Below, piece after piece: positions 1-64,000 of a stretch of DNA of 64,000 nt. Below the pieces are notes generated by a model. It saw nothing but the letters and a program-made list of their open reading frames with translations. It did no database searches and had not been told where the DNA came from. The stretch is from Jaminaea rosea (taxonomy: Eukaryota > Basidiomycota > Exobasidiomycetes > Microstromatales), in the NCBI RefSeq assembly GCF_003144245.1, contig NW_020289987.1, positions 186,001-250,000 on the forward strand. Reading direction: 5' to 3'. The stretch's first letter is position 1. The number at the start of each line of letters is the position of its first letter. Both the position numbers and the translations under genes were made by a program.

Positions 1-1645
1 ATTCGCAAGCTCCAAGACGAGCTGCGAGCTATTGATGGCAAGCGTGTCGACGGTAAATTCTTGGGACCTGGAGGCTCCTCCGTCCCAGCCGGCCAGGCCA
101 TCCTCGTCGGTCTTCTCGAGGAATGCTTCGAAATCTGCCACGACGTCGTCGTCCGCAACGACGAGGTGCCTATGACCCTTCAGCCCATCTACGACCGCCT
201 CAGCGGCATCAAAGGTCAGCTGGAGCACCTCGTCCTCACCCACCGATGGACGCTCAGAGAGACAGATCTGTGGAATTACCAAGTAACGCTCAAGGAAATT
301 GACAGGCTGAGGGTGGACGGCAAGTTTGTCGACTCCGAGGGCAAGCAGCCTGAAGGGCAGCTCGTCTTGCTGTACCTCCTCAGGCGATGCTACGGTCTCA
401 TCTACCGCCTAGTGGCTTCGAGTGAACCAATCAGCGAGGAGCTGATGCCGGTATCCAATAAGCTGTCGACGGTTTCCAAGTGCCTCAAGGAGGTGTCAAA
501 GTATGGCGGACCTTTCACGATGCGCGACCTCTATCCTTACCGCCTCGCCCTTCACCAGATCGACAACCTCAAATCGCCTGTGCTGGACAAGGACGGCAAT
601 GACACTGGGGTGAGAAAGTGGCTCGGTCGAGACGGGTCAGTGCCAGAGGGGCAGGCCATTCTCAAAGCCCAATTCGAAGAGGTCGAGCAAACGATCAACG
701 AAAGTGAGTGAGGCGTTCAAGCCGGTCAGGATCTTTCCCTCTTGCTGACGCTTTGCTCCACCCACTCCGCACGTAGTGCTCAATCAGGAGGAAGAGTCGG
801 ACGACGACGATGAAGAGGGAGCAGAGGGATCGGAGGGAGATTGGGGTGCTGGCTCAGATATCTCAGGCTCCGTTTCAGATGATGCCGGTGTAGCTTCGGA
901 CTCAATGGGCTTCAACAGCGGCGTGCAGTCGCGCGACATCTCGATGCCTGCTAGCCCCTCCGGCGAGGTAGCCAGCCCAGGAGTTTCTGGCCTATCAAGC
1001 GCCCTTCTCACTGCTGGCTACGGCTTCTCCGGAAGCAACTCCCCTACTACTCCTCATACTGCTAAGCCCAATGTAGCAGAAACATCGGCCCAGGCATCGC
1101 CTTCCGTCGCTCCTCGCCCGCCGGAGGAATTGTCCCCGGCATCTGGATCCACTTCTACCGCAACGACGATCAGCCCTGGCCTCTCGAGCAATCCTTTGCC
1201 CCCTGGAGCAGCTACTTTGGCAGTACCTCGACCAGGTCAGACGTCTTTGACTGCCGCGGCCGTATCCTTGGATGCAATGAGCGGGGCCGGATCATCTCCG
1301 CCAACCCACGCGGCAGCATCCAACGGCCTGTCCCCGCCGATGGCTCCACATCAATGGGCTCACCTGCGGGACAGCGCCCCCTCGACAGCAGCGATCAGCT
1401 CAACGGGCGCATCAGCAGCGAGCAGCAGTGGCGAGTCGACAAACACAACAGCGGCAGCGGCGGCAGGCAACGCACCTAGCAAGGCTTCCGTTCCCGCCCC
1501 CGCGGCACCGGTTCCGATTGAGCAGAAAGCGCAGCATATCTGCTCGCCAGGAGAGGCTGGCATGTCGCCTGGGTCGCTGGAAGGGGAGAGTAGAGTCGAG
1601 GTGGCTAAGCAGCTTGAGGCGAAGCTCAGGCTCGAGGACTCGTGA
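1..1645 (+). CDS. DUF2408 protein (UPF0662 / yeast YPL260W family), 5' end outside window
   Basis: The gene enters from the left edge already in frame; 523 residues are visible in two exons (1-703 and 777-1645). The intron 704-776 runs from GTGAGT to ACGTAG and its phase closes across the junction. The first exon carries three copies of a repeat built on DGKF...P-x-GQ-x2-L followed by a helical stretch, the hallmark of the DUF2408 family, whose yeast member is YPL260W. The second exon is an acidic, then Ser/Pro/Ala-rich tail of about 290 residues without a recognisable fold, as is common in basidiomycete orthologues. The molecular function of the family is poorly known and I assign none. It converges on PAN2 with 166 bp between the stop codons. 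Confidence 0.75.
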
Positions 1646-1811
1646 GAGTGAAGCTGCGCGGTATCGTCATTATCACCTATCACCCTTTTTGTTAGAAGCT
1701 GTTGCTCCTTTCGGTCTCGGTCTTTTGTGTGGAGTTGGATTGAATGCAGCAGCATACGCCATCACGCATCGCTCGAGATTAGATTTCATGATGTTTGCAT
1801 TGCTTTGCCGT

Positions 1812-4800
1812 TCACGACGGCGCACCCACCGCACTGGCAGCCGCCCCTGCCGCGGCAGCTACAGCGGCCGAAGCGCCCTGCTGCTGCTGCTGCTGCCCCG
1901 CATTCGCCGGTGGCCTCCAGTTGAGCCTCTTGCCCTCCTCGTACAGGTCCTCCATCACATCCTCCAACCTCCCACTCATCTTGAATGTCTCATAGATGCG
2001 GAACAAGTGCAAGGCAGCCCTAGCATCTTCAATCGAGTCGTGGCCCGACACGAGCGCTTCCTCCTCCCCTGTACGGTCAGCCTGTATGGCCTCCTTGAGG
2101 AGGAACCAACTCAGAAAGCGCAGAGAGAGCTTACGCGCCTGCGAGGTGGACGAGAAGAGGTCGACTGTATCGATGACCTGGCGGGGTGGGACGTGGATGT
2201 TGATGATGCGGAAGTCCTTCTTGAGCCCATGACCGATGAAGATGCAGCCCATATCGACCAGAAGACGCAGCTTCTTGTAGGCGAGCTTCTGCGGCACAAC
2301 GGTATGCTTTGATCTGGCGGGATCCAGATCCCCATCGACAATGCCTGAAAACTGCGTCAGGTAGTCGAACACCTTGGCCGTCGTTGCAATGTGGTCGTCA
2401 ATGAAGGTTTGTCCCTCCGCGTCGCCTTGACCATGCAGGACCGAGACGCGGGCGAGAGACATGGTGCTCGGTCGTACCAGGGAGCGTGTGCCGTTCGAGC
2501 TGATTTCGAGCTCTTCGGGATTCAAAGCGATGAATTCAGCATCGATGGCAACCAAGTCGCCCGCAGATGGAAGGCAATCTGGCGTAAGAGGGCTATGCCG
2601 GACCAACTCTGGGTCTCGTCTTTCGGTGATGCAGAGATCTTGCGTGAGAATCTCCTTGTCCACTTGCCACGGAATGGAGCCGATGTCGACTGGCTGGTGG
2701 TCGATGCGCTCAAAGTAGACGACGGCAGGGATCTTCCACATCGAGGCGGGAAAGCCGAGTGCTTCGCTCTCAGGCACAGGTCGAACGAGGAAGTCGTTGA
2801 AGAGGAACCATTCGCTTTCGCCATTGTCGCCCTTTCGAACGACAGAGACTAGATGAGCAGGATCCTTGGGTGCTTGTACTTGCATTGTCATCGACTTGAG
2901 GCGGTAGATTGCTGCGCCTTCAGTCGCACGCTCCCCGTCGGCAAGATCGCGCACAACGGCCTTCTCCCCATCTCTACCGCCGCTAACAATGGAAATGCGG
3001 GATGGTAGGTATCTACTGCGGGATGATCTGCCAGGGTGCGACGCTCCTCGTCTGCTGCTGCTAGAGGGCGAGGCAGCGGCAGCTGCTGCAGCAGCGGCCG
3101 AAGTCGGTGGTGGAGGCTTGTCGACCCAGATGCCCATTTGCTCTGCCGTGAGGATGTTAGCATTTATGCTGAGGACCGGTGGCAGGTGCGAAGTGGGCGG
3201 CAAGGTCCTCCTCGTCTGAATTGAGGCGGCATGGTTGCCGCAACCTCGACAAGAGCCCTTGGCAGACGATTCACGCGTCAACGAAGCGGCGAGCACCGAG
3301 GCAAAGTCGGATGGCGCCGTAGGCTCATTCGAGAGCGACTTACGTGGGTAGATGAGGTCGACGACGAGGCCCTTGTAATCGCGAACGACCTCATGGTGGC
3401 AAATGAAGCAGCGGTTCTTCACCTTGATCGTTGGCGCAAAGACGTTCTCCAGCATCTCTTTCCTCGGCGCGCCAATCTGAGCCTCGTGAGCCCACGCTCG
3501 GACGGCCATCTCTGCCCACGAGGAGGCCAGGGTGTCAAGGAGGAAGCGATTAGCATGCTGAACGAGGTTGGCGTACGCAGCATCGGCTTTAGGTCGGCCT
3601 TCGTCGTCGATCAGAGCCAGAGAGACGGCTGGGGATACAAGGACAAAAGGGTCATCAGTAGCCGCATTCACAAGCTCCATAGCGCCATTATACTCACCTC
3701 TGTGGCTCTTCGCAAAAGATCGCAGGAAGTTGGTCGCCTGACAATTGGCGCCCGCAGCGTCCTCGAGCATCTTGAAGAGGAAGCCTGCCTCACATAGAAG
3801 ACAATCTTCCCTTTCACACCTGCCGCTGCCGCCCGACATGGTATGAATCTCTGCCAGCTTCCTGAGCGGATCGAGATGGAAAAAGCACTGCAGCAGAGAG
3901 TTGAGGTAGCAATTTGGGATATGCGTCTCAAGACCAGAGTGCTTCGTTCGATTGTAGACGCTGCGAAGAGGGGTAGATGGTAGGGTCAGCAGCCGTATAC
4001 TGTCCTTGGTCGCTTGGCGCACCCACTCGAAATCAAAGTCCTCAACGCCGAACTTGCTGTAAAGAATATTCTTCTTGCGCCAATAGCCCGGCGGACCCGC
4101 CCCTGCATCGCCGTTGAGACTGCCGCCATCGTCCTCCTCGTCACCACCATCATCGCTCGTCGACTCTCCGCCGACGTCTTCGCCAGACAAGGCCGCAGCT
4201 CTCGTCTTCTTGATACGCTCTTTCTCCTTTTCGCTGCGAAAGAGAGTCTTGCTCGACCCTCCTGCTGACCCTGCGCCTGCCCCACTGCGAGCACCGCCTC
4301 TGCCGGGAGCACTCGGCAAGCCTCTGCCTGTGACCTTGACGACGTTGCGTTTGCCCCGCAATTGACGGGGCAGCGGAGCGAAGTGCAGGCCATCGATCTG
4401 CCTGACGGAGTGGAACATAGTCGGATCGACCTTTGGCATCGGGTTGAAGAGGGGGGAGGACTCGGCTACGTATCTGTCGAAGGGGAAGACGGAGCTGAGC
4501 GTATCCTCATAGTAGGGCATTCCAATCGTCGAAAGAGGCGTGTCCGCAGTCCAGTCGATGCGTGGCAATCGTTCTGGAGGATCGGCAACTTCAGGAGGTT
4601 CCGTAGCAAAGGGGTTGAATCGGGGAGCGTTTGCGGCAGACTCTGGGTGATTGAGAGCCGACATGGCTTCTGCAGATGCCCAGAGGCGTACCGACCCATC
4701 CGACTCTCCGAAGGCGATATACTCTGCGCTTGGGGAGAAGGACAGCGACGTGATCATCGAATTGGTATTGAGCTGGAAGAAGGCAGCCTCGCCGGGATTG

Positions 4801-5863
4801 TTCATGTCGACGACTTGCCATGATCCTTGAGGAGCGGCTACGACGACTGTAGAGCTGATGCGAGGATGGATGTCCAGGAGAGCAGGGCCGCCTGGGGCGG
4901 CAAATGGTACGGGAACCAGAGCTCGTAGGTTGCGAAGATCATGGACTACAGAAAGAGATTGAGATCCAGTCGTCAGCATTTGATTTTTCCTCTATATCTT
5001 TGCCGCAACTGCTCACCCTTGATGAGAGGTTCTGGGACGGGATGACCTAAACGCATCGTCCACCCTACGCTCCAGACGAGACTGCCATGGGCCTTCATAT
5101 CGATGACACCTCCTGGATGAGCATGCAGCTTGTGTTCCGTTTCGAGAGAGCGAGGATCTCTGAGCTGAATATGCCCACCTGGCGTCGATGTGAGGAGGTA
5201 TCGCTGTGACCGTCTGACTTGGAGGAGTGGTCCCCCTGCGGCAACTTTGCGTACCACTGCGCCGACGTGACGATTGAGCGATATGACTTGCTGATCAGAG
5301 GGTGATGGTGATGAACCGCATACAACGACGTCAGATGACGAGACGACAGGCGATGGCGAGATGGACGAGAGGCTGAGGGACGAGTGACCCATTGCAGCGA
5401 CATCTTTGGTCCACCTAGCCAAGCCTCTGCGATTGGCACAGTGAAGCCCAAATGGGCTGATGGAGAAGACGTTGCCTCCTTCATTGTAGACTTCGCGTAT
5501 GCCATTGCCTCCTGCTACAGTGCCGGGTGGTGCTGGTCCTGAGAGTTGAGGCGGGGGCAAAGGTTGCGCCTTTTTCCAGCTGACTCGCAGTCTTCTCTGT
5601 TCCTCGTTGTCATGGTAGAGGGGCGACGTGAGAGAGACGTTTGCCTTCCATGCGGTATATCGGGCGAGACTAGGTCCGTACCAGCTCTGTACGGCTCCTG
5701 ATGAGGTGGCGGTGAAGAGGAGATCGGATGAAGTGTCGAAGCTGAGGGCAGAGAGGGAAGAGGGAGGACGAGGAAGGGCTCCTAGATAGGGAGGGGGAGG
5801 TGGAGGAGGGGATGCTAGAAAGTGGGACAATTCATGCCATGAGGGAGGGTTGCCCCCGGCCAT
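1812..5863 (-). CDS. PAN2: PAN2, catalytic subunit of the Pan2-Pan3 poly(A) nuclease
   Basis: Model: complement of 5017-5863, 3698-4945 and 1812-3628, 1303 residues. The introns at 4946-5016 (71 nt) and 3629-3697 (69 nt) both keep frame; the second has no stop codon, so it is easily read through as 23 extra residues. Order: N-terminal WD40 propeller (about 1-400), a linker, a ubiquitin-hydrolase-like pseudo-protease domain with the LETHIPNCYLN signature, then a DEDD 3'-5' exonuclease. Catalytic residues visible are D1061 and E1063 (AIDAEF), D1170 (KKDF), H1228 and D1233 (HDSIED), so the nuclease looks intact. The protein shortens mRNA poly(A) tails in the cytoplasm. The tail after the nuclease is Gln/Ala-rich with a Q6 run. 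ATG 5863 is the first ATG in frame. It is divergent from PEX19. Confidence 0.93.
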
Positions 5864-6489
5864 ATGGGCTAAGGCCAATGAGGATCACAAAAGGATGATA
5901 ATGATGTGATGATGCGGCGGTCCGGACAAGACGACACTTGCAGATGCGACGCGTGCCTGACGGGATCGCACCTTGACCTCGCCCCCGCTTTCCGGCGCAC
6001 CCAGACTGGCGGCCCCACGCGACATCAAACGCAAGCCTATCCCACCATCTTATCCCAACCCATCGACATCGACGTGTGTGAGACACAATTCACTGTCTGC
6101 ACTGCACGCGATGATGCATCAAAAGAAATCAATCCATATCGAAGGGCAATCGCCTTCAAAGAGTGCCGTGCTGTGAGGCCACGCCTTCTCGTGCCAGTGT
6201 CGTCATTCTCATGGCCAGCAGGCAGAAGAACAGACTGGACGTTAGCACACGAGCGTGTGATGTTGAAGAGATGCTCGTCTGATAAAGAGACGTAGGCCTC
6301 TCTACCATTTGGTGGCTCGGCGCTCGACATTGACGTGAGGACCGGTCCACCGGGCAGACGTCGTCTCGTCCGCGGACCGGAGAGGCGCGGAGAGAGAGAC
6401 GAGGCGGGAGCACAACGGCCGACGTCTTCGCATCGCTGCATTTACTCAGTCGTTGCCAATTTATCCATCCAGATAGCCAGACGGAGAAG
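5864..6489. promoter_or_regulatory. Divergent promoter region between PAN2 and PEX19
   Basis: This 626 bp gap separates two outward-facing start codons. I see no coding signal and no clear TATA box; open frames here have no family similarity. It presumably holds both 5' UTRs and promoters (inference from layout). Confidence 0.5.
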
Positions 6490-7800
6490 ATGTCAGCACC
6501 TCAGAAGAATCACCACGAAGAGGAGGATCTTGACGACCTTGATGGTGAGTACGTGGGCGAGGTATGACGCATTGTCCACCTATTTACTCACTCATCTCGC
6601 CTCGTCGCTTGGATCAGACGTCCTCGATCAGTTCAGCTCCAAGCCATCGGCTTCCACTCAACAAGCGGCGAAGGGCGCACAAGGCGCAGCCAAGCCCTCA
6701 GGATCTCAAACACAAGGCGTTGCATCCTCTGACCCAACCAGTCAATCAAAGAAAATCGGAACCGACGAAGCTGAGGATGATGATGGCCTCCCATCCGGCT
6801 TCGACGATGCACTCTCAAAGCAATTTGCCGCCGAGCTAGCAAAAGGCATGGAGGACATGTTCGGCAATGCAGCAGCCGCTGGACCCTCAACACGAAAGGA
6901 AGCTGCGGGAAGTGAGAGGTCGACCAAGGATACTGGCGTCTCAGGCGAGCCAGAGATGAGCGAAGAGGAGATGATGAAGCAATTTGAGAAGATCATGGCA
7001 GAAATGGGTATGGGTGAGGGAGGCCCGTCAGCAGACACAAGAGGCAGCGCTTCAGCATCTGCATCGGGCCCTCAGCCGCCTCAGCAAGCTGCCGACTTCC
7101 AAGATGCCATCAAGTCGACCATGTCCCGCTTGAAGCAGTCTTCTGCTCAGGGCGGAGGAGCAGGAGGTGCCAACCCATTCGGCGACTTCAGCGAAGACGA
7201 CATGGCCAAGCTCCTCTCCAGCCTTGGCGGTGGTGAGGGAGGAGAGATGCCTGAAGGCGAGGAGGGGATGGCCAAGATGCTCGAGAAGATGATGGGAGAG
7301 CTGATGAGCAAGGAAGTCCTGTATGAGCCCTTGAAGGAGTTGAGGGACAAGGTGAGACGTCAAGTGGGCTGAGGGGAAGCATACAAGAGCTTCGAGCTGA
7401 TACGATGTGCTCTCCTGCCCCCAAAAAAGTATCCTTCCTACCTTGCCGCGCCTCCAGCAGACGTCAAGCCAGAAGACTTGGCTCGCTACAGGGATCAACA
7501 TCGCATCGTCTCGCAAGTCATCGAGACGTTCGACGACGTCAAGTTCGACAATGGCAGCGAGAGCGAGAAGAAGGCTCTCAAGGAACGTGTGTCGAGCCTG
7601 ATGAACGAGGTGAGCAGACGAAGGCGCTGCTGAAAGATATCAAGAGGCTGACTCTACCCTTTGTTGCCATCGCACAGATGCAAGAGGGTGGAGCTCCCCC
7701 ACCCGAAGTGGCAGGCGAGATGCCCGAAGGCTTGGATGGGATTCCAGGTCTCGGTGGCAATGGAGGACCGGGCAATGAAGAGGATTGCGTCGTCATGTAG
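6490..7800 (+). CDS. PEX19: PEX19, farnesylated peroxisomal membrane protein receptor
   Basis: Four exons (6490-6544, 6618-7351, 7430-7609, 7678-7800) give 363 residues with all phases closing. The N-terminus has the acidic Leu/Asp helix (DLDDLDDVLDQF) that binds Pex3 in this family. The middle is disordered, and the C-terminal half carries the helical cargo-binding region, including MLEKMMGELMSKEVLYEPL and ARYRDQHRIVSQVIETFD. The protein ends in CVVM, a CaaX box for farnesylation. Pex19 is the cytosolic chaperone and import receptor for peroxisomal membrane proteins. The start ATG lies 55 nt before the first donor, so the first exon codes only 18 residues. The next gene on the same strand begins 165 bp downstream. 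Confidence 0.93.
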
Positions 7801-7965
7801 TAATAGCTTGTTGCCTCCTCACTAGCGATCATGACTGGACAGCTTTTGCTCTTGCTCGCCCGCTTTGGGGTCCGTCCGTGCGCACCCCTCCACTCGACCC
7901 GGGACTTGAGATGTGCCGTCGACGTTAGTGTTGTTGCTTCGACTTCATCTTTTTCCGTGGATGTC

Positions 7966-9695
7966 ATGTCAAGTGCAGATGGGTCACCCAATCGCCCGTG
8001 GAGGCTAAGCCAACAGCTCAAGGGCCACACGTCAGATGTGAGAGTCACACTCCCTAATTGCGTCAGTATCGTCGAGCTCATCGCAACCCACGCGTGGCCA
8101 GGTCAAGGCCGTCCACTGCGCCGTCGTCAAGAGCAAAAATGAAGGGAAACAGACGAGGCAAGTCATCTTGACCGTCTCGAGAGACTCGACAGCGAGAGTT
8201 TGGAGTCGGGACCTTGAGAGAAAAGGGGCCTGGGAGCAAGGACCGACCTTGGAAGGAGGCGGGCGATACCTCAATGCTGTCGTCTTGGTGCCGCGGAGGG
8301 ATGATCAAGAAGAAGGCGAGCAGAAGAGGTGCCGGGAGAAACATTACATCCAAGCTGACTTGCACCTCTACGATCACCACCGCTGTTAGACTTGGTCCTT
8401 ATCGCAGGTCTAGACGGGCTCATTCGTTCGTTCCCTCTGCCCTTCGACACCCTCCTCCAACCTGGGCGCATCACCGAACCGATGCAGATCATTGAAGAGC
8501 ACTACGGTAACGTCACCTCTCTCCGATATTTTGACGAGCTACTGCTTTCAGCATCGTGGGACACAACAGCGCGCAGCTACAGGCGAGATCGCAAGGGCAA
8601 GTGGCATCGCCTTCACCTCTTGAAGGGACATGAGAGCGCTGTTTGGGGCATCGAGGTCCTTGATGCCAAAGAGGGTGCCGAGAGGTATTTGACTGCTAGT
8701 GCCGACTTGTTTGTGCGGCTTTTCGAGGCGAATGAGTGCAAAGTAGTGTGGGAGGGGCATAGAGATGTCGTGAGGGATCTGAAGCTGCTCAATCGCGGCC
8801 AGGCGAGTCAAGAGCAGCTCTTCGCTTCTTCATCGTGAGGTTACGCGACGTAAGGCCTTTGCTCGACCCCTTCTGACCTGCCCTTCGCTTCTCTCAGCAA
8901 CGACGCCTTCATCCTCATCAATTCCCTCTCTCCAACGCGACGCCCTCCCAACATCCCAACCAACGGCGGTCCACCGCTTCTGACCCTCGAGGGACACACA
9001 AGCATCGTCTACTCTCTCGCCCTCCTGTCCACAGAGCCAAGTTCAGCTTACCAACTTCTAGTCAGTTCGTCAGAAGACGGCACCGTCCGGCTCTGGGACA
9101 CAACCCTTCCCCACAACAACGAGGAGAATGCCACACCTCGTCGATTGGTTGATACCATCCCCCATCCAGTCACGACCGTCTGGTGTGTAGACTCTCTCCC
9201 TCACTCCGGCGACATTGTCTCAGGGAGCGAAGATGGCGTTGTGCGCGTCTTTACGCAGAGGCCTAAGGGCGAAGGGGCTGGAGAAGAAGTCACGCAAGCA
9301 GAGCTGAACGAGTATGAGGCCCGGTGCGCTGAGGTGGCCAAGAAGACTGGCAGACTCGGGTGAGTGCAGAGGGAAGAGCAGCTCCTGTGCGAAAAGCCAA
9401 ACTTATCAGAGCGATCTCGTCGCCTGCGCACAGAGCTCGAGGTCAAGTCGTTGCTGTCGAGGGCAACGAATCACTGCCATCAATCGCCACCCAGCAAATC
9501 CATCCAGTGGACGGCAAGACGTACGACTTTCTCCTCCCGATCGACGTCAGCAACGACCAGCCTCACCTCATCCTGGGTTTCAATCGTGGCGATGATCCGC
9601 TTCGAGCGGCCAAAGACCTCATCGCGCAGCATCTTCTGCCGGAGAGCTACGAGGAGGAGATAGTAGCCTTTATTAGGCAGGTCTCTGGTGTGTGA
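7966..9695 (+). CDS. Doa1/PLAA-like WD40-PFU protein lacking the PUL domain
   Basis: Best model: exons 7966-8037, 8102-8315, 8390-8834, 8898-9359 and 9410-9695, 492 residues. The seven-bladed WD40 propeller starts at LKGHTSDV and includes LSASWDTTARSY, LLKGHESAVWGIEV and SSEDGTVRLWD. After residue about 400 comes the second half of a PFU (ubiquitin-binding) domain: GKTYDFLLPIDV and GDDPLRAAKDLI. Doa1/Ufd3 (PLAA in animals) binds ubiquitin and Cdc48/p97. Here translation stops at the end of PFU and only 255 bp remain before the next gene, so the C-terminal PUL domain that contacts Cdc48 is absent. The junction between exons 2 and 3 closes in frame only with a GC-AG intron (8316-8389); the nearby GT at 8329 gives the wrong phase. 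The last intron, 9360-9409, is only 50 nt. Confidence 0.78.
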
Positions 9696-9950
9696 TAGAT
9701 TCTGAAAAAGATGACATTTAAAAGTGCAAGGCGTGCTCGCGAGTGTGGCCTGTACTGATGCTGAGAAGGAGAAATAGATGTACATGTGTGGTTTGAGCCT
9801 CGGGCTCGACTTGCTTGATCTTTGGCCAAGCGGTATCGCTGTGTGGGTGAGAGTACGAAGAGACCGTGGAGATGCTAGGCTACATGTGCTTGAAGAGAGA
9901 GTCGTCGGAATGATGATTTCAATATAATGAGGGTTGGCTCATCGCCACGC

Positions 9951-11975
9951 TCAAATGGCGTTGGTCCACTTGGCGTCTCGCAGCTTGACGATACGCCCTG
10001 AGCTAGAGATGGTCCATCCCGGCTCCGCAACAGAGAAGAAGGGCTTGGACTCCATCGCGTCCTCATCGCCCTCGGCAGTCTTGTTGGGAGCTGGTCGCTT
10101 ACCCCGAGGAGTAGCGAGTATGACGCGGCTACTACTGCAACTTCCCTCATGTCCAGCGTAGTGTGTAGGCTGCGTAGACTCACTTGCGGTGCGTTTGCGA
10201 GGAAGGAGCGAGTGCTTCTGATGCTTCTTTGCATGTTCTTGGCTGCTAATAGTGTCAAATTTGACTTTTTTCAATGGGCTGCCAGAGGCGCTGCTGACGT
10301 TGTGCTTGTTCGTAGTGGCCAGAACCTTCAAGGGAGAGGAGGAGCTGGACTGGCCACATGGAGAGCTCGTTACTGAAGTATCACCGCTCTCAGGGAGCTG
10401 CTCCTTGTGACATTTGGAGGCATGTACCCACCAATTGGTGGGCTCGATGGCGCCGAAGGTGATCCATTTGCTGCGGGGGATGAAAATGGTCACAATGTGA
10501 GCCTGCGCTGCGGATTCGACCTGATCGAGCTCTTTCTACTCACTCGCACTGGTGGCAGAGACCCTTGAGCTCACTACCTTCTCCGACCTTGCCGTCGACT
10601 CCCTGCTGTCGTCGCCTGGTCTCTAGAGGTTCTTGGTACTGTAGACAAGTTTTGGGCGAGATGCCATGTGCTCGAATCATATGGTATCTGCGCGTGTACG
10701 AAGAGGCGAGGTGAGCAGGAGGTTGCAGAAGAAGCTCGTTGCCCCTTGTTTGCGGCCAGACTGACCGGTAGCTTGAATTGCGCAGATTGAGCCAACCACC
10801 GACGAGGCTGTTGCCCCTTCCATAGCCCGAAGCCTGATGAGGCAGGCAGAGGCCGCACCACGCCTCCTTGCTGCCCATTGCGCCTGCTGCCCCATCTTGA
10901 CCGCAGCTCTTGCCGGCTCGAACGATGGCGGGCGTGTAGAGGTCTCCGGGGAAGCGTTCGGGCTGCTTGCGAGCTAGAAGAGGGAGTTGAGCAGAGTTGC
11001 AAGCGTCAGTCGGGGTGCATTCACGTCGTGCGCTGTGCTGCGACGCTACTCACGACGCAGGTGAGCAGGGTCACGACGCTCGTCAAAGGGAGGGGGTCGC
11101 GAGGCAAAGCGACCATGTATGTGGCGTTGATGAGGGAAGAGGTCCTCTACAGCGGTGGGTGGGATGACTGAGGCCAAGATGAGCGTAGGCTCGGCCGGTA
11201 CTGAAGATTGCTCTTGTTGAGGAGGCGAGGGAGGCGGCGGAGGGGACTGGGCCTCTCTCTCTCCTTTGGCCTCAGTTTGAGCTTGAATCAGAGCGATCTG
11301 ATCTTCAAGTCTCTTGCGTTCAGCGCTGCGTTGTGAGGTGGCGATCTTTCTGGTCTTCCGCTGTGATGTGACTCGTCTGTGGCGAGTAAGGACGATGGCT
11401 GGCATGTTGCGGGCCACCTCAGGAATGGGCACTTCGGTGCCTGTGAAGCGGCTGCCCAGCGGGGTGCGAGTGTCCCTATCTTGAGCATTTGCGCCATCAA
11501 AGGATTTGGCGAAAGCGGGCAGGGCACGGGCCGTGCTTGAGAGGTATTGATCACTGTGGCTGCGAATGAGGGACTTGTGAGTCGATTGAGTGGACAAGCA
11601 CTCAGAACGACCTCCGAGCTGACGAGGGTTGGGAGTCGAGACGCTGCGCTGAGGCTGCGTGATATGATGTTGAGGTGCCGAGCCTCCATGGTGCGAGCCA
11701 GATGAGGCTTTGGGCTGAGGTGGATTGCGAGAGCGATGTTGCTTCGGTGGCAGCGTGACAAAGGCTATCGGATTCAGGGGGCGAGGAGGAGAGAAGGCTC
11801 GGTTGGCCTGTTCGTCTATGCCACAACGGCGGGTCGCTGGGTACCGCTTCGAGTATCGATGGACACCGAGGACAGCATTGTAGGCCTGATTGACGGTGAT
11901 AGTACCATGTCGGTGGGATAGAGAGGAGCCTGGCGTCGTCATGTTAGCCGTGGCGGCTTCCGTGGTGCTAGCCAT
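9951..11975 (-). CDS. Putative transcription regulator with Rua1-type C-terminal zinc domain
   Basis: Model: complement of 11054-11975, 10766-10973, 10544-10687 and 9951-10470, 597 residues, all phases closing. The intron 10688-10765 (78 nt) has no stop codon and would otherwise add 26 residues inside the domain. Residues about 310-450 carry the Rua1 C-terminal pattern: ERFPGDLYTPAIVR, then WCGLC, then GGWLNLRNSSYRYHMIRAHG, and finally LCHQCDKWITF and WWVHASKCHK, where Cys/His pairs suggest zinc binding. The N-terminal 300 residues are basic, Ser/Gln/Pro-rich and disordered. In Ustilago maydis, Rua1 activates the ustilagic acid glycolipid cluster; the target of this protein is unknown and no glycolipid genes are in the window. 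The next gene upstream on the same strand encodes the secreted repeat protein. Confidence 0.75.
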
Positions 11976-12570
11976 CACCGCAGGGCGCAGGCAGTCGACC
12001 TGCAACCGGAGGCCAAGTCACGATGAAAGTGCAAGAAGAGGAACTTTGGAAGTGAACACAGTCTAGTTGTGGAAAGAAAAGCAACAAGCAAGCTGCAAGA
12101 ACTTCAATCCAAGTGGCCATCCCTCCGCTGGCTGCAACTGGCTGACGGTGCTGCGACAAAAGCGATCTGTCGCTTCTGATGAGCGCGTCCCGTTCGCAGT
12201 CGCAGAGGCGCAGCTTGCGACCCAAGCAGTGGCAGCAGAGCGTCATTCGTTCGCAGCGTCATTCGTTCGCCACGGGTTCGCAGTACATCGTCATAACAGT
12301 GAACGACGTCGTAGGATATCAAAACAACACTCTGCGTTCATCAAGTTCGCTCTACACTCTGCAGACCGTATGATTAACGAGCGTCATGAAGGATCGTATT
12401 CAATCGAAGTAGTGGCGTAAGCAAAGAGCGTCGTCGGTCAAGTAAGGAGGAGCGGATAAAAGGTCAAGGCAGGGGCGGTCCGAGGTGAGATGACGTGGGT
12501 ATCAGCTTGAGCATCGGTGACTCCGAGGCCTGATGATCTACGCTTCAAAGAGGCGAGCAGGCCGCATGGC
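11976..12570. promoter_or_regulatory. Upstream region of the Rua1-domain gene, with a 16-bp tandem repeat
   Basis: This 595 bp gap lies between the start of the Rua1-domain gene and the stop of the next gene on the same strand. It holds two adjacent perfect copies of a 16-bp unit (12239-12270) with the core CGTCATTCGTTCGC. I see no coding signal. A regulatory role for the repeat is inference. Confidence 0.45.
12239..12270. repeat. Two perfect tandem copies of a 16-bp unit
   Basis: Copies at 12239-12254 and 12255-12270 read AGCGTCATTCGTTCGC. A related TTCGCAG motif recurs on both sides (about 12190-12200 and 12276-12283). Confidence 0.85.
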
Positions 12571-15500
12571 TCAAATATCGAGGCCATTTGCTCTCCTCAG
12601 GATGCTCAGGAGCATACCAGCCGTCCCAAGAAAGCCAGCGCCCTTGCTTAGCCCGCTGGCCACCTTCTTGACTTTCGGTGGGATCTTCGGCATCTTGAAA
12701 CGGGCATCGAGAGCGTCATCGTCGAGTGCTCGGAGGGCGAGGGCGAGCGTCTGAGCGTCCTGTCATTAGCGACGGGTGAGGAGGTGGTCAGCATTCGTGG
12801 CACGCTGAGCTCAGCCTCGCCAGGCTACTCGCCTCAATGTCTCGTCGATTGACGAAGCCCTGAGCAAAATGCTTTGCATCGGTTCCGATGTCATGGAGAA
12901 AGCTCATGAAGTCGCGTGCGTTGAGATCCTCGCTGGAGTCACGGTCGGCAAGAAGGTCGTCCACGAGGTCGTTGAGGTCACGCTGATGGACGGGCTTGCC
13001 GGACTCTGCTTTGAGCTCCGTGAGCAGGGTCTGTAGCTCTTTTGCTTCGTCAGCAGTCATCTCCTTGTGGGTCACCATGCCGTCAATCGCCTTCTGTATT
13101 GTAGCCTCGTCGGCGTCTTAGAGGAGAAGGCGGCGTCAGCACAAGCGCGCTTTTGGCTCGGCCGCATAGCTACCCGCTACTCACTCTTGATGGCTGCGAT
13201 CATGGACTCGAGCGCTTGACCAATTGGATGCAGGGCGCCATCACGCCTGGCTGGGAAGTTCAAGTTTTGGAGGTAGGCGTCGTCGCGACGGATGAGCTTC
13301 CTAACAAAGGCGGCTGCCAAGCCCAACTTGCGCCAGAAGCCACGTCCTTGGAGGCTTGAGCTGGCCTCGCGAGAGAGGAGGTCGATCACATCATCGGAAT
13401 GACGGGACGAGGTGTCGCTGGCATCACGTTGCGAGATCAATGGAGGAAGCATCGTCATGCTTTCCACTAGCCTGCGCAAGTCTATGTCGGACCTTTGCTC
13501 GGCGTCAACTGCATTTTGAGGCGATGACAGCTCGTCTTCGTCACGAGTGACACGCAAGGAATCCAGCATCTTGCGGTAAGATTCGCTGTTGCCCACTGAA
13601 AGACGATCCTCAGCAGTGAGCAGCGAGTCAACGTGGTGGCTGGTTGGCAAGGTGGTGGATCCTGCCTCGGGTAGATCTTGCTGGTGAGCGGCACTGCTCT
13701 CGATGCGAGCGGCCGGGTCGTCGACGTTGGTACGGCCGAGGAGAGCTGCAGATACATCGTCGGACTCTGCAGAGGATAGACAGTAGTCACAGCCATCAGC
13801 GATTCAATGTCGGCCGCTCTTGTCACCGCGAATCCTTCTCACCTCGAGTGTCCGGCGCTGTGGAGACGTCTGAAGGCGATTCTTCGCGCTCTTGAACGGG
13901 AGATACCAAGAAAATGCGGTCTGCCGCCTGGCCTTCCCTTTTCGGCGCAATAGCAGCAGCGACATCGATGTCGCCTCGCTTGCTCAAGGTAGGCTTGTTT
14001 GGCGGCGAGCGACGCATCCCAAGGCGCTGCTGCTCTACCTCTTCTTCACGTCGTCGCAGTGCATCTGCGATGTGAGCGTAGGCATCATTGTCGTCAGATC
14101 TCCTGTTGTTCTTCGGAGTGGACAGCCAATAGACGACGCGATTCGAGATACCGCCTACCATGCCCTTGGTGAACGAGACGCCAGCATTCCAAACGGCTTT
14201 TCCTAGCTTGGCGTACCCACCTTTGCCAGCTGTAGCTGAAGCAGCAGCGTCGACCTTTGCGGTGGAAGACGCAGGGTCTGGTTTCGACGAAGACTTAGAG
14301 TCCGAGGAATCGATTTGCTTCCCTCTGTCGCCCTCACCATTCTTTTCGTCTGCTTGACGATAGACGAGACGAAGTAGGGGACCATCTTCCTCAGTTGCTG
14401 CTGGTGTGATGCGTTCTTTGAAGTAGTATTAAAAAGAGTGGGTCAAGGTCACCATGCAGTCGCAGCGCAGCGCAGCGATAAGGAGCCGAGAAAACGCTCA
14501 CCTTGGGCACCCTCAGCCCTCTTGCCGCTCGATGACTTGGTCGTGCCACCAGGCGCAGGCGATGGAGTTGTCTTCGACGTAGTTTGCTTCGGCTTATCCT
14601 TGTCGTGAACCTTTTGAAGCTGAGTCATCATGAATGACATACCCGCCGAGTCGGCCATGCGCAGACCGACGTCCTTGAGTCCCTTCTTCATCTTCTTCTT
14701 CCATGAGTCCTTGATTTTGAAGGTTCGCGCGTCCATCGCACCGAATTCGTACAGGCGGGGACCATGCGAACTGGTCGAGTGCTCATCAAGGACGCGACGC
14801 TGATTGCTTTGCGGCTGTTGCTGGCCAACGAAGAAGATTGGCACGCCTTGGGTGTCGCGCTCGACCACGTCGAGGCTGAGCTGACCCTGACTGATGTCTT
14901 CTTCGTTGTCTCGTTGTCCTATGATAAGGACAGGCTGCTTGTCGCGTTCGCTCAGAAGGAAGTGAGGTCGGGCCTGCAGGTCGTCGTCGTCATTCTCCCT
15001 CTTGCCCGTGAAGACGATTGGCACCTCCTTGGGGTGCTCGCCGGCATCCCTTTGGCCGCGGATGAGGACTGTCTGCTCAGCGCGCTTGCCAAGGACGAGG
15101 TAAGGCATACCCTGGGCGGCTGCAGTTTTTGCACTGTCTTCATTCCTTTGGTTCACGATGAGAATTGGAGGCTCTTCCTGCCGCTGACTGACGAGGAAGA
15201 CCTCTGGCTGAGCTTGCGCCTCCCCCTCATCGCGCTGACCAAGCATGTAAACTTGAGGCGGCCTAGCGGAGTCTCGCTCCGCAACAAGCACGACAGGAAT
15301 CTGGTCCTCTGACTCGCCTCGCTCAGCGAAAAAGTCGGCACGATTGAGTTTGCCTGCTGCAGTCGGGCTTATCGCAGTGCCTTGAAGGCGAGAGAGGCGC
15401 AGACTAGAGCCCAGCTCATCGGGACCGACTGCGAACTGAGATTTCTCATACTGATGCTGCGGCCTGGTGACTGTGGTCGAATCGGGTATCTCAGCGGACA

Positions 15501-15637
15501 TCTGCGAAGCAGCAAGGTCAGCCACTGGATTATCAGGGCGAGCAGGCCCAGCACAGACTCACTGGGATCGGAGCCGCAGCTGACATGTGACCAGCCAGGG
15601 CCAAGCCGAGTGTGATGTGAACGGCTGTGAGCTTCAT
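12571..15637 (-). CDS. Secreted repetitive protein with degenerate Kex2-like repeats and amphipathic segments
   Basis: Model: complement of 15563-15637, 14502-15501, 13843-14415, 13185-13766, 12833-13116 and 12571-12759, 900 residues with every phase closing. The fifth intron is GC-AG (12760-12832, donor GAG|GCGAGT); an acceptor at 12751 would also keep frame. Exon 1 is a signal peptide (MKLTAVHITLGLALAGHMSA, then AAP). Residues 93-254 hold 11 imperfect repeats of the form P-x-hydrophobic(4)-[GSN]-[QKE]-R-[DEN], such as PVLIIGQRDN, PYLVLGKRAE and PIVFTGKREN, spaced 10-21 residues. Similar [QKR]R-D sites recur later (LISQRDAS, LIRRDDAY, PARRDGAL, VNRRDIE). Between them lie cationic or amphipathic stretches, such as SWKKKMKKGLKDVGLRM, GFWRKLGLAAAFVRKLIRR and PPKVKKVASGLSKGAGFLG. 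I know no family for it. It resembles kexin-processed precursors in design only; that role is inference, since most sites have Q or E before R. Confidence 0.7.
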
Positions 15638-16300
15638 TCTTGGATGCGGTGTACGGGGCCTGCGGAGGAGTACGGACTACCGTTGGTTGGGGTAAGGTAA
15701 AGGAAGAGAGAGGCCTGCTTCTCTTCGAGGTGTGATGCTGATTGTTGGTGGTACTAGTGGTAGGAGGGGCCTACGAAGACCGGCTTCGTGAATATGATGT
15801 AGGGTAGGAGAAGTGAGCTCTGCTGAGGGGAAGGGCTGAATGAGCAGCGAGATGCTGAGTTTTTGTATCTTCATCGCTAAGCCTGCGTGGCAAAGGGGCG
15901 TGTGCAGCCGTGCAACGAGCATCGATGCCCACGTTCGTCGCTCAGTATTCGTTCATGCTATCGTCTTTGCTGTTGCAGCTCAACGCGCCATCTTGCCGCT
16001 TTGCTTGCTGTCATCGGGAGATGATACGAAGTCGGCGATGGTGTGAAGGAGGGTGGAGCTCACGCCGTCGGCCAAGCCACACTTCGCTTGACGGCACGAG
16101 TGTGCGTTCGTGCGTCTGTGCGGGCGTCAAGCGCCCAACTTGTTGCCGGCGGCAGGATAGGGGCGGGTGAGGCCCCTGATTGATGACGAGCGCCAAGCGA
16201 CGATTGCGAGTACAAAAGAGAGCTTTGCACAGACGCACTTGAGAACCTCGTGCTCAGCTAATCTTTCACTTCATCCTCTCAGCCTACCTTACTCGCCATC
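15638..16300. promoter_or_regulatory. Divergent promoter region between the secreted repeat protein and the MGC-anchor protein
   Basis: This 663 bp gap separates two start codons that point outward. I see no coding exon. The sequence next to 16301 is pyrimidine-rich, as usual before fungal start codons. Confidence 0.45.
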
Positions 16301-17454
16301 ATGGGATGTGTCTTCTCATCGCTTGCGCAGGTGTTCCTCTATGTCGGCGAGTTCTTCGAGAGTGAGTGACGAGCGCCTGGCCATGCTGCGTGCCAGATTG
16401 GCGATCACCGAGCTGAGATTGCCTCTTTTCCCTTCCCACTCATCTTCGCCCACGTTGCTACGCCGCAGACGTCTTCCTCCTTCTCGGCGAGATCCTCTCG
16501 GTCCTCACGCGCGGCATCTTCACCCTCCTCGTGGGCATCTGCGACATTCTTGCCGCCGCCTCGTGCTGTTGCCGAGTGCCCTACGACCAGCGGCCGGATC
16601 GAGGCACATTCGTCTACTCGAACGCAATCACAAAGGATGTAGGAGGCAACAAGGTTCTCAACAAGATGGTAATCAGCCAAGCCGACAGAGCCAAACAGCG
16701 TGAGGATAAGCTCAAGAAGACAGAGGCTGCGCTGGAGAAGCAACGTGATGCCAAGGAGAGCGAGGACGATAAGGCTACGTCCGAGTCAGCCGCCAAGGAA
16801 GCAGATGCTGCGACAAAGCCCTTCATGGCGCGCTTCTTTGGTAGTCAGCCCGCAAAAAAGATCGACGGGACGCCAGCTGCCGCCGCAGTCGCCGCCGCCA
16901 GTGGCAAGGAGGGGGAGGTCGCTCCTGAGCCAGTCGCAAAGGGCGACGTCCCCGCCGAGACCAAGCCTGCAAAGGAGCCTTTGGTCAGGCGACTATTCGG
17001 CAAGCCCGCTGCAGCGATGGCCGAGAAGGGGGAGACTGCGCCCCCCGCACCCGTGGAGAAGTCAGTCGACGTTGCTGCTGCAGGCGCACAAAACGCTGCG
17101 GACCCCGCCGAGCCCGCTGAGGCTGGGAAGGCCCCCTCTAAGCCCTTTTTCGCATGGCGTTCCAACGAGAAGCCGGAGGAGCAGAAGACCCCCACCGTCT
17201 CTGCCAACAGCGCACCTGCCGATGGCGCCGCCGCGCCGCCGGCTGAATCCGCCACGGCTGCAGCCGCCGACAAGCCCACCGAACTGAAGAGGGCCAAGAC
17301 GACGCTTCAGACTCTGTGGCACGGCAAGAAGCCCGCTGTCCCAGAGAAGCCCACGACCGCTGGCGCTGCTGCTGCCCCTGCTGACGGCGACGTAGTAAAG
17401 ACTGAGGCTCCTTCTGCTGCTCCTGCGGCTGTCGAAGAGCCCAAGGCCGCTTGA
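16301..17454 (+). CDS. MGC-type membrane-anchored protein with Ala/Pro/Lys-rich repeat tail
   Basis: Two exons (16301-16361 and 16469-17454) give 348 residues. The start MGCVFSSL fits an N-myristoylation signal (Gly2, Ser6) with a nearby Cys for palmitoylation. Residues about 5-52 are strongly hydrophobic (FLLLGEILSVLTRGIFTLLV) and end in a Cys triplet at 53-55, so the N-terminus should sit in or on a membrane. A charged helix (about 90-125) follows. The rest is low-complexity Ala/Pro/Lys and holds a short motif in diverged copies: KPFMARFFGSQPAKK, EPLVRRLFGKPAAA, KPFFAWRSNEKPE and LQTLWHGKKPAVPEK. The hydrophobic head resembles small conserved fungal MG-start proteins of unknown function. 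I assign no activity. It is divergent from the secreted repeat protein. Confidence 0.7.
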
Positions 17455-17668
17455 GCCAGGTCGCAGAAGTTGCTCTAGCCTTCTCCCTCTAACATACCAC
17501 GACTCGATCATACCAATCCGGAGACTGATTCCCTTGTAATGACTCTCACGACTCCTTCAATTCACGCCCTCATGATATCTCATGATCTACCCATAGTGAG
17601 GCTTTGTCGTGATTGATGGCAGACATGCACCTCCGGTAGCTTCGGTATCCGCGCCTCAGAAACAAAGC

Positions 17669-20203
17669 TCAGAGCCAATTTCCCCAGAAACGCCAGCCAA
17701 TCATCACCTCCCTCTTGCCCTCTGTCATGTCCTTCACAAGCAGCCGATCCTCCTCGTTACGTGAGTTGAGGCCCAAGGCTGAGAGTTGGCGAGAAGTGAG
17801 AGGAGGCATTTCTCGCAGCGACTTCAGCGAGGTAGTGTCGCAAGAGGAAGAAGGGTGGGAGCCAGGGAGAAGCTCGGCTCGATCATCGTCGTCGTCGTCG
17901 GGCATGTCCGCAGCACCTTCGCCCTGGTCATTCGCCGACGGGAAAGCGAGGGCCTCGAGGTCCAGTACGAGCTCTCGGAGCCATTCTGCCCAAATGGTGA
18001 AGATCGCCCTCGCCAATCGCGTGTCACGATGTGACTCTTGCTCCGCATTGCGGCGATTGCGACGGGAGCGAGTAGTAGCAGTGGAAGAGGTAATTGCGTG
18101 TTGATCACGCTTTGAGCTCTGTGACGGCGGTATGAGGTGCCGCTTTGATGGTGAGATGGCGGTGGTCGCGCTCGCCTCCTCATCATCGTAGCCACGGTCT
18201 GTGCCAAGCAATACGTCCTTTGTCGTGGTTCCAGCGGCAGAGGACTGCCTCGAGCGACTTCCTGAGCGCCTGAGGGTGCTCCCACCGCCAGATCTCGATG
18301 CGGCCGGGCTATGTACGCCGCACGCCGCTAAAAGAGGATCGATGTCGTCATCGTCGTCCTCTCGAGGCGAGACTTGAGGGTTTGTGAAAAAGTCGTCGGC
18401 TGGTTCCGAGTCCAGACCATTGCTAGTAGAGCCCACCGGAACTCGCAGACGTCGTGAGCTGCCGCCATTGGCCGTACTCAGCTTCGAGGATCTACGAGCA
18501 GAGGAGGACTGGGGAGATGACGATGTCAACGAGTTTCCCACCGGGGCTCCCTCAGCATCCTCAAGGGCCTGCTCGCCCTCGTCGTCACTGCCGCTCTCGC
18601 TTTCGCCCCCATCGCTTTCGGAATCGCTATCAGGTAGCAGCATGAGTCCAGCCTGTACCCCTCCATCTTGCCTGATGCTCAGCGGCACGTATCCATAGCT
18701 CTCTCGCAGATTGATGCGCCATTGCTGAGGTATGAAAGAAAGGCTGGAGAGCCAATAGCGCAGGAAAGCCAACAGATGGGAAAGGAGAGCTCTGGGTGAT
18801 GCAGTGGCGACTTGCTGATCTGCTGCAGATGGCTTCGCTTCAAGCCTGGCACGATCCCCTCCATCGTCAGACGCGGCTGGGCGTACGCTGGAACGGCTGC
18901 CTCTTCTTGCAAGGCTGCGTGGCTTGCTTGCTAGGCGGACACTGCGATGCTCATTTGACCTGGCGAGAGCAAAGTCGCGTGGCAGCCACGGTACTGCCTT
19001 CAACTTGGCGGTCGTCTTGCTCTTCTTTGCTGAGGCGTCCGTCCGTCGTTCTACGCGATACAGATTGGGCGAAGAGTCGCGCGGGGTATGAAGGGAGGAG
19101 AATGTGGACGAGGAGGAGGGAAAAGCAACCGGCGCTTGATGTTGCTGCGTAGCTCCGGTAAAGAGGGGCGAAAGGTCTAGCAGGCAGTCGTAGAGATCTG
19201 GCTTCTCGAGGAGCAGCTTGTCCGTCGTCCACGAAATCCAGCCCTGTGACAATGGTGCCCGCCTTTGTTCTTCCTGAAGCAGCCCTAGGTCCTGCAGACC
19301 GATGATGCCCCGCACCTGCGGCACTCGATGGCCTCGACGATGGCGCAGCTTTGTAACGTTCCTGCCGCCCTCTTGGCCCTCTGCATCCCCGTCCTCCTCT
19401 TCGTCAAGGTGCAGGGCCGCCTCGAGTATCTCCGCAATAGTCCACCCAATCGAAGCGGCATTCTTCGTCTGCGCTCCCAGCGGACAGAAGATGACCAGCC
19501 TTGTTCCTCTCACCAAAAGCTTGCGGAGCAGTTGAGGTAACAGTAGCCCTAAGGCGTTTGCTACAGCTGGCAAGTCCAGCAGCGGATCCGCTGAGCTGAT
19601 TGCCCTACGTGACAATGGGGCAGGACCTCGTATTGCCTCGATCTCTAGGAGCGAGGCGCGGAGATCGTCTGACGAGGAAGGATCGAGGCGATGAGCGTCA
19701 AGGAAGGCGTTGATGATGGAGTGATCGCGAGGCCGTGAAGCTGAGCTGCTGGCCAGAGACTCGAGAGCGTCGATGTGTGGTAGGCAAGCTGCCAAGTGAG
19801 CAGAAGGTGTCGAGCCTACGGCCAAGGCGATAATCCCTACGGCGATCATACGTGCTCCTCTCTGGTCGTCGTCGTCTTCATCCTCCTCGGCCCCGCGTTG
19901 CTCCTCATCGTCCTCGCCGCCGAGCTTGCGATTGACGAAAGCAGCGACTCCGACTCGGTGATATCGCTGCTCATCACCCAATGTCTGCTCGGGCTGACCA
20001 GGCAGATGGAACCAGATCAAGTCGCGATGAAGAGCATGTGAGCCACTAGGCAATGCCTTCCATTCTACACCTGATAGGTCAATTTCGTGGCCGTGCTGAT
20101 GGGTGATCTCATTTCCTCGTCGGACGTGGAAGTGAGCTTGGAAGATGGACACGAGATTATGTGGCCGCTGCGATGATGATGACGATGATGCTATCGCGGG
20201 CAT
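17669..20203 (-). CDS. DENN-like protein of the DENND11/LCHN (yeast Anr2) family
   Basis: Single exon, 844 residues from ATG 20203; the open frame extends upstream but without a better ATG. The N-terminus matches the family opening: NLVSIFQAHFHVRRGNEI, then VEWKALPSGSHAL and DLIWFHLPGQ. The middle has RLVIFCPLGAQ and GWISWTTDKLLLEKPDLYDC, a signature I associate with DUF4484/DENND11 proteins. Residues about 400-750 are Ser/Arg/Asp-rich and disordered, and the C-terminus (AIFTIWAEWLRELVLDLE and a final WRFWGNWL) returns to ordered sequence. DENN-type proteins act with Rab GTPases in membrane traffic, but this subfamily is little studied. It converges on the MGC-anchor gene with 214 bp between stop codons. 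Confidence 0.65.
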   Translation of the reverse strand: MPAIASSSSSSQRPHNLVSIFQAHFHVRRGNEITHQHGHEIDLSGVEWKALPSGSHALHRDLIWFHLPGQPEQTLGDEQRYHRVGVAAFVNRKLGGEDDEEQRGAEEDEDDDDQRGARMIAVGIIALAVGSTPSAHLAACLPHIDALESLASSSASRPRDHSIINAFLDAHRLDPSSSDDLRASLLEIEAIRGPAPLSRRAISSADPLLDLPAVANALGLLLPQLLRKLLVRGTRLVIFCPLGAQTKNAASIGWTIAEILEAALHLDEEEDGDAEGQEGGRNVTKLRHRRGHRVPQVRGIIGLQDLGLLQEEQRRAPLSQGWISWTTDKLLLEKPDLYDCLLDLSPLFTGATQQHQAPVAFPSSSSTFSSLHTPRDSSPNLYRVERRTDASAKKSKTTAKLKAVPWLPRDFALARSNEHRSVRLASKPRSLARRGSRSSVRPAASDDGGDRARLEAKPSAADQQVATASPRALLSHLLAFLRYWLSSLSFIPQQWRINLRESYGYVPLSIRQDGGVQAGLMLLPDSDSESDGGESESGSDDEGEQALEDAEGAPVGNSLTSSSPQSSSARRSSKLSTANGGSSRRLRVPVGSTSNGLDSEPADDFFTNPQVSPREDDDDDIDPLLAACGVHSPAASRSGGGSTLRRSGSRSRQSSAAGTTTKDVLLGTDRGYDDEEASATTAISPSKRHLIPPSQSSKRDQHAITSSTATTRSRRNRRNAEQESHRDTRLARAIFTIWAEWLRELVLDLEALAFPSANDQGEGAADMPDDDDDDRAELLPGSHPSSSCDTTSLKSLREMPPLTSRQLSALGLNSRNEEDRLLVKDMTEGKREVMIGWRFWGNWL

Positions 20204-20580
20204 CGTGAGGGGGGACGAGTCGAAGTGGGAACGGTGAGAAAGGAGGCGACAATGTAATTCGCGTGGGCTGCGTTCTATTTCAAAGCCACCAGCGGATCGA
20301 CGGAGCGAGGCGAGCAACTTCCCCCTCTCACCCTTCCCCGCGTGTGGACAAAGGAAAAGGGGCCGAGCGCAGCTCACACGCGCACGCTACTGAGCTAGAA
20401 TTCTTCCATTCGTCGTCCAATACGACTTTCATTTCGAATCGTTACAATCTCTTGTGCGTGCAAGGATATCGGCGCAATGACACAGCTTTTTGTGAACAAT
20501 CTGCTAATTTCGTCTCGTCGTGATCGTTGAGGATCTTCCGCAACCTGTATGCTCTTTCCCTCGCTTCCCATTGCTGGCTT
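20204..20580. promoter_or_regulatory. Gap between the DENN-like gene start and the CHO1 stop
   Basis: This 377 bp stretch should hold the promoter of the DENN-like gene and the 3' UTR of CHO1, both on the minus strand. I see no coding signal and no distinct motif. Confidence 0.4.
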
Positions 20581-21861
20581 TCAGGGCTTCGGTACCCTCA
20601 ACGTCTTGCTCACCATGGCCACCGCCCATGCGAGCCACAGCAGGCTGATCCAATGCAGCTCAGCCGTCAACGAGTCGACGAGGCCGCCTGACAGCTTGAG
20701 GCCGAGTAGGCCAGCGACTTGCTTAAGGCCCAGCTCCGTCTTCCCGAATGGTACGCCGTACGAGTACTCCGAGAGTTTTCTCACCACACCGCTAGTCGAG
20801 CCGGACACAAAACGGTTGGTGAATTGCAGCGCTCCTCCCTCCATCTTTACCACGTCTGCTCCTTCGAACTTGCCAAAGAGGAGGCAGAGGGCCATGCCGC
20901 CGACGAGGATGAGGCTGGTCGGGATGGGCAGACCCTCGAAATACTTGGCTTTGCCGCTCTTGTCGTGCGGGATGAGGGCCGTCGTTACATTGAAGCGGGC
21001 AAGGCGGGCAACGCCGGCGCAGATGAAGATGGTGAGGATGAGCGTGTCCAAGGGAGTACGCAGGCCGAGGGTGAAGGCGGCCACGCAGGGCGCAGCGCCG
21101 AAGGAAATCTACGAATGCAAGGCGACATTGGAGCATGAGCGTCATCGTGCTCTGCATCGTCCTCGCTGTCACTCACCGAGTCAGCGAGCGAGTCAAGCTC
21201 TTGGCCGAGCATGGACCCTCCTCCCCTCCATCGAGCGATCTTGCCGTCGAGCAAGTCGAAGATAGCGCCGAAGAAGGGACACCAAAGAGCCAGCCAGGCA
21301 TATCGAGTGTTGCCCGTAATGAGATAGCGTCCTGAGCAGAAGAAGGACTGTGCTGCGCAGAAGGCATTCATGATGGTGAAGGCATCGGCGAGGCGAAAGT
21401 TGCTGCGGGCGGACAGAGGAGGAAGAGAAGGCAGAGAGAATAGGGAGCATGTGTGAGCCATTCCGAGCTAGAGCACCTCGTCCGCCGAATCCATTTGCTG
21501 CTACTCACCGCACCAGCGAGAAGTGACCGCTCGTCTCTACAAACTTGCGCAACGCTACCTCCTTCTCATCGTCCTTTGGCGGCAGAGGCGGAGCAGCCGA
21601 CTTGGACGTCATCTTGGCACCTGGATTGCCGTTGGACAGAGCAGCGGTATGCGATGCGTTGGCAATGGCTGTTGAAGCTCCCAAAGAGGCGACACCGGAA
21701 GAAGGGTGCGAGAGAGGTTGCGGTTGAGCCGAGGCCGTGAGGAGATGGAGATCGTCGTCCGAAGAGGAGACGACGGCGGCTTTGGGAGCCTGAGCCTGGT
21801 CTGACGAGTTTGTGGACTGTACGAGGGATGGGTCAAAGGACTTTGGTACGGTTCCTGGCAT
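20581..21861 (-). CDS. CHO1: Phosphatidylserine synthase (CDP-diacylglycerol-serine O-phosphatidyltransferase)
   Basis: Model: complement of 21509-21861, 21177-21402 and 20581-21108, 368 residues. The introns (106 and 68 nt) close in frame. The CDP-alcohol phosphotransferase motif D-G-x2-A-R-x8-G-x3-D-x3-D is complete: D170, G171, A174, R175, G184, D188 and D192 (DGKIAR ... GQELDSLAD). Hydrophobic segments follow, including FTLGLRTPLDTLILTIFICAG and SLILVGGMALCLLFG. About 115 disordered residues precede the first membrane segment, as in other fungal Pss1. The enzyme makes phosphatidylserine from CDP-diacylglycerol and L-serine in the ER. The second splice site falls just after the last catalytic Asp. 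It is divergent from RPB12 across 345 bp. Confidence 0.93.
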
Positions 21862-22206
21862 GCGATGGGTTCGACGAAGAGATGGGCAGGATCGAAGCGG
21901 TGGTCGATGGTCTAAAACGAGAGCCAAGAAGTTGATGTGTTGGCCCGGTTCAAGTGTTAAGGCGAGGCGAGGCGAGGCGGTGCGGTGTGCGGTGCGACAT
22001 CGTGGCCTCCGACTCGTCTCGCGGGTGGAGTCCGAGTCGACTGAGAGACAAGACGAGGCGGACGACAGACAGACCACAAGGGGCCACAAACGGAGCGGAA
22101 GAGGATCCAAGGGCGGCAAGAGGGACTCGAGAATTCCAAGCTGCGACACACCACTGTCTCGATCCGTTCATATCGTCCATCGCTCCTCGTCGCCGTCGCC
22201 ATCATC
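21862..22206. promoter_or_regulatory. Divergent promoter region between CHO1 and RPB12
   Basis: This 345 bp gap contains a short GAGGC-type repeat tract (about 21961-21978, GGCGAGGCGAGGCGAGGCGG). I identify no other motif. Confidence 0.45.
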
Positions 22207-22591
22207 ATGTCTTCGGCCAACACGGGAGCGCCTCAGGGGACAGGCACCACTTCGATTGGATCTACGCGCGTCCAGGCAAGCGAGTATATCTGCGCCGGTG
22301 AGCATGACGAGGGGGCGTGAAAAGGGAGCGCTGTCGAGAGACGATTACTGACCAAGCTCTCATGCTCCTTCCACTCGTCCAGACTGCGCCGCTCTCAACG
22401 AGGTCCGACCTCGCGAGCCCATCCGCTGCAGGGAATGCGGTCATCGCGTGCTTTACAAGCAGAGGACCAAGAGGATGGTGAGCTTGGGCGAGGCTGGATG
22501 GATGTACGGATCGCTTCAGGATCGATCAGCTCACATCCCCACCTCGTCATTACTCTTTACGTTTACACAGCTTCACTTCGAGGCTCGATGA
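22207..22591 (+). CDS. RPB12: RNA polymerase I/II/III common subunit Rpb12 (RPABC4)
   Basis: Three exons (22207-22297, 22383-22477, 22571-22591) give 68 residues. The protein has the zinc ribbon typical of Rpb12: YICADC, then [20 protein letters not shown], ending in LHFEAR, close to the usual C-terminus of the family. The last exon codes only six residues plus stop and the gene has no long open frame, so it is easy to miss. Rpb12 is a small structural zinc subunit shared by all three nuclear RNA polymerases. Introns are 85 and 93 nt. It converges on EMC7 with 162 bp between stops. Confidence 0.92.
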
Positions 22592-22753
22592 AGCAGCAGC
22601 GACAGCTGAGCAATCGCACAACATCACCATCACAGACCGCTCGCATGAGCCGGTCGCTCAGCTGCGACCACACATTGTACTTTTAGAAGGCTTAGAATCT
22701 ATTCACTCCCACACACGCCAATCGCACACCTGTCGTTGGTGGCTCAAGATGGA

Positions 22754-23721
22754 TCACTTTCTCTTTGAGGCCTGGCTACCTGCCCCTGCCTGCGCTCCAG
22801 TAGCTCCCGAAGCTCCGTTGCCAGCTGCCTGAGGCGCGATCCGCGACTGGGCCTGCTGCTGACCACGAGCGATTTCGCCGTCTGGGTCGAGGGATGCCTA
22901 GCGAGGGCGAGGGCGAAAGCATCAGGGGTAGTTCAGCGCCGTTCAATCACGGCGAGCGTGTGTCTCATTTAACGTGCCGTCACTCACTGTCAGCTTTGGC
23001 AGCAGCGAGACCATGGCCCACGCGCCTAGCGCAATGAGGATCATGGGCGAAGAGACCGTCTGCCAGAGGTAGTTGAGCGCATTGAACTCCTGTACCGAGT
23101 GGAAGTAGGTGGGCATAGACTGAGGCGGCTCCACGAGTGGCAGGGGCTCCGGGTTGGAGAGGTAGAGGCTCGATGAGATAGGGAAGAGGCTGTGCATTGG
23201 GCGAGGGTTGAGGAGGAGGGACGGTCAGACATCGATCAAGGTCTTCGAATCCCTGCGCTGCGCTACTACACTGCTCACGGATTATGCGCTCGAACAGAGA
23301 TTTGAGCAGGCTGCCCTTCCTTCCTTGCTGGTCTCACATCGACCCTGAATTGCCTGAATTGCAAGCCCCGAATTCGATACTTGAGGAGATACGTATCCGG
23401 ATTAGCAGGGAGCGATATCGTCTTGGTAGTCCCGTCCTCTGCCGTCTCCTCTCTAGTCTCTACAGGCAGACCAGTACTACTTGGCTCGGGGAGCTCAATA
23501 GACCAAGAACCATCGCGCTTGATGAACGTCTCGAAGCGTGTGGACGCAGCATTGTCGTCGGTGAGGTTCGCAGCGAAAGCGACGACGCGGCCAGAGGGAC
23601 CGGCGAGCCAGTATTCTCGGAGCAGGTTGTGCGAGGCGATCTGACCTCGCAGAGTGACACCCAGCGCTGAGGAGGCGGCGCAGATGAGGAGCCCCACCGA
23701 CAGTAGGGCAAAGTGTCGCAT
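22754..23721 (-). CDS. EMC7: ER membrane protein complex subunit 7 (EMC7/Sop4 family)
   Basis: Model: complement of 23279-23721, 22988-23189 and 22754-22897, 262 residues; introns of 89 and 90 nt close in frame. The start MRHFALLSVGLLICAASSAL is a signal peptide. It is followed by the lumenal beta-sandwich (LRGQIASHNLL, KRDGSWSIELPEP, YLLKYRIRGLQFRQFRVDV). A transmembrane helix (SPMILIALGAWAMVSLLPKL) and a cytosolic tail ending in KRK follow, the layout of EMC7. The EMC inserts and folds membrane proteins in the ER. The acceptor CACAG at 23190 was chosen because any earlier acceptor leaves a stop in frame. It is divergent from the nitrilase gene across 259 bp. Confidence 0.88.
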
Positions 23722-23980
23722 GGCTAGTGGGCCTGGTGGAGAGCAGAGTAGAGGCAACCAGCCACCCACACACGCACACTTGTTCTCGTGTCGAGTCCGT
23801 CCGTCCCGTCTGTCGGTGCGTCGGCTCGCTCGCACTGTTCTTGAGATCAACGGCGGCTCCCTGCCGCTACTTCCGATGCTTCCTTGTCGAGAAGGTCCAG
23901 GTCATTCAAATCGAACCGCTCTGCTCATCCCCACTAAGCCCACTACCGACATCATCACCGTACTCTCCGTCTCCACAGCC

Positions 23981-25100
23981 ATGTCAGACCCGCAACGCCC
24001 CACGGTGCTCGTCGCTGTCCAAGAAGCGCCGATCGCATTTAACCTATCCGCGAGCATCGCCAAGCTGCAGTCCCTCACCTCTCAAGCCGCCTCCAAGGCA
24101 CGCAGGGACGCTCAAGCGGAGTGGGGTAATGACGCAGCCTCTCGTGCACAGATCCTCGTCGTATTTCCCGAAGCCTTTCTCTCCGCCTACCCTCGCGGCA
24201 TGGACTTCGGTGCCACAGTCGGCTCTCGGACGGATCAAGGTCGTGCCTGGTTCCGACGATACCATCAGTCAAGTGTGCCAGTGAGCGATGTTGAGGGAGC
24301 AGAAATGAGCGCGATTAGAAAGGCAGCGAGTGATAATGGTGTAACGCTGGTCGTTGGCGTCATCGAGCGATGCGACGGACCCATCAGTGGGCCACCTAGG
24401 GAACAATGGGGCGCCACCGCAAGAGGCGGGAGCGGGACGCTTTACTGCGCTGCTCTTACCATCTCGCCGACCGGGCAGCTCCTTGCCGCACGACGCAAGC
24501 TGGCTCCAACGGGCAGTGAACGTCTCGTGTGGGGACAGGGCTCGCGAGGGGACATCCGAGTAGCAGACACGCCCGTTGGACGAGTTGGGGCGGCCATATG
24601 TTGGGAGAACTACGTGCCGCTGTTCAGGCATGCTCTCTACCAGGAGCATGCGGAGATATGGACGGCTCCGACTGCTGACGGGAGAGAGCAATGGCAGTCG
24701 ACGATGGTGCATGTTGCGTGTGAGGCGAGGGCTTTCGTCGTGTCGGTAAATCAGTTCAACACGAGGGCGGACTTTCCTGAAGACTACCCTTGCTTGCCAG
24801 GTGGGTAAGGAGAGGCTGACTACGATGGAGACAGCGGCGTGCGTACGCTGACCCTTCTCACTCGTCGCTCGCTTGCGCTCAGACGCCAAGTCAACTGACG
24901 TGGTCACACGAGGAGGTTCGGTCATCGTCGGACCGCTGGGCAAGGTGCTGGCCGGCCCGCTCTGGGATCAGTCTGGTTTCCTTACTGCGTGCGTCGACGA
25001 CATCAAGGGTGAGATCATCGAGGCGAAGATGGACTTCGATGCGACGGGACACTACTCGAGGCGTGACCTGTTGAAGTTGGTGATCAACGAGGATGCGTGA
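23981..25100 (+). CDS. Nitrilase-superfamily C-N hydrolase (probable nitrilase)
   Basis: Two exons (23981-24800 and 24883-25100) give 345 residues. The catalytic triad is complete: E64 in FPEAFLSAYPRG, K173 in RRKLAPT and C207 in AAICWENY. The Cys motif CWEN, the preceding RRKLAPT and the RGGSVIVGPLGKVLAGP block fit true nitrilases (nitrile to carboxylic acid plus ammonia) better than amidases of the superfamily. Substrate cannot be read from sequence, and cyanide hydratase or a plant-type nitrilase cannot be excluded. The open frame extends upstream through the EMC7 promoter, but ATG 23981 is where family similarity (TVLVAVQEAPIAFNL) begins. Confidence 0.88.
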
Positions 25101-25471
25101 TCTTTTGAATGCCGAAATTGAATCGCAATCAGAAGCTTGCCGGTCAGGATGAAGTGCAGCGTGTCAAGTCAGTTTCGTCAATCAACCACACACAGCTGCA
25201 CTCGGTCAAGAAATAGAGTGTGATTGAGGAGAGCCGTGATGGATCGCACCGCTCGCTGACGAGTTGGCGGCCATGCATGACTGCAAGGAGGTTGAGAAAG
25301 GCGTGAGTGGCATGACGACTACGGTCCAGCCGTCCTTCACGTCGATGAGAAGGCAGAATGCCTCGGAGTGCCTCGCGAAATGCTGCTTTCCCAACACCTG
25401 GCGATGACGAGACGCTATTGTGCTGCGCCGCCATCTTCTTCCCTGTCCTCGTCTCCGGCGCTCGCACGCGC
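25101..25471. other. Convergent 3' region between nitrilase and RPP2
   Basis: This 371 bp stretch lies between two stop codons and should hold both 3' UTRs. I see nothing else in it. Confidence 0.4.
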
Positions 25472-25895
25472 TTAGTCGAAGAGACCGAAGCCCATGTCGT
25501 CGTCGGACTCCTCCTTCTCCTCCTTCTTCTCCTCCTTCTTCTCCTCGGCAGCGGGGGCAGCACCACCAGCGGCAGCGGCGGGGGCAGCAGCGACGGCACC
25601 GCCGGAGGGGACAGAGGCGAGCTTCTCCTGGCCCTCGGTGATGAGCTGCGAATGAGCAGGGAAGAAAGGAGAGGAGAGGAAGCGCGTCAGATGAATAATG
25701 TCTGTGAGTAACCACTGTACTCGCTCGCGCACGCACCTGAGCAATGTCCTTGCCGTTAAGCTCAGAGACGACCTTGTCGAGGCGCTCCTGCTCCGACTCG
25801 ATGCCGACAGTCTCGAGGAGAGACTTGATGTCAGCGGCCGAGGGAGAGGCGTTACCGCCGAGGGTGAGGAGGAGGTAGGCAGCGAGGAACTTCAT
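25472..25895 (-). CDS. RPP2: 60S acidic ribosomal protein P2
   Basis: Two exons (complement of 25737-25895 and 25646 boundary to 25472, i.e. 25472-25645) give 110 residues, the normal size. The start [20 protein letters not shown], the middle [24 protein letters not shown], the Ala-rich hinge and the final acidic [13 protein letters not shown] all match P2 stalk proteins. The conserved C-terminus recruits translation factors and is phosphorylated in other fungi. The intron 25646-25736 (91 nt) is in phase 0. It is divergent from RPS15 across 806 bp, so two ribosomal protein genes share one intergenic region. Confidence 0.95.
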
Positions 25896-26701
25896 TTCTG
25901 CTTGTAGTAGTAGTGGGGGGCCGACGCAAATCCGCTAGTAGCTTTGATCCTGGTATGGAAGACTTGCGCACTAAAGGCTAGGAGGTTGATAAGGGTAAAG
26001 GAAGATGGGAGCCAGATTCGTCCTGCGTCCGCTTCATCGTCGCTGGTGCTGCTGCCGCCGTCGCAGCCAGTCCTCCCTCGGGTCGGAGCGGTGGGCTCAG
26101 CCGCCTCTTTGCCCGCCCAGGTCGGAACTGCGGGTCGGCAGAAGCTTATGTCAGCAAAACTGGCTCACGGCTCGGAGCCGCGCGGTCTGGTAGACTGCGA
26201 AGTGGGCGAGGGACCAGTCAGGCAGGCAGGCAGCCGCACTCGACAGACTGAGCCGGGCGGGGCGGGAGACGAGGCGAGGCGAGCGACCTTTGACGTCGAA
26301 TCGCGCCAGCTACTCATCGTCCTCATCTTCCATCCTCCTCCGTCCCCCCCCGACAACACCGCCAACAGTGGGTATCAGCGCAGAGATTCGATCGAGCACG
26401 CACCATCATCCACACGATATCGAAGATGAGAGGGGACCTGGGCACGCTCGAGTAGAGTGGGCGTGAGGTCGCAGCAGAGGTTCCCGGGAGGGACGAGGAC
26501 GCAGGCTAAAGGGCGTATGCCTGGCCACGATGGGGCTCTTTGCTCGCCACATCCTTTGTCTCCCATCGTACAAAGGAACGCCAGAGGCGCAGGGGCTGGT
26601 CATCAGCAGGCCACTGCTGAGACTCGCTGCAGAAAGGGCAGTGCGTGGAAATGGCGCTCCTCGAATCTGCTGCGATGCTCAGCAGTCTTGCCCACCACTT
26701 G
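25896..26701. promoter_or_regulatory. Divergent promoter region shared by RPP2 and RPS15
   Basis: This 806 bp gap lies between two ribosomal protein start codons. I see no coding exon. Pyrimidine-rich stretches, such as CATCCTCCTCCGTCCCCCCC near 26331, are consistent with ribosomal-gene 5' ends, but I cannot assign factor sites. Confidence 0.5.
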
Positions 26702-27423
26702 ATGGCGTCATCAGCTGATGGTATGGTCAAGCCGAGCAAGAGGAAAGAGAGGCCTGCAAAGGGGCAGGACGAAGCGATGATGGATCGTGATGTGTCGATG
26801 CATCACTTCGTACCTTTGACTCTACTTCACAGGAGCATGTGACTCACCAACCACTCTCCTTTCCTCTCCCATCACTTCGCAGTGGATGACTACGATGCCC
26901 AGGCTGCCGCCGAGAAGAAGCGCGCTCGCTCCTTCCGCAAGTTTTCGTACCGTGGTGTTGAGCTTGACCAGCTCCTCGACATGTCCAACGTGAGTGCAAG
27001 TGATTCAGTGCAGGCGCGAGACAGCCCTCCGGGACTTGTCAGTTGACTTTGTTCGTGTCTCTTGCACCGCTGCAGGAGGAGTTCATGAAGATCGTCCACG
27101 CTCGTGTCCGCAGGCGCTTCACTCGTGGTCTTAAGCGCAAGCCCATGGGCCTCATCAAGAAGCTGCGCAAGGCCAAGGCCGAGGCTCCCCCCAATGAGAA
27201 GCCCGCTCCCGTCAAGACGCACCTCCGTGACATGGTCGTCGTTCCCGAGATGATTGGTTCCGTCATCGCCATCTACAACGGAAAGGTCTTCAACACGGTC
27301 GAGATCAAGCCCGAGATGACTGGCCACTACCTCGCCGAGTTCTCCATGTCGTACATTCCCACTCGTCACGGCAAACCCGGACTCGGTTCGACCAACTCGT
27401 CGCGCTTCATCCCTCTCAAGTAG
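26702..27423 (+). CDS. RPS15: 40S ribosomal protein S15 (uS19)
   Basis: Three exons (26702-26720, 26883-26989, 27076-27423) give 157 residues. The first exon is only 19 nt (MASSAD plus one base) and was chosen because ATG, donor and phase are all right and the protein then reads on into [17 protein letters not shown]. The conserved body includes [46 protein letters not shown] and the C-terminus SSRFIPLK. S15 lies in the head of the small subunit near the decoding centre. The first intron (162 nt) is the longest in the window. The first exon is the least certain part. Confidence 0.92.
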
Positions 27424-28696
27424 ACGAGAGAGATTGGAATGCGATGATCATTTTGCGGCTCCATGACTGCGAGAAGGTGTGATTGCGTGTCACTGGAGCG
27501 CGGGGGCAGGCAGAGGGGATTTTGCGACGAGCGGTGGAGCTGGACGTTGGATATCAGCATTCGCTGCCTGATTAGTAGTCCCGCTTGCTACCGCGCCTTC
27601 ACACGCGCGCTTTCGACCACCACCACCACCACCCATGTACTTTTGTTTGTTCGAATCAACCCTCCTATACAGCTTCTTGGTCGAGGTGGTGCAGGGCTCG
27701 CATACTATCACGGCTTGAGCTGAAGCTAGCACGCACTCAGATGGGACAAAGCCAGGGCGAGGGCGAGTTACGGCCATTCGACACCGCTTCCCACGCCCTA
27801 GGCCGTGCTTGACAACGGGGGCATACGGCCATGCTCTCCCCGATGCTCTTGACCCTTCTCTCTACCACGAGATCCCCGCTGGCTCGCCTACTGCTTCGCT
27901 GCGATCAGATGCTCAACATCATCATTGTCGTCGCGCAGCTTCTTCTCGTGCGCGACCCGAAATCTCCCTGACCCCTGCTTGCTTGTGCGTTGCCTGGGAA
28001 GAGCAGCTCTCATCTCTCGCGCTGAGCTTGCCTTGCCCTGCCCTGCCCTGCCCTGCCCTGCCCTGCCCTGCCCTGCCCGCTAGCCTCAGCCTAGCCTTAG
28101 CCTTTTGCCTTGCCTTGACGCCCTACTTTGTCTTGCCGCCCTTTGTGCCGTCCGCCAAGTGTGCTGCCTGTCCGCCCAGTCGTCGAGGCACACCCCGCGC
28201 CCAGCTGAAACCAACACCAAGCGGCAGCATCGGCGGCGGCCAATGGCGGAGACGGCGGATGGGCGCTTCAGGAGCGAGTCGACGAATGAGAGCGGGCCAG
28301 ACGCTTGGGGGTCAACGAGGAGGCAGCACGGGGAGCAGCAGCAGAAGCAGCATCATAAGCGACTTCATTGCCTCGTCACATTGATGAGGAGCAGCGCACT
28401 TGCTCTTCTCATCCTTCCTGACCTCATCGAGCGAGGCGACTCCTTTTACCCCTCGATTCCTAGCTGCGTGCTACGGAGAGGCACTCTCGATACCCTAATC
28501 TACCCTCACGACCCATTCACGGTTAGCACTGCCTGCAACTAGGCAACCAAGCGGATCTTGCCGCCGTCCTCATCACGCAGCGCACCGTCTCACGATCCTG
28601 GCTAAATACAAGCGACGCCCTCTGACGACGACGACGACGGCAACTTGATCGGCCGCGCACGTCAGAACGACATTGCCCCTGACACCAGTCTCGGGC
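27424..28696. promoter_or_regulatory. Intergenic region between RPS15 and the Msb1/Mug8 gene
   Basis: This 1273 bp stretch is the longest gap in the window. It holds a CCACCA-type tract (about 27617-27634) and eight perfect GCCCT units (28035-28074). Open frames crossing it are low-complexity and match nothing I recognise. It should contain the RPS15 3' UTR and the Msb1/Mug8 promoter and long 5' UTR. Confidence 0.45.
28035..28074. repeat. Pentanucleotide microsatellite (GCCCT)8
   Basis: Eight perfect consecutive GCCCT units, flanked by imperfect relatives such as GCCTT on both sides. Confidence 0.9.
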
Positions 28697-31600
28697 ATGA
28701 CGACCATCTTCAGCAGAAGATCGGCCAAGTCCAAAGGCGGACTAGGCAGTCTGGGCTTCGGCACCTCATCATCCTCCAAGTCCAATCGATATGGCACTGG
28801 TATCTCCAGCAGCGACTTCCACGGTACCTCCGGTTCCGCCGAAGCCAACGGCCACGATATCAGCAACACAGCAACAACGCCAGCATCGGCACCGCCAGGC
28901 TTATCGCTGTCACTGCCACATTCCAGCGATCGACCGAAGCTGCCTACCAAGTCGAGCGCAGCTACTGGACCCTCTACCACACAAAGCCCCTACGCAGACG
29001 ACTTTGGCAGGTTGACGCCCACGCAGACGATGCCTCGCAATGGTGCAAGGATAGCTGGAGTGGGAGGGCTCACAGTACCACGGGGGAGCGAGGGCGGTCT
29101 CTCAAGACAAAGGACAATCGATACCAACGGCTCTCGACGAGCTTCCCCTGATCCTTTGCTACCTCTGCCTGCGGGTACCAATGCAACGGCTACAGCCAGC
29201 GGCAAAGAGGTCTACCCGTACGGCTACACGCACGAAGGATGGGACATCGAAATCACACAAGCAACTGCTACGCAAGTGGTCGAGCTGTGCGCAAAGGAGA
29301 TTCGTGCACGAGGTGAGTTCAGCCAGCACTGATGGTGCAGACTTGAGTACTGATGTCATTGATCGCGCTTGCAGGCCTCGACTCTCCACTCATCTTCTCG
29401 TCGATGGCCCTCGACCTGTCAGCATCCGGTGTCGCCTCTCTTATCAAGGCCTTTGTCGCCTCAGACCCTCAGGATCTGGAGCAATCGACGCTAGCCCAAG
29501 ATGTCCGTTATGCTAATCCGCACAATCTCGCAGCTTTCATCAAGTGGACGCTGGCTCGACTGGGCCGCTTCTATGCCGTACCCGTCCCAAGTCAGAACCC
29601 TGCAAAGAAGGGCGAGGTTCAGGAGGAGGTGGCGGTGGTGCAGCAGAGAGGTTGGCTCGACATTGAAGCCTACGGGGCTTGGCGAGAGCGAGAAAGAGGT
29701 GAGCATCTCGCGCGGAAAGAACGAGGGCAGCACTACGAGAAGCGCCAATGTTGACACTGCTTTGACACCATCGGATGCAGCCTCCGACTACCCCTGGACC
29801 GCCTTCACTCAATTTTGCTCCCTCGTCGACGATGACGCCGGTAAACTTCTCCGCTCCCTCTTCTCCCTCCTCTCGTCAACCACCTCTTACTCGCTCAAGA
29901 ACGGCATGACGCCGTCAAAACTCGCTCGGCACTTCGGCGTCTTACTCTTCGGCTTGCCTGAGGACGAGACCTTCGCTCGCACGTACGAGTCATTCATCAA
30001 GGCCTCTAACGCGACTGAGCATCTCTTTCTTGCCTACATCAGGGACCTCGCAGCATTCGAGGTGCTACCCATGCGCCTCATGAGTCACGTTGACAACTAC
30101 CCTTTGATGCTATCGCACGACACGATGAAGCCAGCCAAGCATGTCCGCACGCTACCCGTCACTCAGATCGAGCGTAACGTCCGCTTCTACTCTCAGGATC
30201 TGATCCAGTCTGCTTGCGAGTGGGAACTGGCAGATCCTTGCGAGGAATGGCTCGCCTGCTGCCTGTTGGCCAAGAGAAATGGCGTTGAAGAGCCTCAGCT
30301 CTCGGACCGCTTTCGCAAGCTGGTCAATCTCCGTGGAAATGGCGGCCTTGATCGAGCCAGCAGCGGCAAGAGCAACGGGCAGGACAAGCTCAAGCCATCA
30401 CTACCGCCGTCTGCGAGTGACAACATCAGCCATCACCTACCTCGACATCGCAGCAAGAGCGAAGATCCAGCCTCGTACACGTCCGTCGTCGACGAGCAGT
30501 GGGGCACCTTCCTTAACGATGGTTTTGCAGCACCAGATCCGTCCAAGCTCGCCTTCGACCTTCACGAGTCAGAACGCAAGGCTCGCACGCAGAAGAGATC
30601 GACGCTCGCGTGGTCCGACTTCCGTGACCTCGGCTTCGACGGTCCTCAAGACGGTGCAGCCCTTTCGGCGGTACTCAGCTTCGATGATGGACTGAGAGAG
30701 GACATGGAGAAGTGGCCAGGCGAGCGAGCCGAGCTGTTGGATCGCATTCGAGAGCAGACCAAGAAGGCTCCGCCCTTCAAGTACGACGGTAGGCCGAGGG
30801 TCATTGCTCGTCCAGGCGATACCGAGACGACCGATGGCCGGGGCGAGACGATTTTCACCCACGTTGACGACGTTTTTGCCGAGGTCTGGGCTGACTTCCT
30901 CATCGGCAATGGCTGGTCCAATCGCGACGAGCCCACGCATCGCACGGCGAACTTCGTCGTGCTGCAGTACAAGAGTCGGTCACATGCCCACTCTGTGGAA
31001 GGCCAGGACGCTGCATCTTCGACGTCCAGCTCGTTCTCAGATGACCGCAGTGACGCTGCCTGGTTCGTCGTCCAGGAGATTGTGCCGAGCGACTACAGGG
31101 CGGAGCTGGGGGCGATCGGTCGCTCAAAGGGTCGCAGTGGGTCCTCTGTTCGTAAGCTGAACCTCTTCCGCAGACTCAGGGGAGGTAATAAGGACAAGCC
31201 GACGCCATCCATCCCTAACAGCTCAAGCGCAAAATCGTCGGCTGGCACAACTGGTAGCCGCATTGGCGCATCGACCGCCGCGGGTCGATCTTCGACATCC
31301 AACACTCGGCCAGTAAAGGACGATGGCGACATCGACACGCTCTTCCCTCCTGGGACCAAGAAGCTTCACCTTGGACAAGATCCTGCAAGTCGCGCAGCCC
31401 CATCCCTCGATCTGGAGCGCCATTCGACGACCAAGAGTAGCAAGCGCGGTGTCAACCTCTTCAACACGCAGATGCCTGGCTCCGGCTCGTCATCGGCAGA
31501 AGAGCCGGTCGAAGGCGGTGGTGGCTCAGGAGGTGGCTTCATGACCAGTCTGCGTGGAAAAGCCTCTGGCATGTCGATTCGCCATCGTCTTGGTGGGAGC

Positions 31601-33427
31601 TCGGCCAATGACGATGCGCCTGCACCGCCGCCTCCTCCCAAGGGCTCATCGACGGCTTTGAGTGCAGGTCAGCCGCAGAACGGAGGCCTGAAGACAACGT
31701 CGTCCTTTGGCTCTGCCGACTTCGATACTCACAGCTTCCAGGACCCAGACGACCACCTCGCGCCGAAGAAAGAGGGAGACAAGAAAGTCAAGGGCCTCAG
31801 CGCTGCTCGCAGCATAGTGCGCCACAAGCCTCGTCAGCAGTCCCGAGACGACTCATGGGTAGACGTCATGACGAAGAGCAGGATGGGCGATCAAGACGCG
31901 GTGCCGCTACGAGAGGTCAATGTTCCGCGGACCGCCCCTATCAGGACTTCGTCGCTAATTCCAGAGTCAGAGGACGGAGTTGAGGAGGATCAGGGCGGCC
32001 GCGGCGACACCACGCCCACGATGACCATCTCACGCTCGCCAGCGCGCACGCCCACTCAAGAGCAAGCCGCGCCTTTCGGTCCCACGTCTACTTCCGGAGC
32101 CACGCTCAAGGCAGCGACAACACCTTCACCAGCACGAACATCGCCTCAGCGCTCATCTGCGCGAAAGCCGGCTCCTGAGGTAGACCAATTATCTCCGCCA
32201 AGACGACAGGATGCAGGCAGCGCGAGCTTCTCAAGAGGGTCGCCTTCTGTCAAACCGACTGGCGCAGTGGCGTCTGCTCCCGCCGGGCCGACTGAGTCTA
32301 CGCCTCCACCCTCCGATGGCTCACGGCCGTCCCTCAGCTCCTCCGCTGCGACCAATTCTCCCAGCTCGCTAATCGAGTCCCGCTTCCCCACCCCGCCAGA
32401 CCGTCTCTCGCTCATCTCATCATCCGCTGCTCCAGCCGACTACCGCAACAGCTTCGTCTCCACCACGGACAGCGAGGCAGGCGCAGAGATGATCGATTTC
32501 CGCATCCCGAAGCGGACTGACTTGCGTAGCGTCAATACGAGTGTGGATGATGCAGCTAAGGGTGAGCAGAGCAGGCAGGAGAGAGTATCGGCTGCTGTAC
32601 TCAGGGCGAGGGAGCTGAGGGCCAAGCTACAGCCTACGGGGCAGTCGGGCGGGCAGACTGGTAGGTCTGTGTCACCGCAAGACCCCGCGGCCCCGGGTAG
32701 TGGCGCAGCCAAGCCAAAGATCGACCCTTTTGCCAAGAACCCCACATCAGGCAAGGTGGCTAGTATCGCAGCTCGCTTCAAGGAGCCCAGCGCGGGCACC
32801 AGAGATGTTGAGGGGGCAATGCGACCCGGCGGCGGGACCGTCAAGGCGCGGGCAGCTGCGATGGCTGCTGCTGCCAATGCTGGAAATGAAGCGCCCGCTA
32901 CAGCGAGCGACCCGCCGGCTGTCAAGACAGGACCAGCAGGTAACAAGGTAGCAAGTCCCTCGTCTTCGGAGCTCACGCAGGCCGCATTAGCTCGAGCAGC
33001 CAAGAACAGGAGTATGATGGACCCGGAACAGCCCCCATCACCCCGTCGACCCGATTCCATGTACGGCGGGGCAGGCAGCAGTGTCGCCGGTGATCATGAG
33101 TCCCTCGCACCGGACGATGCTGCCTCCAATTACTCGCGCGCCTCCTCGTCGGATGATCCGCCTGGCTCAAGCGGTGCACTCGCCGGGTCAGGAGGGACGG
33201 AGAGCAATTGGGGTAAAGTGGTGACCCGTCAGCATGGCCAGCAACAGGCGTTGCAAAGTGCCTTATTGCAACAGGAGGGGAGTCAGGAAGACGAGGCCGT
33301 GGAGACCCTTGATGAGGACGAGGACCAGCAAATTGCGGCGAGAGAGCCGTACAGGCCTGGTCAGCCACTGGACAACTTGTTGGAAGAGAGTGAGAGCCAG
33401 TTGAGCGGGACGAATAGTAGAATGTGA
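28697..33427 (+). CDS. Msb1/Mug8-domain morphogenesis protein
   Basis: Three exons (28697-29312, 29375-29698, 29781-33427) give 1528 residues with phases closing. Residues about 175-560 match the Msb1/Mug8 (DUF1708, RhoGAP-like) domain: WDIEITQATATQVVELCAKEI, then PLIFSSMALDLSASGVASLIKAF, YPWTAFTQFCSLVDDDA, MTPSKLARHFGVLLFGLP and FLAYIRDLAAFEVLPMRLM. Members act in Cdc42/Rho1-linked polarity and cell wall growth (budding yeast Msb1) and in meiosis (fission yeast mug8). The last 900 residues are Ser/Pro/Thr-rich and disordered with many S/TP sites, consistent with kinase regulation and scaffolding. No GAP catalytic Arg can be assigned with confidence. Confidence 0.8.
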
Positions 33428-34205
33428 GCGCGAGAGAGTAGAGCTGAGCGTTGCGCTGGGGCAATCCCTTTAAGAAGGCGAAGGCAGACGGGCTGGAGAG
33501 AAGAGCAGAGAGGTAGTCGGGAACCAGCAGCATCACCATAACAACCATCGCGTACCGCACAAGTCCACTTCGACTTCTTTCCCCAGACCTCATTGTTTAT
33601 CCTCTTTCATCGGCACGCTTGCTCAGATGAAAGCGGCGGCCAGATTCAATATTGATACCAAACACGCGCGCGCGCCTTGAGCTGCTGCTGTCGGCGTCTT
33701 GTCGCTCGTCCGCACGCACCGTCTCGGAGCCATCCGGCCGGCTGACGATATCCGTTTCCTGTGCTTCGGATCAATCGAGCAGCCCGATGCTATTCTTCCA
33801 CGTAGCTTGGCGGTCGTTTCCAAGATGACGATCAGGTGATGTCGATGTGGGTGGCGCCGGGGGTGAGGCCTTTATTCCTCACCCGCTCCCCGCCGGTCGG
33901 GCTTGGGTGAGGCAATTAAAGCTCTCTCCCGCCGCTGCTCGCTCCGCGCTTGAACCTCTGGTCCCTTGCCCTTGGCTGTCGTGCGACACACGCTCTCTCG
34001 AGCTGCAGCAGCTGAGGGCTGTGAGAGAGCCCAGGGCAATTCTCCACAAGATGCGGCTTCGAGTCGAGGTCGAGGCGGCATCTTGTTCTGATCAAGGATA
34101 TAAAGACGTGGTTTGTCGTGTGCCAATTTGCCTTCTTCACAACCACGTACAATAATCTCCACCTTTGCCACCCACAACTCAGCCTCTCTCTCACACCTAG
34201 TCACA
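33428..34205. promoter_or_regulatory. Upstream region of the metallothionein gene, with a TATA-like box
   Basis: This 778 bp gap ends at the metallothionein ATG. A TATA-like GATATAAAG lies at 34098-34106, about 100 bp before the ATG, and the leader just before the ATG is CT/CA-rich. TATA boxes mark inducible genes in fungi. I could not pick out a certain metal-response element. Confidence 0.5.
34098..34106 (+). promoter_or_regulatory. TATA-like box of the metallothionein gene
   Basis: GATATAAAG stands about 100 bp upstream of the ATG, a normal TATA-to-ATG distance. Assignment rests on sequence and position only. Confidence 0.45.
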
Positions 34206-34562
34206 ATGGCCTGCGCATGCACCGAAGCTCCTAACAGCGCTGGCAACAGCTGGTGAGTCTTCAGATCAGGCGTGATGGTGCACCGAGGCAGGTGGACAAG
34301 GCTGCGAGAGGAGGCCGCCCAAGTCTATCGCTGGGCGCATCACTGACCCGTCGACCTCATCTCACCTCGCAGCAACTGTGCCACTCAATGCACTTGCGGC
34401 TCGACCTGCACTTGCGCTTCGTGCCCCAACAGCACCTCTGAGCCCCAGTCCGTCGACTCTGCTGGCCACACTAAGTGCAACTGCGGGGGTGATGTCACCA
34501 AGTGCAAGTGCGAGGAGGGCAAGTGCGCTTGTGGGAAGGGATGCGCGAAGAGCATTGTCTGA
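34206..34562 (+). CDS. Metallothionein-like Cys-rich protein
   Basis: Two exons (34206-34252 and 34373-34562) joined in phase 2 give 78 residues with 16 cysteines. The start MACACTEAPN leads into C-x-C pairs in two clusters: CNCATQCTCGSTCTCASC, then KCNCGGDVTKCKCEEGKCAC, separated by a Cys-free linker (PNSTSEPQSVDSAGH). There are no aromatic residues except none visible, one His in the linker, and Lys next to several cysteines, all typical of metallothioneins that bind Cu(I), Zn or Cd. It would act in cytosolic metal buffering and detoxification. Metal preference cannot be read off. The gene is short, spliced and has no long open frame. Confidence 0.88.
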
Positions 34563-34906
34563 GGGAAAGCAAGAAAGAGATGTCGGAGCGTCGGAGGGGA
34601 CAAAGTCACGATGAGCATACAAGGAGGATGGGTGCAGCGCGTGACGGCGCTGTTGTCAGTAGGGAGAAGCGACTCATATCAAGGCCAGAATGGGTTCCCT
34701 GTCGGACCGATGGCAGCGGAACAACGATTCTTCATGTGCAGACTCAGATCTGCCAATAATTAACATCAGCTTCCCACTTGCTTACCTGTTCCTGGCATGC
34801 TGCCCTGCTTGACCCGGCCGATTCATGGACAAGTACGACGTGGCAATCACGTCCTCCCTGGGCGTCGATAGAAGTACAAGTGGTATTGCCTCGACACCCC
34901 GTGCCC
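34563..34906. other. Convergent 3' region between metallothionein and RMI1
   Basis: This 344 bp stretch between stop codons should hold two 3' UTRs. I see nothing else. Confidence 0.4.
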
Positions 34907-36238
34907 TCAGTCCGAGTCGCTCAGCACAATTGGGTTCTCCTCGTCATTTCTCTCCATCATGACAAAGTCATCGTCTTCGCCCTGGGGCTCTCCCTTGACA
35001 GCTACCTGTTTACTGCCTCTCGTGCTCCGGCTACTGGTATCACCAGCCTCGGCCTGTGTCGACAAAGGGCGCTTGCTCAGTGCGCTGCCTGCTGGGCGGA
35101 TGAAAGAAGAGGTGGGAGAGGCGGACAGGGACTGACCTTCTTGAGCTCCTGGGCGAAGAGTGGCCGCCACGCGCGGGCCTGAAGTCGATGCCTCTTTGGA
35201 TGCTGCCGCTGCTGCTGCCTCTGCCGCGGCTTGTTCAGCCTGCATTTCGGCCATGATGGCTTCCTCCTCTTCGAAGAGATCTTCCTGCCCCTCCTCCTGT
35301 TCCAGCGCACCCCGACTAGCGGACCTCGACATGATGCCATGATCCATCCTTGGGGACATTGGCGCTCTCTGCCTCGGCAGTGGGTCCTTCCCCAGCTTGG
35401 CTCTCAACTTATCAATCAACTTGCGCTCTGCATCTCCCTCCAGCTCCTTCGCCACGCCACCCCGGACAGTCGTGTTCTCTGGCGTCAAGAGGAGCAGACC
35501 TTTGACTACGTCGACATTTTTGAGGAGCAGCTTAGCGCCGAGGCCCGTATCAGCCATCGAGAGCGCATGGATGCGTTGATGCTCGAATCCCTTGATTGTA
35601 TTGAACCCATCGCTGAGATCGAGCTGCAGCGTTGATCGAGGAAAGACTGTAGCCGGAAGACTGGCCGCCTCTTCTTGGGCATTAAATTGGGCCATGTGGT
35701 CTCCGGCATCCTTGTCGTCTTCTAAACCGCCGACTGCGGCTTGTGTTGAAGAGCTGGCAGCGGCGTTAGCAGAAGCCTGCGCTTGCTGGGCTAGAAGAGC
35801 CGCGCCTCCCAAGGTACGCCGAGCATCTCGTCTTGCTTCGAGGACTTCGAGTTGTGTGTGAGCCGAAACGCCGATGTCTGTGTGTACGGTAGGACCTATC
35901 AGCATCTGGTGCTGCTTCATCGCGAATCGTGGCGTCTACTGACCTAGCTTTCCCACGACTTGGAGCAAGATAGCGCCTCTTTGCCCGCTCGCCAGTTTGC
36001 CGCTCTTCCATGACGCGACGTCCTTGGGCAATGCTGCAACGCTTGCGATCTTTGCCAGGTCGGCATGGAGGAGCTGAGCGTTGACCGCTCTGATAAGTTG
36101 TGGGTCGGTAGGTGGAGAAGGCGCAGCTTGGATTGACTTGGTCGTTGCCTCAGCCAGCCAGCTGTCTTTGATGGCGAGCGTGGGATATGATCCTCGCAGC
36201 CAGTTGTGGACTGCCATGGGTACATTGTCTGAGGCCAT
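34907..36238 (-). CDS. RMI1: RMI1, OB-fold subunit of the RecQ helicase-Top3-Rmi1 complex
   Basis: Two exons (complement of 35944-36238 and 34907-35877), 421 residues; the intron 35878-35943 closes in phase 1. The N-terminus has the helical bundle (WLRGSYPTLAIKDSWLAEAT) followed by DIGVSAHTQLEVLE. The OB fold includes PRSTLQLDLSDGFNTIKGFE, RIHALSMADTGLGAKLLLKN and VVKGLLLLTPENTTVRGG, the core of Rmi1. The complex dissolves double Holliday junctions. The C-terminal third is disordered and ends in DDDFVMMERN and PIVLSDSD, a good SUMO-interaction motif, with VKGE, a sumoylation consensus, shortly before. A 45 or 48 nt stop-free stretch from about 35141 could be a tiny intron, but I left it coding. 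Confidence 0.85.
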
Positions 36239-36585
36239 CGCCGCTGATGTGCTGGCCTCAGCGCATGGCAGATTGATTGATGGTGGGAAAAGGTGTTGGA
36301 TTCGTTCGCCCTTCTTCGGTCGTCGCGCCTCTTTGGCACACGTCGCGACTCGCATTGCCGCCAGTCCGCCTGCCTGCCAGTGCCTGGCTTGCCTTTGCTC
36401 GCTCGACTCGACTCGACTTGGCTCTGCCTCCACTCCCGCTCCGCCGCCTACAATCACGAGCCGCGGCTCCATTCGCTTGCCAGACTTCGAGAAGGGTCGA
36501 AGGTCGATCACCCATACCTTGGCTTCGTACCACCCACCAGAAGTGCAACCCTCATACCCACTGTGCCCACTTCACATCACAAGCC
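36239..36585. promoter_or_regulatory. Divergent promoter region between RMI1 and STI1
   Basis: This 347 bp gap separates outward-facing starts. A run of ACTCG units (36410-36420, tcgactcgact) is present. I could not identify a heat-shock element array with confidence. Confidence 0.4.
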
Positions 36586-38575
36586 ATGTCAGTCGCAGAG
36601 CTCAAGGCAAAGGGCAACGCTGAGTTCGCCGCAAAGCGATACGAGGCCGCCATCCAGCATTACACCGACGCAATTGCAGCCGTCCAGGGAGAGGCAGACG
36701 CTCCTCACGTCCTCTACTCGAATCGATCAGCTTGCCATGCAGGTCTCAAGGACTATGAAAAGGCACTAGAGGATGCAGAAAAGACCATCGAGCTCAATCC
36801 GAGCTTCGCAAAGGGATTTGGACGAAAAGGAGGCGCTCTTCATGGAGCACACCGCTTTGACGAGTCGATCAAGGCCTTTGAGGAGGGTTTGAAGATTGCG
36901 CCGACGGATGCTGGGCTCAAGAAGGGTCTTGAGGAGGTACAAAAAGCTCAGGAGTCGGTGAGTCGGCCGATTACGTCCGCGCATAGACAGTGCGGCATCC
37001 CCTTACTGACGCCCACCACTCTCGCTGGCAGGACGGTCCCGGAGGCTCCATGGGCAAGATGTTCCAAGACCCGCAGCTTTTCCAGAAGCTCTCAGCCAAT
37101 CCAAAGACTGCCCCGCTCCTCGCCGATCAGTCCTTTGTAGCCAAGCTCAATGCCCTGCAGAAGAATCCGAACGATGTCATGGGCGCATTCCAGGACCCGT
37201 GAGTAGTACGGCGAGCGGCACCGGCTTAACGTGTCTCATTCTGACTCAATCATCACCTTGCTCCGTCCCTTTTCTTCCCAGTCGCATGATTCAGGTAATG
37301 GGCGTCCTGATGGGTATCGATCTCCAGGCATTCGAGCGAGACCAAGGATCCAATGACCTGCCCGAGAACCTCGAGTCGAAACGCGAGGAGATCGAGAAGC
37401 AGACGGGTGGCGCGAGCGGCAGCGGCAGCAGCGCAGCAGCGTCGTCGAGCAAGCCGGCTCCTACGCCTGCAGAGCCGCCCAAGCCAGCGCAGTCAAAGGA
37501 GGAGCCAAAGCCAGCGCCTGCGGCATCGGCCGACACCGAGATGAAGGATGCCGAGGACGATGAGGACGCACCCAAGCCTGTCGACAATTCCGGCAAAGCA
37601 GAGGCAGAGGCAGAGAAGGCAAAGGGCAACGCCCTCTACATGAAGCGTCAATTCGGCCCAGCCATTGAACACTATCGCAAGGCCTGGGAACTCCACAAGG
37701 ACATCACTTACCTCAACAACCTGGGCGCCTGCCTCTTCGAGCAAGGCAACTACGACGAGTGCATCAAAACGTGCACAAAGGCAGTCGAGGAGGGTCGTGC
37801 GATGCGCGCCGACTACAAGATTGTGGCCAAGTCGTACGGACGTGTGGGGAGCGCCTATCAGAAGAAGGGTGACCTAGAGCAGGCAATCAAGCACTACGAG
37901 CGCTCCTTGACCGAGCATCGCACGCCCGAATTCCTCAACAAGCTTCGTGAGGCCGAGCGTGCGCTCAAGGAGCAGCAAAAGCAGGCCTACATTGACCCGG
38001 CCAAGTCAGAAGAGGAGCGAAACCGCGGCAACGACTTCTTCAAGGCTGGCAAGTTCGCCGAAGCGGTTGCAGCCTTCACCGAATCGATTAAGCGCAACCC
38101 ATCCGAGCCCAAGGGCTACACCAACCGCGCCTCTGCCTACACGAAACTGACTGCCCTGCCTGAGGCGCTCAAGGATTGCGAAGAGGCGATCAAGATCGCT
38201 CCCACTTGGCCCAAGGCCTACATCCGCAAGGCTAATGTCCTTATGGGCATGAAGGAGCACACCAAAGCCCTCGAAGCCCTGGACAAGGCCACCTCCGTCG
38301 ACGAGGGCGGCGCCAACGCACGCGAGATCCAGCAGACGTCCCAAAAGGTACAGCAGGCCCTCTACCAACAGCGAGCAGGGGAAACGGACGAGGAGACTCT
38401 TGCCCGTGCACAGAATGACCCAGAGGTGGCGAGGTTGCTTAGGGACCCGGGAATGCAGCAACTTCTGCAGAATGCACAGGAGAACCCGCAGGCATTGATG
38501 GACGCGATGAAGAATCCGGAGGTCAAGAGAAGCATTGACAAGTTGATTGCTGCGGGTATTATCAAGACACGTTGA
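36586..38575 (+). CDS. STI1: STI1/HOP, Hsp70-Hsp90 organising co-chaperone
   Basis: Three exons (36586-36957, 37032-37198, 37282-38575) give 610 residues. Order: TPR1 (1-115, ELKAKGNAEFAAKRYEAAIQ), DP1 (about 127-195, FQDPQLFQKLSANPKTAPLL), an acidic/Ala-rich linker, TPR2A (EKAKGNALYMKRQFGPAIEH), TPR2B (ERNRGNDFFKAGKFAEAVAA) and DP2 (LLRDPGMQQLLQNAQENPQA) with the C-terminal KSIDKLI-like helix. The TPR modules bind the EEVD tails of Hsp70 and Hsp90. Length is close to the usual 570-620. Both introns (74 and 83 nt) fall between TPR1 and DP1 or just after DP1. Confidence 0.95.
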
Positions 38576-39679
38576 GCGTGTGCAAGGGGAAGGCTGATGA
38601 TTACAACGCGCGACGTTGCAATGCTATATGCGATTGACGACAAATGCCCCTGCCTGATAATCGATGTCACTAATAGCAAGCAATGACCGCAATATCAGCG
38701 TTTCACTGACAAGCAATGACCGCAATATCAGCGCACGGCGAACTCATCAGCGCAGTATTGAGCGCACTTCGGTGTGTTTTCTAACATGCGGCACAGTCGC
38801 AAGGAGGTGGTAATTGATAGCAACCAAGCGACGGAAGCTGAGCAAGGAATTGACGGCGAACAAAGCTCACTCATCAGAAGCGCCATCGGGCAGCTACGCG
38901 CCCGCATCGTCGCAGCGTCGCAGCAGCGCGGCCGGGCGTCAGGCCCAACGCTCTGGTCTACGACGGCGTTGCGGCCACTTGCATAGGCGAGGCGTTGCAT
39001 CGTTGCAGCACTGTCGGTCGTGCCTTCTCCTGACTGCTCTCCCACTCACCGCGAGGCTCCTCATTTAGCCTTGGCCCGTAGCTCGTCGTTGGGCGAAGCG
39101 AGCAGATCAGGCGAAGGCGTCAGAGGGTCAGGTCCGCGCGGCTAGCGGTGACGTGAGCGAATGAAGGGGCAAGGCGGTCAAAGCTTGACATCGTTGTAGC
39201 CTCCCTCGAGATTAGATCGATGATGGCCTCGAGCAGCCTAGCACTTTGCCCTCCTATCTTCTTGCCACCTCTTTTGCCTGTCCCCGTATCATCGACCAAC
39301 CACCGCTCGCTGCCAAGGGCGGAACTCGACATCCTCAGCTTCTCCTCCGCATTTGTTCCTTTGTCCGCCGTCATCCCCCGCCCTGGGTGCCGGCCGCGCC
39401 GTCGACCTTCCTTTGTTCGTCCCGTCCTCGTCATTTACGCGATTGGCCTGGCTGGTCAAACTGGCGCGGGGCAACGAGATTGCGAGCTTGAACGATAGTG
39501 GCTTGCCCAAGCCAGGGCAGAGTAAGAGATCACATCGAGATTGGTCAGAGTCACCCTTGTCCGAGCAAGTGTAGAAGGGGTGAGCCTTGTCTTCACACCT
39601 TCAACATCCACACGATACCAGCGTCTTCTCGCCCCCTTGGAGTCTCTGTCGCCGCGCAGGCACTCTATAACCAGCCATC
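38576..39679. promoter_or_regulatory. Intergenic region after STI1, with a 24-bp direct repeat
   Basis: This 1104 bp stretch holds a perfect 24-bp direct repeat (38677-38700 and 38710-38733) about 100 bp after the STI1 stop. The rest has no coding signal I trust. It should contain the STI1 3' UTR and the promoter of the next gene. Confidence 0.45.
38677..38733. repeat. Perfect 24-bp direct repeat, copies 33 bp apart
   Basis: Copies at 38677-38700 and 38710-38733 share CAAGCAATGACCGCAATATC followed by the same four bases. They lie in the STI1 3' flank. Confidence 0.85.
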
Positions 39680-42274
39680 ATGATCGGACATCCATCACTT
39701 GCGCCACCTCTGCCCATCATCTCGCACAATGAAGCACATGACGCGGACCCTTACGGCTTTTACGATGCTCGCAGACACGCAAGCAGCATGGACGACGACA
39801 CCTTGGAGATTCTCACCAATGGCCCGGCTGAGACCGACAACTTTCTTTCGCTCGATTTGGAGCCAGCTCGGCGAGGCCGAGCCTCTTACGAGTCAAACGC
39901 AGGTAGCAGCGCATCTCGTCGGAGCACCATGATGGCGCAGCAGCAGCAGCAGCAACACCTAGGCGATGATCTCCCGGGCGCCAAGGCCCGCAAGATCCTA
40001 GGCATCAAGGCAGGCCTCGACTTAGGCGATGACTTTGACGAAGACACCTGTACGAACCGCCGACGCAACTCCAGCGACACCCACAACGGCCGGAACAAAA
40101 AGCGGCTGAGCATCGCTTCTGCATTAGCTCGTAACCGCCCCGTTCGACCTTCAGTGCCACTGCCTAAAAGGAGCGCTGGCTTGAGCGGCAGTGGCAGTAG
40201 CGCCATCTCGGACGACGAGGGCTTTGGCAGCGGCAGGCAGAGCCACAACTGGGCTGCACTGCGAGGTTCCGCAAACTCTATCAGTCGACCAAGCTCACGC
40301 GAATCGAATCATAGCGCGACATCGTCCCTGACAAGCTTCTCGAAGCACTTGCGGCCTAGACACACGACGTCAGCCACCGACGACCATGTAGCTCAACAAC
40401 GCGACGCGATGAGAATCTCGAGCCCTGTGGCTTCGCTACCTCTTAAGAGTCCACTGTCCCCTTTGCCTCCCCCATGCGACTGGGCTCCGCCTTCTAGTTG
40501 GCACTCGCAGAGTCCCTCCAATCGTAGTCAGTCATCCTTGACCTTGCCCACTACGCCATCTTTGCCGCCGCGGTCGTCAGCAGAGGGCTTCCTCTCCCGA
40601 GGCTCCATCGACGTCAACACACCCATGACACCCAGCAGCACCACCAGCACATTCGGCACCCCCAGCACGCCCGGCAGCAGCATGAAGAAGTCCTCTGCCC
40701 GATTTGATGCTTACCTCAAGCGACTCCGCGTGCCACGGGGCAGTCAATCCTCCGCCGCGACCAACGAAGGAGAAGACAGCCCGGCAAGCATCGTCAACCA
40801 CCCAAGGACGCCCACGGGGCTCGCTTCTCCCTCGTCTGTCTCGTTGCGAGAGCTCATGCTGTGGGAGAAGAGTCTCGAGACTTCCCAAAGGAACGCACAA
40901 TGGCAGTCGATGGTGGAGCATCGCCCTCGCACCCATCGCACCACTTCGTCATCAAATCTCTCGACGCTCTCCTCGGAGGCGGCGACGCGAGGGACGACCC
41001 TCGGCAGCAAAAGTGCTACGGCTTCTCTCTCGACGATTAGCTTGTTTGATGGCGAGCCGATGCACAATCATGGACCATCCTCAGCGTGGAATGACAGCAG
41101 TAGCGATGTGATGGTAGACATGAGAGCAAGCGGTGAAGAAGAGCGACTAGAGGCGCCATATCCGTTCTGCGCTACAATTCCCTACCCGCTGCACCCACAG
41201 CCACGGCATGAAGGTGACGAGGCAGTGGAATTCCTCGAGGGAGATGAAAGCGTGGACCAGCAGGGAGGCGAGGCTCTCGCGGAAGAGAGGCCGCCCCTCG
41301 TTACGGCCAAGTCGATGCCTGTTGGACTTGGTATCCATGACAACGGCAACCGAAAAGAGGAGTGCACACAGCACCCTTTCAAGTCTTGGGATTCGGCGAT
41401 AACGCAACGCGGGAGAGGCCTGAGCGATGATGTGACTTTGTCAGGCAACGGCAGAGGTCTGTCAAAGGAGAAGAAAGAGACTTCTAGGACGACACCAGCG
41501 CTGCTCTTGTCGCCGACAAAGGGAGCGAGCTCTCGACGGAACTGGCCAGGCGGCTCCGCACGGGCGCTACCGCAGGCACCGCTACTTCATCATCATTTCC
41601 TGCCTTTGCCTGCCATCCCTGACCAGACAACAGCTGCATCTGTCGCCTCGGTACAGAAGCCTAGCGCCTTGACGCAGGTCCAGCAACAAAGACGGCATCC
41701 TTCCGACCATCAATGTGCTCGCAACCTCAGCATCGACTTTACCAGCGAAAGCGGTAGCGCCTCACTCTTCGATTCAGCAGCTGAGGCGCTACTCCTTGAG
41801 CTTGAGGACGAGATTCGGACAGCATCTGCCTCCGTACCCCAAGACAGCGATGGGAGCGGGGATGACGACCACCTCGGCGGCGAGTACGAGGACGAGTGGC
41901 TCGCAGCACAGCGTAGGCCGAGCGCGCTTGAGATGCAGGTGCAGTGGCCGAAGCGCCCCTCTATTACAATCAGTGACGTCGGAGTGAGGGGAGGTAGTAG
42001 CAACAAAGTGAATGCCTCGACCCTCGCTGCCTGGAAGTCCGCCTCCCCTTCGTCCTCAAGGTCGTCTGTAGCGGATACGGCGGCGACGACGACGACGACG
42101 ACGGCGACTGCTACGACGGAGGATGGGCTGCTGATTATTCTGCCGCCCTCGTCGAGCTATACTGACGTAAAGGCAGTGGCGAGTGCGAGTGCTCGAGAAG
42201 TTGGTGAGGCAACACTGCATGGCCAGGAGAGGGTGCCTGCCCTAGACGAAGAGCAGGGGGCGACGTTTTGGTGA
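39680..42274 (+). CDS. Large Ser-rich protein of unknown function
   Basis: Single exon, 864 residues from ATG 39680. I recognise no catalytic or binding domain. The protein is Ser/Pro/Arg-rich and mostly disordered, with a Q6 run (about residue 92), many S/TP phosphorylation-type sites (for example NTPMTPSSTTSTFGTPSTPG) and several short ordered islands: AKARKILGIKAGLDLGDDFD, RFDAYLKRLRVPRG, LMLWEKSLETSQRNAQWQSM and AAEALLLELEDEIRTA. A Thr run (near 42080) comes from a GAC/ACG microsatellite. Long disorder broken by short conserved-looking islands suggests a regulatory or scaffold protein (inference). Coding potential rests on the length of the frame and its upstream and downstream spacing. 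Confidence 0.6.
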   Translation: MIGHPSLAPPLPIISHNEAHDADPYGFYDARRHASSMDDDTLEILTNGPAETDNFLSLDLEPARRGRASYESNAGSSASRRSTMMAQQQQQQHLGDDLPGAKARKILGIKAGLDLGDDFDEDTCTNRRRNSSDTHNGRNKKRLSIASALARNRPVRPSVPLPKRSAGLSGSGSSAISDDEGFGSGRQSHNWAALRGSANSISRPSSRESNHSATSSLTSFSKHLRPRHTTSATDDHVAQQRDAMRISSPVASLPLKSPLSPLPPPCDWAPPSSWHSQSPSNRSQSSLTLPTTPSLPPRSSAEGFLSRGSIDVNTPMTPSSTTSTFGTPSTPGSSMKKSSARFDAYLKRLRVPRGSQSSAATNEGEDSPASIVNHPRTPTGLASPSSVSLRELMLWEKSLETSQRNAQWQSMVEHRPRTHRTTSSSNLSTLSSEAATRGTTLGSKSATASLSTISLFDGEPMHNHGPSSAWNDSSSDVMVDMRASGEEERLEAPYPFCATIPYPLHPQPRHEGDEAVEFLEGDESVDQQGGEALAEERPPLVTAKSMPVGLGIHDNGNRKEECTQHPFKSWDSAITQRGRGLSDDVTLSGNGRGLSKEKKETSRTTPALLLSPTKGASSRRNWPGGSARALPQAPLLHHHFLPLPAIPDQTTAASVASVQKPSALTQVQQQRRHPSDHQCARNLSIDFTSESGSASLFDSAAEALLLELEDEIRTASASVPQDSDGSGDDDHLGGEYEDEWLAAQRRPSALEMQVQWPKRPSITISDVGVRGGSSNKVNASTLAAWKSASPSSSRSSVADTAATTTTTTATATTEDGLLIILPPSSSYTDVKAVASASAREVGEATLHGQERVPALDEEQGATFW

Positions 42275-42838
42275 AGAGGAGGGGGCGGGCGGGAAGCGCA
42301 ATTCTGTCAATGGTACCTGCTATCGTGCTGTCCTCTATACCTGTTTTCTGTATTTCTTCATACCCTACATCGTTGTCTCCCATCTGCAATGTAAACAAAC
42401 GTCCTTTGCTTAAGATGCAAGTGATGATGAGGAGAGAGCGATATTGGCTCAAGGCCTGTGCGTTGTGACGACGGGGAGCCACGCTTGGAGCTGGACTCGG
42501 TTCGAGCGGCAAGCGGCAAGCGGCGGCAGGCGGCAGGCTGTGCGAGATGTGGATGGGCTCAGCTGGAGGAACCCCTTGTCGTCCGACCACTTGGCTCACC
42601 TCTTCATCCCAGCTTACTCAGACCTTGACAGCATACACAACGGCCTCGAGGAGGAGGCCGAGCTCCCAGCGAGCAACAGCATCATCATCATCGCACTCGA
42701 AACCACGGCTGCCTGCAGTATCTCTGGGTGCGACACTTACCATCCTTCCACGCCGCGAGTGGCAATCGTCAACACCTCATCACACGCCGCACCCATCGCC
42801 GCTCTTCTGTCAGCATACGAGACTTATTCCACACCACC
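42275..42838. promoter_or_regulatory. Upstream region of the PA-TM-RING gene
   Basis: This 564 bp gap between two plus-strand genes contains a short CGGCAAG/CGGCAGG tract (about 42507-42537). I see no exon. The frame is open upstream of ATG 42839 but without a signal peptide there. Confidence 0.4.
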
Positions 42839-44728
42839 ATGGTTGCCCCATCACGATCCCTCCTCCTTGCTGCCCTCGTTGCACTCGCAGGGACGGCCCA
42901 CTCTTCCCCGACGATCTCCATCGATTCGGTCCGCGAGCCCACTCTTCTGGATCGCCTAGGCTCTCTCCTCTCCCCTCTCCTGCCCTCGGGCGGCGGATCC
43001 AACAACTCACCAGACAATGGTAACGGCGCCGATCAAGGGCGTCGCAGCTGGGGCACCTCGGCGGCCTCGCTCATCTGGGGAGAAGGAAGCCTTGAAGTCG
43101 TGCGATCCCAAGCAGTCTACGCCACCCGACCTGCCGCCTTTGGGCCGCATGTTACCGTCGACGAAGGGCTGCGCGGCCACTTGGTACCCATTTCAGAGTA
43201 CTGGAAGCCAAAGGACGTCAATTCGTCGCATCCTGCTGCGAAGCTCAAGCCCATCTTTGGATGCCCCGTTGAGGGTGGACCAGGGTGGAAGCCTCAACCC
43301 CCTTCCTCGCCCTCGCTGCGCGATCAGGATGACGAGGATTACTGGCTGTCGACTCTCGACGAGAATCCCGACGTACCTCGTCAAAGGGTCTTTGCTCCTC
43401 CCCCGCCACCATCATTGCGCGAAACTAAGCCATCGCCGCCTGCCTCGACGAGCAAACCTCCCAAAGATTGGATCGCCTTAGTCTCGCGCGGTGAATGCCC
43501 CTTCAGCAGCAAAGTACGCCTAGCCCAATCTCTCGGCGCCGTTGCTGTTGTTGTGGGCGACACGGCCCCCAAGCGCTCTCCCGCTCGCCCTTCACCACCT
43601 TGGGGTTGGGAGCCACCGACTATCGATGACGATGACGAATTCCCGCGGCTGATTACCATGTTCGCCGAGGGCGACACGAGCGATATCCGTGTCCCTTCGA
43701 CCTTCGTCACGTGGCGTAGCTTCGAAGATTTAGGCCGCCAGTACGACGAAGTCGTGGCCGCGAGGCATAAGGCTGCCGAAGGAAGCGCGGATGCAGACGC
43801 CCCTGTCGGCTTGGAGATCATCTTGGGCAGGGACGATGCCCTCTTCGAGTGGCCGCTGCTCAACCTTGCCCTCCTGCTCCTTCTGCTTCCTTCCCTCATG
43901 ACCTTCTCGACGGTCATTGTCCACCGCGTTCGGCTGATGCACAGGCGTAGAAAAGAGAGGGCACCCGAGCTCGTCGTCCTCAACTTGCCCTGCGCTACGT
44001 GGAGCAAGACGGGCCTCAAGTGGGAGCAGGGCAGCGGAGTTGGTGCTGCAGTGGGCGGGGCTGGCGAAAAGAAGTTGAGTAGGCGAGAGCAGCTGATGAG
44101 GAAGTTACGACGCGGAGCTGGCACACGATCAGGTTCTGAAGAGGCCACACCGCTCCTCGATGCATCGCATCGTCCCAGTGACCTGGAAGCCCAGCAAGAC
44201 CAAACAGGGGCAAGCTCTTCGTCTGTCCCGATTGCCGAACGACGTGAGCAGCAGCAACAGCGCCTCTACTACAGTGCAGAGGAGTGTCCCATCTGCCTCT
44301 CCAACTTTGCAGAGGGGGAGCAGGTGCGCCTCCTCCCTTGCTCGCACTTGTTCCACAAGGCATGCGTGGACCCTTGGTTGATTACCATCAAGAAGTTCTG
44401 TCCGAGCTGCCGGAGGGATATTACTGTGCCCGTCCCCGAGGCGCCGAGGCCGGTGCCCGATGCTGAAGGACAGGCTGGTGCTGAGGCTGATGCCGGCGCA
44501 GCTGGGCAAGGGGCGGCGCCTGCAACGATTGTGGCTGAGGAGGTGCGCGAGGATGAGACGGCGCCTTCAGCCGTGACTCTTGCGGCTGTGGACGACGTAA
44601 ACAACGAGGAGAGCGCCTCTGCTGGGCTAGAGTCGCAGATCGACGAGGCTACGCAGAGCGACGTTCGACTTGGTGAAGGCGAGGAGTCGGCGAAGCAGAG
44701 CAGCAGCGGCGGCGGCATTGGCCACTAG
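42839..44728 (+). CDS. PA-TM-RING E3 ubiquitin ligase
   Basis: Single exon, 629 residues. ATG 42839 was chosen because it gives a clean signal peptide ([19 protein letters not shown]). A lumenal protease-associated domain follows ([41 protein letters not shown]). A transmembrane helix spans about 338-360 ([20 protein letters not shown]), then a basic stop-transfer RRRK. The RING-H2 has ligands C483, C486, C501, H503, H506, C509, C521 and C524. PA-TM-RING ligases (RNF13/GRAIL type) ubiquitinate membrane cargo in the endosome, vacuole or Golgi. The region between PA halves carries Pro-rich inserts, and the C-terminus is acidic and disordered. Confidence 0.9.
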
Positions 44729-45029
44729 GCTGCAGCTTTGCCAATCTTCTCGTCTGCTCGTCTATTCCCACTCATTCTCATCTGCCTGTATCTTTGTCTC
44801 TCTACTCTCACATCCTTGTTGTAACACCGCTCCTCTTTCCCATGCCCACGCGAGCGAGCTTCCGTAGCCTCGGTCCGACCGTCGCTGAGCACGCTCAGTC
44901 GCGCGACTCAAGTCCGGCTTGCGGTTGTCTTCCTTAGTCTACCCTCGGTATACCACACCTCACAGCTCTGCATGATCGTCCAATGATCTCCAACGTCTGC
45001 AATCTTCTGAGTCTTGGTCGGACTCAGAG
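44729..45029. promoter_or_regulatory. Upstream region of the PB1/ZZ gene
   Basis: This 301 bp gap separates two plus-strand genes. It is pyrimidine-rich and I see no distinct element in it. Confidence 0.35.
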
Positions 45030-47378
45030 ATGACCGATAGATCAGTCAAGGGCGGCAGCAGCAGTGGTGAGGATGGCACTGTTCAGGCCAGCTCCTCATC
45101 TGGCATTGCGCCTTTGCTCCCACCGACGCCCCCTGGGGTATCACCTCTCCGCCTCCTCATCATTCACATAGACCATGGTGGCCTGCTTCACCGGCTCACC
45201 CTCCCGCCGACTCGTCCATCCTCACTCAGCAGTGAAGAGCTCCGCACTCATATCGGGCAACGACTAAGCATTCCTCGGCACGAGTTCGACATCGAGTGGG
45301 TGGACGACGATAATAATCTGTCCTACATCATTGATGATGATAGTCTGCAGGAGGCCTTCGAATTCTTTATGCCCAGTCGGAGCGACGGGTGCTTGCAGGA
45401 TGAAGTTGGTGCTGCAAAGGCAAGTGCTTGCTCTTCGTCCTCCTCATCGTCCTCAGTAGCATCGTCGACTGGCCCGCCGATCGAGCTTCAGCTGCGCATC
45501 AGGTTGTGCACTCGAATCTCGCTGAGCGACTCGAGTGGGCCGAGTGAGAGTGGCAAGAGTACGAGTTCGGCAAGTTCGACGAGTAGCTCTTGGTGGAACG
45601 TCAATAATGAGGAGGACAGCGCGTTCAACGATCTAAATCAAGCGAGCTCACAGGCGAGCGACGCTGGCGAAGGGGGCCAGACCTGGGAGCATGTTCGGCG
45701 AGGAGGTGCAAGAGGAGACGGGCGCTCGCCGAGCAAGACCTCGTCGTCGAGCGCCGCTAGTTCGTCAAGACTACCGCCTCTCAATGGCAGACAGAGGATG
45801 GCAGAGTACACCGGGCGCCACGACGACGAGTCGGACGAGGAGGAAGAAGGCACAGAGTACGCATACAGCCTCGAAGGAAGCAGCATAGCAGCGAGCCTGC
45901 TGCCCTCAAACAGCTCGTCGGCAACACATCTCGGAATACGCTGCATTGTTTGCGACGCAATGCCGATACAAGGGCCACGCTACCTCTGCCTTGTCTGCCC
46001 ACACGGCATCTCCTTCTGTGGTCGCTGTGAGGATACTGGGAGAGCAATCCAGCACGGCCCCCACCTGGCGACGCACCCTCTCGTAAAGCTTGTCGTTGCA
46101 GGGTCCAATGGCGAAACCGGCCGTTCATCGCCATCGACAAACAACGAAGCAATTGCTTCTACCCTCGTCAAAGCAGCGCAACAGCTGAGCATTGGACGTG
46201 GGACGGGCCAAGTAGCGGCTGCCGCTGCTGCCTCATCGGCAGACTCGCAGTCCTCACTCGCGCTCCTTCCTTCAGCAACTCATTCGTCCTTACCTTTAGC
46301 GCATGATGTACTCTGCTCCTTCTGCTCAGAGCCGATTGTCGGGGCACGCTACTTGTGCGCCAATTGCCCTTTGGACCTCCCCACACCTGAAGACTCAGTG
46401 ACGCCAACGGGCGCGGCGCCGGCGTCCTCGAACGGGTGCACAGAGGAAAGCTCCCTTCTATCGCAGTCGTCCCCAAGTTCTCCGCCGCCAGTTCTCATCC
46501 TCACTCCGCATGAAGGCTTCAACCTCTGCTCCTCGTGTGAGCAACACAGCCTGAGCGTGCACGACCCGGACCATTTCTTCATCCGGATCCCAAGCCTGGC
46601 CATTGCGCCTTCAGCGGATGGCCAAGGCAGCGTCACAGCTCGCAGTGCTCCGTTGCCACTTCGGCTCAATCCCTACTTGACGATCCAGCACCGCACTGAA
46701 GGATTGCTGCCTACCCTGTATCGGAGCGATGACTTGGGGTGGGAAGAGGCGAAGCGCGCGATGCTACAGGGAGGAGGCGATGCCGCGACGCCTGGGCAGC
46801 GCTGCGTGTTGCGCTCGTATGCCAACAATGCGGCAATGGCACTTGGTCGGCTTGCGCAGACTGCTGAGTCAAATGGTGGAAGCAGCGGCGAGGACGCCGA
46901 AGCTGCTCGTGCAAATCGAAATCGCCTGTTTGGGCGCTGGCGCTCTACGAGCTCGATCTCCAGCTCGGGCTCCAGCAGTACGTCGCCCGCCACTCCAACA
47001 GGCGGCCTGGCTCGGCCACGAAGCGTCTCCCCCTCTTTGGCCCTCCACCATGAATCTGCTTACGTCTCGTCGCTCATCCACCCAAATATATTCTGCGACG
47101 TCTGCTTCAACGTCGTTGAGGGCAGCTGGCTGCGATGCACTTCGTGCGTCTCGTCGTACGATGTATGCCAGGACTGCGCCAGGAGGGGCATTGCCTTCGA
47201 GCAGCACCACAGGTCGCATGCGTTTGCGGTCTTCAAGCGGTCGGTGGACTTAGATCTCTTCAGGAGCTTGGTGGATCATGCGGCTAGGCTTGAAATTGGT
47301 GCGGAGGCTGGGGATGGGGAGGCTGGTGGGGGAGAGAGCTGGCCGGGACAAGCTATGCTGCCCTTTCCACTTGTTTGA
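45030..47378 (+). CDS. PB1 and triple ZZ-type zinc finger protein (p62/NBR1-like)
   Basis: Single exon, 782 residues. A PB1 domain (about 38-114) has the acidic loop (EWVDDDNNLSYIIDDDSL) used to bind basic PB1 faces. Three ZZ-type fingers follow: residues 304-350 (CIVCDAMPIQGPRYLCLVC), 428-515 (CSFCSEPIVGARYLCANC, split by an insert before the second half) and about 695-740 (CDVCFNVVEGSWLRCTSC). The order PB1 then ZZ is that of p62/SQSTM1 and NBR1 autophagy receptors. Two W-x-x-V motifs next to acidic residues (W188-V191 in WWNV, W219-V222 in WEHV) could bind Atg8. No UBA or FW domain is visible at the C-terminus. The receptor role is inference. Confidence 0.8.
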   Translation: MTDRSVKGGSSSGEDGTVQASSSSGIAPLLPPTPPGVSPLRLLIIHIDHGGLLHRLTLPPTRPSSLSSEELRTHIGQRLSIPRHEFDIEWVDDDNNLSYIIDDDSLQEAFEFFMPSRSDGCLQDEVGAAKASACSSSSSSSSVASSTGPPIELQLRIRLCTRISLSDSSGPSESGKSTSSASSTSSSWWNVNNEEDSAFNDLNQASSQASDAGEGGQTWEHVRRGGARGDGRSPSKTSSSSAASSSRLPPLNGRQRMAEYTGRHDDESDEEEEGTEYAYSLEGSSIAASLLPSNSSSATHLGIRCIVCDAMPIQGPRYLCLVCPHGISFCGRCEDTGRAIQHGPHLATHPLVKLVVAGSNGETGRSSPSTNNEAIASTLVKAAQQLSIGRGTGQVAAAAAASSADSQSSLALLPSATHSSLPLAHDVLCSFCSEPIVGARYLCANCPLDLPTPEDSVTPTGAAPASSNGCTEESSLLSQSSPSSPPPVLILTPHEGFNLCSSCEQHSLSVHDPDHFFIRIPSLAIAPSADGQGSVTARSAPLPLRLNPYLTIQHRTEGLLPTLYRSDDLGWEEAKRAMLQGGGDAATPGQRCVLRSYANNAAMALGRLAQTAESNGGSSGEDAEAARANRNRLFGRWRSTSSISSSGSSSTSPATPTGGLARPRSVSPSLALHHESAYVSSLIHPNIFCDVCFNVVEGSWLRCTSCVSSYDVCQDCARRGIAFEQHHRSHAFAVFKRSVDLDLFRSLVDHAARLEIGAEAGDGEAGGGESWPGQAMLPFPLV

Positions 47379-47598
47379 GTGTAGTTGATAGGACACCTTT
47401 CATTCTGTCACCGTGTACAATATCGCCAATTTCGAAGCAGGCTCTGATTGCACCGTAGCCACGGCCGACTCCCGGCCACGTGAGCCAGTCCGCCCGCCCA
47501 CTGGTCCGGCATCCGGCTCTCGACGAGTTCGATGCGCCGGTGGTGGTTGCTGCATACATCCTGCCTTGGCTCCTCGTCGTCATTCACCTCACTCCAAA

Positions 47599-48794
47599 AT
47601 GCCCCTCACCACAACCCTGACAGAGGCCCTCTCTCTGCGTGTCCCCGTAGTCCAAGGTGGCATGCAATGGGTCGGCGTGCCTCAACTAGTGGCCGCAGTG
47701 TGCAATGCCGGCGGTCTAGGCATCCTCACGGCCCTCACCCAGCCTTCACCCGACGCCCTGCGAAGTGCGATCAGAGAAACAAAGTCCCTCCTCCGACCTG
47801 AGGTCCTCAATCGATGCCAACGCTACAATCTACCCTTTGCCGTCAACATTACCCTCCTCCCCAGCATCAACCCGCCGGACTATGCGGGCTTTGCGCGGGC
47901 GGCCATCGAGGAGGGAGTTAGGATATTCGAGACTGCAGGCAACAACCCTGGGCCGCTGATCAAAGAATTGAAGAAGGAAGGAGCATATGTTCTCCACAAG
48001 TGCACGACTATCAAGCATGCGATCAGTAGTCAGAAGATGGGCGTTGATTGTCTGAGTATCGATGGGTGAGTGCGGGCAAAGGGGCATGCGAGCGCTTCAC
48101 CGAGATCATTCGTTCACTGACTCTCTCCACCCACGTGTAGGTGGGAGTGCGCCGGTCATCCTGGTAATCAACCCCTCGGCGGACTCGTCCTGTTGGCTCG
48201 AGCATCAGAATCGCTCCATCTGCCTTACATCGCAAGCGGTGGTATCGCAAATGGCCAGGGCCTCGCCGCCGCTCTTTCCCTTGGAGCCTGTGGGGTCAAC
48301 ATGGGCACGAGGTTCTTGGCGACAAAAGAGGCCGTGATCCACGAGAATGTCAAAAACTGCATGGTGGGAGCCACTGAGCTTGACACCGTACATATCCTGA
48401 CCAGCTTCAAGAATACAGCCAGGGTGTACAAGAACAAGGTGAGACGCGCATGAGCAGTCTATCTGCTCACGGCCATCTTCGAGCTCACCTATCCTCTCTC
48501 GTCTCGTCCGCACAGGTTGCTGAGGAAGTCGTCCGCCTCGAGTCTCAAGGGGCTGCCTTTCCAGAAGTTCAACCCCTCGTTTCCGGGCAAAGAGGACGTC
48601 GCGTCTACACGGAAGGGGACGTCGAAGCTGGCGTCTGGAGTGCCTCTCCCGTTCTGGGGCTCATTCACGACGTGCCGACATGCCAGGAGCTGCTTGATAC
48701 CATGGAGAGAGATGCGGAGGAGAGGATCGAGAGAATGGCAGGATTGGTGGCACGGAAGAATGGGGCGGGCCAGAAGAGGGAGGCAAGACTGTAG
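47599..48794 (+). CDS. Nitronate monooxygenase (2-nitropropane dioxygenase family)
   Basis: Three exons (47599-48065, 48141-48438, 48516-48794) give 347 residues. The TIM-barrel start MPLTTTLTEALSLRVPVVQG and GGMQWVGVPQLVAAVCNAGG fit the family. Next come the FMN loop, the catalytic His162 in WECAGHPG, and the phosphate-binding IASGGIANGQGLAAAL and GACGVNMGTRFLATKEA. The enzyme is an FMN flavoprotein that oxidises alkyl nitronates to carbonyl compounds and nitrite. The intron phases (2 and 0) restore the conserved GWECAGHPG block exactly. It converges on the DDHD gene with 87 bp between stops. Confidence 0.92.
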
Positions 48795-48881
48795 ACGGTG
48801 CGAAATCGAGGATGTGGCTACCATTACAGGGCTCAGAAGAGAGGCGTATGTATATCGACAGATAGAGCCGCTTGGGTATGA

Positions 48882-51800
48882 TCAATTCTTTAGCTTGTCT
48901 CCCTTCGATTCCTTCATTCCCCCATCGTTCTTCTTCAACCCTTTGATAGGGGGCACGAGTGTCACCTCTTCCTTTTTTGGACCATCACCCTGCTGCCCCT
49001 TCTGGCCCTCCTCACTATCAAACACTTGCGTCAACACCAAGCTCACAAAGCTCTTGCTTCCCCAATAGCTCTGATGGGCCCCAAGCATCGCCGTCGTCTT
49101 GGTCAGCGTCGAGTCAAACCTGCTCACGACGTCAGAGACATAGCTGTAATCGAGGCAGCCATGCGAGTTGAGAGCACGAAAGCGTCGCTCTGCGCGTGCG
49201 TAGGAGTCGAGGAGGGTCGAGAGGGAGTGTGAGGCAGTACTCGATGAGGAGGCGCCGGCGGTAGTAGCGGCCGAGTCGCGTCTCGTGTCCTCGTGTGCGG
49301 CATCCTTTGCCAGCCGAAGCGGCAGTGACTCCTTAACGTCATGCCCGCTCTCGACGCGCACAGGCGTGACGATCCCTGATGGCAGTTCCGAAGGCGGGCC
49401 CGAGTTACTGTCGTGACTCTTCTTCGTCTTCTGGCCTTCCTCGTCTTTCTTGTCCCCGACTTTGTTCGCCATCCAGTCCTTGAGCTTGTCCTTGTTCCCG
49501 TCATCGACTCGTTCGTCGCGGGTCTCGCCCCACCTCAGGGGAGGTGAGGTGGATGAGGTAAGGCCGCCTTTGTCTTCGGAGTGCACATCGTCCTGCTGGC
49601 CCTCCTTCTGGTCATGCTCTCCCACAGCCGCCTTGCCCCACACGCTGGCGAAAGGCTTCTGCTTGTCAAAGAAGCTGCTGACTGACATACGTGGTGGCCC
49701 CTTGAGTGTGTCTAGTATAGCGGCTACAGCTCCAGGCAGCGGTGTGGGTCTGAGGTGCTTTGCGTACTCGCGGTCCACCGCTGCGGAGATGCGGTAGGCG
49801 ACAGGGTCGCTTTCGTTGTAAATGTTGTAGAGATTGCCCCTGAGGGACATGCAGCCGTACTTTCCTCCCTCACCGTTGCCGCCGCTACCAGTAGCATCAC
49901 CGCTGTTGCATTCTCCCTCGTTTGAGCAGTCGCTGCTCGCATCTTCGCCGATGCTGGTCTTAGCTGGCGTGGTGCGGCGTGCGATGAGTTGACCCCCACC
50001 CAAGAGGAGGAAGAGGCCTAATGGCGAGCCAACAAGGAAAAGGTGCGTCGTATCGAAGAGCAGCCGCTCCTTCTGTGCCTTTGCCACCTCATCGTTCGAC
50101 ATCTCATCCAGCCGGGGTACATGCGTCGGCTGCTGGCTCAGTATATCCGCTGCCAAGACGGACCCCAGCGAGTGGCCAATGATGCTCACCTGCCCGCCCT
50201 TCTCCAGCCATCCAGGGTTGCGTCGCACCCAGAGCCTGTAGCACCTGTTCAGCTCTGCGATGACGGCCTTGATGAACTTGGCCTTGTAGATTGGGCTCAG
50301 GTAAAAGGGCACATCGAGAATGACCTTGCTCACCACGTTCCGAACGAGCGGCATCGTTGCCTGATTGGTCACGTCCTCCAATCCAAAGTGATTATCGTTG
50401 CCTTCAGACCTGTGCTCGAAGTCTATGCCTCTCCGCCAGCAGACTGGCAGAAATTGAGCACGACGTCCACGAGCGAGACGGCGTATGCCCGAGTCCTGAC
50501 ATCGCTCCTTGGAGACAGAGCGGAGCTTTGCACAGTCATGCGTGAAGTCGATGGACTCGAAATCGTCGCGCAGGCCTTGGCCTATACCGTGAATCACCAG
50601 GACGAGGTGGACGGGGTCGTCTGCGAGGTCGTCCATCCCTTTGGAGTCTTGCTCGGGCTGCGTTGAGGCTGCACCTTCGTCTTCGTCGTTGTCGTCGTCG
50701 GGTTCCTGCTCACTGTCATCACCGTCACCACCTTCATCGTCGTCATCGTTGTCCTTATCCTTTGACGCCCTCTTCTTCGCCTCGCTGTCTGGCTCAACAG
50801 CCTTCTCCGTACTCCTCTGCTTCCCTTTTCTTCTTGTCTCCTCACGCGCATCACCATCGCTATACCCAAAGGCTCGAAGAACGGCGTATCCAGGTCGCAT
50901 CCAAGCGTCACTGGACGGCCAGAGCTTAGCAGCGAAGCCCTCATTCTCTGCTTTGCTCTCTTGACCTTTCCCCGTGCTCGAGGCTTCCTGAGAGCCATAC
51001 CCTCCACCGCCAGCCTTAGGCTTATGTTCATCAGGCTGAGCTGCCCCCGCTCTCCCCGTAGGTCGGACCTTCTCATTCACCTTCTCCTCCCGGTCTTTGT
51101 CGCCCTCGGAGCGCCAAGGCATATCCGGCAAATCAAAGAGGTTCCGACTCCACAGGTCTTTTCCCTCTTCGCTCAGCGTTCGCCTCTCCACCTCGTCGAA
51201 GCCGCGTAGCACTGTAAATCCTCCTACGAGGGAGACGATCCTTCCTCGTAGATCTTGCGTGAAGACTTGACCCTCTACAGGAGAGGTGAAGCATACGCGT
51301 CCCTTCCCCGAGGAAGTGCCTTTGCTGCGGATCTCGATGAAGCGAGTCTTGGCCTCTTCCTTGTCGCCCTTCTTCTGATGGTCATCCTCATCCTCCGCCG
51401 GCAACTTCCACGCCTCTGTCTCCTTCCAAGCCCCCTCAAGGTCCGTAGCAAATCCGCTCTCCCAGCTCACAGGCGAGTAAGAGCCACGCATTTCCGACCA
51501 GTAGAACCAAGTACTCCTCACGACCTTGAGCAGCACCCCCTTGAAGAAGGCAGGGTAGAGGTGCATCTCCACCAGGTCTACATCAAAGAGACTGTCCTCC
51601 AGTACAGGGACAATCGCTCGGCGAGCGGACTCGGGTTCGTCTGGATCCAAGATCTCCTCTACCATGGGCGGCGAGTCGGGGTCGTGATGTCGCTCCAAGT
51701 GCTCGGCGTCGTCTTCGCCGTCAGCATCGCTGCGTTGCTTGAGCTGATCTTTCTTTTCGTCGACTTCTTGAGAGGTCGAGTTAAGTCCAGGAACCCAAGA

Positions 51801-52166
51801 GGTGAGCTTGTCAGTCCAGCTTGGCTCCTCAGCATCTCGATGAGCTCGTTCGTTGGCGTCAGTAGGCTGTTCTCTTTCGCCTTCTTCATCATGAACCTCC
51901 TTCTGGTTTCCTTCCCTCCTCTTCTTCTCCTTCTTCTCCTTCTGCCTCCTTTCTGACTCCTGCTTCCACCATCTTTCGCCCCCCAAATCTTGGAAGCGCC
52001 CTTCTAGTCGCTCATCATCTGGAGCAGGGAAGGCAACCCAGTCGCCTCCCCCGTCGCGGGCGTAGAACCAGCGAGCTCGTGGAGGGGTTTGCGCTGAATT
52101 GTAAGAGGATGAGGTAGATGGCTCCTTCCCACCATCAGTGGACTTCTCGTTCTTCTCGTGGGCCAT
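48882..52166 (-). CDS. DDHD-domain phospholipase (phosphatidic acid-preferring PLA1 family)
   Basis: Single exon, 1094 residues from ATG 52166. The N-terminal WWE-like region reads ARWFYARDGGGDWVAFP and is followed by the domain block AIVPVLEDSLFDVDLVEMHL. The hydrolase core has HLVLVIHGIGQG, FLPVCWR and the nucleophile S666 in SIIGHSLGSVLAAD. A DDHD region follows: YNESDPVAYRI near residue 840 and the distal HGCLDYSYV and AMLGAHQSYWGSKSF. The relative in yeast is YOR022C (Ddl1). Such enzymes remove an acyl chain from phosphatidic acid and related lipids. Two long acidic, Lys/Glu-rich disordered inserts separate the parts. I saw no evidence of introns. Confidence 0.88.
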   Translation of the reverse strand: MAHEKNEKSTDGGKEPSTSSSYNSAQTPPRARWFYARDGGGDWVAFPAPDDERLEGRFQDLGGERWWKQESERRQKEKKEKKRREGNQKEVHDEEGEREQPTDANERAHRDAEEPSWTDKLTSWVPGLNSTSQEVDEKKDQLKQRSDADGEDDAEHLERHHDPDSPPMVEEILDPDEPESARRAIVPVLEDSLFDVDLVEMHLYPAFFKGVLLKVVRSTWFYWSEMRGSYSPVSWESGFATDLEGAWKETEAWKLPAEDEDDHQKKGDKEEAKTRFIEIRSKGTSSGKGRVCFTSPVEGQVFTQDLRGRIVSLVGGFTVLRGFDEVERRTLSEEGKDLWSRNLFDLPDMPWRSEGDKDREEKVNEKVRPTGRAGAAQPDEHKPKAGGGGYGSQEASSTGKGQESKAENEGFAAKLWPSSDAWMRPGYAVLRAFGYSDGDAREETRRKGKQRSTEKAVEPDSEAKKRASKDKDNDDDDEGGDGDDSEQEPDDDNDEDEGAASTQPEQDSKGMDDLADDPVHLVLVIHGIGQGLRDDFESIDFTHDCAKLRSVSKERCQDSGIRRLARGRRAQFLPVCWRRGIDFEHRSEGNDNHFGLEDVTNQATMPLVRNVVSKVILDVPFYLSPIYKAKFIKAVIAELNRCYRLWVRRNPGWLEKGGQVSIIGHSLGSVLAADILSQQPTHVPRLDEMSNDEVAKAQKERLLFDTTHLFLVGSPLGLFLLLGGGQLIARRTTPAKTSIGEDASSDCSNEGECNSGDATGSGGNGEGGKYGCMSLRGNLYNIYNESDPVAYRISAAVDREYAKHLRPTPLPGAVAAILDTLKGPPRMSVSSFFDKQKPFASVWGKAAVGEHDQKEGQQDDVHSEDKGGLTSSTSPPLRWGETRDERVDDGNKDKLKDWMANKVGDKKDEEGQKTKKSHDSNSGPPSELPSGIVTPVRVESGHDVKESLPLRLAKDAAHEDTRRDSAATTAGASSSSTASHSLSTLLDSYARAERRFRALNSHGCLDYSYVSDVVSRFDSTLTKTTAMLGAHQSYWGSKSFVSLVLTQVFDSEEGQKGQQGDGPKKEEVTLVPPIKGLKKNDGGMKESKGDKLKN

Positions 52167-52498
52167 AGATGACGGAAGGTAGAAGGTGGGGATCCGCACC
52201 AGTTGGGGATGAATGCTCGATTTGAGTAGATGGTGAAGAGGCAGATAACAGAGAAGCAAGCCACGAGCAGGCCCTTCAATTTGCACTCCACCTCCGCCTC
52301 AGTTCATTTTGGCCCCACTCCCGCCTCGGCGACTCAAGCATCTGTGAGACGGTGGTGTGAAAATCTCCGTACAGCACCGCAGGCCGAAATCTCCGCCTCA
52401 TTTTCTTCACGGCCCGAATCGACCTGCAACTCTTTGACGATGATGACTTGAGAGAGAAGGGCGACAATACAATTACAGGATCGTGCTGCGTAGCCACT
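52167..52498. promoter_or_regulatory. Gap between the DDHD gene start and the CLASP stop
   Basis: This 332 bp stretch should hold the DDHD promoter and the CLASP 3' UTR, both on the minus strand. I see nothing distinct. Confidence 0.35.
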
Positions 52499-55400
52499 CT
52501 ATGATGCATCCCCCTTCGCGACGTAGTACAGCACCAGGTCAAGCTGATCCCTCTTCAGCCCGCATTCGCCCAGCGCCTTCTGCAGCTTCTCACCCACGAC
52601 CTCTTCCCCTTCCTCTCCCTTGACGCCTCCATCGCCACGCACCGCAGCCACCAGCACCTTGACACTTTCTTGCCTCAATGCCACATTCCCCCTATCATTC
52701 AATGCGGACATTACCCAGCTCGAGGCGCGTGGCAGCTCGTCTTCCAGGATGACGGAGCTGGGCAGACGGGAGTAGAGGTGAGTCAGGGTGTTGAGGATGA
52801 GCAGGCGTGCATTTCCTTGGCCGCCATCTTCGAAGGCCGCCTGCCCTTCCGAGCGGAGTAAGCCCAGTCCTACGGCCGGCACCGTTCGGGTCGCCCAGGC
52901 TTCAAGCACTGCCTTCGCGGCGGCCGTATTCGCGCTGCTTGGCCCACCTGGCCCGCCCAGCTCGAACAGCCCAATCTTCACCAGCCTCCCTTCCAGTCCG
53001 AGTGCAGGGAAAAGGGGGAACTGATTCTCCACCAAGCGATGCAGCAGCACTTGCGCTGCCGCATTGCTCGACTCGTTGCTGGGAGGTGAGGTGAACCAGG
53101 TCTCGCAAGCAGAGAAGAGGAGCTCGAAGAGATGGCCTTCACGCCAGGCTTCGGTTTGCTGCTTTTCAAGTGCGGAGAGGCCATTGCTGTCGGAGCCGTC
53201 ATCGTCTTGCGAGTCGTTGACCTCGTCTTGAAGTCGCTCCTTCCCTCCCGCTCTCCCTATGCCCGCCCGTGAGCCGAGGGACATGCCGAGACCTCCTTTC
53301 CCCTCACTTTCTCCATCCCCTTGGCCTGCAGACTCAGCTGCTACGACTTTGAAGTTACTACTGAGCTTCGCGAGCTGCCTAAAGGTCTTCACATCAGCAC
53401 GACGCTGCTTCACCTCCTCCACCCAAGCAAGCGAGTCGGGCTTGCTCTTCAAAGGTGAGGCGGCCCTGCCTTCATCGGACAGGGAGAGGCGTGCGGCTCG
53501 GTTGAGAAACCAGCCTTGTCCCTTCGATGCAGCGTTGGTGGACGGCGTCTTGGGCGACGTCACGGTGGCTGCAGTGGCAGAGGCGGCGGCAGACTTGTCC
53601 TGCAAAGCCCCGATCACGTCCATTGGCTGTTGGCGAGCGGCTGGACTGGCTACCATCGAAGCGGGGCGGGGGAGTCGACTGCTCGCCGTCCGAGGGGTGG
53701 AGTCGTTGTTGCCTCGCGCAAAGATGCTCTCTCTAGTTCCTTGAAAAGACGAAGGAAGGGAGCCGTTACTCCTCGGTGCTTGCTTTTGCGCAATTTCGGT
53801 GCGGGCTCCGCTCCGACCGGTCAGAGGAGTTGCCATCGGAGCCATCAGGTCCATGGTAATACTCGCATCCACATCTGCGCTCTCATCCTCCCCGCCGTCC
53901 TCGTTCATGCCTCGTCTGCTTCTACCCGAGCTTGCGCCGCCGCCAAGCTGGACTGTATCATCGTCATCTCCGGCGTCATCGCGTGTCCAGAATCTCGATG
54001 TGCCCACTCCGCCGTCTGCTCGAGTTCCTCCGCTGTCCCTTGTGCTACTACTACTTTGTGCTTGACGGGTCATTCGCTGCGGTGAGGTCTCAGTCGGGGT
54101 GGCTTCCCCATCGTCGTCGTCGCTGTGCCTCGTACTATTCCCAGCACTCTCAAAAGAGGCGTCCCCTCGCTTCTCTTCCGCCTCGTCTCCGGCCTTTTGC
54201 GTCTCATCTCCTTCCTCCGGAGCAGCAGCAGCAGCAGCAGCAGCCTCTTCCTCCTCCTCAGCCCTTTTGGCTTCAGCCTCCTGCCTGCGCATCTCAGCCA
54301 TCCTGGCTGCCGCAGCCCGCTTAGCAGCTACAATTGCGCTGCTCGGCCCAGGACCACCGGTGGCACCGCCAGCACCGGGCTTGCGTGAGGGGACGAATTT
54401 GCTGGAAGGAGCGGCAGCTGCAGTGGCTGGTGAAGTTAGTTGACTTGAGGGCGCTGCACCTTGGGCGGCAGCTGCCTTCTGCGGGGACGCCGCGCTCCTG
54501 GAGGCCTGGCTAGCAGCATATGCAGCGTCGGCCGCGCCCATCCCCGCCACGACCTGCTTCCTAACACCAGCCTCTAATCTCTCCAGCATAGCCTCTCCCT
54601 CTCTCTTCCAGATGCGCCTGAAGGTGTAGAACGCCTCGCGTGCATTAGCCCTCACATCCTTGTTCTGGTCCGTAAGCCCCTTTGCCAAGAGCGTACTCAT
54701 CACATTGACCCCGTCATGGGACTCGAGCGCTCCCGGTGAGCACACACTTCTATTTTCGGGGTGGGCTGCGACGCTCAGCAGGGTACCCAGATGCTCCACC
54801 ATGGCCACTCTAGTGTGAACAGTCTTGTCCGCCATGCCGGCCGCGAGCCAGCCCATTACCTTCGAACGATAAGGGACATGCCGGAGCATGGCACCCGCAG
54901 CAGTCTGGGAGGCGGTTGCTACAATGCGCTTCGTAAAACCGGCCATGCGGAGCAGTCCGGGAAGGAGGATGTCGACGGCTGATTCGGGCATGGCAGTGGG
55001 AACATGGGATGTCTCGGCCATTTCTGCAACGAGGGCTATGCCGTGCAGGGCGAGGGTGGTTCGCAAGCTGCTGATGGCTTTCAGGATCCCTTCGGCCAAA
55101 ATGCGCGTCTCGTGCCCGAATGCCTCTGCGAGGGCTTGGCTCGGTTGGGACTTGAGTATGCCACGCAACTTGGCTATACTGGATTCGCGTTTAGCCCAGT
55201 TGTGTTCGGTCTCTTTGCCGTCGAAGAAGGGGAGAATGGAGGCCACGGTGCGCTCCAGGTCGCCACGGGATGCTAGATAGACGGGTGAGGCGGTCGCGGC
55301 TGGGATTGATGCGGCGGTGCTAGTTGAGGCGGGCACAGCAGTCTTACTCGATGTTGTGGGCTGTTCCGGGTGCGACAGAGGCGAAGCGTCGGCTTGCCCA

Positions 55401-56223
55401 CCAATGACGTCTCTGAGGATCCCCTCAGCTAGCGGCTTTCTCACGCCTTTGGCCTCCATCTCCCTCTTGAGATCCGCCTTAGCTGCCGCGCTGGCCGACA
55501 GGAAGAGTGCAACCAGCGTAGCCCGGGACGCCTCCCTGCAAGCGGAATCAGCGTCGCCGAGCAAGTCAACGAGAGTAGGAAGGAAAGGCTTGATAGGGAA
55601 CTTGGTGCTATAACTTCTCAGGGAGGCGAGAAGGCGACATGACTGCTCGCGGATCTTTGGAGATTTGGCACCCAGACCATTTTCTGTGATGAGGGACTCG
55701 AAGGTGCCAAGCGGCGTGTCTGACGAGGATGTGCGGCTAGAGGCGAGACCAGGAGGAGTAACGACAAGGGCGACCTTGCCCAGCTCGACGAGGCCTTTAA
55801 GCGCTGAGTCTCTGATACGCTCCCTTGCATCGCCTGCCCTCTCGAGTGAGGCCGGTGTGAGGTGAATGATGGCTGTCTGGACATGGCGCGAGCCATCGTG
55901 AGAGGTATCGAGGAGGCGCGCTACCAGAGGCACGAGGGCGAGGGCGGGGGAGAAGAGGTGCAAGTTGGAGCTCTTGAGGCAGGTCTTGAGTGGTTGGATA
56001 AAGACGGCTACATCGGATGATGACGTCGTGGCGCTGGTCTCTTGCAGTTGGTTGTGAATGCTAGAAAGGGCAGCCGTCTTTGCATCGACATCTGATGAGC
56101 GGGCGAGGTGAGCCAGGGGATTTCGGAGCGGCCTACGAGATGCATAGCATGACACTCACCTTGGGCTGCATTGAGCTCATCAGCCAATCTGTGCCACTCT
56201 TGCAGTCTATCCTCATCGTCCAT
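52499..56223 (-). CDS. CLASP-type microtubule-associated protein (Stu1/Cls1 family)
   Basis: Two exons (complement of 56160-56223 and 52499-56091), 1218 residues. The 68 nt intron (56092-56159) is frame-neutral at phase 1. Skipping it hides the true start MDDEDRLQEWHRLADELN. TOG-like HEAT repeats occupy residues about 1-250 and 300-560 (WAKRESSIAKLRGILKSQ, AFGHETRILAEGILKAISSL, GLTDQNKDVRANAREAFYTFRRIW), the CLASP_N signature. A basic Ser/Pro-rich linker (GPSSAIVAAKRAAAARMAEM) should bind microtubules. A C-terminal helical region (about 1000-1218) follows. CLASPs stabilise spindle midzone and kinetochore microtubules. It is divergent from the TFIIIC gene with 237 bp between starts. Confidence 0.85.
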
Positions 56224-56460
56224 GTTGCAGAGAGGCGGCAAACGGGCAGGTTTGGATGCGAAAGCAAACAGTGAGTGGAGCAGAGCGAGCGCCTCGAGGG
56301 GCGTCGCATCTTCGTCTTGATCGGCCTGGCGAGTGTTGATGTCGCCGCCGGGCGGACTGGCAGGTGGGCCTCTTTGGACGCGACTTCAGTCCGCCTTCTG
56401 GTTGGTTGCATCGTGCCATCCATCTCCTCTTTTGGCATCCATTGGGATAGTCGAGGCAGC

Positions 56461-58227
56461 ATGGTCCGAGTGCGAGATCCTGCTCGCCTCTTCAGTGGGC
56501 AGCCTCCGTTACTCGACGGCAGGTACAAGCGCGTAGAAGCCTTTCATCCTTCCAAACCAGGAGGCAGACAGAGGACTTCCAACGAAGACGACGACGAAGA
56601 TGATGACGACGATGATGACGAAGAGCAAGACAATGATAGAGGCGCTGACGGCATCAATAAGCGAACCAATCCATCATCTCAAGGCCAAGATGAAGAAGGT
56701 GGCTCCTCCTCATCCTCTGACGAATGGGAGTATGAAGACCTCCCACCCCAACTTGTCCTCATGGACCTATCCGTCCCCACATCCTCTTCCTCCTCTGCCA
56801 ATGCCAACACTACTCTCGCATCCACTGAGCAATCCCGCAAGATTCTCTCTTCCTCCTCTCGAGCTGCATGGAGCGTCGCATCCCTACATACCGCTCGTCC
56901 TCTCCTCAAGGTGGGCAACATCAACTTCCTCGGCGAGTGGCAGGAGCTCGTGGGCACAGGGCTGGTTCTAGAGGATACGAGGGACGCCACGCGACGCTTC
57001 CCCTTCCAGCGCCATCCGCAGCCATTGAGACCAGAAGTCGGGGGAAGTATGACGCAACAGGTCGTCAGATTCAGGCAGGCAGTCAATGTCGAGGCGAGGG
57101 AGAGGGAGAGAGAGCAAAGGGTTGGCAGGACAAAGGCCATGATTCAGGCAGAGCTCAGGGCTGCCGAGCAGGCCGCTGCTGCCAACTCTGCCGAAGTAGC
57201 AGGGGCTACAAGACAGGTCCGATTTGCAGACCAAGAAATGGAATCAGAGGAAGGAGGTGGCCCTGTCAATGCTACAGCGGCTACTGGAGCTCAAGGAGGA
57301 GGCGAAAGTCACGTTGATGTAGACGACACGGCAGACACCACTACCGACCCTGCACAACAAGGAGCGACAGCCACTCGCGGAACAGGTCGAGGACGAGGAA
57401 GACCGCGTGGCCGACCGGCCAAGACCATCGCCCAAAGAGTGCAGTCAGCCATCGAGAAATCGCTCCGGGTTACGCAAGACCCAGGTGAAGACAACGATCA
57501 GAGGACCCCAGCAGCATCGGCAGCACCAGCCGGAGCAAGCGCCTCAGCCGGTCCATCCGGTTCTGCCACTGCCCCCATTGCCGCAACGGACAATACGAAC
57601 ACCGCCGCTCGAGCCCCCAGCCGCAAAGTGATCAAGATGCTCAAGCGTGAGGCAGAATATCGCGAGAAGAGGCAGAAGGAGAGGGAGCAGCAGGCTAGGG
57701 AGAAGCCCGCGGGGCATGGGCTACAAGACGATGACATTGACCCCGATCAAGAGTCACAAGACGACCTGTTCGCCCTTGGGGAGATGTGTCCCGACGCTGG
57801 AGTGCAAAAAATGGAGCAAGACATTAGAGCGAGGAAGCGGGAACTGCGAAGGAGGAAGGCGGGACTGCGTCCTGGGACCAACACCAGCACCGAGGATGCG
57901 CGACAGGCGGTCGCACAGGATGAGGCAGCAGAGGGGGACTACGGGGATGAGAACGAAGATTGGGAGGACGAAGAGGACGACGAGCCTCGGACGCCGAAGA
58001 GGAAGCCGGGTAGACCAAAGGGTAGCAAGAACAAGCCCAAGCCAGCAGATAGGTTGCCCATCGATGACGATGCGAGACAGCAGAGTGCAGGGACAGCGGC
58101 AGGAGATGAGGCGCCCGCTGGCGTGGAGGGAATGAGCAGTGCACAAGGTGGGGAGGGAGACGGCGCTGATGCCGGCCAGACGGGACAAGAGGGCGAGCCT
58201 CGCAGCGAGGACATGGATACCAGTTGA
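56461..58227 (+). CDS. TFIIIC tau55-related protein (GTF3C6/Sfc7 type) with AT-hooks
   Basis: Single exon, 588 residues from ATG 56461; the frame is open further upstream but overlaps the CLASP promoter and has no better start. The core domain is split by a Ser/Asn stretch: PPQLVLMDLSVP and then ARPLLKVGNINFLGEWQELVGTGLVLED, matching the TFIIIC subunit 6 beta-barrel. That small subunit pairs with a larger one at Pol III promoters. Unlike the short animal protein, this one has a long C-terminal extension with two AT-hook motifs (RGRGRPRGRPAK and KRKPGRPKGSKNK) that should contact AT-rich minor groove. An acidic tract (EDDDEDDDDDDDEEQ) precedes the core. Assignment rests on the core only. Confidence 0.72.
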   Translation: MVRVRDPARLFSGQPPLLDGRYKRVEAFHPSKPGGRQRTSNEDDDEDDDDDDDEEQDNDRGADGINKRTNPSSQGQDEEGGSSSSSDEWEYEDLPPQLVLMDLSVPTSSSSSANANTTLASTEQSRKILSSSSRAAWSVASLHTARPLLKVGNINFLGEWQELVGTGLVLEDTRDATRRFPFQRHPQPLRPEVGGSMTQQVVRFRQAVNVEAREREREQRVGRTKAMIQAELRAAEQAAAANSAEVAGATRQVRFADQEMESEEGGGPVNATAATGAQGGGESHVDVDDTADTTTDPAQQGATATRGTGRGRGRPRGRPAKTIAQRVQSAIEKSLRVTQDPGEDNDQRTPAASAAPAGASASAGPSGSATAPIAATDNTNTAARAPSRKVIKMLKREAEYREKRQKEREQQAREKPAGHGLQDDDIDPDQESQDDLFALGEMCPDAGVQKMEQDIRARKRELRRRKAGLRPGTNTSTEDARQAVAQDEAAEGDYGDENEDWEDEEDDEPRTPKRKPGRPKGSKNKPKPADRLPIDDDARQQSAGTAAGDEAPAGVEGMSSAQGGEGDGADAGQTGQEGEPRSEDMDTS

Positions 58228-58656
58228 TCAACCCACAGTCCTTCCCGGAAACGAGGCGTCTTGACGCCCTCAACTACATCTCAGTCTTTGACACAATATT
58301 CACAAGGGTGCGGAGTTACCCCTCATCAATGTAAAATTACAGATAAAAAGAAAAAGTCACGAGCGGAGCAAAAGGACAAGAAGTTTGAGTCCGTACAGCG
58401 TTGAGAGTCGGGCTCAGAACACACAGCGTTGAGAGTGTGTGCGCAGGAGTTGATGCTACGCGCGCGGTATTGACGAGGGGGCCTTTCTCGAGTTAAGAAC
58501 GACGAAGCCGAGTACGGAGCCTTGCAGTTGTGTTGTTGATGATGTGTGTGTGTATGCTGAGAGTATGATAGGGGATGAGAGGGCTCACGAGCGTTGAGAG
58601 TGAGCCGACCCGGGAGGTTCGTGGTGATGATAAGGTGACGCTGGTACCACGAACGC
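58228..58656. other. Convergent 3' region with a thrice-repeated GCGTTGAGAGT motif
   Basis: This 429 bp stretch lies between the stops of the TFIIIC gene and CYS3. GCGTTGAGAGT occurs at 58398-58408, 58426-58436 and 58591-58601, the first two as longer CAGCGTTGAGAGT copies. I see no coding signal. Confidence 0.5.
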
Positions 58657-60024
58657 CTAAGCGCTCATCTTCATCTTCTTGCCGGCCGCACCGCCGAAGA
58701 CGGCCTGGAGGGCACGGTCAAGGTCCTCCATGAGGTCCTCGACGTCCTCGAGACCGACTGACAGGCGGATGAGGTCGTGGCCGATGCCGAGCTGGAGGCG
58801 CTCAGCCTCGGGGACCATCCAGTGGGTCATCGTCGAGGGCTGCTCAATGAGTGACTCGACACCACCGAGGGAGAGGGCGAGGGTGATGACCTCGAGCCTC
58901 TTGAGGAGGGCCGCTCCAGGCTCCTTGTCCGTCGCATCGCAGTTCAGGCGGAAGGAGAGCATACCCGAGTACTCGATGCCGTCCTGAGCGATGTTGCGGG
59001 GCTGCTGGGCCTGCATGGCCTTGGGGCTGATCTGCTTAGCAACGAGGTCGAAGGACGGGTGCTCGGGCAGACCAGGGTAGATGACGTCCTTGATGTAGGG
59101 GTGAGCCTGCATCCACTTTGCCAGCTTGAGGGCATTGCGGCCGTGCTCCCTCATGCGGACACCGAGAGTCTTGATACCGCGCATGGCGAGCCAGCAGTCA
59201 AAGGGCGAAGGGACGGCACCAAGAGCAGCCTGGTGGAGGCGGAGGTGAGTGGCCAAGTCGTCGGACGACGTGACTGCGGCGCCCATGAGGACATCGGAGT
59301 GGCCGTTGAGGTACTTGGTGAGGGAGTGCATGACGACGTCGGCGCCCAAGGAGAGGGGGTTCTGGAACCAAGGAGAGGCGAAGGTCGAGTCAACGACGAC
59401 GACGATGCTGGGGTCGATGCGCTTGGCGACACGGGAGACGAGGGCAATGTCGACCAGGCTGAGGTCCGGGTTGGTGGGCGTCTCGAGCCAGACGAGCTTC
59501 GTCTGACCCTTGCCGATGGCCTCCTCGAGGCGCTGGGCGACGACGTTCTCGTCCTTGTGGCTCAGGTCGACAAAGGTGGTGCCGATCTCGTTGGTCTTGT
59601 TGATGATCTGCGTGAAGATCTTGTGGGTACCACCGTACACGCTCGAGACGGAGACGATGTGTCCACCGCGGGGCACCATGTTGACCAGGGCAGTGGTGAC
59701 GGCAGTTCCCGAGGAGAAGCAGATGGCCGTCTTTGCTCCTTCGAGGGCGGCGAGGTTTGCCTCGAGAGAGTTACGGTTCGGGTTGCCGAAGCGGGTGTAC
59801 GTGTGGCCGCCAGCGACACCGACCTCCTCCTGCTGGAAGGCGGTAGCGAGGCAGATGCTGGGGACAATGGCACCAGTAGGGGCCTCAGGCTCGGTGTTGT
59901 GGGTAGCGAGCGTGTCGAAGCGCAGCGCGTTGTGGGTGTTGGGCTCGGCCATGGTAGCGCCGTTGGAGGGAGCTTCGCCAGCCGTGATGGTAGCGCCTGC
60001 AGTACCGTTGATAGAGGGAGCCAT
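58657..60024 (-). CDS. CYS3: Cystathionine gamma-lyase
   Basis: Single exon, 455 residues from ATG 60024. This is a PLP enzyme of the Cys/Met metabolism family. Visible blocks are ALRFDTLATHN, GHTYTRFGNPNRNSLEANLA, AICFSSGTAV, the PLP region VVDSTFASPWFQNPLSLGAD and the Schiff-base K237 in MHSLTKYLNGHSD. The C-terminus has LALSLGGVESLIEQPSTMTH. The sequence looks like CGL (cystathionine to cysteine, 2-oxobutyrate and ammonia) rather than cystathionine beta-lyase, though the families are close. About 30 extra N-terminal residues precede the usual start. A 367-residue frame on the opposite strand (59059-60162) is a compositional shadow. Confidence 0.9.
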   Translation of the reverse strand: MAPSINGTAGATITAGEAPSNGATMAEPNTHNALRFDTLATHNTEPEAPTGAIVPSICLATAFQQEEVGVAGGHTYTRFGNPNRNSLEANLAALEGAKTAICFSSGTAVTTALVNMVPRGGHIVSVSSVYGGTHKIFTQIINKTNEIGTTFVDLSHKDENVVAQRLEEAIGKGQTKLVWLETPTNPDLSLVDIALVSRVAKRIDPSIVVVVDSTFASPWFQNPLSLGADVVMHSLTKYLNGHSDVLMGAAVTSSDDLATHLRLHQAALGAVPSPFDCWLAMRGIKTLGVRMREHGRNALKLAKWMQAHPYIKDVIYPGLPEHPSFDLVAKQISPKAMQAQQPRNIAQDGIEYSGMLSFRLNCDATDKEPGAALLKRLEVITLALSLGGVESLIEQPSTMTHWMVPEAERLQLGIGHDLIRLSVGLEDVEDLMEDLDRALQAVFGGAAGKKMKMSA

Positions 60025-60927
60025 TGCAGCGATGATGTGTGTGGTGGTGATAAGGTGGGGATGGGCCTCTGTTGGAGAGAGCTAAGGTCGACGATGCGCG
60101 CTGCGTGGGGGTTGAACTCAATACAAGCGGCACCGAGGAGCAATCGGGTAGCTGGTAGCTAGGTAGGAGCGATGAGCTGGGTCGGAGGATTGGTGAGGAG
60201 AGAAGGAAACAAGGAAAGGGCAAAGGGTATTTTACGGTCCTTTATCCTATCGCTCACCGGGTGTCACCAGGCTTTTACCCGGCACCATTGACCAATTGAA
60301 CTCGCCCGCGTCGCAGCAAATTGTTCCTCGCCGCCGTGTCCGTGTCCTCCGTATCCGCTCTTCTGCACCCTCAGCCACCAGCCACCCGTCCGTTCGCCTA
60401 ACCGACCCGCTCCTGAGCACTTGGCCACGGCGCCGCCGCCGCCGCGCCGACCGAGAAGCTACCGACAAGACGCCCTCGACGGACCCAGAGCCCAGCGAGC
60501 CAGCCAGAGAGAGCCCAGCAGACGTCGTCTTGCTCCACCGCGTCGTCGAGAAATGGCAACACACCGTCTTCCGAGCACGAACCAGGCAATAAGCACGACG
60601 GTGCAGCACGTCAAACGGTTTGGCTTGACGGCTCGATGGCTCCACGGCTCGATCACGCATCCAACGCACGCGTGAGGGCGGCGACGAGTCGACGAGGTGG
60701 GATAGGATAGGTGACCGATAGCATTCTTATTCAAAGAGAGACACGGGGAGAACGAGGAAGACAGGGACGGGGACGGGGGACGGAAAGATGATCTTCTTGT
60801 GGGGCCGAGACCCCGACTTGATTTCGCTAGTGAGAATTCCCTCCACTCCCACCCACTCCATCTCATCCCACCATACGGTACCGTACCGCCGACTGAATTG
60901 ATGACGTGAGCTCCGCCCTCGCCAGGC
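60025..60927. promoter_or_regulatory. Region between CYS3 start and the Zn2Cys6 gene stop
   Basis: This 903 bp stretch should hold the CYS3 promoter (next to 60025) and the Zn2Cys6 gene 3' UTR. A perfect 12-bp palindrome TACGGTACCGTA lies at 60874-60885, about 40 bp beyond the factor's stop. I found no clear sulfur-control element. Confidence 0.4.
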
Positions 60928-63909
60928 TTATTGTTGCCCATCAGCACCCTCCCCGCCACCTTCACCCTCAGCCGCAGTCGCTCCACTCTCCCCCATCGCA
61001 AACATATTCGCCCCCACGACGCCCCCGGGCTGCGTCTGCGTCAAATTGTTCAGCGCCTGCACTGCAGCCTGCTCGTCCTCCTCGCGCGAGAAGCGCTGCT
61101 TGGCCTCTCCCTCCGTCTCCCTCGCCCTCTCACGCTCACGCTCACGCTGTTCGGCATCATGTCGCTGCACCATCGCCACGGCCGCGGCAGTCATGTTGCG
61201 CTGCTGCATCTGCTGGCTAGCCTGTTGGCTAGGAAGTCCAGCCTCAGTCAGGTCGAAGATGCTTTCAATCTGCGAGTCCGAAGCCCCATTGCCGGGTACG
61301 AGGGAGCGTCTATGATGAGGAGGCAGGGCTGCGGCCGCCTGCTTCTGTTGTTGGGAAGGGGGCAAAGCATGCCCGTCGTCCGAGGACGCAGAGGGAGGCC
61401 AATCGTATCCGAACGCTGTGCGGCCGTGCCCAAGATTTTCGGCTCCAGTGGCATTGCTTTGCTTGCTGAGCCCGAGGAGCAAGCTGAGGTCATTGCTGCT
61501 CGCCTCGCCCAGCGCAGCGGCCGAAGCGGTAGTGAAGTCCTGCGGCTCATCTTCGCCTGCTAGCTTAGCATCGATGGCGTCTTGAAAGCGCATGTGCATC
61601 GACGATGAGCTTACGCGTCGCAATGCCAGCTCGACCTCTAATCCTAGGGCGAAAAGGTCTTCCTCTCCCTTGATGGTCAGGCGGCTAGACGTAACCCAGG
61701 CGGCCTTGGTAATGGGCTCAGTCGACGCAGAGACCATGACGCGGTCCATTCGGCATGCTGGCAGTCTGTCGATCGCTTCCGGGACCGGGAGAGGTGCGAG
61801 TACGTTGACCTTCTCTTTGTTGTCCATCTCAGCATCAACAACGCCCCATCGCTCTGGGTTGTCCTCGAGCCATCGCGCCACGCTTGCATCGAGGAATTTG
61901 GTCGGCTGACTAGATCCGATCGAGTTGCGTCGCGCGCGAGCCAATGATGGGGCTTGTTCGGTCATTGGGTCCGCAGCGGAGATGGCGAAGAGTGGCTTCG
62001 CCCACGTAGCGTGTCCAACAAGTCTTTCTGTCACGCGCTGTTGGCGTCGCAAGGCCAACTTGTCAGCGAGAACCTGCCTGGGTTCACGAGGCGACGACCT
62101 CCTGCTCGAGAGTATGGCAGCCTGGATCTCTTCTTTGCGGGAAAGAGGGGAACGCTTACGCTTTCGCTGCCCGCTCATGCCGTCCGACAGAATCGCGCGA
62201 GGGGGCGGGATGCCACGATTGCCGTTGCGGTAGTCGCCTGCACTGGGCGGCATCATCTCCATGACGAGAGGCTGCTGACGACCGTGCTGACCTCTCTCGT
62301 TCGCCTGCTCTTCGAGGGAACGGACGAGAGCACGGCGTTCTGCCATTGCTTGCGTGTCTTGGCTCTGCGCCTCTGGAGGCAAACCGTATTGCGCTTCACG
62401 GGCAACAGCAGCTGCGTCAAGTGTGAGCTGTCGGGCAGATGAGCGGCTGCCGCTGGACAGTCCGGGTGGGGACACGCGTGCACGCTTGGCTCCGTGGAAG
62501 GGAGGGGAGCCGGTTGCGCCGTGTCCATTGCTCGGCATTGCTGGCGGCCCACCGCCGGAGGAAGACGCTCCTGGCGAGGGAGGTGAAGGTGGCGACCAAG
62601 AGGGCGGCGGAGGAGGCTCGGAAGGATAGTCTGCAAAGGAAAGGTGAGGGTGGAAGGGAGCGGCACCTGAATCGAAGCGATCCTGGTACGGGCCGGCGTC
62701 GTAGTGGTGGCCGGCGTGGCTGTGAGGTGCTGGCTCTGGCTGGTAGGGAGTCGGTAGACTGGGTTGCTCTCGACGCTCTCGCGGATGCTCGCCGCCGCGA
62801 CGACGGGAGGACGACGTCTTTGAGGAGCTGGACGTAGATCCAGGCTCGCCATTCTCTCGAACGACGCAGCCGTTGAGCCTTCCCCTCTTCTTTGCTGTGG
62901 TAGCCTGACGACCAGTGTCGGAGAAGAAGGACCACTGGCAGTCTGCATTCTGCTTGGTGCATCGTTGGCACTTCTGTCCTGGGTCTTGTGGCCCGTTCGA
63001 GGTGACGGGACGACCACCGATGCACCTCGCCTTGCGCTTTCGGCAGAGGTCGCACGCTTGAGAGACGCGAGTACGACGGCCCTTGTCTGGTGATCCGCCC
63101 TTGCCTGTGCTACCGGCATTGCTTGGAGTAGGAGAGGCCGCGTTGCTCTGTCCGCCAGCGCCACCGGAGGCAGGCGTCTGCGGCTCGTGGGACGAGGGAT
63201 CGTAGGGCGCGCCGTGAGGATAGTGGCCGGAAGCAGCGGCAGCATGGTGCTGGTCGTAATCTTGATAGCCGCCTGCGCCAGATTGAAACGGTGGTGGGGG
63301 CGGCAAGGCGTAAGGGTCATGAGGCATGCCAGGCTTGGGTGGCGAAGGAGGGAGCGACATGCCGGGAGGCAGAGGTGGAGCGGCACCACCGTGGTGAGAC
63401 GACTGCGAGAGGCGGTGCTTGGAGTGCGGGCCTCTGGATTGAGTGGACGGTGGGAAGTCGAAGCTGGCTGAAGGATCGGCACCCGATTGACTGCTGCTCT
63501 GACTCGTGTTGCCCATGTACGAGTAGGACATGCGCGAGTCATCGTCGATTGGCTCACCGGTCTCGTCGCCATTGCCATTGCCGTCTTCTTCTTCATCGTC
63601 GTCGCCAGGGATCTCGTCATCGTCATCCTCGGCGCCATCTCCTGCGCGGGAGTTGGACGTACGAGACATGATCGTCGATCTGTAGCTGGAAGAAGGTGTC
63701 GCAATTGCGCCGAGGGGAGTAGCAAAGGGGCTCGAAGAGGAGGGCACCCTAGCAAATGCGTTCATGTGGTGGCTGCCGGGTAGAGATCGCGCGTGGGTGT
63801 AGTGAGGAGGCGGAGGCGGAGGCGGACCGCCACCACCGCCGGCACTACCTTGGCTGTTAGAGTGCGGCCGGGCAAAGGACGGCTGAGAGGAGCGATGCGG
63901 AGGTGCCAT
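60928..63909 (-). CDS. Zn(2)-Cys(6) binuclear cluster transcription factor
   Basis: Single exon, 993 residues from ATG 63909. The zinc cluster is C-x2-C-x6-C-x16-C-x2-C-x6-C: C286, C289, C296, C313, C316 and C323, preceded by basic residues (GRRTRVSQ) and followed by KKRGRLNG, the usual DNA-binding linker. The middle loop (x16) is longer than in Gal4 (x6). Flanks are Pro/Ser/His-rich and disordered. A well-ordered block (about 640-830: VLADKLALRRQQRVTERLVG, ATWAKPLFAI, FLDASVARWLEDNPERWG, LFALGLEVELALRR) could be an effector or dimer region. I recognise no typical fungal transcription factor middle domain. Target pathway unknown; CYS3 is next on the same strand. Confidence 0.8.
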   Translation of the reverse strand: MAPPHRSSQPSFARPHSNSQGSAGGGGGPPPPPPPHYTHARSLPGSHHMNAFARVPSSSSPFATPLGAIATPSSSYRSTIMSRTSNSRAGDGAEDDDDEIPGDDDEEEDGNGNGDETGEPIDDDSRMSYSYMGNTSQSSSQSGADPSASFDFPPSTQSRGPHSKHRLSQSSHHGGAAPPLPPGMSLPPSPPKPGMPHDPYALPPPPPFQSGAGGYQDYDQHHAAAASGHYPHGAPYDPSSHEPQTPASGGAGGQSNAASPTPSNAGSTGKGGSPDKGRRTRVSQACDLCRKRKARCIGGRPVTSNGPQDPGQKCQRCTKQNADCQWSFFSDTGRQATTAKKRGRLNGCVVRENGEPGSTSSSSKTSSSRRRGGEHPRERREQPSLPTPYQPEPAPHSHAGHHYDAGPYQDRFDSGAAPFHPHLSFADYPSEPPPPPSWSPPSPPSPGASSSGGGPPAMPSNGHGATGSPPFHGAKRARVSPPGLSSGSRSSARQLTLDAAAVAREAQYGLPPEAQSQDTQAMAERRALVRSLEEQANERGQHGRQQPLVMEMMPPSAGDYRNGNRGIPPPRAILSDGMSGQRKRKRSPLSRKEEIQAAILSSRRSSPREPRQVLADKLALRRQQRVTERLVGHATWAKPLFAISAADPMTEQAPSLARARRNSIGSSQPTKFLDASVARWLEDNPERWGVVDAEMDNKEKVNVLAPLPVPEAIDRLPACRMDRVMVSASTEPITKAAWVTSSRLTIKGEEDLFALGLEVELALRRVSSSSMHMRFQDAIDAKLAGEDEPQDFTTASAAALGEASSNDLSLLLGLSKQSNATGAENLGHGRTAFGYDWPPSASSDDGHALPPSQQQKQAAAALPPHHRRSLVPGNGASDSQIESIFDLTEAGLPSQQASQQMQQRNMTAAAVAMVQRHDAEQRERERERARETEGEAKQRFSREEDEQAAVQALNNLTQTQPGGVVGANMFAMGESGATAAEGEGGGEGADGQQ

Positions 63910-64000
63910 GGTGGACGGCAGTGGGTGGGTGGAGCGAGCGGAGAAGGCGGCCTACTACCCAGGGGTAGGTACTGACTTGGGCGTCGAGTGCTACAGGTTG
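63910..64000. promoter_or_regulatory. Start of the Zn2Cys6 gene upstream region
   Basis: Only 91 bp remain before the window edge. Nothing distinct is visible. Confidence 0.3.

What the first reader, a model, noticed from the sequence alone, without database searches (positions are those of the whole stretch)
12571..15637. Undescribed secreted 900-residue protein with degenerate Kex2-like repeats and separate cationic amphipathic blocks
The six-exon model opens with a signal peptide. It then has 11 imperfect repeats of a hydrophobic core ending in [QKE]-R-[DEN] (residues 93-254), and the same [QKR]R-D sites recur through later exons. At least four Lys/Arg-rich amphipathic stretches lie between such sites, one per exon. 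The design recalls kexin-processed secreted precursors in other fungi, but only a few sites are true KR or RR and most have Q or E before R. It could be an eroding peptide precursor, a precursor for a protease with altered specificity, or a surface repeat protein. I know no named family with this layout.
Basis: partly seen in the sequence, partly recalled or inferred. Interest (0 to 1): 0.8.

Follow-up and report, generated by a model that had tools for sequence, protein, structure and literature searches.

The report
Fungal precursor cut at unusual sites
A fungal gene for a 900-residue, apparently secreted protein carries about thirty likely cutting sites that fit the relaxed rule of the processing enzyme kexin rather than the usual two-basic-residue rule, so it probably releases a mixture of short peptides and would be missed by searches that look only for the usual sites.

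Summary
The observation mostly holds. A six-exon minus-strand gene (12571-15637) encodes 900 aa with a hydrophobic N-terminus, 11 imperfect repeats at residues 93-254, and recurring R-D sites later on. The sites do not look like random erosion. In the mature protein Arg, not Lys, sits in a context close to the published extended kexin pattern: aliphatic P4 (30 of 70 Arg vs 12.7 expected), acidic P1' (20 vs 10.9), acidic P4' (27 vs 10.8). Arg meeting at least 3 of 4 subsite criteria number 11 vs 1.0; in residues 261-900, which show no detectable repeats, 9 vs 0.7. The largest z among 19 other window ORFs is 1.4, against 9.6 here. Cutting at the 30 P4-aliphatic sites frees two cationic hydrophobic peptides, residues 692-710 (+6) and 859-894 (+8); 13 of 3000 shuffles do as well, with thresholds set after seeing them. 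The number of cationic blocks is at chance. Best reading: a kexin-processed polyprotein using LxxR-type sites. It works like fungal KEPs, Rep1 or Ece1 but fails the dibasic-repeat definition of KEPs. Cleavage and peptide function are inferred; no fungal relatives could be searched.

The parts
12571..15637 (-). Whole gene, six exons, 900 aa (exons 15637-15563, 15501-14502, 14415-13843, 13766-13185, 13116-12833, 12759-12571)
   Evidence: Splice model with consistent phases; codon-usage score positive in the chosen frame of every exon; no transcript seen
15563..15637 (-). Exon 1: Met start and hydrophobic signal-like segment (residues 1-25)
   Evidence: Most hydrophobic 19-mer of the protein is residues 3-21; no signal-peptide predictor available
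14815..15300 (-). Eleven imperfect repeats, residues 93-254: hydrophobic core; 10 of 11 end in [QEK]-R, 8 of those 10 with L, I or V at P4
   Evidence: 65 similar 9-mer pairs vs 1.7 in shuffles over residues 81-260; [LIV]xxR 10 vs 3.1 there, 0/5000; coordinates and P4 count
14659..14724 (-). Cationic block A, residues 285-306, ends at site VGLR|MADSA; the Arg before it has Met at P4
   Evidence: Fragment list, coordinates; cationic blocks are not above chance in number
14138..14227 (-). Cationic block B, residues 422-451, ends at site ISNR|VV; no site at its N-terminal edge, which I set by eye
   Evidence: Fragment list, coordinates; cationic blocks are not above chance in number
13285..13341 (-). 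Peptide C, residues 692-710, net +6, flush between sites LQGR| and LIRR|DD
   Evidence: Fragment list; cationic amphipathic windows; fragment test 13/3000; helix at these residues in a low-confidence model; coordinates
12592..12699 (-). Peptide D, residues 859-894, net +8, flush between sites LDAR| and ILRR|AN near the C-terminus; holds the most hydrophobic 12-mer of the protein
   Evidence: Fragment list; cationic amphipathic windows; fragment test 13/3000; hydropathy; coordinates
12760..12832 (-). Last intron, GC-AG type, donor GAG|GCGAGT, 73 nt
   Evidence: Chosen by phase and flanking consensus among the donors I inspected; inferred

Best explanation
The gene encodes a secreted polyprotein that enters the ER through its signal peptide and is cut in the late Golgi by a kexin (Kex2-like) protease, mainly at relaxed sites [L/I/V]-x-x-R, often followed by acidic residues, rather than at KR/RR; Kex1-type trimming would then remove the C-terminal Arg. 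Shown here: the gene structure as a model, the repeats, and a site signature that fits kexin subsites at several positions and is specific to Arg. Inferred: secretion, cutting, and what the peptides do. The products would be short peptides of 8-21 residues from the repeat block, made of an often acidic or polar head and a hydrophobic core, plus a mixed set from the rest, including two cationic hydrophobic peptides (C and D). I think the repeat peptides most likely assemble on or near the hyphal surface, as Rep1 peptides of Ustilago maydis do, and the cationic peptides most likely act on membranes of competing microbes (each function about 0.35; the confidence below is for the kexin polyprotein).
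For: Arg context, mature protein: P4 LIV 30 of 70 vs 12.7 (0/1500); P1' acidic 20 vs 10.9 (4/1500); P4' acidic 27 vs 10.8 (0/1500); basic P3 depleted, 1 vs 9.5. Lys shows none of these: [LIV]xxK 5 vs 9.3, LxxK 0 vs 4.5. Off-register [LIV]xR and [LIV]xxxR are not enriched in the mature protein (17 each vs 12.6-12.7; 523 and 538 of 5000). Arg meeting at least 3 of 4 (P4, P1', P2', P4'): 11 vs 1.04 (0/2000); residues 261-900, 9 vs 0.71 (0/2000); Lys 0 vs 0.75; largest z among 19 other window ORFs of 300 aa or more is 1.4 against 9.6. This composite is also reached by 0/3000 shuffles confined to 20- or 40-residue blocks. The pattern was published and seen before the offset scan: acidic P1', P2', P4' at cleaved Kex2 sites (PMC2515848), aliphatic P4 with variable P2 (PMC8528282). 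After the repeats self-similarity is at chance (20 vs 17.0 pairs), so those sites are not evident copies of one another. Cutting at the 30 sites isolates two cationic hydrophobic peptides (13/3000 shuffles). No Cys and no N-glycosylation sequon in 900 aa. Exons 2-6 all hold P4-aliphatic Arg: 11, 6, 6, 4 and 3.
Against: P2 is Gln or Glu in 8 of 10 Arg-ending repeats (unit list); Gln is not among the top alternative P2 residues quoted in PMC8528282. Acidic P3' is enriched too (20 vs 10.8), which the abstract of PMC2515848 does not list. Acidic P2' (D/E) is only mild (19 vs about 12; 78 and 53 of 3000), and in residues 261-900 P1' and P2' taken alone are weak (289 and 248 of 3000 for 20-residue blocks). 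A looser composite (P4 aliphatic plus one acid) reaches z 3.8 in one control ORF, against 8.4 here. KR/RR excess is stronger in some controls (z up to 4.1) than here (2.0). Cationic blocks and amphipathic windows are not clearly above chance; the thresholds were set after I had seen C and D. Four fragments of 65-87 residues stay uncut. No orthologue, transcript, peptide or host genome was available.
Confidence: 0.68

Rival explanations
1. A surface or cell-wall repeat protein that is secreted whole; the repeats form beta or amyloid-like contacts and the Arg contexts reflect folding or charge patterning, not cleavage.
For: Seven of nine hydrophobic runs of 4 or more residues lie in the repeat block; the exon-2 model, with nearly all residues below pLDDT 50, places a strand in or touching 8 of 11 repeat cores.
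Against: The signature is specific to Arg, in one register, absent from Lys, and also strong in residues 261-900; helix patterns such as i,i+4 salt bridges would be expected for Lys too. The single-sequence models (mean pLDDT 33 and 41) say little either way.
Confidence: 0.15
2. A processed precursor cut by another Arg-specific protease (a kexin paralogue with a changed S2 pocket, or a yapsin-type monobasic protease), so that Q-R and E-R sites are preferred.
For: P2 Gln is enriched (10 vs 4.0); 6 of those 10 lie in residues 81-260. Dibasic sites are few (15 vs 9.6).
Against: Aliphatic P4 and acidic primed-side residues are what Kex2 is reported to favour (PMC2515848, PMC6258133, passages), and P2 at the sites outside the repeats is varied (site list).
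Confidence: 0.12
3. A dibasic KEP-type peptide precursor that is eroding and no longer processed.
For: Only 2 of the 11 repeats end in KR; the last has no Arg at that place.
Against: P4 is kept in 8 of the 10 Arg-ending units and the pattern stands outside the repeats; the reading frame is open with ordinary codon usage in all exons of the model.
Confidence: 0.05

Closest known systems
KEX2-processed repeat proteins (KEPs), Le Marquer 2019 (PMC6339444; abstract and two sections read) and Umemura 2020 (PMC7329392; abstract, one section and passages read)
   Same: Secreted precursor, repeated short peptides bounded by kexin-type sites; predicted repeat peptides of 8-21 residues
   Different: Sites are mostly [LIV]xxR with a free P2, not KR/RR/KK; cutting at KR/RR does not separate the 11 repeats (140, 28 and 68 aa fragments over that block)
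Repellent precursor Rep1 of Ustilago maydis (described in PMC4617103 and PMC8528282, parts and passages seen)
   Same: Secreted repeat precursor with imperfect repeats and a larger remaining part
   Different: Rep1 repeats are 34-55 aa and separated by Kex2 sites; here units are much shorter and mostly end in Q/E-R. Rep1 sequence was not compared
Ece1, the candidalysin polyprotein of Candida albicans (PMC12153327, passages seen)
   Same: Polyprotein with several unlike peptides, among them an amphipathic one that the paper likens to cationic antimicrobial peptides
   Different: Ece1 has seven KR sites and 271 aa; no sequence comparison was made and no toxic activity is claimed here
[quoted passage not shown]
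   Same: Use of the expanded LxxR motif
   Different: Those have one N-terminal pro-domain removed; here 30 [LIV]xxR sites run along the protein

Membership tests
KEP (Le Marquer 2019 / Umemura 2020) | N-terminal signal peptide | tested here: inconclusive
   Hydrophobic N-terminus is the strongest 19-mer of the protein; no signal-peptide predictor available
KEP (Le Marquer 2019 / Umemura 2020) | At least three similar repeats each bounded by dibasic sites (KR, RR, KK; Umemura also RK) | tested here: not met
   2 of 11 repeat units end in KR; the KR/RR fragments over the block are 140, 28 and 68 aa. FIMO and the authors' scripts were not run
KEP (Le Marquer 2019 / Umemura 2020) | Tandem repeats alike enough for detection (Umemura score above 0.6) | tested here: inconclusive
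   Mean identity between units 26%, maximum 57%; the published score was not recomputed
KEP in the wide sense (kexin-processed repeat precursor) | Kexin-type site signature between repeats | tested here: met
   [LIV]xxR in residues 81-260: 10 vs 3.1, 0/5000; 8 of 10 Arg-ending units. Cleavage itself not tested
Dikaritin-type RiPP precursor | Neighbouring DUF3328 modification gene | tested here: not met
   No such Pfam match in any of the 44 non-focal stop-to-stop ORFs of 150 aa or more listed. ORFs dropped for overlap, spliced neighbours and anything beyond the window ends were not scanned
Alpha-type pheromone precursor | STE13 signature (XA or XP) after the cleavage sites | tested here: not met
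   XA after 4 and XP after 0 of the 30 [LIV]xxR sites
Repellent Rep1 | Sequence similarity to Rep1 | not testable with these tools
Ece1 / candidalysin | Sequence similarity; cytolytic peptide between KR sites | not tested
   Architecture compared only from passages

The most novel reading that the evidence does not exclude
There is a class of fungal secreted polyproteins whose kexin sites are mostly of the LxxR/acidic type, invisible to surveys that cut at dibasic sites, and this one joins two kinds of product in a single precursor: many short peptides with hydrophobic cores and often acidic heads, and a few cationic helical peptides, freed by the same kind of site.
Probability: 0.35. Interest if true: 0.75.

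Novelty: new variant of a known kind. Interest (0 to 1): 0.58.

Why it matters
The two published KEP surveys whose methods I read cut or test sequences at KR, RR, KK (or RK) sites. This protein shows a strong, Arg-specific kexin-type signature at sites such searches skip. If peptides are really released here, those catalogues are incomplete in a systematic way, and rescoring secretomes with P4, P1' and P4' would extend them. Peptides C and D are concrete candidates that can be synthesised and tested.

Tried and rejected
Pfam on the spliced protein: only DUF3811 at E 0.054, below its cut-off, treated as noise. PDB sequences: one hit up to E 1, at 0.31, named Syn-F4-Link, treated as noise. The exon-2 protein (333 of 900 aa) in genome contigs and viral contigs: 83 and 9 pattern hits, none confirmed; the first holds bacteria and archaea, the second viruses, so this says little. 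Own-genome search: none held. AlphaFold without alignment for exon 2 and exon 4: mean pLDDT 33.2 and 41.2, too poor for fold searches, which I did not run. Charge clustering as stand-alone evidence for cationic peptides: rejected (784/2000). Cationic amphipathic windows: weak (166/2000). 'One cationic block per exon' as design: not supported. Helix salt bridges as cause of the P4' acid signal: disfavoured because Lys lacks it. Exons of different genes: not excluded by transcripts, but phases, codon usage and the shared signature argue against it. A cystathionine lyase-like neighbour was compared with PDB; it did not help to place the organism.

Searches of papers whose listings show no described LxxR-type repeat precursor by title; most listed papers were not opened and subscription papers are mostly not held, so absence from print is not shown. 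The exon bounds typed for the per-exon tally differ by one residue from the model at borders where a codon is split; no other count uses them. The hydrophobicity, hydropathy and AGGRESCAN-type scales typed are recalled; the AGGRESCAN-type averages support no claim here.

Full report
What was checked. The finding claims a six-exon gene for a secreted 900-residue protein with 11 imperfect repeats, recurrent R-D sites and cationic amphipathic blocks. I rebuilt the gene from the raw sequence. On the minus strand the exons 15637-15563, 15501-14502, 14415-13843, 13766-13185, 13116-12833 and 12759-12571 join in phase to a 2703-nt coding sequence, 900 codons and a TGA. The five introns are 61-86 nt. 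Four are GT-AG; the last needs a GC donor with good flanking consensus. The acceptor of intron 2 is uncertain by up to 18 nt, as three in-phase AG sites lie close together (sequence). A codon-usage score trained on ten window ORFs with Pfam support is positive in the chosen frame of every exon and higher than in its other five frames.

Repeats and sites. Residues 93-254 hold eleven units with a hydrophobic core; five end in QR, three in ER, two in KR, and the last lacks the Arg. Over residues 81-260 there are 65 similar 9-mer pairs against 1.7 in shuffles; the 640 residues after the block have 20 against 17.0, that is, no detectable repeats. The units share 26% identity on average. [QKR]RD occurs 8 times against 1.2 expected in the mature protein, and 5 against 0.92 in residues 261-900 (12/5000). 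KR/RR number 15 against 9.6 (198/5000); this excess is no greater than in some control ORFs.

The main result. Reading on Kex2 specificity gave two published patterns. One is an aliphatic residue at P4 with a variable P2 (LxxR; PMC8528282, first of three parts; PMC6258133, passages, citing Li et al. 2017, which I did not read). The other is acidic residues at P1', P2' and P4' of cleaved sites (PMC2515848, passages). Of 70 Arg in the mature part, 30 have L, I or V at P4 (12.7 expected), 20 have D or E at P1' (10.9), and 27 have D or E at P4' (10.8); basic P3 is nearly absent (1 against 9.5). Acidic P3' is enriched as well (20 against 10.8), which was not predicted. For the 51 Lys none of these appears: LxxK occurs 0 times against 4.5, and the composite criterion gives 0 against 0.75. 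Spacings one residue shorter or longer are not enriched in the mature protein. Arg that meet at least three of P4, P1', P2' and P4' number 11 against 1.04 (0/2000); in residues 261-900, 9 against 0.71 (0/2000), so the signal is not repeat duplication.

Controls. Under shuffling inside blocks of 20 or 40 residues the composite is reached by none of 3000 in any of four tests. P4 and P4' are reached by none, except P4 in residues 261-900 with blocks of 20 (2 of 3000). P1' and P2' alone in residues 261-900 are weak (289 and 248 of 3000 for blocks of 20; 173 and 167 for blocks of 40). In 19 other stop-to-stop ORFs of the window of 300 aa or more, the largest z for the composite is 1.4 against 9.6 here; for the looser composite (P4 aliphatic plus one acid) 3.8 against 8.4; for P4' acid 1.3 against 5.4; for [LIV]xxR 2.1 against 5.6 and for [LIV]xxR[DEN] 1.5 against 8.9. 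These controls are unspliced frames, some perhaps not genes, and were not chosen as secreted proteins, which is a limit.

The peptides. Cutting at the 30 [LIV]xxR sites and the dibasic sites gives 37 pieces, 29 of them 8-26 residues long; four of 65-87 residues are left. From the repeats come pieces of 8-21 residues, many with an acidic or polar head and a hydrophobic tail. Two pieces stand out: residues 692-710 (net +6) and 859-894 (net +8), each flush between two sites. With site positions fixed and other residues shuffled, 13 of 3000 trials give two such cationic hydrophobic pieces of 15-50 residues (29 of 3000 when dibasic cuts are added); I set these thresholds after seeing the pieces. 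The single-sequence model of exon 4 has a helix at exactly 692-710, at pLDDT about 50. Blocks A and B are therefore weak.

What it is. The best-supported reading is a kexin-processed secreted polyprotein whose sites follow the relaxed consensus. Secretion and processing are inferred. What the peptides do is more uncertain. Surface assembly of the repeat peptides is suggested by their hydrophobic cores and by analogy with Rep1; membrane activity of C and D is suggested by charge and amphipathicity and by analogy with Ece1-type polyproteins (PMC4617103, PMC12153327, passages). I give each about 0.35.

Comparison with the known. The two KEP surveys define the class through KR, RR, KK (one also RK) sites bounding at least three similar repeats (method sections read). 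Cutting at KR/RR gives 15 fragments of two residues or more and does not separate the repeats, so this protein fails the letter of the definition while it would work like a KEP. The authors' own programs were not run. No DUF3328 match appears among the 44 non-focal ORFs listed, so a cyclised RiPP is not suggested by the window. Sequence relation to Rep1, Hum3 or Ece1 was not tested. Tilletia is reported to have a putative Rep1 orthologue (PMC9172201, passages).

Host. The window holds matches to a fungal Zn(2)-Cys(6) domain, Msb1/Mug8, Pex19, PAN2 and Rua1_C, so a fungus is likely.

Verdict. New variant of a known kind; interest 0.58.

Noticed in passing
window 10543-12017, minus strand: The ORF at 10543-11049, downstream of the focal gene, matches Rua1_C (E 2.9e-9); the adjoining ORF 11049-12017 has no Pfam match and may be part of the same gene.
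   Followed up: no
window 16301-17451, plus strand: The divergent neighbour starts with ATG at 16301 (MGC...) and a hydrophobic stretch, followed by an Ala/Lys/Glu-rich part with short recurring motifs seen by eye; its longest ORF has no Pfam family above cut-off.
   Followed up: no
window 12571-15637, minus strand: The 900-aa protein has no Cys and no N-glycosylation sequon, although it has 23 Asn and 123 Ser plus Thr.
   Followed up: partly
window 14707-15312, plus strand: A 201-residue open frame lies antisense to exon 2; the antisense frames of exon 2 score low for codon usage, so it is probably a shadow of the coding frame.
   Followed up: partly
window 12760-12832, minus strand: The last intron appears to use a GC donor with otherwise good consensus.
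   Followed up: partly
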